A stretch of 64,000 nucleotides of DNA from Candidatus Eisenbacteria bacterium (lineage in GTDB: Bacteria > Eisenbacteria > RBG-16-71-46 > CAIMUX01 > JAHJDP01), in NCBI GenBank assembly GCA_018831195.1, contig JAHJDP010000023.1, forward strand, positions 1-64,000, written 5' to 3'. Position numbers and translations under genes: made by a program. Of the stretch, positions 1 through 64,000 are shown in pieces (within the stretch, counting starts at the first letter, position 1; each line of letters starts with the position of its first letter). The notes beneath the pieces were generated by a model, which was given only the letters and a program-made list of their open reading frames with translations, was not told where the DNA came from and ran no database searches.

Positions 1-1
1 C

Positions 2-271
2 TACGAAATCTCCGATCGAGTCCGGGCAACGAGAGCCGGAGGGATCGGGGCTGTTCATATGATGGTTCACCGCTTGGGATTGGAGGATCGGATCAATGAA
101 GCTCTTCCCTTGTTCAAAGTCAATCTACCCTATCATGAGTCAGATCATGTTCTGAATATTGCCTATAACATCTTGGCCGGCGGGACGAAGTTGGAGGATA
201 TTGAGTGTTTGCGCCGCGAATTGAGACCGATGACTTCATCCGGCCGTTCATCCCTTATCGTCTCGAGTTGA
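2..271 (+). pseudogene. IS1380-family transposase remnant (N-terminal part)
   Basis: An open frame runs in from the left edge and stops at 269-271. Its residues YEISDRVRATRAGGIGAVHM followed by a HRLGL...NEALPLFK stretch match the N-terminal region of IS1380-family transposases as I know them. The similarity ends near LRR at about position 216, after which the frame continues only briefly into unrelated sequence. The DDE catalytic core is therefore absent and the copy must be dead. It marks the left of the window as an insertion-rich region. The family call is from memory of the motif, not from a search. Confidence 0.7.
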
Positions 272-357
272 AGCCGCGTGAAGTTCTCCTGCCGTGGCTT
301 TCGCAACTGTACAAACACAATGCGGACAACGACGAGCCACGAGCAAGTACCCGCTGA
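214..357 (+). other. Fragment of an unrecognised gene, 3' end
   Basis: In the frame one base off the transposase remnant, an uninterrupted protein-like stretch (IETDDFIRPFIPYRLELK...PWLSQLYKHN) runs to a stop at 355-357. It begins where the transposase similarity ends, so it may be the tail of a gene cut by the insertion or by a later deletion. It has no start and no recognised domain. The bases from 358 to about 508 show nothing I can name. Confidence 0.25.
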
Positions 358-508
358 CGAGCTTATGACTCGTGCCCAACAGGTCTCCGTTCCTGGCCTT
401 GATTGACGGGGTCGGTTTGCACAGATAGAACCACTCTAGCCACTGCGCCCTTTGGGAAAAAGGTGCGGTCGATCTTAACCAATCGGGCACTTAGAAACCT
501 TCTCGGGA

Positions 509-539
509 AAGAAAAGAGGCCGCTCCAGTAAGGAGCGAC
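509..539 (-). terminator. Rho-independent terminator of the leftward membrane-protein genes
   Basis: Read on the minus strand, GTCGCTCC and GGAGCGGC pair around a TTACT loop and are followed by CTCTTTTCTTT. It lies about 40 bp past the stop of the leftward gene ending at 581, as expected for the terminator of that operon. Confidence 0.65.
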
Positions 540-580
540 CTGTGAACTACGGCATACGCAATGGTTCCGTATGCTATGCC

Positions 581-1207
581 CTAGACGAAACGTGAGCGAA
601 TAGGTGCCATTTGTCTAAGCCGCTGTGCCTGTGGTGATCCAGACTTGCCCAAATAGACCATGTCGTTGGTCAGCAGATCAGCAATCTCACTCACGCGCCG
701 CTTCGCTTCTCTCCAGATTGTTGAACGCTCAGGAGAACAATTATCAACCTCACCTTTAAGGCGAGAGAGGTAGATAATGGGCCAGAAGACAGTCGCCTGA
801 ACACCTTCTAGAAACAGGAAGCGAACGAGCCGATGCTGCACCACCTGATAGACGCGCAAGAATTCCTTACGGACCTCCGGATCCTTGATCTCACCAATAA
901 CTTCTAGTAATTGGTGTCGTCGAGGGCCGCGTCGGTAAAAGAATGCGAACAGGAAAAACTCAGCTACGTTCAACATATGCGCTGTGCGTATCATCCCGTT
1001 GAGGGAATCCCGCATCTGCTGGTAGGCGGGTAGTTCATACGGCAATCCATGCTGCCACATGTAGTCAAATAGCTGATCCCGAATGGTGAAGATGTCTTCC
1101 CTGAAATCGTCGACTCGGGTTCGGCGGTACAGAAATGAGTACGCGAACCAGGCCACTCCGACCCACAGGAAAAACTGAATGACCTGGACATATTGAGTCT
1201 CGGTCAT
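581..1207 (-). CDS. Membrane-anchored protein of unknown function
   Basis: A 208-residue protein that I do not recognise. Residues about 7-26 (QVIQFFLWVGVAWFAYSFLY) form an N-terminal membrane segment. A second hydrophobic, aromatic patch (AEFFLFAFFY) lies near residues 82-92, and a third (ATVFWPIIYLSRL) near 140-150. The remainder is charged and helical, rich in Arg and Glu, probably cytoplasmic. It starts 3 bp after the stop of the upstream membrane-protein gene and shares its operon, which is headed by a small excisionase-like regulator. A terminator follows. This context makes it mobile-element cargo. It could be a structural or signalling partner of the neighbouring membrane protein, but nothing in the sequence fixes a function. 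Confidence 0.6.
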   Translation of the reverse strand: MTETQYVQVIQFFLWVGVAWFAYSFLYRRTRVDDFREDIFTIRDQLFDYMWQHGLPYELPAYQQMRDSLNGMIRTAHMLNVAEFFLFAFFYRRGPRRHQLLEVIGEIKDPEVRKEFLRVYQVVQHRLVRFLFLEGVQATVFWPIIYLSRLKGEVDNCSPERSTIWREAKRRVSEIADLLTNDMVYLGKSGSPQAQRLRQMAPIRSRFV

Positions 1208-1210
1208 GAC

Positions 1211-1669
1211 TTATTTCTCCTTCCTTTTCCGTTTCCAACCGGAGTCTTTGGGCTTCCGCCCCGCCGGCTGCGGCTCCCTGGGCCGGGGGTATTCCTCTAA
1301 ACCGCTCGATGTCCGATCTGGATCCTTCTCCTTCTCTAATTCCTCGACTCGCATGTGCTCGCGGGCCACTGCTTTCTTGCGAACTCTCCGCTCACGTGCC
1401 CACAAGCCTCCGAAGGCGGCTGCTAGGGCAGCGGGTAAGACCACATGGAGCTTGAGGTTAGTTATAATGTTGAACATGATCTCGATCACAGTCTGTTTGC
1501 CCGCTGTCTCCCGCAGAGATAGTGGAAACACCATGTAGATAATCGCGACCACAACCGCGGCCTTGACCACGAGCCAGATGGTACGAAAAATGAGAACAAT
1601 GATAGCAAAGCGCCGGTCGTGGTTGGGATCCCACTCCTCATGCCGATTGGGCCCTTTATCGTTCGTCAT
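1211..1669 (-). CDS. Small membrane protein with charged C-terminal tail
   Basis: About 152 residues. The chosen start is the ATG at 1669 (MTNDKGPNRHEE), preceded by a run of six G that serves as ribosome binding site; a longer frame to 1837 only overlaps the upstream regulator gene. Two hydrophobic segments are visible (FAIIVLIFRTIWLVVKAAVV running into VAIIYMVF, and later LHVVLPAALAAAFGGLWA). They are followed by a long basic/acidic tail rich in Lys, Arg, Glu and Pro. No family is recognised. It lies between the HTH gene and the next membrane-protein gene, with 3 bp to the latter, so the three are one transcription unit. Confidence 0.55.
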   Translation of the reverse strand: MTNDKGPNRHEEWDPNHDRRFAIIVLIFRTIWLVVKAAVVVAIIYMVFPLSLRETAGKQTVIEIMFNIITNLKLHVVLPAALAAAFGGLWARERRVRKKAVAREHMRVEELEKEKDPDRTSSGLEEYPRPREPQPAGRKPKDSGWKRKRKEK

Positions 1670-1706
1670 TGGCCCCCCAGGCAACAGATCTTGACCCAGA
1701 AGGCCA

Positions 1707-1904
1707 TTAGGCCACCGGGTGGATTGCGTTCTTGTGCGCTTTAAACTTCTTAATGTCAGCCCCAGTAAATACGTAGTGACCGCTTGAGTCCTTCTTTTTT
1801 TTGACCGCCACCTTGCCGGTCTCAATCCAGCGAACAATCGTTGCTGGGTGAACGCCGAGATTCTGCGCGATCTCCTTCAAGCTGTAGATGCTTCGTGAAG
1901 CCAT
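1707..1904 (-). CDS. Excisionase/MerR-type HTH DNA-binding protein
   Basis: A 65-residue protein with start chosen at 1904 (MASRSIYSLKEIAQNLGVHP). The sequence YSLKEIAQNLGVHPATIVRW is a winged helix-turn-helix as in MerR-like excisionase (Xis) family proteins, followed by a Lys-rich wing (KVAVKKKK) and a final helix. Such small proteins act as recombination directionality factors or as local repressors. It is the first gene of a leftward operon with two membrane-protein genes. Its leader holds a good sigma-70 promoter and three 10-bp direct repeats that could be its own binding sites. Whether it serves either recombinase in this window is unknown. The longer frame up to 1946 lacks support. 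Confidence 0.75.
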   Translation of the reverse strand: MASRSIYSLKEIAQNLGVHPATIVRWIETGKVAVKKKKDSSGHYVFTGADIKKFKAHKNAIHPVA

Positions 1905-1960
1905 ACGCAATCCTAGAGTGGTGAAAGGAACACTACAATCTCCCATGGCCTGCTCTACAA

Positions 1961-1990
1961 CTTTGCAGAGCTTTACAGAACTTCACATTT
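1961..1990. promoter_or_regulatory. Three 10-bp phased direct repeats, candidate operator
   Basis: CTTTGCAGAG, CTTTACAGAA and CTTCACATTT follow each other without gaps, one per helical turn, just downstream of the -10 box of the leftward promoter. Excisionase-type winged HTH proteins of known phages bind short direct repeats at about 10-bp spacing. Autoregulation by the adjacent HTH protein is an inference. Confidence 0.45.
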
Positions 1991-1993
1991 GTT

Positions 1994-2021
1994 AGTATAC
2001 CGAGAGTTGTCAATTTGTCAA
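1994..2021 (-). promoter_or_regulatory. Sigma-70-type promoter for the leftward HTH operon
   Basis: On the minus strand TTGACA (2016-2021), a 16-bp spacer and TATACT (1994-1999) form a near-consensus promoter. It points toward the HTH gene starting at 1904, leaving a leader of roughly 80 bases. An overlapping second TTGACA at 2008-2013 has no equally good -10 box. Confidence 0.6.
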
Positions 2022-2034
2022 TGGTAAGCCTCTT

Positions 2035-2089
2035 CCAATATGAAATGAGCCTGAACAGGGACCTGTTTCCAACATGAAATGAGCCTGAA
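2035..2089. repeat. Pair of 21-bp direct repeats, likely insertion-sequence end
   Basis: CCAAYATGAAATGAGCCTGA(A) occurs at 2035-2055 and 2069-2089 with one difference. Between the copies AACAGG-GA-CCTGTT forms a short palindrome. Repeated ~20-bp units at an element end are typical of IS21-family elements; I did not find istA or istB here, so this would be a solitary end. The right copy stops exactly where TIR-domain coding sequence starts. Confidence 0.45.
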
Positions 2090-2410
2090 GGAATCCTGGA
2101 TCCCGTTCATGATGAGGGGATGAAAACCATCATTGAGCACGGCCTCCAATCGTCACGTACCCTGGTATTCATAATCTCGGCCACATCGCTTCGGTCCGAT
2201 TGGACACTAATGGAGCGAAACACGGCCCTGTTCCGAGATCCGGCAAACCAACAGCGTCGTTTTGTCCCAGTACTGATCGATGATTGCAAACACCAGTTCC
2301 CTGACACCCTGCGAAGATTCCGACACATTGACTTACGGCGGATGACGAAGAGAAACTACCAGGAGCTTCTAGAATCATGCCGGACCGCTGAAAAGCGGTG
2401 TCGTGATTGA
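2090..2410 (+). pseudogene. TIR-domain protein, N-terminus missing
   Basis: The frame from 2090 (GILDPVHDEGMKTIIEHG...) to the stop at 2408-2410 reads as the middle and C-terminal part of a TIR domain. The motif SSRTLVFIISATSLRSDW followed by E is the typical 'S-x-VLVIS..YL.S.W...E' strand and helix, then FVPVLIDDC, then HIDLRR and YQELLES. The first strand, with the conserved (F)DVF(I)SY and the early part of the NAD-binding pocket, is absent. Sequence identity to TIR begins right after the 21-bp repeat, so an insertion or deletion removed the 5' end. An in-frame stop precedes it at 2075-2077. An ATG at 2120 could start a 96-residue peptide, but that lacks the front of the fold. TIR domains are common in antiphage NADase systems; no partner gene follows. 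Confidence 0.55.
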
Positions 2411-2747
2411 CTTGACCACCTTCTGCGACTCCATTCAATCGCCAGGGGAATGGGTTTCTCACATCGTCAGTTGACGTAATTGGATCGCCTCAGTAGAATC
2501 TGGGGAGGAAAACGGACTGCGCCTTTTAGTTAAACCATGCGGTTCCAAATTCTTCTTATTCTCAACCTCCATAACCGCCGCGTTTTCAATCGATTGAGAC
2601 ATTTCCCCTCGAGCTCACTTAGGTTAGGCCCTTGTCTTGACGCTCTCGACCATCGTGCTATCCTGAATAATAGCATTAGTTTCAGCACGACTGCACCCTT
2701 TAACTACTTCGTGCAGTCCGATCTCATCCTTTAACAAACTCCCCTCT
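2411..2747. other. Intergenic, no recognisable feature
   Basis: This 337-bp stretch is poorer in G+C than the genes around it. It contains a short open frame at 2537-2734 that has no ribosome binding site and no protein-like character. I see no promoter or repeat that I can defend. Confidence 0.4.
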
Positions 2748-3350
2748 ATGCCAAGTCCGAAATACACCCAGCGACTTCCCAAGTATTTGACTCAGAACGA
2801 CATACGGGCTTTCTTCGGGGTTATTCAGGACCCGCGAGATCGCGCGCTCTTCGCGGTGATCTACCACTACGGCCTGCGGGTCAGCGAAGTGGGCCTCCTC
2901 GAACGGGACGACATCGACCTGGAGCGCGGGCGAATCGTCGTCAAGAGGGTGAAGGGGGGCCTCTGGGCGGAAAGACCCCTCTTCTCGGCAACCAGAGCCC
3001 TCCTGGAAGTCCACTTCAGCCGGCCGGGGGTCAACGGTCACACGGCCTTGTTTCCGGGACGATTGGATGCGCTTAAGAAGCGCCAGATCCAGGCTCTCTT
3101 CGCCCGGTACCGGGATGCCGCGTGCATCCCCCGCCGTTTGACCTGCCACTCGTTGCGGCACGCCATCGCGACGCACCTCCTGGACGCCGGCGTGTCTCTC
3201 GAGTTCGTTCAAGACCATCTCGGGCACCGGAGTATCAAGAGCACGAGCATCTACGCACGGATCACGGACCAGCACCGCACGGCGATATTCCGCGAGCTCG
3301 AGGCGTCACCGTGGATTGTGCACCCAGGGCACACGGCTTACACGGGGTAG
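2748..3350 (+). CDS. Tyrosine recombinase, catalytic domain only
   Basis: A 200-residue XerC/phage-integrase-like protein. All catalytic positions are visible: Arg44 (YGLRVSE), Lys69 (KRVKGG), His134-x-x-Arg137 (HSLRHAIATHLL), His160 (LGHRS) and the nucleophile Tyr169 (STSIYAR). Typical family members are about 300 residues. The usual N-terminal SAM-like core-binding domain is absent, and there is no coding extension upstream. Either it was lost or this belongs to a catalytic-domain-only type. No clear ribosome binding site precedes the ATG. The lipoprotein gene starts 13 bp after its stop with its own good ribosome binding site. It could mobilise the neighbouring lipoprotein genes or be a relic. 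Confidence 0.8.
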   Translation: MPSPKYTQRLPKYLTQNDIRAFFGVIQDPRDRALFAVIYHYGLRVSEVGLLERDDIDLERGRIVVKRVKGGLWAERPLFSATRALLEVHFSRPGVNGHTALFPGRLDALKKRQIQALFARYRDAACIPRRLTCHSLRHAIATHLLDAGVSLEFVQDHLGHRSIKSTSIYARITDQHRTAIFRELEASPWIVHPGHTAYTG

Positions 3351-3363
3351 AAGGAGAACAGCC

Positions 3364-4638
3364 ATGAGACAAAAGTTTCGGATGCTAGCGGCTTTCATCG
3401 TAGTGTCTTTCGCAGTTGGTGTTGGATGCGGCGGGGACGATGGCGGGACTACTCCCGTCGTGGATGTGAGGCCGCCAGCGGCTGTTTCGGATCTTGCCGG
3501 AACAGTCGAAGAAACCTCGGCGACTTTCACGTGGACTGCACCCGGCGATGATGGCATGGCAGGTAGGGCTGCGGTCTACGACATGCGGTACTCGACCAGC
3601 CCGCTTACCGAGGAAATTTGGAGCGATGGCGCACAAGTCGTTGATCGCAAGCCAAAGGAAGGTGGATCACTGGAGATTGAGGTCCTCTACCGCCTGCCTG
3701 CCGATACGACGCTCTTCTTCGCGCTTAAGACTTCGGATGAGGTACCGAACTGGTCCGGGATCTCGAATGTGGTTGAGATAAGAACGAGATTGCCGCGACT
3801 CATCCGCGTAACAACCAGCGACCGCGACGACGGGTCGCCGACGTGGTCTCCCGACAACACGAGAATCGCGTACGCAAGAGGGAGCACTCCCGAAGGCTTC
3901 GGGAGATTGAACATCTTCGTGGTTCCATCGGGTGGCGGAGACGAGACGTGGCTGACCGGAGAGCCCTGGGACGACTCCATGCCTTCCTGGTCGCCGACCG
4001 GCGAGCGGATCGCGTTCTACTCCGGCCGGGTCAGCGGTTACAACGGTACGAATATCGTGAACGTCGAGACGAGAGAGCTCGGCCACATCACCACGGATCC
4101 ACCAGCCGACAGTCGCATCGCCTGGTCACCGGACGGAACCAAGATCGCCTATTCCGGTCGTGATCCTGGCAACGGATCGGGGATCTGGGTCGTGTCGGCT
4201 GAAGGCGGCAGAGCCACCCGGATCACTCCAGACCCTTCTAATACTTACGGATTCGTCCTCGCTTGGTCACCGGACGGTGAGATGATCGCCTACTCAAGTC
4301 CAGGTGATGAGGAGGATGGGGATAGGGACATCTGGGTGATCCCGGCCGCCGGGGGTCAGCCCAGGCGGATAGCGTACTACGTGGGCGATGAAGTACAGCC
4401 CACATGGTCCCCCGATGGGAAGTGGATCGCATACACGCGAGTGCTCGGCGGGAACTACGACATCTGGATGATCGCGGTGGACGGTGGCCAAGCCGTTCGG
4501 TTGACGACCGATCCAGCGCAAGATGTGCAGCCGGCATGGTCCCCGGACGGAAGTAGGATCGCGTTCTCGTCGAACCGAAGCGGCAACTCGAACATCTGGA
4601 CTTTGCAGGTGGATCCGTTGAGGACCGATGAGCGATGA
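3364..4638 (+). CDS. TolB-like beta-propeller lipoprotein with FN3-like domain
   Basis: A 424-residue protein. The start at 3364 follows GAAGGAGAA. The leader MRQKFRMLAAFIVVSFAVGV ends at a lipobox (VGVGC), so it is a predicted lipoprotein. Residues about 40-135 resemble a fibronectin type III module (PPAAVSDLAG...ATFTWTAPGDDG). The rest consists of repeated PD40/WD40-like blades: WSPDNTRIAYARG, WSPTGERIAFYS, WSPDGTKIAYSG, WSPDGEMIAYSS, WSPDGKWIAYTR and WSPDGSRIAFSS, six blades as in TolB. Such propellers bind proteins in the periplasm or outside the cell. The role here is unknown. It stands next to a tyrosine recombinase and upstream of another small lipoprotein gene. Confidence 0.8.
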   Translation: MRQKFRMLAAFIVVSFAVGVGCGGDDGGTTPVVDVRPPAAVSDLAGTVEETSATFTWTAPGDDGMAGRAAVYDMRYSTSPLTEEIWSDGAQVVDRKPKEGGSLEIEVLYRLPADTTLFFALKTSDEVPNWSGISNVVEIRTRLPRLIRVTTSDRDDGSPTWSPDNTRIAYARGSTPEGFGRLNIFVVPSGGGDETWLTGEPWDDSMPSWSPTGERIAFYSGRVSGYNGTNIVNVETRELGHITTDPPADSRIAWSPDGTKIAYSGRDPGNGSGIWVVSAEGGRATRITPDPSNTYGFVLAWSPDGEMIAYSSPGDEEDGDRDIWVIPAAGGQPRRIAYYVGDEVQPTWSPDGKWIAYTRVLGGNYDIWMIAVDGGQAVRLTTDPAQDVQPAWSPDGSRIAFSSNRSGNSNIWTLQVDPLRTDER

Positions 4639-4803
4639 CACTGCGGGACTTAGTGACCGGAAGTGGTGCGGGCCGGAGGGGTGGTGCCCGGCTGCTCGCA
4701 GCCGCGGAGACCGTCACCGTACCGGGTCCCACGGGGGGGATCCGGGGCGAGTCCTCGTGAAGGCCGTCGCAGGGTTTTGGCCAAGACTGCCAAGGAGGAG
4801 AAC

Positions 4804-5433
4804 ATGAAACGCTACCTGGGAATCCTTGTTATCTGGCTGCTCTTAGGATGCGGCGGGAGTGATCATGAGCCGAGTGGTTCTACCGGACCGAGTGATCCTC
4901 CCCCGACCTGTAACTTCCTATTTGATTTCGAATCCGGAATCGAAGGATGGCAGGCGAGCGGGTGGTCGAGAGCGTCGGATGATGCGTACGTCGGTGCCTT
5001 CTCCATGACTTCGGCATCGTATACGAGACCCGAACGCCATTGTGGTGAACAGCTGTATTTCTATCCAGATCGCGAACTCATTCTCACTTCCGGCATCGAT
5101 CTCTCGGAATGTTCGTCGGCGACTATGACCTTTTGGCACAAGCTCCGCGTTCAGAGCATCCGTGGGGTCTCCACTCCTTTCTGCCAATGGGAGGATGGAC
5201 GAATGCAATGGTGCACCGTGGAGATCAGTCTGAACGGCGATCCGTGGATAACCATCGACTCGTTTGGATTTGATCGAGTCGTCAATGGCTGGACAAAAGT
5301 GAGGATACCGCTGGATTCGTACGTGGGACCGGGCTCGAGTAATGTTCGACTCGCGTTCCGGATGGCAGCGGGATACTCGCAATGGACGAACTGCCTCTGG
5401 CGCATCGATCGAATCGAGATCGAGGACAGCTGA
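4804..5433 (+). CDS. Secreted lipoprotein with a jelly-roll-like domain
   Basis: A 209-residue protein. The start at 4804 has AAGGAGGAGAAC directly upstream; the longer frame from 4663 is not needed. The signal MKRYLGILVIWLLLGCGGSD carries a lipobox (LLLGC). After a Ser/Pro/Gly linker, FLFDFESGIEGWQASGWSRA opens a beta-rich domain typical of carbohydrate-binding or MAM-like jelly rolls. It has paired Cys residues, a middle part (SSATMTFWHKL) and an end (NCLWRIDRIEIED) that fit such folds. I cannot assign a ligand. It lies 165 bp downstream of the propeller lipoprotein and may be co-transcribed with it. Confidence 0.65.
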   Translation: MKRYLGILVIWLLLGCGGSDHEPSGSTGPSDPPPTCNFLFDFESGIEGWQASGWSRASDDAYVGAFSMTSASYTRPERHCGEQLYFYPDRELILTSGIDLSECSSATMTFWHKLRVQSIRGVSTPFCQWEDGRMQWCTVEISLNGDPWITIDSFGFDRVVNGWTKVRIPLDSYVGPGSSNVRLAFRMAAGYSQWTNCLWRIDRIEIEDS

Positions 5434-5834
5434 CAGGGATCGGGGGTGTAGTGAGAACTGTCCACTCCGGTGACTCTGGATCGCGGCGGACTGTATGGTG
5501 ACGGGGTCCCTGCTGGACTGGACGGACTCACCGTAGCACGAGGGGCCGCCCAGGCAAGCGTTCGGTCCGAAGGCAAAAGGGGCTCCTTCAAGCAGAAAGA
5601 GTCCTGTCTTCTTCTACAGGCAATTCCCTCGCCCCTCTGTTCACGGGAGGAGAGGTTTACACGTAGACCCAGTCGAGCGGAGGTATGAGATTGCGTTTCT
5701 GACCGACAAGAAATCAGATTCTACGCCCCCAGAAGGATTTCTACAGAGCTGAGGCACAACACATCCGGTTGCGTGGACGCAACCGAAAACGTATTCTCAT
5801 GTGGCGATCTGGACCAATCACGGAAGGAGGCCGC
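5434..5834. other. Intergenic region upstream of the ATPase operon
   Basis: No convincing gene is present; a 72-residue open frame at 5470-5688 lacks a ribosome binding site and protein character. The region should hold the promoter of the three-gene operon starting at 5835, but I see no clear -35/-10 pair. The only firm signal is the GGAAGGAGG ribosome binding site at about 5822-5830. Confidence 0.4.
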
Positions 5835-6500
5835 ATGCCTGATCCCTTGTTGGCCAACATATTCTCTCATTGGCACAAGCCTTATGACGATTTCGAAACC
5901 TCAACCCTTGAATTCTACTCCGCGGTCGAAGCAGCCCTAAAGCGGCGTAGGATTCCCAAGATTGTGACTTCGAGGGTGGATTGGCGGGAGGGCGGCATCG
6001 GCACCCCGAAACGAAAATACCTTCGGGTGACTCGGGAGGATATGGCCTTCGATATTTGCGCCGCTCCGTTTGGCACCGGATTCTTTTTCTCATGGTGGCT
6101 CGGAACAACCGGTTCCGGCTTTATTCACTGGGTAATTGTGATCCTTCCCTCCCTCGCCTTTCTTCAGTTCGTGCAGAGCAGAGACGCTGGCCATGACTTG
6201 TTGGGTTTCCTTGCCTTTTTTATCCTCCTCTCCCCCTTCCTACGACTTGTAGCGCTCGTGAGTCGCAAGTATGGGCCGGGCGTTGATGATGCCGTGGGAC
6301 GGATTCCGGTGATCGGGTTTCTTTATCGAGCCCTCTTCACTCGTATCACCTACCACAGAATCGACACGATGCTCATGTTCCAGTCTGTCGTCCAATCAGC
6401 GGTCTGCGAAGTCATCGACGGTCTGACGAAGGCGAAAGGATTAAGGGTACTTGGGGATGACGAGAAGAAGCCGATTATGCGAGATCTATTCAAACGATAG
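5835..6500 (+). CDS. Membrane protein, first gene of the HerA/VirD4-like ATPase operon
   Basis: A 221-residue protein of no named family. The start at 5835 (MPDPLLANIF) sits behind GGAAGGAGG. Residues 1-85 are soluble, with a charged part (YLRVTREDMAFDICAAPFGT). Hydrophobic segments follow: FFFSWWLG with IHWVIVILPSLAFLQF, and LLGFLAFFILLSPFLRLVAL. The C-terminal third (VSRKYGPGVDDAVGR...QSAVCEVIDGL) is soluble again. It is 15 bp upstream of the giant ATPase gene and almost certainly translated with it, which suggests that it anchors the ATPase at the membrane or forms a channel. Whether it serves DNA transfer or defence cannot be told from the sequence. Confidence 0.7.
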   Translation: MPDPLLANIFSHWHKPYDDFETSTLEFYSAVEAALKRRRIPKIVTSRVDWREGGIGTPKRKYLRVTREDMAFDICAAPFGTGFFFSWWLGTTGSGFIHWVIVILPSLAFLQFVQSRDAGHDLLGFLAFFILLSPFLRLVALVSRKYGPGVDDAVGRIPVIGFLYRALFTRITYHRIDTMLMFQSVVQSAVCEVIDGLTKAKGLRVLGDDEKKPIMRDLFKR

Positions 6501-6515
6501 AGGGAGATCAACAAG

Positions 6516-9500
6516 GTGACGGATAGGCGTGATGCCTCTCCATGGTTGAAAACTGAGCTGCGGGCGGAATCCTTCTTGCCGACCCAAATGGAACTTCTCA
6601 CGGCTCAATTCTATATCTGGGAAGTACGCGGAAGAGGTTGGATTGTACACCCCACTCCTGTTGCGCTGGAGCCGCCGTTTGTCCCCTTCCCATTTCATTG
6701 GGTGCCAAGGGCTGGTCGAAGAATCGACGATGGGTGCAAACCAACGTTTCTCTCGAAAATCGCCCAACAATTCGACCAACTTGTTCATGGCAGGCAGGAC
6801 GACTCTTTAACATACAACGATGAGAATCTTATTCTCGAAGAACCCGAACTTGAGACGGATGAGGATGATTCCCCGATTGTAGAACTGCGCCTGTCCGCTC
6901 CTCCCATGCTGAAGACTCCGCGCGAAGCCGTGATCCAGTTCCTCTCAAGCCTTCCGGTCGCCGTTCATCCGCTGACGTTTGAAATCGTGGGTCTGTCAGA
7001 TGTGATCACTGCACAGATCACGGTTCGTGAACCCGACGCACGGTTCATCGAGCAGCAACTAAGAGCGTATTTCCCCGACGTCGTCGTGACTCGCGAGGTC
7101 GAGTATCTGCGATCCTGGTGGCACGAAGCCGGGGAAGCGTCAAGCATCATCGTCGACTTCGCCCTCTCCAACGAGTTCATGCTTCCGCTTAAGACATTCA
7201 AGGGCTTTGACATTGACCCGCTGATCGCAGTGGTGTCTGCACTCTCCAATCTCCAACTGGGCGAAGTGGGCATCCTTCAGATCATGTTCCAGCCCACGCG
7301 TCATCCCTGGGCCGAAAACGTCATGCGGTCCGTGACAGATCATGAAGGCAAAGCCTTCTTTATGGATGCCCCAGAAATCACAAGGGCTGCGAAAGACAAG
7401 GTTGCACATCCTCTCTTCGCCGCAGTGATCCGAATCGGGATTAAGAGCTCTTATTTGGACCGCGCATGGGATATCGCTCGGGCGCTCGGGGGGAGTCTGC
7501 GGAATCTCGCGAATCCTGCCGGAAACGAACTCATCCCTCTAACAAACGATGGTTACGACAGCGACGAGCATGAAGAGGATCTTCTTCGAAGGCGGACTCG
7601 TCGTAGCGGAATGCTTTTAAACTCCGAAGAACTCGTTACATTAGTCCACCCTCCGTCGGCATCTGTAAGAGCGGAGAAATTAAAGCGGCAGGACCGGAAG
7701 ACGCGCGCCGCCCCAGCCATTGCCACGGGCGACGGGCTCTTGCTCGGCACAAACATCCACGCCGGCCGGTCGACCGAGGTAACTTTATCTGCCGACCAGC
7801 GCTCGAAACACTTGTACACGGTGGGTGCTTCTGGTACGGGCAAGTCGACCCTGCTCTTAAACCTCATCATTCAGGATTTGCGAAATGGAGAAGGGATTGC
7901 TGTCCTCGACCCACACGGGGACCTGATTGACCGGATCATTGAGCAGGTGCCCGATGAAAGGATCGACGATGTCATTCTGTTCGATCCGGCCGATGCTGAC
8001 TTCCCTGTCGGATTCAATATCCTTTCGGCCCATTCTGAACTTGAACGGACGCTTCTCTCCTCCGATCTCGTTTCCGTCTTCAGGAGGCTCTCAACCTCCT
8101 GGGGGGATCAAATGACCTCGGTACTTGGGAACGCGATCCTGGCGATCCTCGAAAGCAGCCGAGGAGGAACCCTTCTCGATCTCAGGCGGTTCCTGGTGGA
8201 GAAACGATTCCGGGAGGAATTCCTAGCGACAGTTCAGGATCCCGATGTTGTTTATTACTGGCGTAAAGAGTTTCCGCTTTTAAAAGGGACACCCCAAGTC
8301 TCGATTCTGACGCGACTGGATACATTTCTTCGGCCGAAACTCGTGCGGTACATGGTGGCACAGAAAGATGATCGCCTTGATTTTCGAGGAATGATGGATC
8401 AAGGCAAGATCTTCCTTGCCCGGCTTTCCCAGGGAGCTATTGGTGAGGAGAACGCCTTTCTACTCGGAACGCTGCTTGTTTCAAAACTCCAGCAGACCGC
8501 AATGAGTCGACAGGAACTCGCCGAAGCGGGCCGTCGTCCCTTCTACCTATACATTGACGAATTCCAGAACTTCATCACGCCGACGATGGAACAGATACTC
8601 TCCGGCGCCCGGAAGTACCGGCTGGGTTTGATACTGGCACATCAGGATTTAAGACAGCTTGCCAGCAAGAGTCCCGAGGTTTTGAACTCCGTCATTTCGA
8701 ACCCATATACGCGAATCTGTTTCCGGGTAGGCGACCAAGACGCCCGAAGACTCGAGGATGGCTTCGCATCATTCGATGCCACCGATCTTCAGAACTTAAG
8801 CACGGGTCAGGCGATCTGTCGCACAGAGCGAGCAGAGTTTGACTTCAGCCTTAACACAGCAGGGTTGCCACCTATAGATGCTACGTCTGTTGAGGCGCGC
8901 CGAAAGGCGATCGTTGAACAATCCCGAGCGAAGTACGCCAGGAGACGCGATGAGGTCGAAGAGATACTCCGCGCGGCTGCCCCTGAGAACACGCGCGACC
9001 TGGGCGTTCCAACGGGCGCAAAGAAACCCTCGGAGACAATTCCTGAACCCATCGTCAGGTCAACTTATAGCGAAACAGAAGCAGCAAAAGCGAGGAAGGC
9101 GCCCAATCATGTTCCGGCCCTGTCATTGCCTCCTACCCAAGGACGCGGAGGACGCCAGCACAAGTACCTTCAGGAGCTAGTCAAACGGTGGGCTGGTTCC
9201 CGGGATTGGAGGGCAACGATCGAGGAGAAGACCCTTGATGGTCTCGGCAGTGTGGACGTTGCTTTACGGAAAGGCGATCGGTCCGTCGCCTGTGAAATCG
9301 CCGTCACGACGGATGCCGAGCACGAAATAGAAAACATCCAGAAATGTCTCGCGGCTGGCTTCGAGCTCATCTTGCTTATCTCATCTGACAAGAAGACGCT
9401 GTCCAAAGTGCGGTCTATTGTTTTCTCAGAGTTTGCAGAGGAGAGCCGTGATCGCGTCCACATCTGTACTCCGGAGGACGCATTCGCTTTCCTGGAAAAC

Positions 9501-9650
9501 ATCGAGGCAGAGACGGCAGGGTCTAACAAGACAGTTCGGGGATACAAGGTTAATGTGAAATACAAAGCGGTTGGTGAACAGGAGAAGTCGGCCAAGCGAC
9601 AAGCTGTGTCGCGAGTTATCGCAAAGGCATTTAGTCGTTTGAAAAAGTAG
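6516..9650 (+). CDS. HerA/VirD4-like ATPase with C-terminal nuclease-like domain
   Basis: A 1044-residue protein with a GTG start 15 bp after the upstream stop, preceded by AGGGAGA. Residues 1-400 are an unassigned N-terminal region of alpha/beta character. Residues about 415-800 are a FtsK/HerA-type motor of the TraD/VirD4 sort: Walker A GASGTGKST (437-445), the strand IAVLDPHGDLIDRII, Walker B YLYIDEFQN (677-685), and the later LILAHQDLRQL sensor strand. After a charged linker, residues 880-1000 resemble a restriction-endonuclease-like fold: KYLQELVKRWA, then GSVDVALRKGD with Asp914, and SVACEIAVT with Glu927. The Lys expected two residues after Glu927 is Ala929. Soluble in itself, it is flanked by two membrane-protein genes in the same operon. 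In known families such pumps move or unwind DNA. It could belong to a conjugation-like system or to a HerA-type defence system; no relaxase or VirB genes are nearby. Confidence 0.8.
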   Translation: MTDRRDASPWLKTELRAESFLPTQMELLTAQFYIWEVRGRGWIVHPTPVALEPPFVPFPFHWVPRAGRRIDDGCKPTFLSKIAQQFDQLVHGRQDDSLTYNDENLILEEPELETDEDDSPIVELRLSAPPMLKTPREAVIQFLSSLPVAVHPLTFEIVGLSDVITAQITVREPDARFIEQQLRAYFPDVVVTREVEYLRSWWHEAGEASSIIVDFALSNEFMLPLKTFKGFDIDPLIAVVSALSNLQLGEVGILQIMFQPTRHPWAENVMRSVTDHEGKAFFMDAPEITRAAKDKVAHPLFAAVIRIGIKSSYLDRAWDIARALGGSLRNLANPAGNELIPLTNDGYDSDEHEEDLLRRRTRRSGMLLNSEELVTLVHPPSASVRAEKLKRQDRKTRAAPAIATGDGLLLGTNIHAGRSTEVTLSADQRSKHLYTVGASGTGKSTLLLNLIIQDLRNGEGIAVLDPHGDLIDRIIEQVPDERIDDVILFDPADADFPVGFNILSAHSELERTLLSSDLVSVFRRLSTSWGDQMTSVLGNAILAILESSRGGTLLDLRRFLVEKRFREEFLATVQDPDVVYYWRKEFPLLKGTPQVSILTRLDTFLRPKLVRYMVAQKDDRLDFRGMMDQGKIFLARLSQGAIGEENAFLLGTLLVSKLQQTAMSRQELAEAGRRPFYLYIDEFQNFITPTMEQILSGARKYRLGLILAHQDLRQLASKSPEVLNSVISNPYTRICFRVGDQDARRLEDGFASFDATDLQNLSTGQAICRTERAEFDFSLNTAGLPPIDATSVEARRKAIVEQSRAKYARRRDEVEEILRAAAPENTRDLGVPTGAKKPSETIPEPIVRSTYSETEAAKARKAPNHVPALSLPPTQGRGGRQHKYLQELVKRWAGSRDWRATIEEKTLDGLGSVDVALRKGDRSVACEIAVTTDAEHEIENIQKCLAAGFELILLISSDKKTLSKVRSIVFSEFAEESRDRVHICTPEDAFAFLENIEAETAGSNKTVRGYKVNVKYKAVGEQEKSAKRQAVSRVIAKAFSRLKK

Positions 9651-9666
9651 GAAAAGGAGAAAGCGC

Positions 9667-10380
9667 ATGGATACCCGAAGCCGAGATCCCAATGAAATAA
9701 AGTCGCGTCTGAGACCAGAATGGATGAATGGCCTTGGCACACTTCTGATCGGGATTGGAGCTCTATTCACGCCGCTCGTCGTCGGTTCCATGACCGCGTC
9801 CATCACTAAATCCAACAGCGAAAGCGAAGTGGGTGTGCGAATGATTGAAGTAGCCGTGGATTTGCTGAAGCAGTCTCCGGACTCACTCGGGCGCGATCGT
9901 GATAGCAAGGAATGGGCAAGGAAGATAGTCAACAACTACTCTCCCATCCCGCTGCCTGAAGACGCCGTTTTAACAAGCTCGGCTCTGCGTGTAGTGGGCC
10001 CAGATCGCGTGATTAATTTCTCACTGACTCCGGACAGTCTCATCGCCGATGTGAACCTCTTTCAGAATCCAGACCAGCCCGTTAATCAATGGAACGCTCC
10101 ATCTGCACAACCTATGATGACCATCATGGAACCTAACCGCCCTTCGAAGCGAAGGCTCTTCGGACAGTATCTGCTGGGCAATCCACAGTGCGCACGGTTT
10201 CTTCTTCCCCGGACAGATCTCGGCAGAAAGCTGCGCATCGTCTTAGAGATGGTTCATCCCGAGATGAAAGATTCTGGATGGCCTGTCCAAGAAATCTCGA
10301 ATTACTGGCGAAGTGAGGGTCCTAGTCTTCATGTCCAGGTGACTCTGGAGAACGACATCCTGGTCACCAGGCGATGGTAA
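9667..10380 (+). CDS. Single-span membrane protein, third gene of the ATPase operon
   Basis: A 237-residue protein, start at 9667 with AAAAGGAGAAA upstream and only 16 bp after the ATPase stop. Residues about 20-45 (MNGLGTLLIGIGALFTPLVV) form one membrane segment near the N-terminus. The remaining ~190 residues are a soluble domain of mixed alpha/beta composition, with no recognised motif. By topology it would place this domain on the far side of the inner membrane. Gene spacing makes it an obligate member of the operon. It may be the sensor or substrate-binding part of the complex; that is an inference from order and topology alone. Confidence 0.65.
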   Translation: MDTRSRDPNEIKSRLRPEWMNGLGTLLIGIGALFTPLVVGSMTASITKSNSESEVGVRMIEVAVDLLKQSPDSLGRDRDSKEWARKIVNNYSPIPLPEDAVLTSSALRVVGPDRVINFSLTPDSLIADVNLFQNPDQPVNQWNAPSAQPMMTIMEPNRPSKRRLFGQYLLGNPQCARFLLPRTDLGRKLRIVLEMVHPEMKDSGWPVQEISNYWRSEGPSLHVQVTLENDILVTRRW

Positions 10381-10413
10381 CAGATGGGCTACCGGGCGAA
10401 TTAAATAGAGGTA

Positions 10414-10854
10414 GTGAAGGGTGATTCAGAACCCGCATTTATCCACCGGCGAAACCAGGATCCGAGGGGCGTGTTTGGCAAAGACTCAGACATTCCGATC
10501 GCCTGGATAGAAGGTGGTCGTACGTTTCTTTCGATAGAGATCTGTCAGGACAAATATGAACGCCCCGCTCCAGCGAATTCTCGGTTTATCATAGCGGGAG
10601 GAGGAAATCTCTGGGAACCTCCGTTCAATGGTCCCGAGCTGAAGCGAGGAACTCAGAGAGGTCATGTGTGTGGTGCTCTACTTCGATGGAGTAATTTTCA
10701 GGACTTCCAGGTTGTGTGGCACGATCCGACCAATGATTGTGCAGTGGCAGGATGGGTCTGGTCTCCAATCAGGGAACTTTTCAGCGAACGAAGGGGCACC
10801 TACTGTGACGACCGGGAAGGGAAATACCATTATCAGGCCAAGCATTGGCCATAA
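10414..10854 (+). CDS. Hypothetical protein, possible partial nitrilase-like
   Basis: A 146-residue frame with GTG start at 10414 and a weak GAGGTA ribosome binding site. Codon use looks coding. The sequence GRTFLSIEICQDKYERPAP resembles the strand around the catalytic Cys of carbon-nitrogen hydrolases, but the Glu and Lys of that triad cannot be placed, so the assignment is weak. The C-terminal half is rich in Trp, Arg and Cys (GHVCGALLRWSNF...GWVWSPIREL). It lies 33 bp past the ATPase operon and just before the decayed recombinase copy, so it may be a fourth operon gene or the broken end of a gene at an old element border. Confidence 0.4.
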   Translation: MKGDSEPAFIHRRNQDPRGVFGKDSDIPIAWIEGGRTFLSIEICQDKYERPAPANSRFIIAGGGNLWEPPFNGPELKRGTQRGHVCGALLRWSNFQDFQVVWHDPTNDCAVAGWVWSPIRELFSERRGTYCDDREGKYHYQAKHWP

Positions 10855-10887
10855 AGAGTCATAATATCACCCCACTCCCTGGCGCTA

Positions 10888-11124
10888 TTGGATCCTGCAG
10901 TTTTGTCCAATCGAAGCATGGAACAGATAATTCTATCGGGATGTGATCTGATGCGCACAGGAGCACAAGCAGAACCCACTTCCAAGTTTGTTGGTATCTG
11001 GATCTGGGTATCCACCATGGACCATGTAAAGGATGAGAATTCCGATCAGCACGAGCGTCAAGTTTATATGTACGTCGAGATAATAAATACCCTGATTATT
11101 GGAGCCTCCTTGGAGTTTTTATGA
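10888..11124 (+). pseudogene. Decayed 5' fragment of a large serine recombinase
   Basis: The residues AQAEPTSKFVGIWIWVSTMD followed by HVKDENSDQHERQVYMYVEI align without gaps to the N-terminal part of the intact recombinase gene starting at 13961 ([20 protein letters not shown] and following). They include the VST motif with the catalytic serine. The DNA is also clearly similar: GTATCTGGAT and GTATCCACC are shared. After about 40 residues the similarity stops and the frame ends at 11122-11124, so the rest of the catalytic domain and the DNA-binding part are gone. It is best explained as the leftover of a second, related element that had inserted at the same place. Confidence 0.7.
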
Positions 11125-11568
11125 TCTTCTTCCCTGCACCCAGACACTGTTATGTCTAATCTAATAAGGGATTAGAGCTAACGACCCGCAAGATGTCGTT
11201 TGGGGCAACGCCTTTGGTTGTGTTGCCTGACGGTATATCCTACACTACTTTGAGTATGGGCTTTTCTGGAATCCCAATTTTTTATTTAGGTCTGCTGACC
11301 AGGAATTATGAATAGAATCCGTCTCAGGCAACCATACACCCAGGCGAGGTTCTACAGTACTAAACAAGATATGATGCGAATTCTGATGACAACTAGGAGA
11401 ACGAGGCAAAGACCTAGCATTCGTGGATGTCATTGATGCAGGCATCATGGAAGTGGTGAAATATAATGCCGAATCTCAAGTATCAAGGCTGAATCTGAAA
11501 GTGACTTTAAGTTTACAGATCATGTTCATTTATGGACGAATTTTAACTTGTTTGAGAGGAAACGGATT
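11125..11568. other. AT-richer intergenic stretch between recombinase relic and deaminase gene
   Basis: No gene is recognised. Two small inverted repeats are visible: CTAATC/GATTAG at 11156-11175 and GGCAAC/GTTGCC at 11204-11227. Either could be a relic of an attachment site or a terminator, but neither has a T-run. The region must contain the promoter of the deaminase gene; no convincing -35/-10 pair was found. Confidence 0.35.
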
Positions 11569-12774
11569 ATGACCACAAACGAGCACCCCTGGCGGGATTG
11601 GATCCCAGGTGTATTATCCAAGAATCAAGTTCGTCAGCTCATACGTTGCGGGCATCTTCGGGGTGTTGATGAGGATAGCGAGGCCATCGGCAATGCTTCG
11701 TTTGATCTTAGCTTGGCAGATCTAGGTTATGTTTGCATGAGAGGGTCCATTAAGCCGTTCGGCGGTCCATATGAAGAACCGATAAAGCGGGACGGATTAA
11801 TTGATCGTTTAGAACCTCAACCAGACGGCACATACATCCTTAAAGCCAAACAAACCTACCTTTTCAAGGTTGCGCAGAGACTTTGCATTCCGTCGGAGGC
11901 ACAAATCTATGGCCAGGCGACAACAAAGAGTTCCATTGGCCGGATGGACGTCCTCGCCCGACTTGTGATTGAACAAATGACTGATTACGACACCTATAGA
12001 CCTCTTAAAAATGGCCAATCGTTCGGGGATATGTTTCTTGAGATCACTCCGATAACATTTCCGGTACGGGTCCGTCCTGGCCTCGCTCTCACTCAGCTCC
12101 GATTGTTCTACGATGACCCCCAGAGTGTAGAGATCCAAAGTAATCAGCTCTATTCCAATATTCTCGCGGCGGATGGAGAAGAAGTCGACGGAACACTATC
12201 AGTCGATCTCTCTCCAATTACCGTGTCAGGCGAGGCTGTCTCGGCGTTCTCTGCCCGACCTGTAGAACCAGGCGGTGATCCGCTACCTCTTTGGCAGGAG
12301 GAGGATCCTCAACACAGGCTAGATCCGTGCAAGTACTGGCAATTCGAAAGACTGGATCAACAAGGACGCCTCACGATTAAGGAGCGTGACTTCTACATTC
12401 TTCGTTCGCGGGAGCACATTGCAGTTCCGAAAGGTATTGCCGTTTACTGCCGGGCATTTGACGAAACCTTCGGTGAGATGCGCATTCACTATGCTGGATT
12501 CGTCCATCCACTCTTCGGTCGGGAACGCGCGGATGGGGTACGCGGAACCCCCCTAATATTCGAAGTTCGCGGTCACGACGTGAATGTCAGTCTCCGGAAT
12601 GGCGAGAAGATGGCCCGGCTAACTTTCTATAGGATGTCAGAGGATGTTGAAAATGCGGACCAATCATACAACGACCAATTACTCCAGCTTTCAAACCGAT
12701 TTGCACCTTGGCCCGAGTGTATCAAAGTCGATCCAGATGGGAGCGTCCGGCCTGTCAAAGAGGCCGACTCGTAA
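11569..12774 (+). CDS. Long-form dCTP deaminase with two tandem Dcd-like domains
   Basis: A 401-residue protein; the ATG at 11569 lies 8 bp after GAGAGGA. Short Dcd enzymes have about 190 residues; this is the long type with two copies of the fold. First domain: ASFDLSLADLGYVCM, then ATTKSSIGRMDVLARL and GDMFLEITPITFPVRV with Glu158 at the place of the catalytic Glu, then RPGLALTQLRL. Second domain: DFYILRSREHIAVPKGIAVY, GVRGTPLIFEVRGHDVN and NGEKMARLTFY. The family converts dCTP to dUTP in the cytoplasm. It works either in dTTP supply or, in some bacteria, as an antiphage enzyme that drains dCTP. A GNAT-ASCH gene overlaps its 3' end and a serine recombinase follows, so here it is mobile cargo, which favours the defence role. 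Confidence 0.85.
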   Translation: MTTNEHPWRDWIPGVLSKNQVRQLIRCGHLRGVDEDSEAIGNASFDLSLADLGYVCMRGSIKPFGGPYEEPIKRDGLIDRLEPQPDGTYILKAKQTYLFKVAQRLCIPSEAQIYGQATTKSSIGRMDVLARLVIEQMTDYDTYRPLKNGQSFGDMFLEITPITFPVRVRPGLALTQLRLFYDDPQSVEIQSNQLYSNILAADGEEVDGTLSVDLSPITVSGEAVSAFSARPVEPGGDPLPLWQEEDPQHRLDPCKYWQFERLDQQGRLTIKERDFYILRSREHIAVPKGIAVYCRAFDETFGEMRIHYAGFVHPLFGRERADGVRGTPLIFEVRGHDVNVSLRNGEKMARLTFYRMSEDVENADQSYNDQLLQLSNRFAPWPECIKVDPDGSVRPVKEADS

Positions 12775-13810
12775 TCTCCAGATTGTCAGACTCACAGCCG
12801 ATGACGCGATTCGAGAGACTGATTCTCTTCGAGACTTCAAGGTGTTCGCGGGACGAAGCATCGGACACTATCCTTCAATCCAGCCATGGATCTCCACGAA
12901 GGTGGTCCCGGGGATCCGAAGGGACACACGAGCAGTGTATGTCGGCTACCTTGACGGTTTGCCGATCGCTACAGCAGTCGCGAAGCTTGGTCCAGATGCT
13001 AAATTCTGTCATCTCCGCATCAGTCCCGAGATGCGGGATCAACATCTCGGTGAGCTTCTATTCTCCCTCATGACAATGGATGTCCGAAACACCGCCCGAT
13101 CGGTGCATTTCACACTACCCGAGAGTGTCTGGGAACAGGAGAGAGAGTTCTTCGCCTCCTTTGGATTCAGCAAGGTCGAAAAGGCTGGACTCCAGTATCG
13201 GTTGTTCGAGGAGGAACTATTCTGTCGTACGCCGTACTCAGTTGTTTGGGATGCCGTCCTTGAAAAACTTCCGAAACTCGATCATATCTATCAGATTGGG
13301 GGATATCAGGTTAAACCCGACGTTGTCTTGAGCCTAAAACCCGTCTATGCACAACTCATTCTTACTGGCCGGAAGACGGTCGAGGTGCGACGGCGATTCA
13401 ATCGGAAATGGGCCGGAAAACGTGCCGTTCTTTATGCGTCTCGACCACTCGGTGCACTTATTGGTGAAGCCCTCATTGCTGATGTCGTTTCGGGAACGCC
13501 GTCGGCAATCTGGAACGAGTACGGAAAAGCTATTGGTTGTAGCATCAGAGAGTATGAAAATTATGTCACAGGCGCTACGGAAATCTCCGCCCTTATCCTA
13601 GGTGAAATTCTTCCCTACATCTCACCGATTCCATTGATGCAGGTTAGTCACTTGATCAAGCGAGATGTCAGGGCACCCCAATCTTATTGTTCAGTCGAGG
13701 ATAGCAATTCATGGGGGAAGGCAGTGGCAATCGCTGCCATGCTTCACGGGGTGTCACATCGTATCCAGACCGATCATGAAGGAACACTATCACATGGTAC
13801 CAATCTGTGA
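12737..13810 (+). CDS. GNAT acetyltransferase fused to an ASCH domain
   Basis: The start is uncertain; I use the ATG at 12737 inside the end of the deaminase gene, giving 357 residues and a 38-bp overlap, so translation is probably coupled. Residues about 15-190 resemble a GNAT fold: AVYVGYLDGLPIATAVAKLG, then LRISPEMRDQHLGELLFSLM at the acetyl-CoA loop. Residues about 195-300 are an ASCH (PUA-like) domain: VVLSLKPVYAQLILTGRKTV, the GRKTVEVR motif with Lys213 and Glu216, then AVLYASRPLGALIGEALIAD. ASCH domains bind RNA or nucleotides. In YqfB of E. coli the same fold hydrolyses N4-acetylcytidine, with Lys and Thr in the matching motif; the Thr is Glu here, so that activity is doubtful. Together with the deaminase it suggests cytosine-nucleotide chemistry. 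Confidence 0.7.
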   Translation: MGASGLSKRPTRNLQIVRLTADDAIRETDSLRDFKVFAGRSIGHYPSIQPWISTKVVPGIRRDTRAVYVGYLDGLPIATAVAKLGPDAKFCHLRISPEMRDQHLGELLFSLMTMDVRNTARSVHFTLPESVWEQEREFFASFGFSKVEKAGLQYRLFEEELFCRTPYSVVWDAVLEKLPKLDHIYQIGGYQVKPDVVLSLKPVYAQLILTGRKTVEVRRRFNRKWAGKRAVLYASRPLGALIGEALIADVVSGTPSAIWNEYGKAIGCSIREYENYVTGATEISALILGEILPYISPIPLMQVSHLIKRDVRAPQSYCSVEDSNSWGKAVAIAAMLHGVSHRIQTDHEGTLSHGTNL

Positions 13811-13960
13811 TCGCAGACAGACTAATGAGATACAATGTTTTTGATCAGTTGGTAATGGCGATTGGGATGGATGTAGCTGGCTTTTGATTCATGGCCTTTT
13901 CTGGACTGAGTATAGCGCACTAAGACCGATCAAGCGCCAGATGTAAGGGTGGAGTGGATA

Positions 13961-15559
13961 ATGCATCTTAAGATGAAGAGTGTTTCAGAACCACGAGGAC
14001 AGTCTAACGTAGAAGCAAAGTCCGTCGGTATCTGGATCCGAGTATCCACCGAGGACCAAGCAAAGGGCGAAAGTCCCGAGCATCACGAGCGACGGGCTCG
14101 TATGTACGCCGCGGTGAAGGGGTGGCAAGTCCGGGAGGTGTATCACCTCGAGGCCGTCTCTGGGAAGTCTGTCATGAGCCTTCCCGAGACCGGACGGATG
14201 CTAGAACACATCCGATCGGGTCATATTACAGCACTCATCTTCTCGAAACTCGCACGGCTGGCTCGAAACACCCGTGAGCTCCTGGAGTTCGCTGATATTT
14301 TCCGAGATCACGAGGCGAATCTCATCTCACTGTCAGAGGCGATCGACACCTCGACTCCGGCCGGTCGCTTGTTTTTCACCGTCGTGGCGGCGATGGCGCA
14401 GTGGGAACGGGAGGAGATTGCGGATCGTGTCGCCGCCTCGGTTCCGATCCGGGCGAAGCTCGGAAGACCCCTCGGGGGAGCCGCCCCCTTTGGTTATCGC
14501 TGGGAGAACCGAGAACTCATCCCAGACCCAAAGGAGACTCCGGTTCGCAAGCTAATGTATGAGCTGTTCTTGGAGCATAAACGCAAGAAGACGGTGGCTC
14601 GGCTCCTCAATGAAAAGGGCTATCGGACCAGGAGCGGGTCGAAGTTCTCGGACACGACTGTGGATCGCCTCCTCAGGGACCCGATTGCGAAAGGCATCCG
14701 CCGGGCCAACTACACGAAGTCTCTGGGCGCGAAGAAGCACTGGAAGGAGAAACCCCGGAACGAATGGGTCCTCACCGCGGTCGAGCCCATCATCACTGAG
14801 GAAACCTGGAACGCCGCGAACGCCATCCTCGAAGAACGACGCCGCAACCGCAAGCCCCGGTCCCGGAAACCCGTCCACCTCTTCGCGGGACTTGTCTTCT
14901 GCGGGTGCGGCCAGAAGATGTACGTCCTCACGAAGACAACGAAGTACGGCTGCCAGAAGTGTCACAACAAGATTCCTGTCGAGGACCTAGAATGCGTCTT
15001 TGCCGAGCAGCTGAAGGGCTTCGTCTTCTCCCCCGAGGAAGTCGCCGCCCACCTCGGCCAGGCGGACGAGGAGATCAAGGCCAAGGAGGACACCCTCCGG
15101 GCGCTCGAAACCGAACGAGACCGAGTCGTCCGGGAGATGGATCGCATCTACAAGGCCTACATCGCCGACGAGTTCTCAGTCCAAGGCTTCGGCAGGCAGT
15201 ACCGCCCCCTCGAAGAACGCCTAAATCAAATCGAGGTTGAGCTTCCCCAACTGCAGGGCGAGATTGACTTCTACACGATCCAATACCTATCTCGGGACGA
15301 GATCCTTAGCGAAGCGAGAGACCTCTACTCCCGCTGGCCCAGCCTGGCCTCAGATGACAAGAAACAAATCGTGGAACACATTGTCGAACGAATCGTTATC
15401 GGGAAGGGTGACATCGAGATCCACCTCAGCTACCTACCTTCCTCCCCTCTGTTCTCAGAACTCGTCACAAAAGAGCAACGCAACTCCAGGGATTCATCGA
15501 GGCGATTAACGAGAATCGTGCGGGAAATCGTACAGAGAGGCCGGCGCGAACCAAGGTGA
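13961..15559 (+). CDS. Large serine recombinase (integrase) inserted in comM
   Basis: 532 residues from the ATG at 13961 (GGGTGGAG ribosome binding site; a GTG at 13949 is possible). Residues 20-165 are the resolvase domain with catalytic Ser29 ([10 protein letters not shown]) and the [11 protein letters not shown] and MAQWEREEI helices. Residues 170-290 form the recombinase domain ([22 protein letters not shown]). A zinc ribbon follows (FCGCGQKMY...YGCQKCH), then a long coiled coil (residues ~370-440). Such enzymes integrate and excise elements without host factors. The gene runs right through the right-hand element/host border: codons after ~509 (from about 15488) are antisense comM DNA, so the last ~23 residues come from the host. 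A decayed relative lies at 10888. It probably mobilised the deaminase genes and perhaps the whole region to its left. Confidence 0.9.
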
Positions 15560-16529
15560 TCTCGCCGTCCTCCAGGGGCTGCCGCAGGATCTCCAAGACA
15601 TGCCGCGGAAACTCCGGAAGCTCATCCAGGAACAAAACACCCCGATGGGCCTGGCTGATCTCTCCCGGCCGGATCGGCCTCCCGCCGCCGGCCAGCCCGG
15701 CGGCTGAGCAGGAGTGATGCGGGGCTCGAAAAGGACGCCGCCACAATAAGCCCATCCCCGACTCGAGCAGCCCGGCGGCGCTGTGCACCCGGGTCACCTC
15801 GATGCTCTCTTCAAAACTCAGTTCCGGAAGGATCCCCGGCAGGCGCCCGGCCAGCAACGTTTTCCCCGCGCCCGGCGGACCCACCATCAGAAGATTGTGC
15901 CCACCCGCCGCGGCGACCTCCATCGCCCGCTTGGCGGCGGCCTGCCCGCGCACCTGTGAAAAGCAGGGCCCGGCGTCGGCGTCGGCATCCCTCGCAACGA
16001 CCCCCTCGGATCGCGGCCATTCCCTATCCGTCAGCTTGCCGACGACAGCCCGGAGGTTCTCGGCCTCGAACATGGGAATCCCCCGGATGGCTTGGGCCTC
16101 CGCCCCATTCCCCTCGGGGACGAGAAGCCGCCAATCCCTTTCCCGGCAACGCATGGCCATGGAGAGCACCCCCCGCACACGCCGGACCCGTCCATCCAGC
16201 GACAGCTCGCCCACGATGTAGGTCCGTTTGAGAACCTCCGGGGGAAGCTGCCGCGAAGCGGCCAGAATGCCGACGGCGATTGGTAAGTCCAACAGGGTAC
16301 CAGACTTAGGCACGCCGGCCGGGGCAAGATTGACGAGGATCCGCGTGGTCGGAAAATCGAAGCCGGCATTTCTGAGGGCGGTGGCGATCCGCCCCCGGCT
16401 CTCGCGGATGGAGGTCGCCGGCAGGCCTACTATAGAGAAGTCGGTGGCCCCATCACTCACATTGACCTCAACCCGGACCGGGAAGGCATCGATCCCCACC
16501 AACGAGAAGGAGTAGACGCAGGCCAGCAT
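15465..16529 (-). pseudogene. comM: ComM/YifB Mg-chelatase-like AAA+ ATPase, split by the element
   Basis: 354 codons from the ATG at 16529, of which about 347 are native; intact proteins have about 500. The N-terminal ChlI-like domain is complete ([46 protein letters not shown]). It is followed by the AAA+ core with Walker [24 protein letters not shown] and Walker [12 protein letters not shown]. The sequence ends shortly after IASMNP, just where the conserved CPCG and the arginine-finger and C-terminal parts should follow. ComM is a hexameric helicase that promotes branch migration during DNA uptake. Here it must be inactive unless the element excises. The missing 3' half is not found leftward in the window. 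Confidence 0.9.
15480..15496. other. Right attachment junction of the element in comM
   Basis: On the minus strand comM reads ...SLIASMNP and then switches from the expected CPCG-type continuation to WSCVALL and a stop. The break therefore lies within the codons for Pro-Trp, at about 15487-15491 on the plus strand (CCAGGGATT). The exact core dinucleotide cannot be fixed without the partner site, which is not in the window. Confidence 0.65.
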
Positions 16530-16631
16530 AACTTGTCCTCAAACCGACGATTCCGAGAGTCGGGGATGAGGACCGCAAGATTTATGCAAGGTGGGGTCAA
16601 GCAGAGCACAAAGAATGAAGCTCCGGCGGAT

Positions 16632-16658
16632 AAAAAAGGGGGCCGGCGAGCGGCCCCC
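16632..16658 (-). terminator. Rho-independent terminator of the STAS gene
   Basis: On the minus strand GGGGGCCG pairs with CGGCCCCC around a five-base loop and is followed by TTTTTT. It lies about 50 bp past the stop of the leftward STAS gene. Confidence 0.9.
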
Positions 16659-16708
16659 GTGCCAAGAAAACAACCATGAGAAACTCTAACATCAATAAAA
16701 TAAAGAGA

Positions 16709-17068
16709 TTAGGCGGATTTTGACCTCCGCGCTGATTCCTCCAGCATGGCCACCGCCGTCTCTTCATTGGGATCGATGGTAAAAACCTTGTCCAACCGCG
16801 TGAGGCGGAAGAGCTCGAGCACCCGGGGTTGCACCCCGAAAACCCGGCACGCGCCGATATCTCGAACCCTCTTTAGAAGGGCGACCAGAAAGCTCAACCC
16901 TGAGCTGTCCATAAAGGTCACGGGAGAGAGATCGACCGCCAGATAATGCTCCGGCTGCACATGCTTCATCATTTGGAGCCGCAAATCGGGGGCGTTATCC
17001 GCCCCAATCTCCGCGTCCCGGGCTCTAGCAATGAGGACGAGGCCGTGGTCCTCGAAATGTAGGGACAT
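16709..17068 (-). CDS. STAS-domain anti-sigma-factor antagonist
   Basis: 119 residues; ATG at 17068 behind CGGAGGAGATGAT. The whole protein is a STAS fold with the strand YLAVDLSPVTFMDSSGL and the phosphorylatable serine at 55 or 56 of the DSSGL motif. In the SpoIIAA/RsbV system this serine is phosphorylated by a HATPase-type kinase and dephosphorylated by a PP2C phosphatase; the dephosphorylated form captures the kinase. Both partners are encoded divergently next to it (phosphatase at 17253, kinase at 18710). A partner-switching module is therefore complete here, apart from a target such as a sigma factor, which is not seen. A strong terminator follows. Confidence 0.9.
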   Translation of the reverse strand: MSLHFEDHGLVLIARARDAEIGADNAPDLRLQMMKHVQPEHYLAVDLSPVTFMDSSGLSFLVALLKRVRDIGACRVFGVQPRVLELFRLTRLDKVFTIDPNEETAVAMLEESARRSKSA

Positions 17069-17252
17069 ATCATCTCCTCCGCCCGATTTTTGGCATAAGC
17101 CGAAGGGCCTGCCGCGCTGCTGCTGTTCTCTCTATCGGATTGGAAAAGAGTCAACTTAAGACTCATTTGACCAGGTCTCTCAACTCCAGATCCTTAATTC
17201 CGTTGCCGATACAACCCTTGAAGCCTCAGTGGAGTAAAAGCGGAGGGCCAAC

Positions 17253-18758
17253 TTGAACGTTTCAGCATCACTCAGGGAATTCGCCGAAACCCGGCGGGAG
17301 CTTTTGGCTGACATCGCCCACAAGTTCGGCGGGGCGTCCGGCGGGGTTTATGTGCAAGACAGCCAAGGCCATAAGACCTGGCCGAAAACGCCGGTGGCCA
17401 TCGGTGAAGGGATCCGTATACCTATTGGTTCCTATGGCTCGCTTCATCTCACCTCGGCGGATGGAAAAACCTCGCAAGAATCGGCGGAAGAGATAACGAA
17501 ACTGATCGGCTCTCTTCTCGAGGGATGGTTCGAGTCTGAGATGGAGCTGAATCAATTGGTGGATGAGCATGTCTCCACCACAAATCAACTCATTGCCCTC
17601 TATAACATTACACGGGGCACCCGGGAAACCTGGGATCTGGCGGACAAACTTCGCGTGATTGTAGAAGAAGCCGGACGCCAGACAAATTGCCGGCAAGCTG
17701 TGTTGGAAGTCACACTCGATGATATTCCCGAGCATTTCTTTTGGACCACCGATGGGCACGTCCATCAAACCAATATCTCAAGCATCCTGAAACAAGCCCG
17801 GCAGAGGGATGAAGCCCATATCTGCCAATCCGGATCGCAATATGTCGCGGCGCCGGTGCTTGTACGGGACAAGCCGACAGGTTGGCTCATCGCCGACAGG
17901 CGCCATGGGGAAAATCCATATCAAGCGCGTGAATTGAAAATTATACAAGCCTTGGCGGACCTCGCCGCCGGGTTCGTTTTGACAAACGGCCTCCAGGCGA
18001 AGGTGATCAACAACCTTCGCATCGCAAAGGAATTGGAGATCGCAAGTCAAATCGGGGAGATGCTGATCCCCAAACAATTGCCGGATATCCTTGGCATAGA
18101 CCTTGGAGCTGTCTGTTTTCAGGCGACCGAGGTAGGCGGTGACTTTTACACCGTTCAAAAACTCGGCGATGATTGCTTGGCTTTTTCTTTGGGGGACGTG
18201 ACAGGCAAAGGCGTACCGGCGGCGCTGCTCATGTCAATGACCCGCACGGTTTATCAGACATTAAGTTATACCGGGTCCACCCCCGCTGAAGCCCTGACAA
18301 TTCTCAATCAAGCTCTATACGAAGACCTCACACGCGTCGAGAAGTTCGTGACCATGGTTGTCGGACGGTACAATCCGTCGACCGGCGAAATTCATTTAGC
18401 CAACGCCGGGCATTCACCGGTTTTCCATCTCCCGGCGGGTGAAAAGGAGCCGCGTCTGCTCGAACCGTCATCACCGCCGCTTGGCGTCTTGCCGGAGATT
18501 ACGGTCAATTCCGAAATCCTACAACTTACGCCGGGATCGATTCTGGCGCTGGCCAGCGACGGATTTCACGAGATGCGCAATGATGAAGGAGAGCTGTTTG
18601 GTGTGGAGAACCTGGGCAAAGCCCTTGCGGCGGCGGCCGGGTTAAAAGCCGAATCAATCGTGACCCGGTTACTTAATACGGTTCGCGACTACTCTGGAGG
18701 AATGTCACAGTGGGACGACCAAACCCTGCTGATTTTGAAAGCGAAACAACAGGCGTAA
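17253..18758 (+). CDS. SpoIIE/RsbU-type PP2C phosphatase with GAF-like domain
   Basis: 501 residues from a TTG start at 17253 behind CGGAGGGCC. Residues 1-90 are an unassigned domain and about 100-245 look like a GAF sensor (LIALYNITRGTRETWDLADK...AAPVLVRDKPTGWLIADR). A helical linker with ELEIASQIGEMLIPKQLP leads into the SpoIIE phosphatase domain, residues 290-500. That domain shows the metal-binding motifs EVGGDFY, FSLGDVTGKGVPAALLMS, NAGHSPVF and ASDGFHEMRN. It should dephosphorylate the STAS protein encoded divergently upstream. Its 3' end overlaps the kinase gene by 49 bp. It heads a run of tightly spaced genes that continues into the type II secretion/pilus genes. Confidence 0.9.
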   Translation: MNVSASLREFAETRRELLADIAHKFGGASGGVYVQDSQGHKTWPKTPVAIGEGIRIPIGSYGSLHLTSADGKTSQESAEEITKLIGSLLEGWFESEMELNQLVDEHVSTTNQLIALYNITRGTRETWDLADKLRVIVEEAGRQTNCRQAVLEVTLDDIPEHFFWTTDGHVHQTNISSILKQARQRDEAHICQSGSQYVAAPVLVRDKPTGWLIADRRHGENPYQARELKIIQALADLAAGFVLTNGLQAKVINNLRIAKELEIASQIGEMLIPKQLPDILGIDLGAVCFQATEVGGDFYTVQKLGDDCLAFSLGDVTGKGVPAALLMSMTRTVYQTLSYTGSTPAEALTILNQALYEDLTRVEKFVTMVVGRYNPSTGEIHLANAGHSPVFHLPAGEKEPRLLEPSSPPLGVLPEITVNSEILQLTPGSILALASDGFHEMRNDEGELFGVENLGKALAAAAGLKAESIVTRLLNTVRDYSGGMSQWDDQTLLILKAKQQA

Positions 18759-19222
18759 CGCCTGAATCCGGAGCTCAAAACAGCCACTCGACCGGACCAC
18801 CGATCATGCGGCTTTCAGTTCCGGCCGTATTCTCATCACTCAGGACTCTGGGGATGGCGCTGCGATTGTATACCCAGCAGTGCTACAGTGAATTGGCGGA
18901 AGGAAAGGAAGCACACGATCTCAGGCTCGCCACACAAGAAGCCTGTACAAATATAATCGAGCACAGTGTGCGTGAAAATCCTTCTGCCCGGATCCACTTT
19001 GTTATGGAGGATCTATGCGGAGGGCTCTCCGTTCAGATTCAGGATCAGGGACCGCCGTTTGACCCAACAAATCCTCTGGCGAACCCCCCATCCCCCCATG
19101 ATCTTGCCGAGGGTGGGTACGGACTCTTTCTGATCAATACACTCGTGGATGAGATCCATTACGAAACGTATAACGATTGGAACACTCTGACACTCGTTAA
19201 AAAATGGAAGGAGACGACCTGA
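18710..19222 (+). CDS. RsbW-like serine kinase (HATPase anti-sigma factor)
   Basis: 170 residues from a GTG at 18710, with GGAGG about 8 bp upstream, inside the end of the phosphatase gene. The N-terminal ~32 residues are a flexible extension. The GHKL ATPase fold follows: LRLATQEACTNIIEHSV (N-box), VQIQDQGPPFDP (G1 box), and EGGYGLFLINTLVDEI (G2 box). Proteins of this type bind and phosphorylate STAS antagonists and hold a sigma factor or another target when free. Its stop overlaps the start of the receiver gene by one base (TGATG), so the three regulators are made together. Confidence 0.88.
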   Translation: MGRPNPADFESETTGVTPESGAQNSHSTGPPIMRLSVPAVFSSLRTLGMALRLYTQQCYSELAEGKEAHDLRLATQEACTNIIEHSVRENPSARIHFVMEDLCGGLSVQIQDQGPPFDPTNPLANPPSPHDLAEGGYGLFLINTLVDEIHYETYNDWNTLTLVKKWKETT

Positions 19223-19617
19223 TGAATTCGGGTCGAATTCTGGTTATAGACGATGATCCGTTGTTGCGGCGCCTCACGGCCCGCTTGCTGTCCGCCGGCG
19301 GTTTTGAGCTGGCCACGGCGGCCGATGGATCCGAGGGGTTGCGTTTGATTCGTGAGGGCGAGCCGTTTGATGCCGTCATATGTGATCTGCTCATGCCCGG
19401 AATTTCGGGGTTTGAAGTTGTACGGGAGCTGAGGAAAGATCCCCGATTCATGGAATTACCCATCCTCGTTCTCACCAGCCAAGGAATGAATAAAGACAGG
19501 GATGAAGCCTTGGAATCAGGGGCGGATCAGTATATGACCAAACCCTTCAGTTCCTTTGAATTGATGGAGTCTCTGAGCCAACTCCTTGAAACCGACCGGC
19601 GGAAGAAAGCCTCATGA
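19222..19617 (+). CDS. Stand-alone response-regulator receiver domain
   Basis: 131 residues from the ATG at 19222, behind AAGGAGACGACC. Only a CheY-like receiver domain is present: the acidic pocket Asp10-12 (VIDDD), phospho-acceptor Asp55 (VICDLLMPG), the Thr/Ser position in ILVLTSQG and the Lys of YMTKPF. There is no output domain, so it acts through protein contact. It is coupled to the kinase gene upstream (1-base overlap) and to the GspE gene downstream (4-base ATGA overlap). That placement suggests that it passes a signal to the secretion/pilus motor. No histidine kinase is encoded nearby. Confidence 0.9.
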   Translation: MNSGRILVIDDDPLLRRLTARLLSAGGFELATAADGSEGLRLIREGEPFDAVICDLLMPGISGFEVVRELRKDPRFMELPILVLTSQGMNKDRDEALESGADQYMTKPFSSFELMESLSQLLETDRRKKAS

Positions 19618-21161
19618 CACCATCGGCGGAAAGCTCACCCATTCCCGAAACCGAAATTAATGGCGGCATTGAGGCGGCGAACACACTGGCCTTTGATGCC
19701 TCTCATTTTCTGCCGGATCTTGAGGCGGCGCGCCTATTGCCTCGCAGAATCGCGGCGCGCTATCAGGTGGCGCCTCTATCTCTCGATGAGAAAACCATTC
19801 GTGTCGGAATGTGCAACACAATGGATTTGGAAGCGCTCGATTATATCGAAATGGTGACCCGGCGGACGGTTGTCCCTGTCGAAGTTACCAGTGATCAATT
19901 CCGTGAGTTGATTCAGCGCATCTATGGATCTTCCACGGCGGGCCCGGAAGAGCTTTCATCGACTGTGGCGGAGGTCATTAGTCTGGCAAAGGATTCCACG
20001 GACGGTTCGGAACTTCCGATAATCCGTCTTGTCGATCAGATCCTTGCCGAAGCTGTGCGATCAAGCGCCACTGACATCCATATCCAACCGGAAGAAGACG
20101 AAACCGTCATACGCGCCCGTGTGGATGGGATGCTTCGAATACTGACGCTCCTTCCCCGGAAGGTTCACACCTCACTCACCACCCGCGTGAAAGTGATGGC
20201 CGATCTGGATATCTCAGAGCGGCGGATGCCTCAGGACGGCGAAATTCAGCTGGTGCTGGGAGACAGAAAGATCGATCTGCGTGTCTCCACGGTCCCGACG
20301 ATATTCGGAGAAAACATCGTCTTAAGAATCCTCGATCACTCCCGCGTCATGCTTGGGTTGGAGGATCTGGGTTATCGGCCCGATGACAAGGCCGAGCTGG
20401 AGGGGCTTCTCCAACGACCCAACGGCATTATTCTCGTCACCGGACCGACCGGATCCGGTAAAAGCACCACTCTTTATGCGGCCATGCGAAGCATCGATTC
20501 GGCATCTCTCAATATCATGACACTTGAAGATCCCGTGGAATATCAACTGAAGGGAATCCGGCAGTCTCAGATTTCCGAAAAGGCTGGTTTTACATTCGCC
20601 TCCGGTCTGCGGGCCTTCATGAGGCAGGATCCGGATGTCATCCTGGTCGGCGAGATGAGAGACCAAGAGACCGCGGAAATCGCACTCCGCGCCGCGCTCA
20701 CGGGGCACCTGGTTCTCAGCACTTTGCACACGACCAGCGCCGTCGGCAGCATCGCCCGGCTACGCGACATGGGGATGAAAGATTTCTTGTTGGCCGGAAC
20801 ACTGGCGGGAATCCTGGCCCAACGCCTGGTCCGCAAGATCTGTAAGGAGTGCGGCGAGGAATTTGAGGCGGGTATGCCTGAAAAGAAGTTTCTCGGAATA
20901 CCAGAGGACCGGCAAGTCACTCTAAGAAGGGCAAAAGGCTGCAAGAGTTGCCGGGATAGCGGTTATAGGGGCCGTTTTGCGGTCTACGAATTATTGAAAA
21001 TCACACCGAACCTGGCCCATGCCCTGGCCCATGGGATCCCCCAAACAGAACTGGAGACGATGGCGTTGAAGGAAGGTCTCATTCCATTGCGGCAAATGGG
21101 TGTCACACGTGTCTTGGAAGGATGGACAACTATTGAGGAGCTGGCCAGAGCCGTGGTTTAG
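19614..21161 (+). CDS. Type II secretion/type IV pilus assembly ATPase GspE/PilB
   Basis: 515 residues; the ATG overlaps the receiver stop. Residues 30-110 are the N-terminal GspE domain (ARLLPRRIAARYQVAPLSLD). The motor follows: the linker domain LVDQILAEAVRSSATDIHIQ, Walker A GPTGSGKST, the Asp box (LEDPVEYQLKG), Walker B DPDVILVGEMRD and the His box HLVLSTLHTT. The tetracysteine zinc site is intact (CKECG...CKSCRDSGYRGR). The enzyme powers pseudopilus or pilus extension from the cytoplasmic face. Length and motifs are normal for the family. Confidence 0.95.
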   Translation: MTPSAESSPIPETEINGGIEAANTLAFDASHFLPDLEAARLLPRRIAARYQVAPLSLDEKTIRVGMCNTMDLEALDYIEMVTRRTVVPVEVTSDQFRELIQRIYGSSTAGPEELSSTVAEVISLAKDSTDGSELPIIRLVDQILAEAVRSSATDIHIQPEEDETVIRARVDGMLRILTLLPRKVHTSLTTRVKVMADLDISERRMPQDGEIQLVLGDRKIDLRVSTVPTIFGENIVLRILDHSRVMLGLEDLGYRPDDKAELEGLLQRPNGIILVTGPTGSGKSTTLYAAMRSIDSASLNIMTLEDPVEYQLKGIRQSQISEKAGFTFASGLRAFMRQDPDVILVGEMRDQETAEIALRAALTGHLVLSTLHTTSAVGSIARLRDMGMKDFLLAGTLAGILAQRLVRKICKECGEEFEAGMPEKKFLGIPEDRQVTLRRAKGCKSCRDSGYRGRFAVYELLKITPNLAHALAHGIPQTELETMALKEGLIPLRQMGVTRVLEGWTTIEELARAVV

Positions 21162-21178
21162 CTCTGGAAATCAATCCC

Positions 21179-22381
21179 ATGACATCCTATGCGTACAAAG
21201 CGCGCAACGAGACGGGACGGGTTGTTCGGGGCAATCTTCAGGCGCAATCAAAGGAAGAGTTATTCGATCAACTCGCCGCCAAGAGACTCTTTCTTGTAAA
21301 GTCCCGGCGTATCAGAAGGCCCGCAAAACTCGGACGCGGACGAGTAAAGGACAAAGAGCTCATCATTTTCACATTTCAGCTCCAAACCCTGGTCTCCAGC
21401 GGCGTCCCCTTGCTGACGGGATTGGACGACTTGGCGAATCAAATGAAACGATCCACTTTTAAAGATGTCATCACAGGAATTCGTTCCTCCGTCGAGGGTG
21501 GATCGACATTGTCGCAGGCACTGGAGCATTACCCCAAAGCCTTTTCACCATCCTATATTCGGATGGTCGAAGCCGGTGAAACTTCGGGCCGTCTCGATAC
21601 CACACTGGACCGGCTGCTTGTTCTACTGGAGAGGCGCGTCGAGCTGAATGCGCAGATCCGGCAGCTGGCGACCTATCCGCTTATTGTCCTTTCCGGCGTC
21701 CTTGGGCTGATCGTTTTGCTCATGGCCTTCGTGATCCCAAAATTCAGAGGGATGCTGGACGCGCTGAATGTTGAGCTTCCCTGGGTGACAAAAGCGGTTC
21801 TCGCAATGAGCGACTTCTTCGTTCATAACGGCCTGCTCATCGGTATCGGAGCCGGCGCGGCGATTGCTGGATTTACAGCGCTTCGAAAGGTACCGAGAGT
21901 CAAGTACTTCCTTGATAGCGCCGTTTTAAAAGTGCCTGTCATTGGGGACCTGATCCTGATACTGAATTCCAACAGAATTCTTCATTTTCTCCAGGCCTTT
22001 ATTGAAACAGGCGTCCCCATCGGAATCAGCCTGGATATGCTTTCCCGCATCTCTGAAAATATGAGATTCGGAGTGTCGATCCAGCGGGTCAGAACAAAGA
22101 TATTGGAAGGGGAAACAATGACCCGCGCATTCCAGACGGAGGGGGTTTTCCCGCCGCTGGTCCAACGCATGATTGCCATCGGTGAAGAGACCGGCGAGCT
22201 CCCCTCCGCCCTTGAGAAGGTTCAACAATACTACGATCGGGAACTACCCCACCGAGTAAAAAAGATTTTCGACCTTGTCGGTCCATTAACAACTGTAGCC
22301 TTGGGAGTGGTGCTGCTCTTTGTCATCTTGGCGGTGCTGTTGCCGGTCTACAAAATGTACTCAGCCATCAATGTGGGATAA
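21179..22381 (+). CDS. Inner-membrane platform protein GspF/PilC
   Basis: 400 residues; start at 21179 (MTSYAYKARNETGRVVRG), 17 bp past the ATPase gene, with a weak ribosome binding site. Two T2SSF domains are visible. The first has IIFTFQLQTLVSSGVPLLTG and SYIRMVEAGETSGRLDTTLD, the second RILHFLQAFIETGVPIGISL and PLVQRMIAIGEETGELPSAL. Membrane segments lie at LATYPLIVLSGVLGLIVLL, at NGLLIGIGAGAAIAGFTAL, and at the C-terminus (LTTVALGVVLLFVILAVLLP). It couples the ATPase to pseudopilin assembly. Size and order are standard. Confidence 0.95.
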   Translation: MTSYAYKARNETGRVVRGNLQAQSKEELFDQLAAKRLFLVKSRRIRRPAKLGRGRVKDKELIIFTFQLQTLVSSGVPLLTGLDDLANQMKRSTFKDVITGIRSSVEGGSTLSQALEHYPKAFSPSYIRMVEAGETSGRLDTTLDRLLVLLERRVELNAQIRQLATYPLIVLSGVLGLIVLLMAFVIPKFRGMLDALNVELPWVTKAVLAMSDFFVHNGLLIGIGAGAAIAGFTALRKVPRVKYFLDSAVLKVPVIGDLILILNSNRILHFLQAFIETGVPIGISLDMLSRISENMRFGVSIQRVRTKILEGETMTRAFQTEGVFPPLVQRMIAIGEETGELPSALEKVQQYYDRELPHRVKKIFDLVGPLTTVALGVVLLFVILAVLLPVYKMYSAINVG

Positions 22382-22385
22382 GAAA

Positions 22386-23009
22386 ATGCATCAATACTGT
22401 TCAGAAACCTGCGGAAAGATGAAATCAAAATCCCCCGGCATGCCCTTTGGTATGACAATGATCGAGTTGATCGTCGCCGTCGCGATCCTCGCCGTCTTAG
22501 CCGGTGTTTCCATTCCGGTCACGCAAGGAGTCCTGCGAAAAGCAAAAATCAACTCAACCAAATCAGAGATGGCTTCTCTAAGCCGCTCCATTCTTACCCA
22601 TGCCAAGGATGTCGGATACAAGCCGGCGCGCGTTGAATGGGGGCGGTTCCCAAGTGAAAAGGCCGGCAACGGAAAGTACAAGACTATCCTTGGCGCCGAT
22701 CTGGAAGAAGATCTCTTCTCCTTGGGTTGGGACCCTGTGACAAGACGGGGATGGAATGGGCCATACGTCACCGGCGAAACGGTAAACGGCGACGCTGATG
22801 GAGACGGCAATGAGGATACGGCCCGTTCCTACCAAATCGACGGATGGGGACGCTATTATATTTATTCGAACCGCGACGGCAAGGGCAACACCGTGGGGTT
22901 GAATGACGAGGAGCGGGTCATAATCCTGATCAGCGGCGGCCCGGACATGGATCCCCAAACAACCGATGACAATATTACCTTGGAAGTATTCCGAGGCCCG
23001 ATCTACTAA
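22386..23009 (+). CDS. Type II secretion major pseudopilin-like protein (GspG type)
   Basis: 207 residues from 22386. A long leader (MHQYCSETCGKMKSKSPGMP) precedes the prepilin peptidase site, with cleavage between Gly and Met in FG/MTMIELIVAVAILAV; Glu at +5 and the hydrophobic helix are conserved. The globular part has aspartate- and glycine-rich loops (DADGDGNEDTARSYQIDGWG) as in calcium-binding GspG proteins, and a conserved end (ISGGPDMDPQTTDDNI). The third pseudopilin, encoded at 27828-28382 on the minus strand, shares the ISGGPD feature. It is the second of the membrane/filament genes following GspF, 4 bp after its stop. Confidence 0.88.
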   Translation: MHQYCSETCGKMKSKSPGMPFGMTMIELIVAVAILAVLAGVSIPVTQGVLRKAKINSTKSEMASLSRSILTHAKDVGYKPARVEWGRFPSEKAGNGKYKTILGADLEEDLFSLGWDPVTRRGWNGPYVTGETVNGDADGDGNEDTARSYQIDGWGRYYIYSNRDGKGNTVGLNDEERVIILISGGPDMDPQTTDDNITLEVFRGPIY

Positions 23010-23023
23010 GGGGTGAATAGATC

Positions 23024-23797
23024 ATGAAATGTTCCATTGCTGGATTCAGCCTCATTGAGCTGATTGTCGTTGTGGCCGTCATGGCCGTTCTCGCCTCTGT
23101 CGCCATTCCGCTCGTCGGTGTCGTTATGAACCGGGAACATGGCGATGCAACGGTGAAAGAGATGCAGGGTATCCAAGAATGTCTGGAAGCCTACTTTGAG
23201 GACCATCTCGAATTTCCTGAAACCCTGGAGGATTTGGAGACGGATGGATATATTTCCAGCTCCTTTACGGAAGGCGACGCTTTCACTGACTCTTGGGGCA
23301 ATGGGTATGTATATGCCATCAAAGATTACAATGCGACCATCACCAGCCTCGGAGAGGATCAAGTCGATTCCAAATTGAATCTCTCGCTGACCTTCAGCGG
23401 AATTCCCATTCTGCGGAAACAAACCCGCGAAGAGATGAAGACAATTCACATCGCCCTGCAAAATTATGAAATTCTGCGCGGCAGCGAGATCGTGGACGAC
23501 GGCAGCGGGAACAACGGGAACGGGAATGGTAACGGGAATGGAAATGGTATTGTCATTTTTGGAAACGGGAATGGCAACAACGGGAACGGGAATGGTAACG
23601 AGGGCGAACTTGAAAGTTCTTACCCATCCCTCCCATCACAGTGGTATAAGGCAAACCAACCGGATAAATGTGCTTTGGGAATACTTATTACCTATGGATT
23701 CATGCCCAACAACGATAAGTATATTAGCGATGCTTGGGGTAAGGAGTACATATATGAGGGATCGCCGGCTGACTATGTGACCAGCAAGAACTTTTAA
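23024..23797 (+). CDS. Pseudopilin with an Asn-Gly repeat insert
   Basis: 257 residues; start at 23024 behind AAGGGGTGAATAG. Short leader MKCSIAG, cleavage before FSLIELIVVVAVMAVLASVA, Glu at +5. The globular region contains two similar 'W/DAWG-x-Y-Y' ends: FTDSWGNGYVYAIKD (residues ~86-100) and ISDAWGKEYIYEGS near the C-terminus. This suggests an internally duplicated GspG-like domain. Between them lies a glycine/asparagine tract (residues ~160-192, NGNGNGNGNG twice), encoded by repeated GGGAAC/GGGAAT units that include a 25-bp perfect duplication. The tract would form a flexible exposed loop on the filament or pseudopilus and could change length by slippage without loss of frame. Confidence 0.85.
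   Translation: MKCSIAGFSLIELIVVVAVMAVLASVAIPLVGVVMNREHGDATVKEMQGIQECLEAYFEDHLEFPETLEDLETDGYISSSFTEGDAFTDSWGNGYVYAIKDYNATITSLGEDQVDSKLNLSLTFSGIPILRKQTREEMKTIHIALQNYEILRGSEIVDDGSGNNGNGNGNGNGNGIVIFGNGNGNNGNGNGNEGELESSYPSLPSQWYKANQPDKCALGILITYGFMPNNDKYISDAWGKEYIYEGSPADYVTSKNF
23501..23600 (+). repeat. GGGAAC/GGGAAT tandem-like repeat inside the pseudopilin gene
   Basis: Units of 6 bp (GGGAAC, GGGAAT, GGTAAC) encode Asn-Gly pairs. A 25-bp sequence (AACAACGGGAACGGGAATGG plus five more bases) is present twice without change, at 23510-23534 and 23576-23600, 66 bp apart, which is a multiple of three. Confidence 0.85.
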
Positions 23798-23850
23798 GCG
23801 GATGGATGAGAAATGACAAACCATAACCAACATCATTCATCGAGGACAAG

Positions 23851-25356
23851 ATGGGAATGATCTGCGGGGTTGAACTGACCCCAGATGCTTTGAAATATGC
23901 GATTGTAGAGAATAAGCGCGGCCGGCAGCGCGTCGTTTCGCACGGCCGGGTGACTCTTATTGAGGGACTGACCCCCGGTCAGGCTCTGGCTGAGCTGCAA
24001 AGACAAAGTTCAATTTCAGTCCGCCGTGTCCGTCTGGCTTTGGGGACCCAGACAGCCCACATCAAAATGCACAATTTCCCACCGATGTCCAAAGCCGACC
24101 TGTATCAGGTCATTCAGAATGAGATCCGCAAAGAACTGGAGATGATCCCCGACGAGTTTGTCTATGGATATGAGATCCTTCCGCGGCGCAAAAAAAAGGA
24201 CCCTTATCAGGTCCTCGTCGCTCTGACCCCTCGCGAAGGGATTGCCGCTATCGAGCAGGATTTGGCCGAACAGAAATTTGAACCGGAGCTGATCACCCTG
24301 AGCAGTTTGGCGTTGATGTCTCATGTGCGGACGCTGACAACGAGCATGGGCAACAAGGCCGTGGCCGTCCTGCATGTCGGCAGCCGGCTCATGGTCCTTG
24401 CCATTGTCGAGGGAGATTCCATCCGGATTGTCCGTGATGTGGCTGGCGGCATAGAATTTAAAAATCTGAACAATATCCAACTGACGGGAACATATGATTT
24501 CAACAATGTTCCGGAACCTGAAGAGTTGGAGCGCATTGTCCATGTCCTTGATGAAATCGCCCGAGTGTCCCAACAAATCAAGAAAACATTGGATTACGAT
24601 GGGACCTCCCATCCGCAGTCGCCGGTAGAGAGGCTTTTCTTTACAGGCGATGTGTCGGGCGTTGAAGAGATCGGATCGATTCTTGAGAATGAGATCGGCC
24701 TCCCGGTGGAAATGTTGGAGCTTCCGTCCGGCTTGGAGATTGCCGATCGATGTGTGTCCCTTCGCAATGAAGGCTCGGTCTATGCGCTGCCGCTGGCGTT
24801 GGCGGCGACGTCTCAAGTAGAAAAGATACCCGATCTGCAAACTAGAGTCCGCCGGGTCCGCTTCCCTCTGGGCAAGACGGCTGCCGCCGCCGGTGTATGG
24901 GCCGCCGTCGTGGGATCCGCGCTGACAATCGGCATCACAAAAGACCAGGTGGATAACTCAAAAAGATTACGCAACCAGCTGAAGGAAGAGCGGTCGGCTC
25001 TGATGGAATTGGAAATTGAGCCCAGCGCGCCCATGGAGCTGCTGAGCCGTCTAGGCGGCTGGTCGGGTGTGATCCCGCAGCAACACATCCGCCGTTTATC
25101 GGAAATCCTTCCCCCCGAGGCTTTGCTGATGGATCTCAGCTCGGTACGGCAAGTCGACGGTTTGATCCTTCGAGCCCAAGGCTACATCCAGCATACCAGC
25201 CCCGAGCGGCGCCTCGAGGCCTGGAATCTCCTGCTGACACGCCTGCAGCAGGAACCGTCTTATTTAGACGTTCGAATTGATCCAATGGAGATAGACAGCC
25301 GCACCCAAACGACGAGGCTGCCATTTGGTTTCACATTAACGGTGGAGGTCCCATGA
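23851..25356 (+). CDS. PilM-PilN fusion (pilus/secretion inner-membrane assembly)
   Basis: 501 residues; ATG at 23851 behind CGAGGAC. Residues 1-335 are an actin-like PilM/GspL cytoplasmic domain (GMICGVELTPDALKYAIVEN, RVRLALGTQTAHIKMHNFPP, and the later FTGDVSGVEEIGSIL strand). A single membrane segment follows at residues 345-368 (TAAAAGVWAAVVGSALTIGI). After it comes a coiled stretch (LRNQLKEERSALMELE) and a PilN-like periplasmic ferredoxin fold, residues 400-500 (LSEILPPEALLMDLSSV... PFGFTLTVEV). Usually PilM and PilN are separate, while GspL combines both. The arrangement therefore resembles GspL but with a full PilM. Its stop overlaps the next start (ATGA). Confidence 0.85.
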   Translation: MGMICGVELTPDALKYAIVENKRGRQRVVSHGRVTLIEGLTPGQALAELQRQSSISVRRVRLALGTQTAHIKMHNFPPMSKADLYQVIQNEIRKELEMIPDEFVYGYEILPRRKKKDPYQVLVALTPREGIAAIEQDLAEQKFEPELITLSSLALMSHVRTLTTSMGNKAVAVLHVGSRLMVLAIVEGDSIRIVRDVAGGIEFKNLNNIQLTGTYDFNNVPEPEELERIVHVLDEIARVSQQIKKTLDYDGTSHPQSPVERLFFTGDVSGVEEIGSILENEIGLPVEMLELPSGLEIADRCVSLRNEGSVYALPLALAATSQVEKIPDLQTRVRRVRFPLGKTAAAAGVWAAVVGSALTIGITKDQVDNSKRLRNQLKEERSALMELEIEPSAPMELLSRLGGWSGVIPQQHIRRLSEILPPEALLMDLSSVRQVDGLILRAQGYIQHTSPERRLEAWNLLLTRLQQEPSYLDVRIDPMEIDSRTQTTRLPFGFTLTVEVP

Positions 25357-26405
25357 AACAGATGGGAAAAATTATACATCTGCCGTTGGCGATGACAAAA
25401 ACAGATCCAGCCGAGAAAAAAGAATCTCTGTTGACCCGGATTCCAATGGCGGCGCTTATTGTCGGATCCATCTTGCTCACCATTTTGGTTGTGCGTGGAG
25501 CTATCATGCTCAAACAAGGTGACCGATGGAAGACGGAAGCCGGAATATTAACCGAAGAGATCCAGACCCTTCAGGTTCTTGCAAGCGAAGAAGCAGCTCA
25601 GGCATCCGAGCAAATTCCCCTGTTTATTCCGAATGAGACCCATCCCGCTCTGATAATCCAACAGCTGGAGAATCATTTACAGGCAGCCGGTATTCGGACC
25701 TACCGGTACCGGATCATCCCACCGGAGCATCTGGCGCAGGATGAAGAAAGTCCGGAATACAGCCATGCGGCCTTCGCGTTGAATCCATCCGACGATTCGA
25801 AAGAGCCTCTGCCGGCCGAGAGCTTTCTTGCCGATCTGGTTCTTGAGAAAGCGCCCACAGTAGACAATCTCATCGAGTGGAAGATCCCCCTTCGAATCAT
25901 TGCGCCCTACGATCGCATCAGCGCTTTTCTGGGTTCATTGAGGGAGACCGGCCGGATTTGGTTCATCCCCCAAATGAACGAGACAAAAACAGGCAGTGAC
26001 GTCACCGCCGATCTATTGCTTCTGACCTGGTCGCAGTTCGGAGAAGCAGAATCCTCTTCAGACGGCGAGACGATTGAAGAAGTCCAGCCGGCTCAGGCCG
26101 GCATGATAAATCCGGTTTTGAATCGTGCGAGCCGGCAGGATCTAAATCAACGGGATCCGTTCCAGGGCGCGGGCGCCATCAGCAGCGCCGGTGCGGGGCG
26201 GGTCATTCCCAAGCCTCCAACCCTGGGGGCGATTCGTTGGGGATCCGATCCAATGGCATTGCTCGATGGCCGGATTGTACGGGTGGGGTCCACGATTGGG
26301 CCATGGAGGGTCATAGAGATTGCAAATAAAAACGTTGTACTCCGTCATGAGACCGGGGCGGAAAGACATCTCTCGGTGGATACAGACATTGTCCCCGGAC
26401 AATAA
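25353..26405 (+). CDS. PilO-PilP-like fusion (pilus/secretion periplasmic alignment protein)
   Basis: 350 residues; the ATG overlaps the previous stop by four bases. Residues 28-50 (RIPMAALIVGSILLTILVV) are a membrane span, followed by a coiled segment and a PilO-like ferredoxin fold (TVDNLIEWKIPLRIIAPYDR, ISAFLGSLRETGRIWFIPQM). After a linker, residues about 275-350 are a small beta domain of PilP/GspC type: NQRDPFQGAG, LGAIRWGSDPMALLDGRIVR, STIGPWRVIEIANKNVVL. In standard systems PilO and PilP are separate, and PilP contacts the secretin. The fusion would link the inner-membrane platform directly to the secretin encoded next. Confidence 0.78.
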   Translation: MKQMGKIIHLPLAMTKTDPAEKKESLLTRIPMAALIVGSILLTILVVRGAIMLKQGDRWKTEAGILTEEIQTLQVLASEEAAQASEQIPLFIPNETHPALIIQQLENHLQAAGIRTYRYRIIPPEHLAQDEESPEYSHAAFALNPSDDSKEPLPAESFLADLVLEKAPTVDNLIEWKIPLRIIAPYDRISAFLGSLRETGRIWFIPQMNETKTGSDVTADLLLLTWSQFGEAESSSDGETIEEVQPAQAGMINPVLNRASRQDLNQRDPFQGAGAISSAGAGRVIPKPPTLGAIRWGSDPMALLDGRIVRVGSTIGPWRVIEIANKNVVLRHETGAERHLSVDTDIVPGQ

Positions 26406-27720
26406 GAATCGCCGGCTGAGTTTCTTGGCCGCCGTCCTATTGGGGACTATTCTACTCCTCTGTGCGGGCCGGGGACTTACCCAGTCGATTCCGGACGCGC
26501 GATCTCAAAAGTATGAGAAGGCCACGCCGCTCTCATTGAATTTTCCGGATCAGCGAAAATTTTCGCTGGCACTTAACGATCTTTCCCTCTCTGAGGCGAT
26601 CCGATTTCTGATTCAGGATACGGGTTTTCATGTCGTCGAAGAAGAGTCCCTCAGTGTTCCCACACATGGAAGACTCGACTCGGTGACAGTATCAGAAGCA
26701 TTGCAAATTCTTGCGCAACGCTATGATCTGAGCTACCGGTTCCAGGACTCGAATTTCATTGTGGGGCGGACAAAATCCAGTATCTTCTCGATCAATCATA
26801 TCGTGGAGCCGGAAAGCGGCCTTTGGGAGGAGTTGGGGGAAAACCTCAAGGGACTGCTCTCCTCCAATGGACGCCTTGTATTAAATACATACACGGGTAC
26901 GGCGTCTATTATTGATGCTCCCAGTGCCATTCAAAGAGTGAGTGACTTTCTGGCGGCAGTGGAATCAGACTACTCCAAACAGGTTATCATCGAAGCAAAA
27001 ATTGTTGAAGTCCGGCTCAGCGAGGACAATGAAGTTGGTGTTGATTGGACTGTTTTTTCAAAGGGATGGGATAATGTCACGGGTAACACCCCTGCTCATG
27101 GCATCTTTGAACAGCGCACCGTGAGCGGCATGGGGGTTTTCCAATTCGGTCTTGTTAACAGCGGTCGCGCCGATATTCTCGTCGACATGCTCAATGAGCA
27201 GGGGCAGTTGGATGTCATTTCGCAGCCCAAAGTTGTGACAATGGGCAATCATCCGGCCACCTTCCGGGCCACGCAGACGGTTCCCTATTTCGTTGTGGAT
27301 GTCATCCCGACGGATGGCGCTTCTCCTTATATTCAATACGATCTCGAATTTCGCGATGCCGGAGTGACGCTGGATGTACTGACGCATGTCGGGACGGATG
27401 GACAGATCACCGTGCAGGTGCATCCTGTTGTCTCTGAGATCACCGGCTATACAGCGGCGCTCCCGAATCTCCCCTCGCAACCGATTATTGATGTCAGGGA
27501 GACCCAGACCACCGTCCGGATGCGCGACGGCGAGACATTGGTCATCGGCGGCCTTCTTTATACCCGCGATGAGGAAGAGCACCGGGGCATCCCGATACTC
27601 TCGAGCATCCCGATCATTAAACACCTCTTTGGAAACACAAAGACATCGACAAAGAAGGTGGAGATGGTTGTTTTCCTCACGCCGAGGATCTTGCCCGAGA
27701 TGGCGGAGGATCACGAGTAG
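26389..27720 (+). CDS. Secretin (GspD/PilQ), short form
   Basis: The start is set at a TTG (26389) because GGTGG lies 9 bp upstream and because the resulting N-terminus (MSPDNKNRRLSFLAAVLLGT) is a signal peptide; an ATG at 26347 in the same frame lacks a ribosome binding site. About 443 residues. Residues ~60-135 form an STN/N0-like domain (DLSLSEAIRFLIQDTGFHVV), followed by one N1-like domain (LVLNTYTGTASIIDAPSAIQ) and the secretin core (VIIEAKIVEVRLSEDNEVGV, RDGETLVIGGLLY, GIPILSSIPIIKHLFGN, VEMVVFLTPRIL). With a single N1 domain it is shorter than classical GspD, closer to pilus secretins. It is the last gene of the operon. Confidence 0.92.
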   Translation: MSPDNKNRRLSFLAAVLLGTILLLCAGRGLTQSIPDARSQKYEKATPLSLNFPDQRKFSLALNDLSLSEAIRFLIQDTGFHVVEEESLSVPTHGRLDSVTVSEALQILAQRYDLSYRFQDSNFIVGRTKSSIFSINHIVEPESGLWEELGENLKGLLSSNGRLVLNTYTGTASIIDAPSAIQRVSDFLAAVESDYSKQVIIEAKIVEVRLSEDNEVGVDWTVFSKGWDNVTGNTPAHGIFEQRTVSGMGVFQFGLVNSGRADILVDMLNEQGQLDVISQPKVVTMGNHPATFRATQTVPYFVVDVIPTDGASPYIQYDLEFRDAGVTLDVLTHVGTDGQITVQVHPVVSEITGYTAALPNLPSQPIIDVRETQTTVRMRDGETLVIGGLLYTRDEEEHRGIPILSSIPIIKHLFGNTKTSTKKVEMVVFLTPRILPEMAEDHE

Positions 27721-27762
27721 GCTGTGTTGTCCGCGCTCTTATACCCTCTTATCTCAACGAAG

Positions 27763-27790
27763 AAAACCCCCGGGTCGCCCGGGGGTTTTT
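27763..27790. terminator. Bidirectional terminator between secretin and pseudopilin genes
   Basis: AAAACCCCCGGG and CCCGGGGGTTTT pair around a short loop, with an A-run before and a T-run after, so it should stop transcripts from both converging sides. Confidence 0.92.
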
Positions 27791-27827
27791 GAGTATTCAT
27801 TTTGTCTGACTCTATTGCTCTAAAGGA

Positions 27828-28382
27828 TTAGTTTACCTTTCGTGTCACTACAGCGATAATGTCGTCCTTTTTCGGATCACCCTGCAAAAGTCGTTGAGCT
27901 GCAGTATCGATCACGCCGTCCGGACCGCCGGAGATGATGGCAATAGCACCACCCGGACCGCCACGGTTTGTTCCCTTCTTCCCATAATAGACCTTATACG
28001 GCAATCCCCATGGATCAACGACACCACGATAGACGCCATTGCTGGCCAGGGCGACAACCATATCACTGCCGCTCTGCACACCGCGCTCCATATAAGGTCC
28101 ATCCCAAGTATTCAGACCCTCTGTATTCGAATAAAGACATGAGAATGCGACAAGATCCTGCTCATCGTTACTTGATCCCGTCCATTTGGAGGGCCAGAAG
28201 GTTGTGTCCATATAGTACTGATTGAAGGCTGTCGAAATGGCTTCCATATCGGATTTGGCTCGAGAGACTTTGCTCTTGCCGACCTCCTGGATAACCAAGG
28301 GCGTCAAAATACCAGCGAGAACCGCCAAAATTCCGACGATGACGATGGCCTCAATCATTGTAAACCCAGCATTCCGCTTCAC
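27828..28382 (-). CDS. Type II secretion/pilus pseudopilin, converging gene
   Basis: 184 residues from a GTG at 28382, chosen because AGGAGGAGG lies 7 bp upstream and because the leader then is only MKRNAG before FTMIEAIVIVGILAVLAG, a canonical prepilin peptidase site with Glu at +5. Upstream ATG codons in the same frame (28415, 28475) have no ribosome binding site. The globular part resembles the operon-encoded GspG-like protein (WDGPYMERG, DPWGLPYKVYY, IISGGPDGVID). It is transcribed toward the secretion operon from its own promoter, so its dose may be set independently of the other pseudopilins. Confidence 0.88.
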   Translation of the reverse strand: MKRNAGFTMIEAIVIVGILAVLAGILTPLVIQEVGKSKVSRAKSDMEAISTAFNQYYMDTTFWPSKWTGSSNDEQDLVAFSCLYSNTEGLNTWDGPYMERGVQSGSDMVVALASNGVYRGVVDPWGLPYKVYYGKKGTNRGGPGGAIAIISGGPDGVIDTAAQRLLQGDPKKDDIIAVVTRKVN

Positions 28383-28722
28383 CAGAGTACCTCCTCCTGT
28401 CTTCTTCCGGAGCATGTGTTCATTCCGCAGGAGTTCCAACCGGAATCCCCTTACGTATGAAACCGCCCTCCCCAAAAAATAGAGAACCTTCCCATTCCTG
28501 CATTTCCTTCACTATAATTTTCGTCATATTCCCAACCCTCATTGAGGGAAATGACGGCCGTTTCTGGTGGAAAGGCATCTATCGCCCCACCGGTGGACAT
28601 CTTTGGGGAGACGACAGGGGATATCTTGGGTATGCTTTCAGAGGGAGGACGCGGGGTTCCCATTGTCACTCCTGCGGGGGGCGGAGGAGCAGGTGGCACG
28701 ACCGAAAATTTCCGTATCATGT
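28383..28722. other. Divergent intergenic region with two overlapping small ORFs
   Basis: This 340-bp region separates the leftward pseudopilin gene and the rightward GWxTD gene. Two open frames lie on opposite strands over the same bases: 28542-28736 plus (64 residues, Gly-rich) and 28451-28720 minus (Pro-rich start, then an aromatic end EGWEYDENYSEG...RFSIFWGG). Neither has a good ribosome binding site. The aromatic tail of the minus one looks protein-like, but I do not call a gene. TATAAT on the plus strand near 28512 has no matching -35 box. Confidence 0.35.
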
Positions 28723-31173
28723 ATGAAAGCAATTAGTTACAGCGTTTTAACGATCTTTCTTGCAGGTTCTTTCCTCACCTTCCTGGGCGGTTGCGGCTCC
28801 CGATTGCCACCACCCTATAAACCGATGCGTCCCAAGCAGTTCACCTGGATTCTTCTCGAGGAAGATCCGACAAAAGCGATTGTGGCCCTGCTTTTCAGGT
28901 CGTCTGCCATCGACTCCATTCCACCCCCCATAACCCTCAGGCGGATTGATGCCCTTCTGCGGCGCTTGCATCCCTCCCAGATCGAACCCGATGCGGTCGA
29001 TCGACTCGCCCTGCTGCGGGAAGAGGAAGAGCTGGAGCGCCAGCTTCAGGAACTTCACATCGGGATGGGAGATCTTGTGCGATTCCGGTTGGGTATCGGC
29101 ATGGGGGATGATGATACGATTTTCCGCCGGCTCGCCGGGATCCTGGGCAGCAAAGCGATTCTTTCGCTTCATTACGGCACGGTGGAGGGACGAATTCATG
29201 CCCGTCAGTATTTAGAGAGCGGTTTGATTTGGGATCCTGACAATCCGATTTTGACAATTCTCCTTTCCCGGCTTCTAAAAATGGGATCGTATCATTGGCT
29301 CTCTACAAAAATGTTGGAACGTTACGGCAGAGGATCCCGAGGCCGGGATCTCATGGATCTCGAACAGATGCGCGCATGGGAAGGCCACTACCAAACAACA
29401 CTTGAAGAGAAGAATCTGCGCAAAGCACACAAGTATATTGATAAAATTCTGGAGCGCAACGGGCGCCGCCCCTGGATCCTGCTGGAGCAGGCGAGGCTTT
29501 ACATTGAAGGAGACCGCGACACCGATGCCCGGCCCCTTCTTGAAGAAGCGCTGAGCGCCATGAGGGATGATCTCGCGGCAAAGGACGAAACCGGCGCAGA
29601 GATCTCGCCAAGGGAGCTCCGCGGCAACGCCTACTTCCTCAGCGCCACTCTCGAAAGCAACCGGTTGGAATACGATAAGGCCGATTCCCTCTTTCGGCTT
29701 GCTTTTGAAGATCTTAGACATTCCGAAGGCGGAGGCTACCTCGCTGATCTTATGGCCTTGCCCTGGGATTTATTTTCAGCGGAAGAAAAACTCGAATATG
29801 ACAGCAACCCCAACAGGGATGCTTGGTTAGAACATTTTTGGCACACGGAGGACCCTATCCTGGCGACACCCCACCTTCGTGAAAACCAGGTGGAATATTG
29901 GACACGCATTGCTATCGCAAAAACACGCTTCGATCGCTTGCGCAATGAATTGACCGGGCCGGAAACGGAACCCGGCGCCGCCATACTGCGGTTTGGGCGC
30001 CCGGCCCGGTTTGAATTTCTCAACGGGCAGCCGAAGGCCGGCTCCAGCATCCATCCCTCGATTGACTTCAGTATCTTTAGAAAACTCATAATGAGTTATA
30101 CATTCCGGTATACGACAAACCCCCAGGATTCCGTAAAACGCGTGCTGGCATTTGATGACGGCGGGGGCAACAATCTTTTCACCTGCATCGACTCCCTGGC
30201 GACTCTGGTTTGGCCGCCGCGCGTTTTCGATTTCAGTTTCCGCGGCCTCTACTACCCCATGGCCATGGATGCCGCCAGGTTTCAAGAACATAACGGCACC
30301 ACGCGGCTGATCGTAGGCCTTGAGACATTATGGCCTAATCTACAGGTGCCGTTTCCACTGAGCGAGTATTCATTTGAGGGGTCCCTGGAAGCTATATCGA
30401 CGCGCTACCAAATGAGGGATCAAGGGGATATCTATTTCGGGAAGCCAATGGGAACCCGCGAATTGCCAATGGATCGAATCGTTCCCGCTCAAGGCCGGGG
30501 ATCGCTATTCCAACGGCGTATCGCCACCCTTGAATGGGACCATCTCCCGGCGGGAATCAGCCGGGTGGCCTCTTTGTTAAAGCTTCGGGATAATACAGGC
30601 GTGATCGTCGGATATTCAGCCGACAACGGAGATAAAATCATCCATCCCGGCTGGGACACCGGGAAGTTGGAGATGAGCGATATCCTCTTCGCCGCCCACA
30701 TTTCGGACAACGGTCTCAGCGAGCGGGATTGGGAGATCCGGCCCGGCGTCACGGCATATGGTATCCCCCGTGACAGCCTCAAAATCATACCCCGGGGCAG
30801 TACAAAACTACTCCCCGGCGAAGACCTCTTCATATTGTTTGAAGTTTACAACCTAAGTCCCGGATCCGGCGTCTCTCAATGTGAAATCCGCCAGATATTA
30901 GAGAAAATCCGCCCCGACGGCACCGTGGCCTACAGTGTTGGTTCGGCGGATGCCACTTCATCTCTCATCCGATACGGAATCAATTGGTGGGTTTCATGGA
31001 ACGGCATCGGCCTTTCAGAACTCAAAGAGGGGCGCTATCGTCTGCGGATTATCGCCTTTGATCAAAACGCTTTTCAGGCCGTGGAAAAAACAAAATCCTT
31101 CACCGTTTTGTCCGGTCAGCATCTCGCCGGAGAATACCCCTGGCGGCGGCTAAAGCCGGAGGAGCCGTCATAA
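28723..31173 (+). CDS. GWxTD-domain lipoprotein
   Basis: 816 residues from the ATG at 28723. The signal (MKAISYSVLTIFLAGSFLTF) leads to a lipobox LGGC at Cys about 24. Residues 100-380 are helical and TPR-like (ARQYLESGLIWDPDNPILTI, AHKYIDKILERNGRRPWILL, NAYFLSATLESNRLEYDKAD). The central LFSAEEKLEYDSN...HFWHTEDP followed by RENQVEYWTRIAIAKTRFD matches the GWxTD motif region found in FCB-group proteins. The C-terminal part is beta-rich. Family function is unknown; such proteins are usually periplasmic or surface-attached. The ribosome binding site is weak. Its stop overlaps the presumed ATA start of the MATE gene. Confidence 0.75.
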   Translation: MKAISYSVLTIFLAGSFLTFLGGCGSRLPPPYKPMRPKQFTWILLEEDPTKAIVALLFRSSAIDSIPPPITLRRIDALLRRLHPSQIEPDAVDRLALLREEEELERQLQELHIGMGDLVRFRLGIGMGDDDTIFRRLAGILGSKAILSLHYGTVEGRIHARQYLESGLIWDPDNPILTILLSRLLKMGSYHWLSTKMLERYGRGSRGRDLMDLEQMRAWEGHYQTTLEEKNLRKAHKYIDKILERNGRRPWILLEQARLYIEGDRDTDARPLLEEALSAMRDDLAAKDETGAEISPRELRGNAYFLSATLESNRLEYDKADSLFRLAFEDLRHSEGGGYLADLMALPWDLFSAEEKLEYDSNPNRDAWLEHFWHTEDPILATPHLRENQVEYWTRIAIAKTRFDRLRNELTGPETEPGAAILRFGRPARFEFLNGQPKAGSSIHPSIDFSIFRKLIMSYTFRYTTNPQDSVKRVLAFDDGGGNNLFTCIDSLATLVWPPRVFDFSFRGLYYPMAMDAARFQEHNGTTRLIVGLETLWPNLQVPFPLSEYSFEGSLEAISTRYQMRDQGDIYFGKPMGTRELPMDRIVPAQGRGSLFQRRIATLEWDHLPAGISRVASLLKLRDNTGVIVGYSADNGDKIIHPGWDTGKLEMSDILFAAHISDNGLSERDWEIRPGVTAYGIPRDSLKIIPRGSTKLLPGEDLFILFEVYNLSPGSGVSQCEIRQILEKIRPDGTVAYSVGSADATSSLIRYGINWWVSWNGIGLSELKEGRYRLRIIAFDQNAFQAVEKTKSFTVLSGQHLAGEYPWRRLKPEEPS

Positions 31174-32534
31174 AGACCGGCCGCGCCAAGCCCGTCCTTC
31201 TGACCGAAGGAGGAATCCTCGGCCCCCTTCTGCGTATGGGTGTCCCATCCATGATTGGATTTCTGGCTCTGAATATTTACGATTTGGCCGATATGTTCTG
31301 GGTCTCTCGTTTGGGCGTTGATCGCATCGCAGCCATCACACTCTTTCAATCATTTCAATGGGTCATCAGTTCCGCAAATCAGATGATCGGCACCGGTTCA
31401 GTCGCCGTCATCTCCCGTCGCTACGGCGAAGGGCAGGCTCATCGCACCGAAGCGAGTATTAAAGAGACCCTTATCCTCAAATGGATATCAGGGCTTGTCT
31501 TCGGCTTCATCGGCTTCCTGGTTCTGCCCTGGGTCATGCATCTCATCGGAGCGCGCGATGAGGTTCTGACCATGTCGATCCATTACGGCCGTATCATGTT
31601 CATCGGCCTCAGTGTTTCATTTGCCACCTTCTCGCTCTATACGGCCCTGCGCAGTGTGGGGAACCCGAAAACTTCGATGTTTCTTATGCTGAGCGGCGCG
31701 GTACTGAACCTCCTTCTGGACCCTTTCCTTATCTTTGGTTGGGGGCCGTTCCCCCGCTTGGGACTGGAGGGAGCCGCCATTGCATCGGTTTTATCCCATA
31801 TCCTCACCTATATCGCGGGCACGGTGATCTTTTACGGCGGATTCGCTAATGTCCGGCTGTGTTTTCACAATACTGAGCCCCTGCGATGGTCTTCAATGCG
31901 CAAAATCCTTGGAATCAGCCTTCCTTCCGCCATCAGCTCTATGTCCTGGTCCTTGGGCCGCCTGGTCATCATGCCTTTCATTGCCACCTTCGGCATTGGA
32001 GTCGTGGCGGCCTATGGCATGGCCAATCGGGTTGTCGCCTTGGGAATCCTCCTGGTTGTCGGATTGGGATTGGGCGTCGCTTCACTCATCGGCCAGATTC
32101 TAGGCGCCGGTCTCGCGGATCGTGCGCGCCAAACGGCCGGTCTTGCGATGAAGACGGCCACCTATATCAATGTCATTTTCGCCGCGGTGGTCGCCGTCTT
32201 CGCGGTGAAGATCTCCGGACTTTTCCTTCACGATCCACAGCTCATTGCGGCCGGCGCGGAAATCCTGCGAATCCAGGCGATCTCCTTTCCCTTCTTCGCT
32301 GCCTTCATCATGATGGAGGAAATCTATGCCGGAGCCGGAGACACCGTCCCGCCGATGTTTTTCGGTATTCTCCTTGAATGGATCTTGATGATTCCGGTCG
32401 TCATTATCGGAACCCGATGGCTGGGATTCGGCCCGAGCGGGGTATGGTGGTCCATCACTCTATCAGTGATCTTGGCGACCCTATTCTTTTTCATTCACTA
32501 CAGAAGGGGCACTTGGCTTACAAAAAAAGTGTGA
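31170..32534 (+). CDS. MATE-family multidrug/cation efflux transporter
   Basis: About 454 residues. The first ATG in frame (31236) would remove conserved sequence: the upstream codons read PVLLTEGGILGPLLRMGVPS, the normal beginning of MATE proteins. No ATG, GTG or TTG lies between there and the previous gene. The best start is ATA at 31170, which overlaps the previous stop (ATAA) and has GGAGGAG 5 bp upstream; CTG at 31200 is another option. Twelve membrane segments can be traced, with MATE signatures ALNIYDLADMFWVSRLGVDR, ALRSVGNPKTSMFLMLSGAV and FAAFIMMEEIYAGAGDTVPP. The transporter uses a proton or sodium gradient; the substrate is unknown. Confidence 0.88.
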   Translation: MKTGRAKPVLLTEGGILGPLLRMGVPSMIGFLALNIYDLADMFWVSRLGVDRIAAITLFQSFQWVISSANQMIGTGSVAVISRRYGEGQAHRTEASIKETLILKWISGLVFGFIGFLVLPWVMHLIGARDEVLTMSIHYGRIMFIGLSVSFATFSLYTALRSVGNPKTSMFLMLSGAVLNLLLDPFLIFGWGPFPRLGLEGAAIASVLSHILTYIAGTVIFYGGFANVRLCFHNTEPLRWSSMRKILGISLPSAISSMSWSLGRLVIMPFIATFGIGVVAAYGMANRVVALGILLVVGLGLGVASLIGQILGAGLADRARQTAGLAMKTATYINVIFAAVVAVFAVKISGLFLHDPQLIAAGAEILRIQAISFPFFAAFIMMEEIYAGAGDTVPPMFFGILLEWILMIPVVIIGTRWLGFGPSGVWWSITLSVILATLFFFIHYRRGTWLTKKV

Positions 32535-32545
32535 GCATGAGAAGT

Positions 32546-32899
32546 CTACCGGACAAGAAGCCAAAGCCCGGCCAGCATTAAGACCGCGCCGGCATACTGC
32601 ACTCCTCCCAGCCTCTCATTAAATAGAAAGGCGCTGACAACGAGAATGAGAAGATATCCCAGTGACACCATCGCGGGGTAGGCTAGGCTGAGAGGCAGGC
32701 GCCGCAGAGCCAATGTGTAAGCCAAGAGGTTGGATCCAAAGCAGAGAACACCGATGACAAAAGGCCAATTGAGGAAGATCTGCAGAAAAGCCGGCCATTC
32801 GGGGTGGGCCGGCGACGGATGCGTCGCGGCATACTTGATAAGAATATTCGCCGAGGCGTTGAGGACAAGAGCCGTGATGAGCAAGGCGATCGCACTCAT
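32546..32899 (-). CDS. Small multidrug resistance (SMR/EmrE-like) transporter
   Basis: 117 residues; ATG at 32899 behind AAGGAGTGATAT. Four membrane segments: ALLITALVLNASANILIKYA, WPFVIGVLCFGSNLLAYTLA, SLAYPAMVSLGYLLILVVSA and GGVQYAGAVLMLAGLWLLV. The fold is that of the DMT superfamily, as in EmrE or undecaprenyl-phosphate-aminoarabinose flippase subunits (ArnE/F). The Glu14 essential for proton-coupled drug export in EmrE is not present in the first helix (Asn and Ser take this region), which makes a lipid-carrier flippase role at least as likely. It converges with the MATE gene. Confidence 0.75.
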   Translation of the reverse strand: MSAIALLITALVLNASANILIKYAATHPSPAHPEWPAFLQIFLNWPFVIGVLCFGSNLLAYTLALRRLPLSLAYPAMVSLGYLLILVVSAFLFNERLGGVQYAGAVLMLAGLWLLVR

Positions 32900-33081
32900 A
32901 TATCACTCCTTGAATAAACCCTTGAATATGAATCCTTGAAGAACCATTTCTTCATTCCATTATGCCGGTGTTATTGTAGAGAGTGCTCTGGTAGATCGTG
33001 TTATGATGGATCTGGGTTTCAACCTAATCCGCCGATGCTAGATGGTCAAGCCATCACCGTCAATGGATTGAGGGCGAAGAG

Positions 33082-35334
33082 ATGAAATGGCGAATTGAGC
33101 CTTCCTGGCCGCGCATTCTCCTGATCGCAGCTGTCTGTTTCCTAAGCCATGCAGCGGGATTACTCGCCGACGCCCCCGCACCGGCCGGCGACATCCTTCC
33201 CCCGCAGAAAATTGGTTTGGTTCTCTCTGGAGGCGGGGCTCGCGGTTTTGCCCATATCGGCACTCTGAAGATGCTTGATTCTCTTCAAATTCACGTGGAT
33301 GTCATCGCCGGAACAAGTATGGGGGGGATCCTCGGGGCGCTCTACGCGATCGGGTATACGGGCCGCGAGATCGAAGAGATGGTCTGCGCGACCGATTGGG
33401 AGGAGATCTTCTCAGATAGTCCGCCCCGGTCAACTATGCCTTATATACAAAAGAAGGATACCGGCCGCTACCAATTGACCTTTGGATTCAAGGGAACAAC
33501 ACCGGCGCCGCCGAGTGGTTTGATCTTCGGCCAGAAAGTCTCCCTATTGTTCAGCCGGCTGACATTCCCACTCGATGGCCCGGGCGATTTCGACCGGCTG
33601 CCCATTCCGTATCGGTGTGTAGCCATTGATCTCGTTACCGGCGATCAAGTTGTTCTCGATCATGGTTCGCTTCCGAAAGCCATGCGATCGACAATGGCCA
33701 TCCCAACCATATTCAGTCCGGTGGAATGGGGGGATTCCCTTCTGATCGATGGTGGTTCCTCAAATAACCTTCCCGTGGATATCGCCAAGGAGATGGGCGC
33801 CGATATCATCATCGCTGCGGATGTCGGCGGCAAGCTCAAGAGCCGCGAGGAATTGAACTCGGCGCTTTCAATCTTCGAGCAATGGATAGAGATTTCCGAT
33901 CATGAGCATTGGCAACGCAATATGGAGATGGTGGATATCTATATTAAACCCGACCTGGCGAATATAAATATGGGCGATTTTGCGCGGACAAGGATCCCTA
34001 AAATCATAAAGAGCGGCGAGAGAGAAGCCATCCAGCAAGCATCCAAAATCGATTCAATTTGCGGCATGATCCACAGAGACAGGGCGCCGAACCCTGAAAA
34101 AATTCAGTTTAAAGATACGCATGACAAAGCATTCGACATCCGAACAATCTATATCGAAGGAGAAAAGAACCTGCCATCGGATTTCGTTCGAAGTCACTTG
34201 AGACTGAAGCCCGGAGAAAAATTTGATACGGACCAACTGAACCGCGATATTATGAGCCTCTACAGCCTCGGATACTACGAGAGTATCTTGTACGAGACCC
34301 AGATGGCCGAAGACGGACTAATTGATCTCATCATCACTGTTAAAGAGCTTCCTCTACGAAAACTCCGTCTCGGGATTCGCTATGACGACCGGCACAAGCT
34401 TGTCGGCGCCATGGCCATCCAAACGACGAATCTTCCACTGCCGGGACTGCGGCTGGAAAATGAACTGCAGTTCGCGGGACTCATGCGGTATACGGCGAGG
34501 GCGTCATTTCCCTCGCGCACCCTCCGATTTCCCATCTATCCATTCGCCGATCTCAGTTACCGATACATCTCGACGGATGTTTTCGCCGGATCGGGAAAAT
34601 TGGCCGCCCGCTATGATGATCGTGCGACTGTTATCGGGATTGGTTTCGGCGTTTCCCCGGGCGGCTTTTTCAATGCGGAATTTTCATACCAATCCGAATT
34701 CGCCAGAATGAAACCGACGATTTCCTCGCCATCGCTATCCACTTTCTCCGCACAAAATGATGATCTCGAGCGGATACAGGCTATCCTTTATTTCGATACG
34801 CTCGATGGGGTTCTGCTGCCGCGCCAGGGATTTCAGATTGAAGGAAGGGCGGAAAGGGCGGATAAAGCCTTTAATACGGAAATTGAATATAACCTGATAG
34901 ATATCTCCGGTGACTTCTACCTCACACTTCTTAACCGGCACACATTCCGCCTCTTCGGCTATTGGGCCGAGGGATCCGATGACACTCCCTATTATCGCTA
35001 TCGGAATATGGGGAAACCCGAGACATTTGTGGGTATGGAGTATGATCAGTTGGCCGCCGGCCCGATGTCGCTCATCCGCCTGGATTACCGCTATCAAGCC
35101 AAAAAAGAGTTCTTTATCAAACTTATCGGCAACACCGCCTATGACTTTCAATACAAACTCCGCACAGACGAGACCGGCGCCGCTTCCGATCCCCTTTGGG
35201 GATTCGGCGTCGGCGCCGGTTATGCCTCACCGATCGGCCCGCTTCAATTGATCTGGAGCACGGGGAGCCGGGGCTATGACGAGACCCGGAAATCCCAAAA
35301 CGTTGTCTATTTTACAATGGGCTGCCGGTTCTAA
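33082..35334 (+). CDS. Patatin-like phospholipase with POTRA and outer-membrane barrel (PlpD-like)
   Basis: 750 residues; ATG at 33082. Signal peptide RILLIAAVCFLSHAAGLLAD. Patatin domain, residues 43-300: oxyanion loop LVLSGGGARGFAHIGTL, nucleophile Ser78 in GTSMGG, and catalytic Asp in IDGGSSNNLPV. A POTRA-like domain follows, residues 350-420 (IRTIYIEGEKNLPSDFVRSH, LSLYSLGYYESILYETQ-like pattern). The rest is a Bam/surface-antigen barrel with alternating aromatic strands, ending in VVYFTMGCRF with the terminal Phe. This is the architecture of type Vd autotransporter-like patatins, which expose or secrete a phospholipase. It stands alone between oppositely oriented genes. Confidence 0.9.
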   Translation: MKWRIEPSWPRILLIAAVCFLSHAAGLLADAPAPAGDILPPQKIGLVLSGGGARGFAHIGTLKMLDSLQIHVDVIAGTSMGGILGALYAIGYTGREIEEMVCATDWEEIFSDSPPRSTMPYIQKKDTGRYQLTFGFKGTTPAPPSGLIFGQKVSLLFSRLTFPLDGPGDFDRLPIPYRCVAIDLVTGDQVVLDHGSLPKAMRSTMAIPTIFSPVEWGDSLLIDGGSSNNLPVDIAKEMGADIIIAADVGGKLKSREELNSALSIFEQWIEISDHEHWQRNMEMVDIYIKPDLANINMGDFARTRIPKIIKSGEREAIQQASKIDSICGMIHRDRAPNPEKIQFKDTHDKAFDIRTIYIEGEKNLPSDFVRSHLRLKPGEKFDTDQLNRDIMSLYSLGYYESILYETQMAEDGLIDLIITVKELPLRKLRLGIRYDDRHKLVGAMAIQTTNLPLPGLRLENELQFAGLMRYTARASFPSRTLRFPIYPFADLSYRYISTDVFAGSGKLAARYDDRATVIGIGFGVSPGGFFNAEFSYQSEFARMKPTISSPSLSTFSAQNDDLERIQAILYFDTLDGVLLPRQGFQIEGRAERADKAFNTEIEYNLIDISGDFYLTLLNRHTFRLFGYWAEGSDDTPYYRYRNMGKPETFVGMEYDQLAAGPMSLIRLDYRYQAKKEFFIKLIGNTAYDFQYKLRTDETGAASDPLWGFGVGAGYASPIGPLQLIWSTGSRGYDETRKSQNVVYFTMGCRF

Positions 35335-35342
35335 TCCGAGGT

Positions 35343-36449
35343 CTAGAATTTCAAAAATTTCCCATCCTTTTGGATCGGTTTCCCGTTGCCATAGACGGTG
35401 AAGCCCTTGCGGGTATCGCAAACCATATCCCAATGGATCGCCGATTTGTTCTTACCGCCCGCTTCCGGCAATGAGGCTCCCAGAGCCACATGCATCGTCC
35501 CGCCGATTTTCTCGTCGAAGAGCGTGTTCTTTGTAAAAACCTTGATCGCCTGATTCGTACCAAAGGCCAGCTCTCCAACACGCCGGGCGCCGGGATCCGC
35601 CGCCAGCATTGCGTCAAGAAGCTCAGCTCCTTTATCCGCCGTGGCCTCAACGACACGCCCCTTCTTAAAGACCAACCGGACGTTTTCGACTTCGCGCCCG
35701 CCATAGACCGCGGGGAATGTATATCGAATATGTCCTTCGACGGAATCTTCCAACGGACAGGTAAAGATCTCTCCATCGGGGAAGTTGGCACGGCCGTCGC
35801 AATTGACCCATTTCCGGCCGGCGACTCTGAACTTAATATCCGTGTCCTTTCCGACGACTCGAATGATGTTCAGACGGCTCAACCGCTTTGCCAATTCGGC
35901 CTGCCTCAAGGAGATCTTCTTCCACTCGGCTACCGGATCTTTCTTATCGACCATACCACCCTTGAACACGAAATCTTCATAGTCCATCAAGGACATCTCG
36001 CCATCCTGGGCGGAAGAATGAGTTGGATAAAGCGTTCCACACCACGCAACCTCCCCCGCGGCGGTGCGCTTCATCATGACGTCCATCAACTCTTTCCGCG
36101 CTGATTGCGCCAGGGCCATCCGCTTCGGATCGATGCCGGTCATCTCTTTGCTGTTCCATCCCCCCATGATAAAGAGGAATTTATCAGCCTTCTTAAACTC
36201 CAGCTTCCGCGCCGGCGAGATGAAGGCGATCTGTTCATCATTCCCCCGGTGGAACATAAGGTGATGAGAACCTGCAATATCCGCGTGAATCGTTGGATGG
36301 GCGCCCGCCGACAAAACTTCAATGCAGGCGGCGCGCATCAGATCTTCCGCAAGATAGGCTCCTTGAATGATGACCCATTCGCCCTTCTTCACCGCCAGGC
36401 TGTAATGAATCAAGACCTTGGCCAGTTTCTCCACTCTTGGATCGACCAT
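35343..36449 (-). CDS. M29-family aminopeptidase (AmpS-like)
   Basis: 368 residues; ATG at 36449 behind AAAGGGAGGATGGG. It follows the thermophilic metallopeptidase pattern: N-terminal LAKVLIHYSLAVKKGEWVII, then the second half with metal-binding residues in FPDGEIFTCPLEDSVEGHIR, the GGREVENVRLVFKKGRVVEA sheet, and LFDEKIGGTMHVALGASLPE with the conserved HVALG. The final HWDMVCDTRKGFTVYGNGKP is typical. The enzymes are cytoplasmic, two-metal, and remove N-terminal residues. Length is somewhat short of the usual 400-410 residues. It converges tightly (8 bp) with the patatin gene. Confidence 0.9.
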   Translation of the reverse strand: MVDPRVEKLAKVLIHYSLAVKKGEWVIIQGAYLAEDLMRAACIEVLSAGAHPTIHADIAGSHHLMFHRGNDEQIAFISPARKLEFKKADKFLFIMGGWNSKEMTGIDPKRMALAQSARKELMDVMMKRTAAGEVAWCGTLYPTHSSAQDGEMSLMDYEDFVFKGGMVDKKDPVAEWKKISLRQAELAKRLSRLNIIRVVGKDTDIKFRVAGRKWVNCDGRANFPDGEIFTCPLEDSVEGHIRYTFPAVYGGREVENVRLVFKKGRVVEATADKGAELLDAMLAADPGARRVGELAFGTNQAIKVFTKNTLFDEKIGGTMHVALGASLPEAGGKNKSAIHWDMVCDTRKGFTVYGNGKPIQKDGKFLKF

Positions 36450-36580
36450 CCCATCCTCCCTTTATAATGCTGAAACTAATTCCCACCCGGCCTGGGGCCG
36501 AATCTCATCGCCCGAAATTTAACTCATTTCGGTTTCCGCTTCCACTGCCATCTGAAGATTCCATCTCTTTCGGTTCCGTC

Positions 36581-37303
36581 TTATCTACGCAATACCCGGC
36601 TATCCGGTTGCCTCTCAGCCATCGCCCGGATCCATCGGTGCAGCGGGGCCATTGATTTAAAGCGGTCATAGGTATAATCCAAAAGATCGGATGTATAGAG
36701 CTCCGCCGGTATCGTCGTTTCGATGGATGCGTGGAGAGTGTTATACCGCAGCAAATCGGCACTCTTATGCCCTGGATCGAAACCCCTTGGGACACGTTTG
36801 TAGTGAGCTCCGCCCACTTCGCAACCCGGCACTTTTGACAGCTTGCGGATGGTGGTCCGAAGAGCCGTTCCCATCGGGGGATCGATGACCGCCCGGCGGT
36901 AAGACTCCAGCATCGACCTCGGGAAAATGTACATGCCGACCGCCAGCATGAGATGGGGTGGGCTCAGATGAAAGTAAAAACCTGAGCAATCCATTTTGGC
37001 ATCCCCTCCATCCCAAAACCAGATTCCCAGATGAGTTTTAAAGGGTGACTTATCTTTGCTGAATCGGATATCGCGAAAAATCCGAAAAATCGACCGGTCG
37101 ATCCTCGGATCGGCGTTTACTTGGGGCGCGATCCGTCGCAAACGCTCCCCCATATCCATGACAAAATACCTGGCTGGAGTTAAAACATGGTTTTCATAAT
37201 CTTCACGATGATCCTGAAACCAGGATTTTGTGTTGTTGCGTTTTAATCCTTTATAAAACCTAACGCATTCCTTCGGGAACCCGTCAAAGTGCCTTGCAGA
37301 CAA
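36581..37303 (-). CDS. DUF2461-family protein
   Basis: 240 residues from a TTG at 37303 with AAGGAGG 6 bp upstream. The sequence FPKECVRFYKGLKRNNTKSW, then FQDHREDYENHVLTPARYFV, RIFRDIRFSKDKSPFKTHLG and DCSGFYFHLSPPHLMLAVGM matches the DUF2461 (TIGR02453) family as I know it. Its function is not established. No partner genes are implied by the spacing. Confidence 0.85.
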   Translation of the reverse strand: MSARHFDGFPKECVRFYKGLKRNNTKSWFQDHREDYENHVLTPARYFVMDMGERLRRIAPQVNADPRIDRSIFRIFRDIRFSKDKSPFKTHLGIWFWDGGDAKMDCSGFYFHLSPPHLMLAVGMYIFPRSMLESYRRAVIDPPMGTALRTTIRKLSKVPGCEVGGAHYKRVPRGFDPGHKSADLLRYNTLHASIETTIPAELYTSDLLDYTYDRFKSMAPLHRWIRAMAERQPDSRVLRR

Positions 37304-37366
37304 GATATCCTCCTTATACTAATGCCCCTGTACCTATAACCATCCACTCATGATGATTTATGGTGA

Positions 37367-38161
37367 TCATTCGATCTTTTCTGCAATCAGTCTCGCCTTG
37401 CCGCCGATTTTGATCCGCCCATAGTACGGATTCAGGCTTTCTTTGTTTGAATAGGTCTCCCACACCTTCAACCGGAACCCTGTGCGATTCGCGAGATATT
37501 CAAATGACGTTTTGCAAAATTCGTTACAATGACCCGGGCGGTAACCTTCCGCGTATCGCTTTCGTGAAAGGCCCAATCGGGTCATCCATCGTTTCATCCG
37601 AAAATCGATGCCATCGATATTCGGGAACTCCATGAGGGCATGTCCTCCCGGCTTTAATAAGGAACGAATGCTTCTCATTGCGTGGAGCGAATCGGGGATA
37701 TGCTCCAGCACATGCCGCAGGATCACAAGATCAAACGAGCCCATTTCCGTCGGCTTGTACGACATGAAATCCGCCGTCTTCACATCAATCTTGAGTCTCT
37801 TGGTCACCGATTCAGCCAAAAAAGGAGACAGCTCCAGCCCTTTTACATCCCAGCCCCCCTCGCGGCAGAGATACAGCAATCTCCCGTTGCCGCAACCGAT
37901 ATCGAGAAGTTTGCCGGCCGGGATTTGGCGGCTATGCCTCTGCAAAAAACGAAAGGTCATCGTCTGCAGCCGGTTGGTTTTCAAATCGTCATCCAAGGGG
38001 TCGGGATACTCTTCGGCATATTTCCCCTGATCCGTCCCACCCGAGAGATCATAGTTCACCAGCCTGCAAATAGGGCATCGATAAAACTTGAACTGGCGTT
38101 CGCGCCCTTGCTCATATTGGAGCTTCAGCTGGGTATGTCCACAGAGACGGCAAGCGAACAT
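37367..38161 (-). CDS. SAM-dependent methyltransferase with N-terminal zinc ribbon
   Basis: 264 residues; the start at 38161 (MFACRLCGHTQ) follows GAGGGGGT. The longer frame would overlap the acetyltransferase gene. CRLCG and CPICR form a zinc ribbon (residues 4-30). Residues 70-200 are a class I methyltransferase fold: motif I KLLDIGCGNGRLLYLC, FDLVILRHVLEHIPD and LLKPGGHALMEFPN. Such proteins often act on sugars or polyketides in cell-surface pathways, but the substrate cannot be read. It is 13 bp downstream of the acetyltransferase gene and should be co-transcribed. Confidence 0.85.
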   Translation of the reverse strand: MFACRLCGHTQLKLQYEQGRERQFKFYRCPICRLVNYDLSGGTDQGKYAEEYPDPLDDDLKTNRLQTMTFRFLQRHSRQIPAGKLLDIGCGNGRLLYLCREGGWDVKGLELSPFLAESVTKRLKIDVKTADFMSYKPTEMGSFDLVILRHVLEHIPDSLHAMRSIRSLLKPGGHALMEFPNIDGIDFRMKRWMTRLGLSRKRYAEGYRPGHCNEFCKTSFEYLANRTGFRLKVWETYSNKESLNPYYGRIKIGGKARLIAEKIE

Positions 38162-38174
38162 TACCGTGACCCCC

Positions 38175-38957
38175 TCATACGGCGGTCGCCATATATTCAT
38201 GATACGAACCCATGACTTTGAAACCCAGCCTCGCATAGAGACTGATTGCCGTTCTGTTATCCTCATGCACATTCAGGCCGATGTGATCCGCCGTCTTACA
38301 AAGCGATTGACACAAGCGGGCGGTAACACGGATTCCAAAACCCCGGCCCCGGAAATCTGGGTGTGTGGTGACATTTCCAAGTGAGGCGACGCGGTATGTC
38401 TCGGAATAGACATGTATCCCCGCCACGCTGATCCATTCGTCTTTATCCCGGATCCCGAAATATCGCCCGGTTTCCAACATCCTTGGATCAAACCAATGAC
38501 CGGGATAACTCGTCTTATATAGTTTTTCCAGTGCGGGCTGATCACGTATGGACAATTGTTCAACATCTGATGTCTCCACCCCGGAAAGCAAAGTTTTGTC
38601 AATCAAACCCATCTTCAAGTGCCGGCCGTGTGAATCCAGCCTGTAAAAACCCTTCATGCGCCCTTCCAATCCATGACTTATGTGCATATAGAACCGTCGC
38701 GGCAAGAGATGCCGGATCGATTCGAGGAGACGGCCCAATGGCTCCGTAGCTTCATCGAGAATGAGAAGAACGGGCAGCTCCACTCCTGTATAAAGGAGAA
38801 TCACCGCCTGCAGTTCGCCGGTCTGCTCCCATGCATACCAAGTCGTGTAATCCCAAAAAAAATCATCAAGATCGCCGATGGCGTAGATGTGGAGAAAGGC
38901 ATTCCGCCTGAAGAATGATTCTATCTTGCTCTTGTTATGCAACGTTCGAACCGCCAT
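38175..38957 (-). CDS. GNAT-family N-acetyltransferase
   Basis: 260 residues from the ATG at 38957, behind a G-rich GGGGGATCG; an ATG at 38978 is the alternative. The first half (NAFLHIYAIGDLDDFFWDYT) belongs to the group of two-domain GNAT proteins with a 'FR-like' N-terminal half. The second half carries the acetyl-CoA-binding motif NVTTHPDFRGRGFGIRVTAR and the C-terminal VHEDNRTAISLYARLGFKVM. The acceptor is unknown. It is the first gene of a two-gene unit with the methyltransferase. Confidence 0.85.
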   Translation of the reverse strand: MAVRTLHNKSKIESFFRRNAFLHIYAIGDLDDFFWDYTTWYAWEQTGELQAVILLYTGVELPVLLILDEATEPLGRLLESIRHLLPRRFYMHISHGLEGRMKGFYRLDSHGRHLKMGLIDKTLLSGVETSDVEQLSIRDQPALEKLYKTSYPGHWFDPRMLETGRYFGIRDKDEWISVAGIHVYSETYRVASLGNVTTHPDFRGRGFGIRVTARLCQSLCKTADHIGLNVHEDNRTAISLYARLGFKVMGSYHEYMATAV

Positions 38958-39083
38958 CTCGATCCCCCGACGAATCATGCTGTAGGGGCTCTGACCGCTG
39001 CCGTTCCCCTGACGGTGATCCTACCACCCGAATCGGGGCACTACACCCCGTGTGTTTACTGCGTGCACGGCCGTGGATCCCGG

Positions 39084-39105
39084 GCCGGTCGCTGAATCGA
39101 CCGGC
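39084..39105. promoter_or_regulatory. Inverted repeat upstream of the FHA-phosphatase gene
   Basis: GCCGGTCG and CGACCGGC form a perfect 8-bp inverted repeat around CTGAAT, about 80 bp before the ATG at 39185 in the divergent intergenic region. It could be an operator or an RNA hairpin; there is no T-run. Confidence 0.35.
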
Positions 39106-39184
39106 TTCGGCAAGGGATTACTTGGAGAATTCCTTATCACCCGCTATGCTCCCCTCATTGAATCCGTTAAATGGGAGGTTTTTC

Positions 39185-40825
39185 ATGTACGTGTTGAGGG
39201 GGGTTGAAGACGGCGGTCCGGTGCAATGGTCCCTAACTCAAGGGATTTTCCGGATCGGGCGCAGTGTGGACAGCGACATTCGGATGAAGGATCGCTCGAT
39301 ATCAAGGGAACATGCCGTCCTCAAGATTCAGGATGGCGAAATCACACTTGAAGATGCCGGGAGCCATAATGGAACGAAGGTCGACGGTCAGGATATCAGA
39401 AAGCCGACTTCGATTCAGCCGGGCGCCGTCCTGCAGTTCGGCAGCCTCGAGCTGCAGTTTTTAAGGGCCGGCGATGCCGGAGACACTCTTTTAAAGACAA
39501 CGACGGAGATGCGGAGCGACACATCCCTGGGCGCCGCCGTCAGCCTCTCTTGGGATGAGGTTCAGAGCGGGATCAACGCGGCGTCTGGTGTTTATCAATC
39601 CCTCTTTTCCGCCGTCAAAGAGGCGGGTCAGATTCTCATCGTCCCCCGCTCCCTCGACGATCTACTGGAGACTATGCTGGATATTGTGGAACGGGCGATC
39701 CCGCCGGGACGGCTGGTGCTTCTGCTGAAGGAAGAGGGCCACGATGAACCGGTGGTCCGCGCGTCGCGACCGAAGGATGCCCATTCCCAAAAAGAAATGC
39801 TTCTGAGTAAAACCATCATCAACACGGTCATAGACAATCAGACATCATTGCTCGTCACCGATGTCGCCACCGATCCGCGTTTCCAAGGAGCGGAAAGCAT
39901 CATGACGCTTGATCTCCGCTCCGCCATGGCGGTGCCCCTGTTTGACAACAAGAATGTCATCGGATTGATCTATGCTGACACGTCGAAACCGGGGATACAC
40001 TACGACCGCGATCAACTCGGCGCCTTCACAATTCTGGCCAACATGATCGCGGTAAAAATCTCGAACACGTTTCTTCTTGAGGAGCAGCGCAAGAAAGTCA
40101 TGTTGGAGCAGGAGATGGCGGCGGCGGCGCGCATACAAAAATCCCTTCTCCCCGCCACCTTACCGCAGCCTCCCGGGTATGAGATGCTGGCCCGCCAAGT
40201 GTCCTGCCTGCAAACGGCGGGTGATCTCTATGAAGCCTGCACATTGCCGGACGGCAAGATCGGCATAGCCGTGGGCGATGTCAGCGGCAAGGGGGCTGGA
40301 GCCGCACTTCTCATGTCGCATGTCATGGCTTTTCTACGGGTTCTCTATGCAGAATGCTCCGATCTGACCGAGTTCGCCGCGCGCCTGAATGGGCGGATAT
40401 TCGACTGTTCCGAGCCGACGAGCTTCGTCACCCTTTTCCTTGGAAGGTTGAATCCGAAATCCGACACTCTCGAATATGTCAACGCCGGGCATGATGCACC
40501 GGTCATCATCTCGCCGGACGGATCGATGCGGCGCCTGGATTCAACGGGCATCCCGATCGGCCTTCTGAACATCGGGGCTTACACATCAGGAAATGTTGAA
40601 TTTCCTCTCGGGGGGCTCCTCTGTGTCTTTACCGATGGGATTCCCGAGGCGCAGGCGGGTGAAGAATTCTATGACAATGAGAGATTGCTGGAAGGTTTGA
40701 AGCAAAGGCGGACATTGCCTCTGGAAGAAATCGCAGCTGGGATCCTTGGTGATTTGAAGGCATTCATCGGGGAACACCCGCAGCTTGACGACATCACCTT
40801 CTTCCTGGTGAGACGGACCGAATAG
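39185..40825 (+). CDS. FHA-GAF-PP2C (SpoIIE-type) signalling phosphatase
   Basis: 546 residues; ATG at 39185 behind GGGAGG. Residues 18-95 are a forkhead-associated domain (FRIGRSVDSDIRMKDRSISR, EHAVLK, SHNGTKVDG) that binds phospho-threonine. Residues ~145-300 are a GAF domain (LDDLLETMLDIVERAIPPGR ... LRSAMAVPLFDNKNVIGLIY). Residues ~315-545 are a PP2C/SpoIIE phosphatase (AARIQKSLLPATLPQPPGYE, IAVGDVSGKGAGAALLMSHV, NAGHDAPVI, FTDGIPEAQAG). In the usual EVGGDFYD motif, the first metal Asp region reads QTAGDLYEA, which still keeps the Asp. It is cytoplasmic and probably controls a partner-switching module; its STAS partner could be the one at 16709. It ends in a hairpin that contains the stop codon. 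Confidence 0.9.
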   Translation: MYVLRGVEDGGPVQWSLTQGIFRIGRSVDSDIRMKDRSISREHAVLKIQDGEITLEDAGSHNGTKVDGQDIRKPTSIQPGAVLQFGSLELQFLRAGDAGDTLLKTTTEMRSDTSLGAAVSLSWDEVQSGINAASGVYQSLFSAVKEAGQILIVPRSLDDLLETMLDIVERAIPPGRLVLLLKEEGHDEPVVRASRPKDAHSQKEMLLSKTIINTVIDNQTSLLVTDVATDPRFQGAESIMTLDLRSAMAVPLFDNKNVIGLIYADTSKPGIHYDRDQLGAFTILANMIAVKISNTFLLEEQRKKVMLEQEMAAAARIQKSLLPATLPQPPGYEMLARQVSCLQTAGDLYEACTLPDGKIGIAVGDVSGKGAGAALLMSHVMAFLRVLYAECSDLTEFAARLNGRIFDCSEPTSFVTLFLGRLNPKSDTLEYVNAGHDAPVIISPDGSMRRLDSTGIPIGLLNIGAYTSGNVEFPLGGLLCVFTDGIPEAQAGEEFYDNERLLEGLKQRRTLPLEEIAAGILGDLKAFIGEHPQLDDITFFLVRRTE

Positions 40826-40837
40826 GTCCGTCTCACC
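40807..40837. terminator. Perfect 13-bp hairpin spanning the stop codon, shared by converging genes
   Basis: GGTGAGACGGACC and GGTCCGTCTCACC pair without mismatch around GAATA; the TAG stop of the phosphatase gene spans the loop's last bases and the first base of the right arm. No strong T-run follows on either side (TGTTGCCCTTCTC on the plus strand), so termination efficiency is uncertain. Confidence 0.6.
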
Positions 40838-40849
40838 TGTTGCCCTTCT

Positions 40850-41788
40850 CTAATTCGCCGCGGGGCCGCCGCCGGCTTTGGCTCCATCCATCTTCGAGCG
40901 GAAAGCTTCAACCAATCCGCCCAAAGCCCCAAGCATCGAGGACGATTCCATCGGCAGGAAGATCTTTGTCGCTTGGCCGTTGGCGACCTTTTCCAGCGCT
41001 TCAAGATACTTGATGGCAATAAGGTCGCTTGTCGGATTTCCATCATGAATGGCCTTATAGACCTTGATGACCGCTTCCGCCTCGCCGTCAGCAACGGTCA
41101 GCAGCCGGAACTTGTCGGCATTGGCGACTTGGCGGATGGCTTCCGCCCTGCCTTCCGCCTCGAGGATTGCGGCCTGCTTTTCTCCGTTGGCCCGCATGAT
41201 CTTCGCCTCCCGGTCCCCGTCGGCCTCGAGAACCATGGCGCGGCGCAGACGCTCCGCCTTCATCTGACGATGCATCGCCTCCATCACATCGCCGGGCGGA
41301 TCGATCCGCTGGATCTCGACGCGCACAACACGAACACCCCAGCGATCGGTCGCGTCATCGAGGATCTGGCGAAGCCTGGTATTGATGGTTTCACGGGAGG
41401 TCAAGGTTCCATCGAGGGCCATGTCACCGATAATATTTCTGAGGTTTGTTTGCGCGAGCTTCGTCGCGGCGGCGTAAAAATTCGCGACATTGTACAGGAG
41501 CTTCACCGGGTCGGTCGCTTCAAAATAGACAATCGCGTCGACGGTGACGACAACGTTATCCTTCGTAATCACCTCTTGCGGCGGAACATCGACAACTTGC
41601 TCCCTCATATCAACTTTAAGGATTCGTTCAACAAAAGGCATGATCATGGTCAAGCCGCTGCCGACGGTTCGCTGATACTTTCCCAGTCGCTCGACAACAC
41701 CCCTTTGATAGGGTTTGATGATTTTTAGACTCTGACCCACGACAATGAAGAGAACAATGGCGACTATAACAATGGGGATAATTTCCAT
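40850..41788 (-). CDS. SPFH/Band 7 (stomatin-like, QmcA) membrane protein
   Basis: 312 residues; ATG at 41788 behind AGGAGGATC. Residues 3-20 are a membrane anchor ([20 protein letters not shown]). The Band 7 domain follows: [40 protein letters not shown] and [21 protein letters not shown] long helix rich in Ala/Glu/Lys comes next ([20 protein letters not shown]). Such proteins form microdomain scaffolds at the membrane. The NfeD-like gene lies immediately upstream, the classical pairing. Confidence 0.93.
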
Positions 41789-41860
41789 GACGATCCTCCT
41801 GAGAAATATCCGGGTTTGTTGCCTATGACCGGTACTCTTGTTTCTGAAACCATCACAACC

Positions 41861-42310
41861 CTAGACGGCCTGTTCCACCAAAACTTTAACGAGAAGATGC
41901 GTTCCGGAGACATCAACAACTTCCACACGCGTCCCCTTGGGGATAGAATCTTCATCGACCCCTTCGGCCCGCCACTCCTCCCGCTCTATGCGAACCATGC
42001 CCGTGGCGCGCTTATTATCGATATCTTCAATGACCATTCCCTTTAAGCCCTTAAATCGATTGGCTCCTACGGAATCATTCTCGATATTCTTTAATATCCG
42101 CTTCGCGAATCGCTTGGAACCGGCCCAAAGGACTCCCGAAAATAGGATAAAGACAATCCATTGGAAAACCAAGCCCCCGCCCAGAAAGGCCGTAACGGCG
42201 GCCGCGGCCGCCGCGATTCCGAACCACAGGAGGAAAAATCCCGCGGTGAATATCTCGCCGATAATGAGGATCGCGGCCAGAATCAACCAAGCCCATGATA
42301 TCCAGTTCAT
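41861..42310 (-). CDS. NfeD-like membrane protein
   Basis: 149 residues; the start at 42310 (MNWISWAWLILA) is preceded by GAGGAGG. Three or four membrane segments lie in residues 4-85 (WAWLILAAILIIGEIFTAGF, FLLWFGIAAAAAAVTAFLGG, VFQWIVFILFSGVLW), and a C-terminal OB-fold domain follows (LKGMVIEDIDNKRATGMVRI ... GTRVEVVDVSGTHLLVK). It forms a unit with the SPFH gene downstream; NfeD and SPFH proteins act together in membrane quality control in other bacteria. Confidence 0.92.
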   Translation of the reverse strand: MNWISWAWLILAAILIIGEIFTAGFFLLWFGIAAAAAAVTAFLGGGLVFQWIVFILFSGVLWAGSKRFAKRILKNIENDSVGANRFKGLKGMVIEDIDNKRATGMVRIEREEWRAEGVDEDSIPKGTRVEVVDVSGTHLLVKVLVEQAV

Positions 42311-42537
42311 AATTGTAAAAGCCTCCTCATTCCCTCCACCCTCGACCGGCGCATCGGCCGACAAAACATGACAGAAGTATCGTGGTGGACGGATTTTTCC
42401 GGGTCAAGCGCTATGTTGTGAGTCGCCCCCGGTTGCCTCATCCAAGATACGGTGAAAAGGCGTTTGTATTCATCCGAAGAATCGATTCTTTGTCGTCATG
42501 ATGAATTATTTTTCAGCAGACGCGGCAGGGCGGGAAC

Positions 42538-43176
42538 CTATACCCTCTTCGCAATCTCATTCTCAAACCAAGTGATATACCGCCTGTATCCGGCGCAGCG
42601 CTTTTCAACCGCCTCGCAGGCGGTTGCGTACATGAGGGGCGCCACGCTGGGCAACGGCCGATGCCGGAGGTCGAAAGCCCGGCTGGGCAATTTGAGATAG
42701 GCGGGCCGGGCGTCAATCAGGGTATGATGCCGGGCGAGCGAGAAGAGATCGCAGCTTCGCTCCCCGTTGGGTACACCCTCCCGTCCCTGGAGAACATGGA
42801 TCAATTCATGAGCGATTGTTTGATAAGAGAGATTTCTCGGATTAAGCCAAATCTGAGGTTCGCCGACCACCGCACGTCCCGCGGCGCCGCGTGTCACGCC
42901 GACCCGTACAACACTCTCATGCAGCTCCGGGAAATAGCGAAGAACATAGGAAACCATGCGGAGGATACGAAGCCGAGATGGGTGAGCCGCCAAGGCCCGG
43001 CTCGGCCGGTATGGGAGCGGAAAATACTGATTCTCCTCCGGCCCGTCCCAGAGCGGGAGTTGGTTTTGTTCACTCTGTAGCACAATTCGGCTCACGGAGT
43101 TATTTTTACAGTCTTTCCCCGGAGGACGCAACACCGGCTTGTTCTCCCGATAGACAAGCGAAGTGAAAATCTGCAA
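42538..43176 (-). CDS. Putative zinc metallopeptidase-like protein
   Basis: 212 residues from a TTG at 43176, directly after the TGA stop of the beta-helix gene (TGATTTG), so translation is likely coupled. An HExxH zinc motif is present (QTIAHELIHVLQGREG), with a possible third ligand in the downstream GERSCDLFSLARH. The surrounding GEPQIWLNPRNLSYQTIAHE resembles DUF4157-like extracellular peptidase domains. No signal peptide is seen with this start, which may indicate that the true start lies elsewhere. Substrate is unknown. Confidence 0.6.
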   Translation of the reverse strand: MQIFTSLVYRENKPVLRPPGKDCKNNSVSRIVLQSEQNQLPLWDGPEENQYFPLPYRPSRALAAHPSRLRILRMVSYVLRYFPELHESVVRVGVTRGAAGRAVVGEPQIWLNPRNLSYQTIAHELIHVLQGREGVPNGERSCDLFSLARHHTLIDARPAYLKLPSRAFDLRHRPLPSVAPLMYATACEAVEKRCAGYRRYITWFENEIAKRV

Positions 43177-43177
43177 A

Positions 43178-44473
43178 TCACCGACCCGCCGCCGATGGTC
43201 CGCCCTCTATCCCAAGATCGGGGGGTGAGCCATCCACATCCGTGAACTGGGGATTTCCCTTGTCCCTCAAATCGGAGTCATCCATCAGGCGGAAATCGAG
43301 CGAGTCGCGCAAGACCGGGTTTACTGAGAGATTCCCATCAATGCCGGTCAAATCATCGAGATCCCGGTATTCCCCTTCAACATTTCCCCAAACATTGTTA
43401 AAACCAAACTCGAGCTTCTCCCGCCGGCCGTTTAACCAAACACCGACACAAGGGCAAACCCATTCGTCCCGCCAGCCGTTCTCCACAATGATATTGTGCA
43501 GGAGTCTGGCGCGGGCCGTTTCGCTCTAAAGGGCAAAACCACAATTGCCGTTGCGGATGATGACATTGTGCGAGGCGTCCATCCATGAACCGCCCGTGGC
43601 CACCAATCCCCATCCTAGATTGTCATGAACTGCATTGTTCCGCACGACGACGCGGGAGTCACCAAAAGAGCCGATTCCCTTCCAGAACCCCGAGATATCA
43701 TTACGGAGAATCAACGCCGCGGAATCCCAGGTAATCCCTATCCCGGCCCCGCGCCCGGCATGGATGATATTGTCGCGAATCAGCGCTGTGGCGCCCCTGT
43801 AAAGAGCGATTCCATCCCAGCCGTTGTTTTCGATCAAACAATGTTCAACTAGGATTTCCGCACCCTCGCGCCCCATGATCCCGCCGATGCCCACCACCAC
43901 AGAATCGATGCGGCTCGTATTATCCCGAATCGCTACATCTATAATGGCCACATGGCTTCGCCGGACCACGATGCCCGCATCGGTCGCCTTTCCATCGGGG
44001 TTCCGTTTCCCTCCGGTAATCGTCATCGACTCGATGCGGCAGGATGGGGAATCGATGATCAGCACTCCGTAACCGGCGCGCGTCACAAGAATCGTACTGT
44101 CCCGATCCATCCCCTGGAGAACAAGACTCTTTCCGCGGATGGTGAAACCCCGGCTTGTCTCCACCGGCGTTCGGTGCTCCTGGCAATTCCCGCACAAAGC
44201 TTCGGTGAACTTGGTCACCCGCGTGAGATATCTCCCAGGCCAGATCCGCAATGTATCACCGTCGCCGGCCCGGTCGATCGCCGCCTGCAGATCATCCGGC
44301 CGGTCGCCGCTGCGGTTATCCCCAATTGTGAAACTGATCACCCCCTCCTGCGGCGGCCGGTTGCCCTGACCTGCGCCGGTGGGATGAACCTGAAGAATCG
44401 CCGCCTGCGCCGGGAGATGGCACAGCAGGCCCACTATAATGGACAGAAACGATACCCGATAAAGACGCCGCAT
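43178..44473 (-). pseudogene. Secreted right-handed beta-helix protein interrupted by an in-frame amber codon
   Basis: The start at 44473 (MRRLYRVSFLSIIVGLLC, signal peptide ending PAQA) follows GGGGGGAG. The frame reads as a parallel beta-helix/NosD-like protein: DDLQAAIDRAGDGDTLRIWP, then repeated coils such as IESMTITGG, ILVEHCLIENNGWDGIALYR, ALIRDNIIHAGRGAGIGITW and VVVRNNAVHDNLGWGLVATG. After NGNCGFAL a TAG at 43526-43528 stops it. Beyond that codon the same frame continues as a further coil (ARARLLHNIIVENGWRD) and a C-terminal part to the TGA at 43178. One base change explains it; no frameshift is involved. It could be a nonsense mutation, a sequencing error or readthrough. Confidence 0.8.
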
Positions 44474-44564
44474 GAATCTCCCCCCCACCTTTCACTTCAC
44501 AGAGACCGGAACCGTCTGCTAGCCTAGCATGTCAGCCCCGAATCATGTCATCCGAAGGAAAGCA

Positions 44565-45287
44565 ATGAACCATCAAAGCAAAGCAGACCCCCCACCGGCC
44601 GCTCAAGCGCTCAATAAACTGGCCCAGCGGATTATAAATTGCCGCAAATGCCCGCGCCTCTCCGAATATATCCGCGCCGTGGCGCAAGAAAAGCGCAGGG
44701 CCTATATCGACCAGGACTACTGGGGCCGCCCCGTTCCAGGGTTCGGTGACCCGAGGGCGTGCCTTCTCATTGTCGGATTGGCGCCGGGCGCGCACGGTTC
44801 CAACCGCACCGGCCGGATGTTCACCGGCGACGCCTCCGGCGACTGGCTTTTCGGCGCTCTCCATCGACACGGCTTCGCCAACCGGGCCCTCGCGCTGAAC
44901 CGGCAGGATGGTCTTCAACTCAAGGATGCCTTCATCACCGCCGCCGGCCGGTGCGCACCACCCAGGAACAAGCCGACATCAGAAGAGCTGGCGGCCTGCC
45001 GCCCCTACCTCCTTGAGGAACTCGATATCCTGAACAGGCTCCGCATGATCCTCTGCTTGGGAAAAATCGCCTTCGATGCCACCCTCAAGGCGCTCGCCGA
45101 TCGCGGAACACCATGGCCGGGGGCCAAACCGATCTTCAAACACGCGGCCGTCTATCAGGTTGAATCGAAAGACGTTCCGCTGCTAATGGCCTCGTATCAT
45201 CCCAGCCGGCAGAATACTCAGACCGGGCGCCTGACCTCCACGATGTGGGATGGGATTTTCACCGCCTGCCGGCGTGAGTTGGATTGA
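44565..45287 (+). CDS. Family 5 uracil-DNA glycosylase (UDGb)
   Basis: 240 residues; ATG at 44565 behind GAAGGAA (an upstream ATG at 44529 has no ribosome binding site). Cys residues NCRKCPRL near the N-terminus, together with Cys in AAGRCAPP and LAACRPYL, are the ligands of the iron-sulfur cluster of UDG families 4 and 5. Motif 1 is GLAPGAHGSNRTGRMFTGDA and motif 2 SYHPSRQNTQTGRLT, both of UDGb type. The enzyme excises uracil and other deaminated bases from DNA. Confidence 0.93.
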   Translation: MNHQSKADPPPAAQALNKLAQRIINCRKCPRLSEYIRAVAQEKRRAYIDQDYWGRPVPGFGDPRACLLIVGLAPGAHGSNRTGRMFTGDASGDWLFGALHRHGFANRALALNRQDGLQLKDAFITAAGRCAPPRNKPTSEELAACRPYLLEELDILNRLRMILCLGKIAFDATLKALADRGTPWPGAKPIFKHAAVYQVESKDVPLLMASYHPSRQNTQTGRLTSTMWDGIFTACRRELD

Positions 45288-45404
45288 CGGGATGACCTCC
45301 CGGCCGGCTTGCATTAGAATGAGCGTGGAGCCGCACCATCATTCCATTTTTCAACCTTCCGGCGGCCGCGGATGGCCGGAAGCGTTTCAAGGAGCCGACT
45401 CACG

Positions 45405-46946
45405 ATGAGGATTTCATCCAAAATGATGCGGAATTTTGCCGTGATTGTTCTAGGGGCGCTATCCCTAATCCTGATCATCGCCGGTTGCAAAGATGATCTG
45501 GCGCCGACGATGGGAACACTTCAGGTGCAACTGACCTCGAGCTGTATCGGGGGAACCGATGATGTCACGCTCTATCTCAATGGAAACGACGTCACCGCTT
45601 CGATATCAGACGACCTGTTGGAACTGCGATTGGAGCCGGGCGAGTATACTATAACAGCTGTCCCCGCTGACTCCTGTCTCACGATGAATCCCAGCGAACT
45701 GACCTGTAATGTAGAAGTGGGCCATGTCTGCAAGTACGGGATGGAAGTAATCGTCGCCTTCGGATTGACCGTCACGAGCAATATTGAAGGCGCCGCGATC
45801 CTCATCGATGATGCTCCAACCGGGAAATATACGCCGGCGACCATCAATTGCGTCAGCGCGGGTCCTCACCGTGTCGAATTGGATGTTCCCTGTTTTGGAA
45901 CCGAGTCAAGACCCGGAATGGATATCGAAGCCCTGCCCGATTCCGCCGTCACCGTAGATATCATTTCTCCCTCGCTCACGATTACAAGCAACGCCCCTTG
46001 CGTAGATATCTATTTTAACGGTGAATCGACCGGATACCAGGTCGGCGCCTTCCTTCCCTGTGTCGGACCCGGCGCCCATACCATCGGGCTCGGGGTGGAG
46101 GATTCCATTCTCGTGGAGGCCGAAGTGGAGATGGGCACAGCGCCGAAGCAGGTCGTCGTCGACATTCCCGTCGTTCGCCGGACCATTCTCGAAGTTCTGG
46201 GGTGGGTCACCTGTACATTTTGTCCCATCGCCGATGAGGTCACCTGCCGACTCGTCCACGATCCGGAATTTTCAGAGCACATCCTCCGGGTGGAAGTTCA
46301 TCAGGATCTGGACAACCTGGTTCAGGACGTTTTCGGTAACGATGATACGCAGTTCCGCTATGACCAGTATCCGATGAGCGCCGGCGCGCCGCTGATGGTC
46401 TTCAACGGAGGCGATTACATCCGCGGCGCTCCCGCCGGCGGCGCCGAGGCGTTGTTCGAGGCCCTCGCGGAAAAAGCCCGAGTTGAGATCGCAAATCAGG
46501 AGACTTCCTGGTTGATCATTCTCAAGGATCTTGAAGAGGTTCAGCCTTGGAGCTCCGAGCTGAACGGCGGCGAGGTCTACCGTTTGACCGCCTGCATCTC
46601 GGTTGTTTCACCGCTGGATGAGAGTATTCCTGTTCTCTACGCCTTTGCCTATAAGACCGACATCGAGTACACCAATGTTCACGACCCCGATCAGAATTTG
46701 TTTCACGATGTCGTGAGAACGATCCGCGGGCCCCTTCCGCTAAAGGACGCTCCCTATAACATGACGAATGTCGGGGATGCCGCGCAAATTGAATTGGAGT
46801 TTGAATTCCCGTCCAACGAGATCGATCACCTCCAGGCGCCCTGGCCTTTCGGCGGATACGGCATCGTAGTCTTTATCCAAACCGCCGAGGACTTCCCTGA
46901 CGGCAAGATCCACCAGGCCGCCCGTATCACATGGGATAAGGAATAG
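45405..46946 (+). CDS. PEGA-Omp28-like lipoprotein with CxxC
   Basis: 513 residues; ATG at 45405 behind AAGGAGC. Lipoprotein signal: MRNFAVIVLGALSLILIIAG before Cys. Residues ~30-270 contain three or four small beta modules of PEGA type (LTVTSNIEGAAILIDDAPTG, LTITSNAPCVDIYFNGESTG). Residues ~275-400 resemble the thioredoxin fold of Omp28 proteins (RTILEVLGWVTCTFCPIADE with the CTFC pair, RVEVHQDLDNLVQDVF, then GAPLMVFNGGDYIRGA with the cis-Pro position). Omp28-like proteins in FCB bacteria are surface lipoproteins of unknown activity; the CxxC would permit redox chemistry. The C-terminal part is a beta sandwich. Confidence 0.75.
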   Translation: MRISSKMMRNFAVIVLGALSLILIIAGCKDDLAPTMGTLQVQLTSSCIGGTDDVTLYLNGNDVTASISDDLLELRLEPGEYTITAVPADSCLTMNPSELTCNVEVGHVCKYGMEVIVAFGLTVTSNIEGAAILIDDAPTGKYTPATINCVSAGPHRVELDVPCFGTESRPGMDIEALPDSAVTVDIISPSLTITSNAPCVDIYFNGESTGYQVGAFLPCVGPGAHTIGLGVEDSILVEAEVEMGTAPKQVVVDIPVVRRTILEVLGWVTCTFCPIADEVTCRLVHDPEFSEHILRVEVHQDLDNLVQDVFGNDDTQFRYDQYPMSAGAPLMVFNGGDYIRGAPAGGAEALFEALAEKARVEIANQETSWLIILKDLEEVQPWSSELNGGEVYRLTACISVVSPLDESIPVLYAFAYKTDIEYTNVHDPDQNLFHDVVRTIRGPLPLKDAPYNMTNVGDAAQIELEFEFPSNEIDHLQAPWPFGGYGIVVFIQTAEDFPDGKIHQAARITWDKE

Positions 46947-46962
46947 AGCAGAGAGGATTCCG

Positions 46963-47991
46963 GTGGCTGCAGAAGGATGGATACCCGGCCTGAAAGGGCG
47001 GATTGAATCACTCGTCATAGACAGCGAGGTCTTGCAGGGCAACCCCTTAAACGATCCCACCACACGCGAGATGCTTATCTATCTTCCAGCGGGTTATGAC
47101 GACTCGCCGGAGCTTTCATATCCGCTGATCACCTGTCTCGCCGGTTTTACAGGAACGGGAAGACAACTGCTTCACGACCGGCCCTGGCGTCCGTCGCTGG
47201 CGCGGATGCTGGAAAAGCTATGTGACCAGGGGATCGCGGGGCCGATGATTCTCGCTTTTCCTGATGGATTCACCCGTCTCGGCGGGAGCCAGTACAAAAA
47301 TTCCGCCGCGGTCGGCCGCTATGAAGATCATATCATTGGAGAATTCCTTCCCGCCGTTCTTTCACAATACCGCGTTCTCAACGGATCCGGCCATTGCGGC
47401 ATCATGGGTATGTCAAGTGGCGGATACGGCTCGCTCTGCCTGGCCATGCGCCACCCCGGCTGTTTTGGGGCTCTCGCCAGCCACAGCGGCGATTTATACT
47501 TTCCCTACTGCTATATCCCCAACTTCCCCAAATCAATCTCGGTGATTCAACGCCATGGCGGCGTTTTGGGATTCTTGAAAGCCTTCGATGATCTGCCCCG
47601 CAAGACCGGTGAGTATATCGCCGGGATCGATATGATCGCCATGTCGGCCTGTTACTCGCCGCGTGAGAACGGCGCCTTCGATCTTCCCTTTGACTTGGAG
47701 ACCGGCCGAATCCGCCCTGAGGTTTGGCAGCGCTGGCTGGTGGAAGATCCGATCAATATGATTGAAGAAAAGGCCTATCAAGACGCGCTGCGCGGAATGC
47801 GGCTCGTCTACTTCGATTGCGGCGCAAAAGATGAATACTTCCTTCATTATGGGGCCCGGATGCTCTCTGAACGGTTGAAGGCGTTGGGTATTGAGCATTA
47901 TCACGAAGAGTTCAACGACACTCATTCTGGAATGTCCTACCGCCCCAATTGCAGCCTGCCGATGTTATGGAATGCATTGAAGGGGGATTGA
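46963..47991 (+). CDS. Alpha/beta hydrolase, esterase D-like
   Basis: 342 residues from a GTG at 46963, 16 bp past the lipoprotein gene, with GAGAGGATT upstream. Features: REMLIYLPAGYDDSPELSYP, ITCLAGFTGTGRQ, PMILAFPDGFTRLGGSQYKN, and the nucleophile elbow GIMGMSSGGYGSLCLA (Ser in GMSSGG). The Asp and His that complete the triad are probably in YFDCGAKDEYFLHYG and FNDTHSGMSYR. The closest relatives are esterase D/trehalose mycolyl-transferase-like and enterochelin-esterase-type proteins. No signal peptide is seen, so it is probably cytoplasmic. Confidence 0.85.
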   Translation: MAAEGWIPGLKGRIESLVIDSEVLQGNPLNDPTTREMLIYLPAGYDDSPELSYPLITCLAGFTGTGRQLLHDRPWRPSLARMLEKLCDQGIAGPMILAFPDGFTRLGGSQYKNSAAVGRYEDHIIGEFLPAVLSQYRVLNGSGHCGIMGMSSGGYGSLCLAMRHPGCFGALASHSGDLYFPYCYIPNFPKSISVIQRHGGVLGFLKAFDDLPRKTGEYIAGIDMIAMSACYSPRENGAFDLPFDLETGRIRPEVWQRWLVEDPINMIEEKAYQDALRGMRLVYFDCGAKDEYFLHYGARMLSERLKALGIEHYHEEFNDTHSGMSYRPNCSLPMLWNALKGD

Positions 47992-48063
47992 GCGGCTGTG
48001 CTCAAGGTCGGTCATCCATCGCACAATAGATAACCATTGCCCTGCAAATGAATCGCACCAAGC

Positions 48064-50301
48064 CTAGCGAATGATTTTTAACACCAGGCGCAATTCGTTT
48101 TCGGTCGTCACCGGAGCCCGGCAGGCATAATTTTCACAGACATAGACCGCTGATTTGCCGTCGATCAGCGACCGCCCCTCTCCGAGGGGCAATCTCTTGA
48201 ACATTCCATCCGAGGCGCCGCGCGCATCGACCGGCACACCCGCGAGAACGGCATCCGGCATATACTTTTCCCAGAGAACATTGAGAAGCGCTTTCGTTCC
48301 ATCAGCATCGGGCCAGCCTGTAATGACAATCTCCTGCGGTGGCGACAGGGCCATGTCAAGGGCGATGAGCATTTGGGTGCTTGACCTTGGTGACGCCTTG
48401 AGACCGGCGACGGAATACTTTAACAATTTTATCGCCCTGTCCTGGTATCGCTCATCGCCTGTCAGCCGCGCCAGTCGCAATAGATTCCCCGCCGCGACGC
48501 CGTTGCCGGAGGGGGTGGAACTGTCCTGCATCGATTTCATCCGGACCAAGAGGTCCTCGGCCGGGCGGGCTTGATAATATCCGGCCGTTTCCTCATCCCA
48601 AAGGATTCGATCCTGAACAGCCTGAAGGCGGATCGCCGCATTCAACCAGAACGGATCAAAGGTCGTTTCCCAAAGATCCAAAAGCCCGGCGATAAACATC
48701 GCGAAATCATCCAGCAGCGCGCCCCCCCCGGCCCGGCCCGCGCGATAGGTATGAAACAGGTCACCGCTCCCGGACATTTTTGTCAGGACAAAGTTGGCGG
48801 CATGAGCCGCTGTTTCAAGATACGATTCATCATCCATGATCCGGCCGGCCCGGGCGAAGGCCGAAATCATCAGGCCGTTCCAATCGGTCAGGATCTTGTC
48901 GTCGAGCCCCGGGCGGGCCCGCCGGCTTCTCGCTTTGAGAAGTTTCTGCTTCCACCCCTCCAGTTTCTCCGTAAACTCTTGTTGTGAAATCGCAAGCGCT
49001 TTCGCCATCTCTTTAACCGGTTTCACCGGATGGGGTATCGCCTTCCCCTCCAGATGCCCCTCGCGTGTAATGTCAAACATGTCGCAGAAGTGATGGCCGT
49101 CTTCCCAGCCCAGGGTATTGATGATCTCATCCGGCGTCCAAAGATAGAACTTGCCCTCTTCCCCTTCGCTATCGGCATCCAGTGTCGAGTAGAATCCGCC
49201 CTCAGGGGAGGTCATCTCGCGCCTTATAAATGTGAAAATCTCGGCTGCAATTCTTCTATAGTCTTCATTACGGGTGAATTGGTAATACTCGGCATACATC
49301 CTCGCCAGCAGGGCATTGTCATAGAGCATCTTCTCGAAATGCGGGATGAGCCACTGTTCATCGGTCGAATACCGATGAAAGCCGCCGCCGATCTGGTCAT
49401 AGATCCCGCCGGCCGCCATATGATCCAACGTCGTTGTGAGGATGCGCATCAATTCGACATCCTTGCCTTTAACAAAACGACCGAGCAGAAATCTCTGGTC
49501 GGTCGCATGAGGAAACTTCGGAGCATTGTCGAATCCGCCGTGGATCTCGTCGAAAGATTTCTTCAACGAGGAGACGGCGCGTTCGACGAGGTTGGGGCTG
49601 AGCAACGGATCACCCTCTCCCCCCCTGCCGCCGGCGAGTGTGAGTTGTGTCGTGATCTGGGCGGCGAGGTTCTCCACCTGGTCGCGCTTCAGGTGATACG
49701 TCTCGGTCACCGCCTTTAAAACATCCGGCCAACCAGGCCGTCCATAACGGGCGTCGGGCGGGAAATAGGTCCCGCCATAAAAGGGTTTGAGATCCGGGGT
49801 CAGAAAGACATTCAAAGGCCACCCGCCGCTGCCCGTCATCATTTGCAGGGCGCTCATATAAATTTGATCGAGATCGGGTCGTTCCTCGCGGTCGATCTTT
49901 ATACAAACGAACCAATCATTCATCATCTGGGCGATTGCGGGATTTTCAAAAGACTCATGCGCCATCACATGGCACCAATGGCAGGCGGAGTATCCGATCG
50001 AGACAAGAATCGGTTTGTCCTCTCGGCGGGCTTTCGCCAAGGCTTCCTCACCCCAGGGCCACCAGTCGACGGGATTGCCGGCGTGCTGCAAGAGATAGGG
50101 GCTTGTCGCCTCGGCCAGATGGTTCTTCCCACTCATTCGGTGACTCTCCTTTTCTCCCGCGCTCACCTTATAGGAGGATGCGGCGATTTTCAGCGGCCTT
50201 CCTTCTTCTGACGAGGGGGCGTCCCGGGTACTGTTCCGCGCCATCATGGCCGCGGCAACGACAAGGAGCAAAAGCGGCATCATCCAGCGGAGCGTCTTCA
50301 T
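48064..50301 (-). CDS. YyaL-type thioredoxin-domain protein (DUF255, SSP411-like)
   Basis: 745 residues; ATG at 50301 behind AAAGGGG. The N-terminus has a hydrophobic signal or anchor ([18 protein letters not shown]), unusual for this mostly cytoplasmic family. Residues ~58-220 are the DUF255 thioredoxin-like domain: [40 protein letters not shown] with CHWC, and [20 protein letters not shown]. The remainder is an (alpha/alpha)6 barrel ([55 protein letters not shown]). The family's biochemical role is unclear. Confidence 0.93.
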
Positions 50302-50521
50302 CCGACCCCTTTCAATTAATGAGATTCGATCTCAAAACCCTACTCGACCCGTGCCGGTTCCGCAAGGCGGGAAAAGCGAGCCAAATTTCTTGAAAGATGC
50401 CCCGGCGAAGGTTAGGGTGGAGTGGCGTAACCGCGCGGGGGGGTGCGACCTACGCCTTTTATCCGGCGTCATCGCCCCGGAGGTTCACCTTGAACCTGAA
50501 GTCTCTATTCTGGAGAGAAAG

Positions 50522-52243
50522 ATGGCTCCTGTCCTCATTACATTGATCTGCTTCGTTATCTATCTGGCCGGCTACCATCTCTATGCTCGGTATCTTGCCC
50601 GCCATCTCTTCGAGCTTGATGCCACCGCCAAAACTCCCGCCCACACCATGACGGATGGGATCGATTATGTTCCCACTCGCAAGGGCGTTCTTTTCGGTCA
50701 TCATTTTGCCTCCATCGCGGGCCTTTCCCCCATGTTGGGCCCGGCGATCGCTGTTATTTGGGGATGGGTTCCCGCCCTCATCTGGATTGTCTTTGGGACC
50801 GTGTTTATCGGCGCCGTTCACGACTTTTCAACCCTCGTCGTTTCCATCCGCCGCCGGGGGACAAGCATCGGCAAGGTCGCCGAAGATATCATGGGACCGC
50901 GGGCGAAAAGCCTCTTTCACATTATTATCTTCTTTCTCATTTCTCTGGCGATGGGTGTCTTCGCCTATATCGTCGCCACCCTCTTTTCCTCACCCATGCC
51001 GCCGGCCGCGCCTTCGAATGTACAGCATCCCGAGGCGGTCGTTCCGACGGCAAGTCTCATGATTCTTGCCGTGATCGTGGGATTCCTGGTTTATAAGAAG
51101 CAGGCTCGGATCACTCCGCTGACAATCATCGCATTTATCATCATGTTGATCGTGGTTGTGCTCGGCTTGGGAATGCCGATCCTCGGTGTTTCAAGGATAC
51201 GCTGGACCACTGTTCTGCTGGTCTATTGCTTCCTCGCATCCGTCCTGCCGGTCTGGCTTCTCCTGCAACCCCGCGATTATCTTAACTCGCTCCTCCTTTT
51301 CCTGGGACTCGGCCTCATGTACTTGGGTTTCTTTGCCACACGCCCAAGCTTTGCCGCACCGGCATTGCAGCTGCACCCGGAGGGCGCCCCCCCGCTCTTC
51401 CCCTTTGTTTTTATAACGATCGCCTGCGGCGCGGTCTCGGGATTTCACGGCCTGGTCAGTTCTGGAACGACGGCAAAGCAGCTCAATCGGGAAACCGACG
51501 CGCAATTTATCGGCTACGGGGCGATGATCGGCGAATCGCTGTTGGGCCTCATCGCCGTCCTGGCCTGCACCTGCGGATTTGCCTCCATGACGGAATGGTC
51601 GACACATTATGCCTCGTGGAATGCCGCCGAGGGGTTGGGTCCGAAGATGGCCGCTTTCATTTCCGGCGCCGGCACCTTTCTGGGATCTGTCGGCATCCCC
51701 CGCCATTGGGGCGAGGCCTTCATTTCACTCATCGCCATCTCCTTCGCCCTGACCAGTATGGATTCCGGCACGCGGTTGCTGCGATTCAACCTTAATGAGG
51801 TCGGCGACACCCTGGGGATCTCTTTCCTAAAGAACAGATACATCTCCTCAGCGCTTGCCGCCGGCGCCATTGGATTCTTCGCCCTGCTGAAGGTTCCCAT
51901 GGAGGTTGGGGGCGTTATGCAATACCATCCCGCCGGATTGGCGTTGTGGGCGCTCTTCGGCACAACCAATCAAATCCTCGGCGGATTGTCATTGTTAGCC
52001 GTGACCCTTTATCTCTGGCAGAAACGCAAACCGATCGTTTATACATTAATTCCTATGATCTTCATGCTGATTACGACATTGATCGCCATGGTGCAAAACT
52101 TGGGCGGCTACATCCGCGACGGCAAAACAACTCTGGTGATCATCGGCGGATTGATATTTTTCTTCGCCGTCTGGCTGGCCGTCGAGGCGGTCATCCGGCT
52201 GGTCCAATACTCCCGGGGGAAGGTGCCACCCCTCTCATTCTGA
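50522..52243 (+). CDS. cstA: Carbon starvation protein CstA-family transporter
   Basis: 573 residues; ATG at 50522 directly after GGAGAGAAAG. The first segment (APVLITLICFVIYLAGYHLY) and the signature DGIDYVPTRKGVLFGHHFAS, then IAGLSPMLGPAIAVIWGWVP and GAVHDFSTLVVSIRRRGTSI, are typical of CstA. Others are GFHGLVSSGTTAKQLNRETD and SMDSGTRLLRFNLNEVGD. About 15 membrane segments can be traced. The family imports peptides or pyruvate under carbon limitation. It diverges from the YyaL gene; the 220-bp spacer holds no feature I can name. Confidence 0.93.
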   Translation: MAPVLITLICFVIYLAGYHLYARYLARHLFELDATAKTPAHTMTDGIDYVPTRKGVLFGHHFASIAGLSPMLGPAIAVIWGWVPALIWIVFGTVFIGAVHDFSTLVVSIRRRGTSIGKVAEDIMGPRAKSLFHIIIFFLISLAMGVFAYIVATLFSSPMPPAAPSNVQHPEAVVPTASLMILAVIVGFLVYKKQARITPLTIIAFIIMLIVVVLGLGMPILGVSRIRWTTVLLVYCFLASVLPVWLLLQPRDYLNSLLLFLGLGLMYLGFFATRPSFAAPALQLHPEGAPPLFPFVFITIACGAVSGFHGLVSSGTTAKQLNRETDAQFIGYGAMIGESLLGLIAVLACTCGFASMTEWSTHYASWNAAEGLGPKMAAFISGAGTFLGSVGIPRHWGEAFISLIAISFALTSMDSGTRLLRFNLNEVGDTLGISFLKNRYISSALAAGAIGFFALLKVPMEVGGVMQYHPAGLALWALFGTTNQILGGLSLLAVTLYLWQKRKPIVYTLIPMIFMLITTLIAMVQNLGGYIRDGKTTLVIIGGLIFFFAVWLAVEAVIRLVQYSRGKVPPLSF

Positions 52244-52435
52244 GGAATCCACCTGAGAACCCTATTTAAAAACCCGTGCCGGGAGGTGATTCTTGAGAAA
52301 CCGGCGCTGACACGGGCTCTGAGACAATCATCGCTATCCGTAGGACTTGCCGGTTTTCAGGTTGCGATTGGGTCATCTCACCCAGACGATTCACCGTAAA
52401 TCTCTGTCCTTCTTGTAATTCCACCTCCAGAAATG

Positions 52436-52450
52436 TTACAATGCTTGTAA
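52436..52450. promoter_or_regulatory. TTACAA-TGC-TTGTAA palindrome upstream of the FlgD-Ig gene
   Basis: A perfect 6-3-6 inverted repeat, 40 bp before the ATG at 52490. A further TTGTAA lies 17 bp in front of the first arm and would make a promoter-like pair TTGTAA-N17-TTACAA. Operator or promoter use is an inference. Confidence 0.35.
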
Positions 52451-52489
52451 GATAAAGGCACATGGGAAGACAAATTAAAGGAATGCAGC

Positions 52490-53659
52490 ATGCTTAGCCG
52501 AATGAAGGTCATCGCGGGAGCTGTCCTTGCCGCAATGTGGTTCGCCTCACCGCCGGTTCCGGCTCAAGAACCGCCGGCCCCGGCCGATCTCGGCGCTTTG
52601 ACCGTCGTCCTCGAAGATGTTCACGGCGTCTTGCATACCGGCAGCACCGATTCTGCGAACCCGATGGTTGTCGAAACACCCCTGGGAGAGGGCATCGTTC
52701 ATTTCGGCCGGGCCTTAACATTGGAAGAGTTTGAATATGTCTGGTGGACCCTGTTGACACCGGGCGGCGCTTTTCAATATATCAATCCCTTTGATATTAA
52801 TGTGGCGCCCGACCGATCCTGGGTTCAGATTCTCGAGTTCGAAAACCTCCGCCCCTGGGATGACATCTTCGGCCCGGGAGATCTTTCCGTCGATCCTTCC
52901 TGGTTTGAACCTCATGAAGCCTTCTTTCACTTTAAGCACACCTTCACCGGGATTACCTGGATGGGATCGGCCTGCGAACCGCTGGGCATCAACGATCCGA
53001 CGGATTGGATCTGTTATGGACAGGGATTGACCGGGAAAGACACCTCCGACCCGCCGACGTCCTACGAGCTTCTTCCCGCATGTCCGAATCCGGTTGAATC
53101 GGACGGGGTTGTGCAGATCCGCTTCGATGTGCCCGAATCTTCCGAGGTCTGGATCCTGGTTATCGATATTGAAGGCAATGTTGTTCGGACGCTCGTCGAC
53201 GGCAATTTCGACGCCGGCCATTATTCCGTTCATTGGGATCTTCTCGACGGTGTCGGACTGCCGGTTCCCTTGGGGATCTATCATGTCCTATGGGATAAGG
53301 GCTGGGTTTTGATCTGCTCGGGGGATATCCAGATCACGGAAGGATCATCCTCGGTGGATCAAACCATCCTGTCGCCGCCAGTCGTCATCACCACGGCTCC
53401 GAATCCTTTTACAAAACCAGCCGGCGCCAATATCACATTCCGGGTTCAAGAACCCATGAAGATCGCTCTTTCGATTCATGATGTCGCCGGCCGGCGCATC
53501 CGCACCCTTCTAACACCTCAAGATGTGATGGCCGGAGTGCACTCCACCATCTGGGTCGGTAATGACATGAATAACGAACCGGTGACCGGAGGGGTTTACT
53601 TCGTCAGGCTCGAGGCCGGCGGGCGCATTTGGACGAAAAGGATTATTCTGCTGCGATAG
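52490..53659 (+). CDS. Secreted protein with two FlgD-like Ig repeats
   Basis: 389 residues; ATG at 52490 behind AAAGGAATG. Signal peptide: MKVIAGAVLAAMWFASPPVP then AQE. Residues 30-190 are an unassigned beta-rich domain. Residues ~190-285 are a FlgD-like Ig fold (LLPACPNPVESDGVVQIRFD, VWILVIDIEGNVVRTLVDGN, GIYHVLWDKG). Residues ~300-389 are a second one with the type A-like sorting end (TTAPNPFTKPAGANITFRVQ, DVAGRRIRTLLTPQ, GGVYFVRLEAGGRIWTKRII). Such tails direct FCB-group proteins to the cell surface, and the type IX system is one known route. No T9SS gene is in the window. Confidence 0.85.
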   Translation: MLSRMKVIAGAVLAAMWFASPPVPAQEPPAPADLGALTVVLEDVHGVLHTGSTDSANPMVVETPLGEGIVHFGRALTLEEFEYVWWTLLTPGGAFQYINPFDINVAPDRSWVQILEFENLRPWDDIFGPGDLSVDPSWFEPHEAFFHFKHTFTGITWMGSACEPLGINDPTDWICYGQGLTGKDTSDPPTSYELLPACPNPVESDGVVQIRFDVPESSEVWILVIDIEGNVVRTLVDGNFDAGHYSVHWDLLDGVGLPVPLGIYHVLWDKGWVLICSGDIQITEGSSSVDQTILSPPVVITTAPNPFTKPAGANITFRVQEPMKIALSIHDVAGRRIRTLLTPQDVMAGVHSTIWVGNDMNNEPVTGGVYFVRLEAGGRIWTKRIILLR

Positions 53660-53775
53660 ATCCATCATTTGCTTTCTCCGCCCGATCCTTTACTCTTGTT
53701 CAATAGAATCATCATTATTGAAAGAACAGAATCAGATCGTCTCTTTGCTTCATTGCGCCGATTCAGGGAGGGATC

Positions 53776-54897
53776 ATGCACTTACCGCATTTGGGACACT
53801 CGCACCGCAAAGTGGTTCCAGGAACAGCGGCCGGAACGTTCGTCATCGATCCGGAAACCCCCAAGCCGACCATACAGCTCATGGCCTACAACCCGGACAC
53901 ATACGAGGAGCTTGAGATCGAATCGCTTGACCAGATACAGGACTACCTCGGACGTTTTCCCGTCACCTGGGTCAATGTCAATGGTCTCAGCGATTCTGAA
54001 TCTTTCACGACCTTCGGGAATATGTTCAACCTTCATCCTCTGGCGATGGAGGATGTTGTTAATGTTCCCCAACGCCCCAAGGTTGAGGAGTTTCAGGTCC
54101 AGCTCTTCATCGTCAGCCAGATGCCGACATTGGGCCATGAGCATCTGAAAGAGCAACTAAGCCTGTTTCTCGGCAAGAACTATGTTCTCACTTTTCAGGA
54201 ACGGCCGGGTGATTGCCTTGATCCGATCCGGGCGCGCGTCCGGAAGGGCGGACCAAGATTGAGGAATGCCGGACCCGATTATCTGACCCACGCCATTCTC
54301 GACAGAATTCTGGATACCTATTTCCCCTACCTTGATGAATATGGAGAACAACTATCGGCCCTTGAGGAGAGATTATTCAGGAATCCGACCAAGGCTGATT
54401 TGCACCGGCTCCATCAGCTGAAACGAAGCCTGGAGCCGTTGCGATATATCCTTCTCTCGTACCGTGATGTTTTCATTTCACTCTCCCGGGATGAAACCCC
54501 CTTTGTCACCGAGACGATTCATTTCTATTTGAGGGATTGCTATGACCACACGCTGCAATTGATCGATTTGTTGGCCAATTACCGCGAAACCTGCTCCAGC
54601 CTCATGGACCTATATCTTTCCAGTGTCAGCAATAAAATGAATGAGGTGATGAAGGTTCTCACCATCACCGCGACAATCTTTATCCCGCTTACCTTCATCG
54701 CCGGCATCTACGGAATGAACTTCGACCCCGGTGCGTCACGGTTCAATATGCCTGAACTGGGGTGGTATTGGGGATACCCCTTCGCCCTGACATTGATGGT
54801 GATCGTGGCTTTGGTGATGATCTTTTTCTTCCGCAGCAGGGGGTGGCTTGGCGGATCCGTCGGCCCAGATGACGATGACGCTGATAAAGAAGAATAG
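53776..54897 (+). CDS. corA: CorA-type magnesium/cobalt channel
   Basis: 373 residues; ATG at 53776 behind GGGAGGG. The N-terminal cytoplasmic domain has TWVNVNGLSDSESFTTFGNM and HPLAMEDVVNVPQRPKVEEF. The long helices (YLDEYGEQLSALEERLFRNP, MNEVMKVLTITATIFIPLTF) lead into two C-terminal membrane segments with the YGMNF signature between them and a positively charged/acidic tail. Sequence and length agree with pentameric CorA. Confidence 0.95.
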   Translation: MHLPHLGHSHRKVVPGTAAGTFVIDPETPKPTIQLMAYNPDTYEELEIESLDQIQDYLGRFPVTWVNVNGLSDSESFTTFGNMFNLHPLAMEDVVNVPQRPKVEEFQVQLFIVSQMPTLGHEHLKEQLSLFLGKNYVLTFQERPGDCLDPIRARVRKGGPRLRNAGPDYLTHAILDRILDTYFPYLDEYGEQLSALEERLFRNPTKADLHRLHQLKRSLEPLRYILLSYRDVFISLSRDETPFVTETIHFYLRDCYDHTLQLIDLLANYRETCSSLMDLYLSSVSNKMNEVMKVLTITATIFIPLTFIAGIYGMNFDPGASRFNMPELGWYWGYPFALTLMVIVALVMIFFFRSRGWLGGSVGPDDDDADKEE

Positions 54898-54900
54898 GAA

Positions 54901-56130
54901 TTACCCGCCCGCCTGCAAATCACCCCATAGCAGCACGGGCACCTCTTCACCCACCTCGATCCGCGTCTGCGATTCGACACGAATGAGGGCATTGACGCCG
55001 ATCAAGGTGCTCAGGCGATGCGATCCCTGCCGCGGAATCGGACAAACCTCCACACCCCCGCGGGAGGAAGTGAGGCGCGCCGTGATATAGGCGGTCCGTG
55101 TTCCGGCCTCCACGGGCGACTCCATCAACTTCGCCCGCAACCATGGCAGGCTGGGCGTCTTGCGGCCTTCCAGGCGATCCAGCGCGGGTATCACATAAAG
55201 AAGACTGCCGACCAGGGCCGAGATCGGATTGCCGGGAAGTCCGCAGGCGTAGGCGTTCTGCCGGCCTTCCCGATAGGCGGTAAGGATCGGTTTGCCGGGT
55301 TTCTGCCGCACACGCCAAAAGATCTCGCTAAACCCCGCTTCTTGCAGCGCCGCGCGCACCAGATCATACCGTCCCATCGAGACACCGCCGGTCGTCACGG
55401 CCAGATCGGCCGGCTGAGCCTGCGATGGATTAAAGACCGATTCCAACCAGCTCCTTGTTTGATTCAGACCGTCACCGACATGCGACGCATGACTCAGCAC
55501 GGCGCCCCGGCGCTGATACAAACGGCTCAGCAGAATAAGACTGCTGTCGCGAATCTGTCCGGGCGCCGGCGTCTCCTCCGGAGGAACCACTTCATCACCC
55601 GTCGTTAAGAGAGCGACCCGCGGCCGGCGGTAGGCCCTCAACCTCAAAATACCGGCGGATGCGAGGGAAGCCAGCTCGCCGGCGCCGATGACGGAACCCT
55701 CTTTAACAATAATGGCGCCCTGCTTGGCGTCATCCCCGGCGGGACGGATCGATTCCCCTGGCTTGGGTGGTTTAACAATTATGATCTGATCACGGGTCTC
55801 GTTCACATCCTCGACACGAACCACCGTGTCGGCGCCGGACGGGATCGGGGCGCCGGTCATAATACGGATCGCCTCACCCGGCTGCAGCTCAACATTGCAG
55901 ACTTGGCCCGCAGCGACCTCTCCGGCGACCTTTAACGATCCCAACGAAAGATCTTCATGACGGATGGCAAACCCATCCATCGAGGAATTTGAGAAAGCGG
56001 GAGTATCTTGAGGAAAAACAACCGGCGCGGCGGCGACACGGCCGTATGATTCCCGCAGGGGAACATCCTCCGTGTCCAAAACAGACAAAACTGAGAGCCA
56101 CATCTGAATGGCTTCGTCGACAGGAATCAT
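54901..56130 (-). CDS. moeA: Molybdopterin molybdenumtransferase MoeA
   Basis: 409 residues; ATG at 56130 overlapping the stop of the mogA-like gene by four bases. MoeA features: VPLRESYGRVAAAPVVFPQD, FSNSSMDGFAIRHED, IMTGAPIPSGADTVVRVEDV, LLTTGDEVVPP, VTTGGVSMGRYD and CGLPGNPISALVGSLLY. It inserts molybdenum into adenylylated molybdopterin in the cytoplasm. Third gene of the leftward moaC-mogA-moeA unit. Confidence 0.95.
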   Translation of the reverse strand: MIPVDEAIQMWLSVLSVLDTEDVPLRESYGRVAAAPVVFPQDTPAFSNSSMDGFAIRHEDLSLGSLKVAGEVAAGQVCNVELQPGEAIRIMTGAPIPSGADTVVRVEDVNETRDQIIIVKPPKPGESIRPAGDDAKQGAIIVKEGSVIGAGELASLASAGILRLRAYRRPRVALLTTGDEVVPPEETPAPGQIRDSSLILLSRLYQRRGAVLSHASHVGDGLNQTRSWLESVFNPSQAQPADLAVTTGGVSMGRYDLVRAALQEAGFSEIFWRVRQKPGKPILTAYREGRQNAYACGLPGNPISALVGSLLYVIPALDRLEGRKTPSLPWLRAKLMESPVEAGTRTAYITARLTSSRGGVEVCPIPRQGSHRLSTLIGVNALIRVESQTRIEVGEEVPVLLWGDLQAGG

Positions 56131-56618
56131 GCGGAGATATCCCCACGGCAGACCTGCACGGCATGCATCAGAATCCCGAGAACCGGATCGAGATTTTCGC
56201 GAATGGCGCGGGGCCGGCCGGGCAAATTTATAATCAGAGTTTTACCGCGGATTCCGGAGATCCCGCGCGAGAGCGCCGCTTTGGGCGTCGCTTCCAGGCC
56301 GGCGCGGCGCATCAGTTCATCGATCCCGGGTGAGGGGCGTTCCAAAACCTCCCGTGTCGCCTCCGGGGTCACATCCCTGGGATGAAACCCGGTGCCGCCG
56401 GTTGTAAGGATCAGATCGACCTGGCCGCGGTCGCACCATTGCCTCAGTGTATCTTTGATCATCTCCCGCTCATCCGGCACAATGCTGGTGAGGATGACAT
56501 CCCATCCCATCTCTTTAACAATTTCCTGGATATGCGGCCCGCTCCGGTCCTTGCGTTCACCGCGCGCCGACCGGTCGCTGACAGTCAGCACGGCGACCCG
56601 CATCAGATCCTTCGACAT
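56127..56618 (-). CDS. mogA: Molybdopterin adenylyltransferase MogA/MoaB
   Basis: 163 residues from the ATG at 56618 (MSKDLMRVAVLTVSDRSA), with GGAGGTGGCG upstream; a GTG/ATG-type start 12 bp earlier is possible. Motifs are DGSG-equivalent RKDRSGPHIQEIVKEMGWDV, DLILTTGGTGFHPRDVTPEA and the C-terminal TLIINLPGRPRAIRENLD. It adenylylates molybdopterin before MoeA acts. It lies 30 bp after moaC and overlaps moeA. Confidence 0.93.
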   Translation of the reverse strand: MSKDLMRVAVLTVSDRSARGERKDRSGPHIQEIVKEMGWDVILTSIVPDEREMIKDTLRQWCDRGQVDLILTTGGTGFHPRDVTPEATREVLERPSPGIDELMRRAGLEATPKAALSRGISGIRGKTLIINLPGRPRAIRENLDPVLGILMHAVQVCRGDISA

Positions 56619-56648
56619 CGCCACCTCCACCTCATCCCTTGCACAATT

Positions 56649-57146
56649 TCAGCGATCGGCGCGCCAATCCCCTGATCGACCACCCACCTTTTCGAGCAGG
56701 CGGAACGGCCCGAGTTTTATCCCCCGCTCCAAGCCCTTGACCATATCGTAGATTGTTAAAGCCGCTATTGAGACCGCCGCCATCGCCTCCATCTCGATTC
56801 CGGTGCGCGACGTCGATCGTGTCTCCGCCAGAATCCGGATCCGGTGCGAACTTGGATCCTCTTCAAAACGCAGCTCGACATGATCCATCGCGATGGGATG
56901 GCAAAGCGGTATCAGCTCGGAACATTTCTTTGCGCCTTGTATCCCCGCGATCCGCGCCGTGGCGAAGACATCCCCCTTGGCGACGCCATGTTCCCGCACC
57001 TCTTCAAATGTCTTCGGGGAAAAGGTCACAAACCCCTCCGCCAGCGCCCGGCGCTGAGTGACCGCCTTGTCCCCGACATCAACCATACTGGCCCGTCCCT
57101 CTTGATCGATATGGGTCCAGGCCCCTTCTCCTGTTCCAGTATCCAA
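56649..57146 (-). CDS. moaC: Cyclic pyranopterin monophosphate synthase MoaC
   Basis: 165 residues from 57146. Family motifs MVDVGDKAVTQRRALAEGFV, KKCSELIPLCHPIAMDHVEL, RTGIEMEAMAAVSIAALTIY and DMVKGLERGIKLGPFRLLEK are complete, including Lys and Asp of the active site in the last two. It works after MoaA in molybdopterin synthesis; moaA, moaD and moaE are not in the window. The 209-bp spacer upstream holds the leader but no feature I can defend. Confidence 0.95.
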   Translation of the reverse strand: MDTGTGEGAWTHIDQEGRASMVDVGDKAVTQRRALAEGFVTFSPKTFEEVREHGVAKGDVFATARIAGIQGAKKCSELIPLCHPIAMDHVELRFEEDPSSHRIRILAETRSTSRTGIEMEAMAAVSIAALTIYDMVKGLERGIKLGPFRLLEKVGGRSGDWRADR

Positions 57147-57355
57147 GACGCGCCTCCTTCTCCATCGGGTTGAGTTCCCTCCGGTAGAATACCCACCGCC
57201 GCCGGCTTCCTACAACAGGAGGATTTCAGGTTATTCACCCTAGTAATTGTGAGATTATTGTTCCGAAGGGCTGCCCATGGCCTCTTTTGAAAATATAGGA
57301 GGGATGGAAAGCGCCTCGCGCCGATGGGATCGCTTCCGGATCGAAGGGTGAACCG

Positions 57356-58453
57356 GTGAATTCACGCGAACGGATACTGACAGCGCTGGACGGCGGGGAG
57401 CCGGACCGGGTGCCGCGGGCCCTCTCCTGCTTCACCGTCGATTTCGAGGATCTCGTCCCCGCAAACCGGCGGCGCGATGACCTTGTCGATTGCCGCACCA
57501 TTTATTTCCCCGCCTCGAAAGAAGAGGAGCAACTCTTCCGCCGGGCGGTCCCCGTTTCCCCCGACACCCGGCTGGGCACACCGTCACAGATTTCGACTTA
57601 TACACAGTGGAACTACTACCCCGAGGATGTGGCGCAACGCAATCCGCTGGCGGAAGCCAAGACGCTCGACGAGCTGAAACAATTCCCCTTTCCCAACGCG
57701 AGCGGACCCCATCACGCCAAGGGGTTGATGCGCCAGGTCGATGATCTGCACGCCAGGGGACTCGCCGCCGGCGGCAGCCTCCCACACCTCGGTGGTGAGC
57801 TCTTTGAGGGCGCCTGGCGCCTGCGCGGGTTGGACAATTTCCTCATCGATCTGGTCCGTCGGCCCGACATGGCGCATTATCTTCTCGATCGTCTAATGGA
57901 GCTGGCGCTCCGCAACGCCGAAGCGTTGGCCAAGGCCGGGATTGATTTGCTGACACTCGATGACGATGTCGGGATGCCGGGAACGATGATAATCAGCCCC
58001 GCAACCTGGGATGAGTTCTTCAAACCGCGGCTTTCAAAGATCATTCAGGCGGCGCGATGCTTCCACCCGTCCTTGCGTGTGTTGTATCACAGTGACGGAT
58101 ATTTTGAGCCGATCCTCGAGGGCTTGATCGAGATCGGCGTCAATGCGATCCATCCCCTGCAACCGGAACATATGGATGCCGGGCGCATCCGCGGGCGATT
58201 CGGCTCCAGCCTGGCCTTTTGGGGCACCGTCGGACGGCAAACAACCTTCAGCTTCGGCACGCCGGATCTGATTCGCCGCGAAGTGCGGGAACGGATCGAC
58301 ACGCTCGGCCGCGCTGGACTTATCCTCTGCCCCGCCTATGATATCGATGAGCCGGATATCCCTTGGGAAAATATCGCGGCGTTTTTGGAAGCGGTTCATG
58401 AACATGGAAGGCCGCAGGCGCCGCCGGGATCCACACGGGTCGAGAGAGAATGA
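57356..58453 (+). CDS. Uroporphyrinogen decarboxylase (URO-D) family protein
   Basis: 365 residues from a GTG at 57356 behind GAAGGGTG. MNSRERILTALDGGEPDRVP is the usual opening of the MtaA/CmuA-type members rather than of HemE. It is followed by TLDELKQFPFPNA, GLDNFLIDLVRRPDMAHYLL, GIDLLTLDDDVGMPGTMIIS, LRVLYHSDGYFEPILEGLIE and AIHPLQPEHMDAGRIRGRFG. These relatives transfer methyl groups from corrinoid proteins or act on unknown substrates. The HemE substrate-binding Arg residues near the N-terminus are not conserved here, so a haem role is unlikely. Confidence 0.88.
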   Translation: MNSRERILTALDGGEPDRVPRALSCFTVDFEDLVPANRRRDDLVDCRTIYFPASKEEEQLFRRAVPVSPDTRLGTPSQISTYTQWNYYPEDVAQRNPLAEAKTLDELKQFPFPNASGPHHAKGLMRQVDDLHARGLAAGGSLPHLGGELFEGAWRLRGLDNFLIDLVRRPDMAHYLLDRLMELALRNAEALAKAGIDLLTLDDDVGMPGTMIISPATWDEFFKPRLSKIIQAARCFHPSLRVLYHSDGYFEPILEGLIEIGVNAIHPLQPEHMDAGRIRGRFGSSLAFWGTVGRQTTFSFGTPDLIRREVRERIDTLGRAGLILCPAYDIDEPDIPWENIAAFLEAVHEHGRPQAPPGSTRVERE

Positions 58454-58489
58454 CCTTATTCAACCTCTCGTAATGCCGATATTCGATTC

Positions 58490-59476
58490 ATGAGTCATCA
58501 CGCTATCACAATCGCCATCGCCGCCTATAATTCAGAGGCTTTCATCACCGACGCCTTGGAAAGCATCCTCGCCCAAACCCGCCGGCCGGATCAGGTTGTC
58601 ATTGTCGATGACGGATCCAAGGACCATACCGCCCGCCGGATCCGGGCTTGGCGCCGGCAACATCCATTGCCGCATGGGCTGCGGGTCGAACTGATCGAGC
58701 AAGAGAATCGCGGACTTCCCGCGGCCCGCAATCAGGCCATCCTGCGGGCCGATTCCGATCTCATCGCCTTATTGGACGCCGATGACCTTCTCCTGCCCCA
58801 TCACTTGGAAAAGCTCGAGGAAGCCTTCCGGATCTTCCCGGATATCGTCTTCTGTTTTGGTGACGCGCGTCTCAGAGAAAACGGCGATCTCGGCCTGCGT
58901 TTCCTGGAAGGCAAACGCCTGGATATCGTTGAATTCGAAGAGCAGGAGGGATTTCGCATCCTTGGTTCCGGTCTCTATGAATCATTGATAGAGGGCAGTT
59001 ACATCCCCACCGCCAGCACTCTCTTCCGCCGAAAGTGCTGGGAGGATATCGGGTTCTTTGATGAAGAGATCCCGTTCTGTGACGATCGAGATTTCTGGCT
59101 GCGGCTGACCCGCGCCGGACGTTTCGCCTTCTGCCCTATGGTACTGGCCGAAAAACGCCGGCATGAAGAGAATATGACGCATTCGAAGAATCTGTTGCGG
59201 CTGCGATCATCACAGTTGAAGGTGATTCTGAAAATGTTAAATCAGGCGGATGCGATGCCGCTTACGGATCACGAACGGCGCGCCACGGTGGAAGCTTTGG
59301 ACCATCTGGTGAACGGGTTGCTCTATTCCGCATCCCGGCGGGGATGGCGGGCCTACTGGACAACCGGATCATCCCTGCCCAACAACTATAAGAGACTGAT
59401 GCTGCATCCCCGGCGCTGGCTCCCGGCGGTCGCCGCCCAGCTGGGGTTTATCCGGCAAGATGAAGCAGGCGGATAG
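58490..59476 (+). CDS. Family 2 glycosyltransferase
   Basis: 328 residues; ATG at 58490, weak ribosome binding site. GT-A fold signatures: ITIAIAAYNSEAFITDALES, QVVIVDDGSKDHTARRI, NRGLPAARNQAI and LIALLDADDLLLPHHLEKLE with the DxD-type metal site (DADD). Next come ASTLFRRKCWEDIGFFDEEI and FCDDRDFWLRLTRAGRFAFC with the catalytic Asp. The C-terminal ~90 residues are helical. It probably adds sugars to surface polysaccharide; acceptor and sugar are unknown. Confidence 0.92.
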   Translation: MSHHAITIAIAAYNSEAFITDALESILAQTRRPDQVVIVDDGSKDHTARRIRAWRRQHPLPHGLRVELIEQENRGLPAARNQAILRADSDLIALLDADDLLLPHHLEKLEEAFRIFPDIVFCFGDARLRENGDLGLRFLEGKRLDIVEFEEQEGFRILGSGLYESLIEGSYIPTASTLFRRKCWEDIGFFDEEIPFCDDRDFWLRLTRAGRFAFCPMVLAEKRRHEENMTHSKNLLRLRSSQLKVILKMLNQADAMPLTDHERRATVEALDHLVNGLLYSASRRGWRAYWTTGSSLPNNYKRLMLHPRRWLPAVAAQLGFIRQDEAGG

Positions 59477-59523
59477 TGCCGATGTAAAACAGAGGCATCG
59501 CGACCGATCAACGCTTCAAAACC

Positions 59524-60471
59524 CTATTTCGAAATCTCCAGCATCCTTTGAATGGGAATCAAGGCCCGGCGGCGGATCTCCTCGGGCACCTCGATCTCCG
59601 GCGTCCTGTCCCGCATGCAAAGATATAGCCGCTCCGGCGTGTTCTCGCGCATGTAGGGGCACTCGTTACAAGAGCAGGAGTCGCTCGGCCCCGGGATAAA
59701 TATCTTGTCCGGCGCAAGCTTCTTCATCTGGTGGATGATGCCGGGTTCGGTCACGACAATAAACGCCGCCGCCGGCGACGCGGCGACGAATTTCAACAGA
59801 CTCGACGTCGAACCGATATGATCGGCCAGATTCAGAACCGCCTCGGTGCACTCGGGATGAGCCGCCACCTTTGCTTCGGGATGGCGGATCTTGAGCTGTA
59901 CAATCTGCTTGGCGCTGAAGGTTTCATGCACTTCACAGGTGCCGGGCCACAGGACCATATCGCGGCCCGTCTGCTTGATGACATACCGGCCCAGATGCTG
60001 ATCGGGCGCGAAGACGATCTTGCGATCCGCCGGAATCGATTGCACAATCTTCACCGCATTACTCGATGTGCAGATGACATCCGACATCGCCTTCACCTCG
60101 GCGGAGCAGTTGATGTAGGAGATGACAACATGATCGGGATGCCGGCCGAGAAACTTCCGGAACTCATCGGGCTTGCAACCATCCGCCAGAGAACAGCCGG
60201 CGTCGAGGGAGGGCAACAAGACCTGCTTGTCGGGATTGAGAATCTTCGCCGTTTCGGCCATAAAATGGACCCCGGCGAAAACGATCACCGATTTTGTCGT
60301 CCGGGCGGCTTCCTGCGCCAGCGCGAGGCTGTCGCCGACATGATCGGCCACATCCTGAATCTCCCCCTCTTGATAGAAGTGAGCGAGAATCACGGCATTT
60401 AGCTTCTTCCGCAGTTTATCGATCGCATCAAAGAGATCGAGCTTCGGATCGATCGGTGTGGTCGTCGCCAT
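59524..60471 (-). CDS. nadA: Quinolinate synthase NadA
   Basis: 315 residues; the start is at 60471 (ATG) behind GAGGAGTTTTTG; a TTG one codon earlier is in frame. The three iron-sulfur Cys are in [28 protein letters not shown] and [14 protein letters not shown]. The substrate-binding regions [40 protein letters not shown] and [20 protein letters not shown] are intact. The enzyme makes quinolinate from iminoaspartate and DHAP in NAD synthesis. NadB and NadC genes are not in the window. Confidence 0.96.
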
Positions 60472-60742
60472 CAAAAACTCCTCAATTTCAGGAAATCGGG
60501 ATCAAACCGGCCGCCGCGCCTTACAGGGCATCTTACCCCCGCCGACGCATGCCGTCCAGGCGGGCTCACCCCCCCCATACCCTGAGGAGGAGCTGAGATT
60601 CCATACTCCCGGACCCCGGCGCCGCTAAAGCGGAGTGGGTGAAATGACGAAATATCTAGTGGGGTCCGGAGGGGATTGAGTTCACTTCTGTGCCGGGAAT
60701 CGTTGGATTGTCTATCACAGGTTATTCACGGGAGTTAGAGCG

Positions 60743-61987
60743 ATGAATCGTCGATATTCAACAGCCCCTCCGGGCGCCTTCAGAATTTCAATGAATCTGA
60801 TATGGGGATTTTTGCCGGCGCTGGCTTTCATGCTGGTCCTTTATTTGGGATGCAGTATCAGCGGGGATGGTGGAACCGGCCCCGGCGGGAGCGGCAAAAC
60901 CGAGTTGGAGATCAAGAATCTTGCGGTGAAAGATATCACCGACACATCCGCCGTGATCACCTGGAACACGACAACCCAAACGGTGGGCACGGTTTGGTAC
61001 TCCACCGATTCCTCGGCAATGAATGCAAGCCGCCTCACCCCTCTGTCGACCATGCATAATCTTCCGATAGAAGATCTCATCTCCGAGACAACGTACTTCT
61101 TTGACGTCGTCGCGCAGGAGCCGGGGGGTGACCAGGCGAAGGAGAAGGGGAACCTCTTCACGACGGCGCAAGCCGCCTGGATGAACGATTCGACACCCCC
61201 GATGTTTATCAGGGCCGCCATCGAGGGAGTGACAAGCGGCAGCGCCCTCCTGGTTTGGGAAACCGACGATCGCTCCTGGGGAAAGGTCGAGTACGGTCTC
61301 ACAACGGCGTACGGAACGATAATCACTGAATCGATGACGCCGGAAAAAGTCTACTATAACAATCACAGTATGATTATTTCCGATCTGGCGGAGGATACCG
61401 ATTACCATATTCGCGTGGAAGCAGCCAACCGCCGCGGTCTCACCGCGAACAGCGCCGACATACCCTTTCGAACACTATCGCGGCCGATCCTCTCGATCTC
61501 ACCTGATACAGTCATTGTAGAAGCCGATGAGATCTTCACCGTCGCCCTCCATATAGAGAACGCGGTCGATATCGCGGGGCTGGCGACGCAGATCTCCTAT
61601 GATTTTGCCCGGCTCCAATTTATACAGGAACCGATGCAGTGCCCCTGCCGGTTCAGCGGCCCCGACTCGAGCAACGTCTGCGCGGGACCTTTCTTCTGTG
61701 AACAGGGCGGGCATATCATGATGCCCGATCCGATCGGAACACTGGGAAAGATAAAGATTGAGGCGAGCTGGTACCTGACAATGGTCGACTTTATCCCGGT
61801 CGGCACCGAAGCGGACGGCGGCGGCGATATCGCCTATCTCCGTTTCCGCGCCCTCTTGCCGGGAACGGCGACCCTCGGCTTCAGCGAGCGCGACGGCGAC
61901 CAGGACGGCAAAGACGATACCCGGTTATTGGATTACAATAGGCTCCCGATCTCTTTCCGGCTCGAAACCGGAACCGTGATCCGCTAA
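60743..61987 (+). CDS. FN3-cohesin-like lipoprotein, first of a tandem pair
   Basis: 414 residues; ATG at 60743 behind GGAG. A hydrophobic leader (IWGFLPALAFMLVLYLGC) includes a lipobox. Residues ~55-145 and ~155-245 are two fibronectin type III-like modules (LAVKDITDTSAVITWNTTTQ, AIEGVTSGSALLVWETDDRS, LAEDTDYHIRVEAANRRGLT). Residues ~250-395 resemble a cohesin fold (LSISPDTVIVEADEIFTVAL, HIENAVDIAGLATQISYDFA, GDIAYLRFRALLPGTATLGF). It ends with an acidic, calcium-type loop (DGDQDGKDD). The next gene is a diverged copy with the same layout. Confidence 0.8.
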   Translation: MNRRYSTAPPGAFRISMNLIWGFLPALAFMLVLYLGCSISGDGGTGPGGSGKTELEIKNLAVKDITDTSAVITWNTTTQTVGTVWYSTDSSAMNASRLTPLSTMHNLPIEDLISETTYFFDVVAQEPGGDQAKEKGNLFTTAQAAWMNDSTPPMFIRAAIEGVTSGSALLVWETDDRSWGKVEYGLTTAYGTIITESMTPEKVYYNNHSMIISDLAEDTDYHIRVEAANRRGLTANSADIPFRTLSRPILSISPDTVIVEADEIFTVALHIENAVDIAGLATQISYDFARLQFIQEPMQCPCRFSGPDSSNVCAGPFFCEQGGHIMMPDPIGTLGKIKIEASWYLTMVDFIPVGTEADGGGDIAYLRFRALLPGTATLGFSERDGDQDGKDDTRLLDYNRLPISFRLETGTVIR

Positions 61988-62024
61988 CGATCCATCTGAA
62001 CCCATCTTTAAAACCGAGACCTCC

Positions 62025-62064
62025 GGCCGGTTTCAATCACTGAATTGAGACCGGCCAATCTTTT
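62025..62064 (+). terminator. Rho-independent terminator between the tandem lipoprotein genes
   Basis: GGCCGGTTTCAAT and ATTGAGACCGGCC pair (one G-U) around CACTGA and are followed by AATCTTTT. The rest of the 307-bp spacer (61988-62294) shows no other feature, apart from a plausible ribosome binding site GGGAGTGAGACG before the next gene. Confidence 0.75.
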
Positions 62065-62294
62065 GTCGCAGTTGCTTCAGAATCGGCCGGATGAGGCAAA
62101 ATGCGGCCGCCGGGAAAGGGCGCGAAGGCCGAATCATTTTCCCACAGGTCGGCAAATCCTTCCTATGTCATCATATAGCCTCTCGTAACCCCTTGCCCTG
62201 ATTTCCCTCCGCGGATGGCACATGCTTTGCAAAATGCATTACCGGTGAACTTCCCCAAACCAGGAGGACCAGAATCTCAAGGGAGTGAGACGAT

Positions 62295-63446
62295 ATGACA
62301 CAACACCGCGTACTTTTGTTTCTTGGAGCCGGAGTGCTCGCGTTCATCTTCTCATGGGGCTGCGGCATTTCCGGCGACGGAGACATCTCACCCGGCGATC
62401 CGACACCGGGTACATTGAGTATCAAGGATTTTAACGTCACGGATATCTCCGACAGCTCCGCCGTTCTCACTTGGAAAACCAGCGGCGACGCGATGGGTAT
62501 CGTCCGTTATTCCAAGTCCTCTACATTGGTCAACACGGCCAGCCGCACAACTTCGATCGGCGCCAATCACATCGCCTCGATCATGGGTCTGGATCCTGAG
62601 ACGACCTATTATTATGAGGTAACCGTCACCGACCCCCGCGGCCGGCAGGATCAGTTGACGGGGCAATCCCTTCGAACCCTGCCACCACTGGCGCTCAGCG
62701 ACTCGACGGCGCCCAACATCACCGACTTGCATATCAAGGGAATCACCAGCAGCAAGGCCCTCATCGAGTGGCGGACGGATGATCACACCTGGGGCCAGGT
62801 CTTTTACGGGTTAAGTACAAGTTATGGGTTCATCACATCGGAGCCGCTGTCTCCCAAGAGTTACAACCGCGGGCACAGCGTTATTCTCACGGAATTGACG
62901 GAGAATACACAATATCACCTCAGCGTCGGCGTGAACAATATGCCGGGCCTTCAGAGCTTCAGCGAAAACTTCCCGTTCCGAACTCTGGCCCGCCCGACCA
63001 TCTCATTCTCACCCGACACCATTCATGCGGGCGCCGACGAATTCCAAATCGCCATCCATATCGAGAATGTGGAAAACCTCGCCGGGCTTGCGATCACCAT
63101 CGCCTATGAGCCGGCGAAAATGGAAGTCATCCGACTTGAACAGGGTCCCTTCTTCTACGGAAACAATCCCTTTCTTTTGTTACGGGATCAGACCGCGGGA
63201 ATCGGACGTTTCAGATTCGACGCCAGCTGGGGTCTCATCATTGAAGATGACGAGCCGATCGGCACAAAGGCCGATGGCGGCGGCGATATTGCTTACATGA
63301 TCTGCAAGTCCATCGCATCCGGAACGGCTTCACTTATCTTTATCACGGCCGACTCTGACGGAGACGGCAAGGCCGAAACCCGGTTGCTGGATCACAATCG
63401 CTTGGAGATTGACTACCACAGCGAACACGGTTTTGTGATCCGTTAA
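62295..63446 (+). CDS. FN3-cohesin-like lipoprotein, second of the tandem pair
   Basis: 383 residues; ATG at 62295 behind GGGAGTGAGACG. Leader VLLFLGAGVLAFIFSWGCGI has the lipobox Cys. Two FN3-like modules (FNVTDISDSSAVLTWKTSGD, IKGITSSKALIEWRTDDHTW) and a cohesin-like domain (TISFSPDTIHAGADEFQIAI, HIENVENLAGLAITIAYEPA) follow in the order of the neighbour. The end carries SDGDGKAETRLLDHN, a DxDxDG-type calcium loop. Similarity to the upstream gene is spread along the whole length, so this is an old gene duplication. Ligands are unknown; it is probably surface-exposed. Confidence 0.8.
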   Translation: MTQHRVLLFLGAGVLAFIFSWGCGISGDGDISPGDPTPGTLSIKDFNVTDISDSSAVLTWKTSGDAMGIVRYSKSSTLVNTASRTTSIGANHIASIMGLDPETTYYYEVTVTDPRGRQDQLTGQSLRTLPPLALSDSTAPNITDLHIKGITSSKALIEWRTDDHTWGQVFYGLSTSYGFITSEPLSPKSYNRGHSVILTELTENTQYHLSVGVNNMPGLQSFSENFPFRTLARPTISFSPDTIHAGADEFQIAIHIENVENLAGLAITIAYEPAKMEVIRLEQGPFFYGNNPFLLLRDQTAGIGRFRFDASWGLIIEDDEPIGTKADGGGDIAYMICKSIASGTASLIFITADSDGDGKAETRLLDHNRLEIDYHSEHGFVIR

Positions 63447-63473
63447 ATGGGAACCCAAATGGAGATTAATGCC

Positions 63474-64000
63474 ATGGACGGCAAAATTTATAAACAGTGT
63501 GCTCGTGTGGTTGTCCTCCTCATAGGTCTGCTGTGGTCGGGGCAAGGGCTAGCGGCCCCGACCTACACAGCAGTCATCGAGTGGAACGGCCCCTACTTCA
63601 ACGCTATTAACGCAGCGGGTCTTGATCAAATGGTGAACAATCCCGTCTCCGACATTCCCTTTCAGGGTTCCAAGGGGATCGGTGCGCGGTATGCCGCTGA
63701 CGGACGCAAGATGGTCTATGTCTTGGACGGCGGTAATGACCGGATCCAGGGTTTCGAGGTCAGCGCAACCTATGTCATTGATGACTCGGATAATTTCACA
63801 TTCCAAGCGCTTGGTGTGACGCCGGCGGCCCAGGAATGGGACACCGATCAGATCGTCCTGGCCGAATACGGGGATCCGGCCGCAAACTGGGTCATCCCCT
63901 ATACAGAGGTCGTGATCATTGATGGAACGACTTGGGGATGGGTCGCTAACCTCACCGGTTTCACAGCCGCCGATAAAGTCTATACGATCGATTACGATGA
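63474..64000 (+). CDS. Secreted protein, start only (cut by window end)
   Basis: The frame is open to the window edge (175 codons visible). The ATG at 63474 has GGAGA 8 bp upstream; two further in-frame ATG codons lie at 63447 and 63459. Signal peptide: RVVVLLIGLLWSGQGLAA. The visible part is beta-rich, with GIGARYAADGRKMVYVLDGG and NDRIQGFEV, which resembles one blade of an NHL-type propeller. It follows the tandem lipoproteins by 27 bp and may be co-transcribed with the second. Nothing more can be said without the rest. Confidence 0.6.
   Translation, partial: MDGKIYKQCARVVVLLIGLLWSGQGLAAPTYTAVIEWNGPYFNAINAAGLDQMVNNPVSDIPFQGSKGIGARYAADGRKMVYVLDGGNDRIQGFEVSATYVIDDSDNFTFQALGVTPAAQEWDTDQIVLAEYGDPAANWVIPYTEVVIIDGTTWGWVANLTGFTAADKVYTIDYD

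Follow-up and report, generated by a model that had tools for sequence, protein, structure and literature searches.

What is a large HerA/VirD4-type ATPase for when its gene lies between two small genes for putative membrane proteins inside a mobile region? The question was raised by three genes in a 64,000-nucleotide stretch of a Candidatus Eisenbacteria contig (JAHJDP010000023.1, positions 1 to 64,000; here called the window), which the original prediction had read as a candidate undescribed three-gene system with an antiphage or plasmid-exclusion function. The three reading frames and the spacers between them (15 bp from m1 to the ATPase gene, 16 bp from the ATPase gene to m3) were confirmed:

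5835..6500, + strand: m1, 221 aa, ATG start, SD GGAGG
6516..9650, + strand: ATPase, 1044 aa, GTG start; N-terminal region, motor (about residues 410-800), linker and nuclease-like tail
9141..9650, + strand: PD-(D/E)xK-like domain at the C-terminus of the ATPase, predicted from invariant columns and predicted topology
9667..10380, + strand: m3, 237 aa, ATG start, SD AAGGAG; single-transmembrane accessory protein

The ATPase and its neighbours

The proposed motor type agreed with the profile search, in which three Pfam models, TrwB_AAD_bind (2.3e-8), TraG-D_C (2.5e-6) and T4SS-DNA_transf (3.6e-5), matched above their cut-offs. A Walker A motif (GASGTGKS, residues 437-444) and a B motif (DE, residues 681-682) were kept among relatives. 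By sequence, the protein belongs to the VirD4/HerA superfamily, with the TrwB_AAD/TraG-type motor domain of the VirD4/TraG coupling proteins. The PADLOC model mad8 also matched (7e-18), although over the motor part only. In a Foldseek search with the AlphaFold model, the best matches were VirB4/TrwK (770-898 alignment columns), followed by TrwB, and HerA-DUF4297 was also among the fold matches; global TM-scores were low (0.2-0.5). The fold match to TrwK extended over most of the length at a low TM-score, with no sequence match to PF03135/CagE_TrbE_VirB. For the N-terminal region, neither a VirB4 sequence match nor a meaningful PDB match by profile was found.

The C-terminal nuclease-like domain of the original prediction was retained in part. 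The tail (residues 876-1044) has the order of a PD-(D/E)xK fold (predicted helix-strand-strand-strand-helix-strand) and invariant residues in the alignment (D914, E927, E937, N940 and K943), but it gave no significant profile match and no meaningful PDB match; it is termed nuclease-like here by motif and predicted topology only. The tail was absent from a Saccharibacteria relative (L009).

Full-length matches to the ATPase were not found in 50,697 phage records, and a phage origin was rejected on this ground; phage relatives of the motor belonged to phrog_5156, including proteins of SPO1 and phage G. Plasmid relatives covered at most 57% of the ATPase among the matches listed, comprising the motor and, in some, part of the N-terminal region. 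Two IMG/VR contigs carried the m1-ATPase pair; in one, terminase-like genes adjoin, but they lie across a split comM from the element.

The gene m1 was found directly upstream of the ATPase gene in relatives from three phyla. Its product comprises a conserved alpha/beta N-terminal domain, a transmembrane hairpin and a conserved C-terminal TY..DT motif (alignments A2 and A4). Profile and fold searches assigned it to no known family, the fold search (predicted structure with pLDDT 71) returning nothing at E < 0.001, and no match was found among plasmids. Hydropathy supported two flanking membrane proteins in the window, with a pair of transmembrane segments for m1 (residues about 92-144) and a single segment for m3 (about 22-40), but the m1 hairpin was missing in two otherwise conserved homologues, N077 and L088. 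A homologue of m3 was found only in L003/L014, one locus with the same gene order. Recurrence, proposed as a check on all three genes, holds for m1 and the ATPase and not for m3, and m3 was dropped from the system.

A mobile-element family with an m1-ATPase core

Downstream of the three genes, the following features were identified in the window:

10963..11082, + strand: remnant of the N-terminal part of a serine recombinase, with 45% identity to the intact one (tblastn)
11569..12774, + strand: cargo, two-domain dCTP deaminase (DCD_N + DCD_C; Pfam), not conserved in relatives
12644..13810, + strand: cargo, GNAT + ASCH protein (PADLOC candidate PDC-M11B), not conserved in relatives; the true start is probably inside this frame
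13949..15559, + strand: large serine recombinase (Resolvase + Recombinase domains; Pfam), the integrase of the element
15473..15489, + strand: recombinase-proximal attachment-site arm, GAGCAACGCAACTCCAG, with the junction at 15489/15490
15490..16529, - strand: 5' half of comM/yifB, interrupted at codons M-N-P|C-P-C-G

A recombinase relic comparable to that at 10963..11082 was present at the same position in L003. The left end of the element was not found in the window, where the contig begins within what looks like an IS1380-type transposase.

An integrase gene was located downstream of the ATPase gene, on the same strand, at 22 of the 24 loci with usable downstream DNA. Nineteen of these were large serine recombinases of one family (the window and 18 other loci) and three were tyrosine recombinases. 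Where no cargo intervened, the gaps between ATPase and recombinase genes were -1, 3, 50, 80 and 94 bp. In four genomes of 3.8-6.3 Mb (G049, G245, G176 and G077), the only gene with a Recombinase domain was that of the element. Further, the distances of m1, ATPase and recombinase were correlated (Mantel r 0.68-0.79, p = 0.0001); at the level of sequence, the three co-diverge. Because the constant partner of the ATPase is an integrase, a stand-alone defence operon was rejected as the main reading.

The final codons of the recombinase gene in the window read into comM DNA, and the missing 3' half of comM was found at the end of another contig (G000:C37). That this contig stops at the junction is only suggestive of excision to a circle. 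Split comM genes were also found at E047, E048, E049, E051, N245, L088 and E020, the junctions at E047, E048 and E049 being identical to that in the window; the upstream DNA examined for E047, E048 and E051 contained no 3' half of comM. In several species, the recombinase gene is followed by a host gene that is broken at an identical codon. Insertion into host genes by the integrase is shown, a single codon of comM being the most frequent target. With the integrase at one end, adjoining the interrupted attachment gene, the window element is an integrative element of the large serine recombinase type, of which F245 (below) is a complete example.

A complete relative, F245, was about 39.5 kb long with halves of comM at both ends, and contained CBASS, type III R-M, ArdC, a primase, Replic_Relax and a second VirD4-like ATPase. 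Two VirD4-like ATPases were likewise present in the E050 and E052 elements. Defence genes across the elements included CBASS, type III R-M, PDC-S06, type I R-M and IetAS. These genes lie inside the elements but differ from one to the next, like cargo, while m1-ATPase is constant. Variable cargo, often with defence systems, fills the space between ATPase and recombinase and the left part of the elements.

Given the recurrence of m1-ATPase, the downstream integrase, the split comM and the complete relative, this operon forms the core of a family of integrative elements. The surmise that it lies inside a mobile region was right and can be put more strongly, and the idea of a candidate undescribed system was upheld: these mobile elements, which had no name before, share m1 and the ATPase as their constant core and integrate into host genes, often into the DNA-uptake gene comM.

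Conjugation genes and comparison with known systems

As had been noted for the surroundings of the ATPase, no relaxase was found among the scanned ORFs of the complete element and no VirB channel genes were recognised in it; the elements in general yielded neither relaxase nor VirB genes. An oriT or DNA-processing site was not identified in the elements either. VirB4 (PF03135) was found in none of the 11 host genomes tested. Relaxase PF03432 was not found in 10 of the 11 and TrwC (PF08751) was found in four, neither of them ever on the element contig; the genome-wide relaxase search consisted of these two models. A classical ICE or IME was rejected, since a relaxase was not found in the elements, nor VirB4, the mark of an ICE mating apparatus, in the 11 genomes.

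Actinomycete integrative and conjugative elements (AICEs) encode one DNA translocase and are not known to carry genes for a relaxase or a channel. Their TraB (described in PMC5365140) is FtsK-like, whereas FtsK_SpoIIIE matched the ATPase here at E = 0.033, under the Pfam cut-off. In ICETh1 of Thermus thermophilus, a small integrative element with a nuclease gene and restriction genes, the HerA-superfamily hexameric motor TdtA is required solely for DNA donation in transjugation (PMC5365140). By description, the elements here resemble it in a HerA-superfamily motor on an integrative element and, as far as motif and predicted topology go, in a nuclease-like part. However, TdtA (about 64 kDa) is accompanied by a NurA-like nuclease as a protein of its own, whereas here the nuclease-like domain is fused and no separate NurA gene was found; ICETh1 has a XerC-type integrase at a tRNA, whereas the elements here usually have a serine recombinase in coding genes; and the motor here is VirD4/VirB4-like with an m1 partner, unlike TdtA. 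A gene for a small protein with two transmembrane segments just before that of a large ATPase, together with the TrwK/VirB4 fold match, recalls VirB3-VirB4, although here there is no PF03135 match, no other VirB genes were found and a nuclease-like tail is added.

A short VirD4-like ATPase adjoins Replic_Relax in plasmid modules of Streptomyces and Embleya, an arrangement also seen in the left-hand module of several of the elements, but the plasmid modules add genes for PrgI, an ATP-binding (VirB4-like) protein and NlpC/P60 that were not seen in the elements here. According to a passage of PMC10083194 on target choice, Mg-chelatase/comM is targeted by 12.4% of predicted site-specific integrases; the large serine recombinase elements there share the target gene, and the passage describes no shared m1-ATPase core. 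In Acinetobacter, comM is split by elements often carrying defence systems (PMC11472951), many of them Tn7-like AbaR islands, and both hosts and mobility genes differ from those here.

Possible function of the m1-ATPase pair

The reading that we favour, with moderate confidence and by analogy with TdtA of ICETh1 and TraB of AICEs, is that m1-ATPase and the integrase form the core of integrative elements whose ATPase pumps element DNA for relaxase-free self-transfer. The recombinase would first excise the element; the ATPase would then assemble into a hexameric ring, held at the membrane by m1 in the way that VirB3 holds VirB4, and drive the element DNA toward a contacted cell. Cutting or processing of the DNA would fall to the PD-(D/E)xK tail, standing in for a relaxase. 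Uptake would be the recipient's part, possibly via competence machinery of its own, and reinsertion that of the recombinase; a site in comM may lower the chance that the element is removed by transformation. ComEC was found in all 11 host genomes, which is too widespread for strong support of the pump model. For the transfer step itself, which we infer, the N-terminal region with no VirB4 sequence match, the low TM-scores and the missing m1 hairpin in N077 and L088 were counted against a pump, as were the phage relatives in phrog_5156, since they indicate that such ATPases have other uses.

It is unlikely that a membrane-docked m1-ATPase instead captures incoming DNA and destroys it via the tail, shielding the host and blocking rival elements. 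HerA-type motors act in known defence systems, the mad8 and HerA-DUF4297 matches point the same way, and the elements commonly carry defence genes. However, the constant neighbour is not a defence gene but an integrase, whichever type of integrase is present, and m1-ATPase stays constant while the defence genes vary. The ATPase was also not found next to the established defence partners of HerA: no partner nuclease or effector domain of HerA-NurA, HerA-SIR2 or HerA-DUF4297 was found in m1, m3 or the neighbours, and no mad family of MADS other than mad8 among the neighbouring window ORFs scanned.

Next in probability, and also unlikely, is a translocase that works within the cell on the element's own DNA, for example in recombinase directionality or circle resolution, as FtsK does with XerCD. 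The ATPase and integrase genes are often immediate neighbours, even overlapping, and co-diverge, and an m1 with no transmembrane segments in N077 and L088 would suit a cytoplasmic role. Against this, the same ATPase family also pairs with tyrosine recombinases, whereas direct control is usually enzyme-specific, the closest folds are VirB4/TrwB, and large serine recombinases normally require just a small directionality factor. That the ATPase is a coupling protein feeding the element to the conjugation apparatus of a co-resident element is very improbable: VirD4-type coupling proteins reportedly occur in some IMEs, F245, E050 and E052 have two VirD4-like ATPases, and on an Embleya plasmid a short relative adjoins genes for PrgI, an ATP-binding (VirB4-like) protein and Replic_Relax, but none of the 11 host genomes tested offered a canonical VirB4 (PF03135) that could be hijacked, and the elements yielded no relaxase.

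If the element is indeed moved by the pump, three phyla with few cultivated members would have a minimal, relaxase-free system of DNA transfer that also serves as a vehicle for defence genes, and the spread of defence islands would be linked to the loss of comM. The widest form of this reading, which we regard as possible but doubtful, is that self-transferring elements are widespread in Verrucomicrobiota, Acidobacteriota and Eisenbacteria, where a fused-nuclease VirB4/VirD4-like pump would replace the relaxase, recipients would take up the DNA, comM would be disabled and defence islands would spread. The family also provides a compact test case for whether a lone motor of the VirB4/VirD4-like kind, given a nuclease tail, can suffice for cell-to-cell transfer, as in the proposals for TdtA and TraB. 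Even without transfer, the annotated core of m1, ATPase and integrase serves to find such elements.

The m1-ATPase-m3 operon and its relatives

All three open reading frames of the predicted operon were found with spacers of 15 and 16 bp, and Shine-Dalgarno-like sequences preceded m1 and m3. The features of the locus were as follows.

5835-6500 (+): m1, 221 aa
6516-9650 (+): ATPase, 1044 aa
9667-10380 (+): m3, 237 aa
10963-11082: degenerate serine recombinase N-terminus, shortly after m3
13949-15559 (+): large serine recombinase (LSR), the integrase of the element
15490-16529 (-): comM part

Pfam matches assigned the ATPase to the VirD4/TraG branch of the HerA/FtsK superfamily (TrwB_AAD_bind, 2.3e-8; TraG-D_C, 2.5e-6; T4SS-DNA_transf, 3.6e-5), which agreed with the HerA/VirD4-type motor of the original prediction. 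NCBIfam gave partial matches only, every one far under the family cut-offs. No known family was matched by m1 or m3 in Pfam, NCBIfam and further profile searches. By hydropathy, m1 would have two transmembrane (TM) segments and m3 a single one, as expected for membrane genes on either side of the motor, but the TM hairpin was missing in two m1 homologues, and membrane anchoring is therefore not universal.

Full-length ATPase relatives (44-67% identity; alignment A1) were identified in MAGs labelled Verrucomicrobia, Acidobacteria, and Candidatus Eisenbacteria, the Eisenbacteria locus (L003) belonging to a genome of the window's own order (G001). At E <= 1e-150, the ATPase was matched in 5 of 388 genomes sampled from Verrucomicrobia (the G051 phylum) and in 7 of 396 from Acidobacteria (the G049 phylum), and IMG/VR contigs added two further loci. 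Handles beginning with E, N, or F denote regions put together from loci of the like-numbered genome (E047 from G047, N245 and F245 from G245). The predicted recurrence of all three genes held for m1 with the ATPase, but not for m3. Except in E050c, m1 was upstream of the ATPase at all loci where the 5' end of the ATPase gene was intact and DNA ahead of it was available; it was 3.1 kb away in E048, and its match was weak in N555 and N598 (E 1e-9 to 1e-11). Besides the window, an m3 homologue was found only at L003/L014 (36% identity).

Large Bacillus phages (SPO1 gp27.4, CampHawk, and phage G gp156) encode proteins distantly related to the motor and to some of the N-terminal region; the ATPase matched the phage family phrog_5156 at E 1.9e-66. 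One Verrucomicrobia MAG (G050; L042-L048) harbored three elements with the ATPase and another MAG (G052; L049-L052) two; each element was accompanied by a further, short VirD4-like ATPase ~5-26 kb off on the same contig.

Integrase and insertion site

An LSR of the same family (~48-76% identity to that of the window) was encoded downstream of the ATPase, on the same strand, at 19 loci (the window, E047, E048, E049, E020, E051, E052a/b, E050a/b/c, N242, N245, N176, N077, N054, N017, L087, and L088). A tyrosine recombinase replaced it at three Acidobacteria-phylum loci, lying 39-47 bp from the ATPase in N555 (by similarity) and N598 (by profile) and showing 27% identity in N593a. Recombinase remnants remained in N582, the ATPase was broken in N593b, and N730 and N699 stopped at contig edges. 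Where no cargo intervened, the ATPase and recombinase were -1, 3, 50, 80, or 94 bp apart. The genomes G049, G245, G176, and G077 each contained a single recombinase-domain gene, that of the element itself. The m1, ATPase, and recombinase distances were correlated (13 loci; Mantel r 0.79, 0.68, and 0.72; p = 0.0001), which supports their common travel, short of proof of coupling because the permutation test leaves host phylogeny in.

In the window, the recombinase ORF reads into comM, whose coding sequence is interrupted at codons M-N-P|C-P-C-G. The sole Mg_chelatase_C match of the same genome, the 3' half of comM, occupied the last bases of contig C37, starting at the cut codon (G000:C37:88672-89089); comM is therefore split in this genome. 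The C37 break at the crossover codon could be caused by a mixed integrated/empty population. An identical junction was present in comM of E047, E048, and E049, and comM was also the target in E051, N245, L088, and E020, the last being joined to the other comM half. Further, the N077 element was inserted in dprA, and judging from truncated ORFs, those of E052a, N176, and N242 appear to lie in nth, a TRIC-type gene, and a bcp-like gene, respectively. A complete element of ~39.5 kb (F245) had a comM half at either end and an apparent two-base overlap, CC. Both the site and its significance agree with published work: LSRs often target the Mg-chelatase/comM gene (PMC10083194), and comM loss reduces transformation (PMC11472951).

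In E020 (L060/L061), two comM 3' halves ~6 kb apart (at 21373 and 27560) suggest tandem or successive insertions at one site. In the IMG/VR contig L088, HNH and terminase-like genes followed the split comM (8262-13271), and thus a prophage appears to lie beyond comM, on the side away from the element.

Variable cargo around a constant core

F245 encoded IrrE-like, ThiF, SNase, and ArdC proteins, a tyrosine recombinase, a replication-initiation-like protein, a second VirD4-like ATPase, Replic_Relax, a DnaG-like primase, CBASS (cyclase and SAVED-HNH), type III R-M, PDC-S06, and an SNF2 helicase, followed by m1, the ATPase, and the recombinase. Replic_Relax and the primase were assigned by similarity to E050 homologues with profile matches. 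The E050 and N242 elements had in common a module of the short VirD4, Replic_Relax, and the primase. The E052 elements carried a short VirD4 and a type I methyltransferase, L087 an IetAS pair, and the window a dCTP deaminase and a GNAT-ASCH protein. Cargo varied from element to element, while m1, the ATPase, and the integrase were constant. We consider it very probable that m1 and the ATPase constitute the core operon shared by a family of integrative elements. No description of the combined core was found in the open-licence PMC literature searched.

The recombinase relic shortly after m3, seen also in L003 (11906-12208), suggests that the right end of the element may have gained cargo and a new recombinase step by step. 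Beyond the window's relic, a short palindrome (GGGCAACGCCTTTGGTTGTGTTGCC; 11200-11240) resembled the GGCAAC arm of attachment sites and might represent a former attP or a hairpin. The stretch upstream of the operon (2120-3350) encodes a partial TIR_2 domain and a tyrosine recombinase of 200 aa, which may or may not be part of the element. The contig begins within an apparent IS1380-type transposase (1-270; HESDHVLNIAYNILAGG, by eye), which probably caused the contig break on the left side.

Possible working of the ATPase

The predicted ATPase model was confident in the N-terminal region (~120-385; pLDDT mostly 80-95) and the C-terminal tail, and poorer in the motor. Its top Foldseek matches were VirB4/TrwK (770-898 columns), followed by TrwB and HerA, with TM-scores that were low because domain placement was uncertain; sequence profiles gave no support for VirB4. 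The position of m1 ahead of a VirB4-like ATPase is similar to the VirB3-VirB4 arrangement. The invariant tail residues (D914, E927, E937, N940, and K943) and a helix-strand-strand-strand-helix-strand order in alignment and model would fit a PD-(D/E)xK-like domain, for which profile searches gave no confirmation. A Saccharibacteria relative lacked the tail.

Conventional conjugation was disfavoured by profile searches of 11 element-bearing genomes: Relaxase (PF03432) was absent in 10 and TrwC in seven, the latter being on no element contig, and VirB4 (PF03135) was detected in none. ComEC, which is widespread among bacteria, was encoded in all 11. The nearest working analogue, by mode of working and with no membership implied, was TdtA of ICETh1, a HerA-like hexamer encoded on an integrative element along with restriction genes and one for a nuclease (PMC5365140). 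TdtA is needed in the donor only and the recipient's competence apparatus is used (PMC5365140). AICE TraB was a second analogue, again by mode of working. A defence or exclusion function of m1 and the ATPase, as originally proposed, is possible and ranks below the reading in which the ATPase may plausibly act as a pump for self-transfer of the element.
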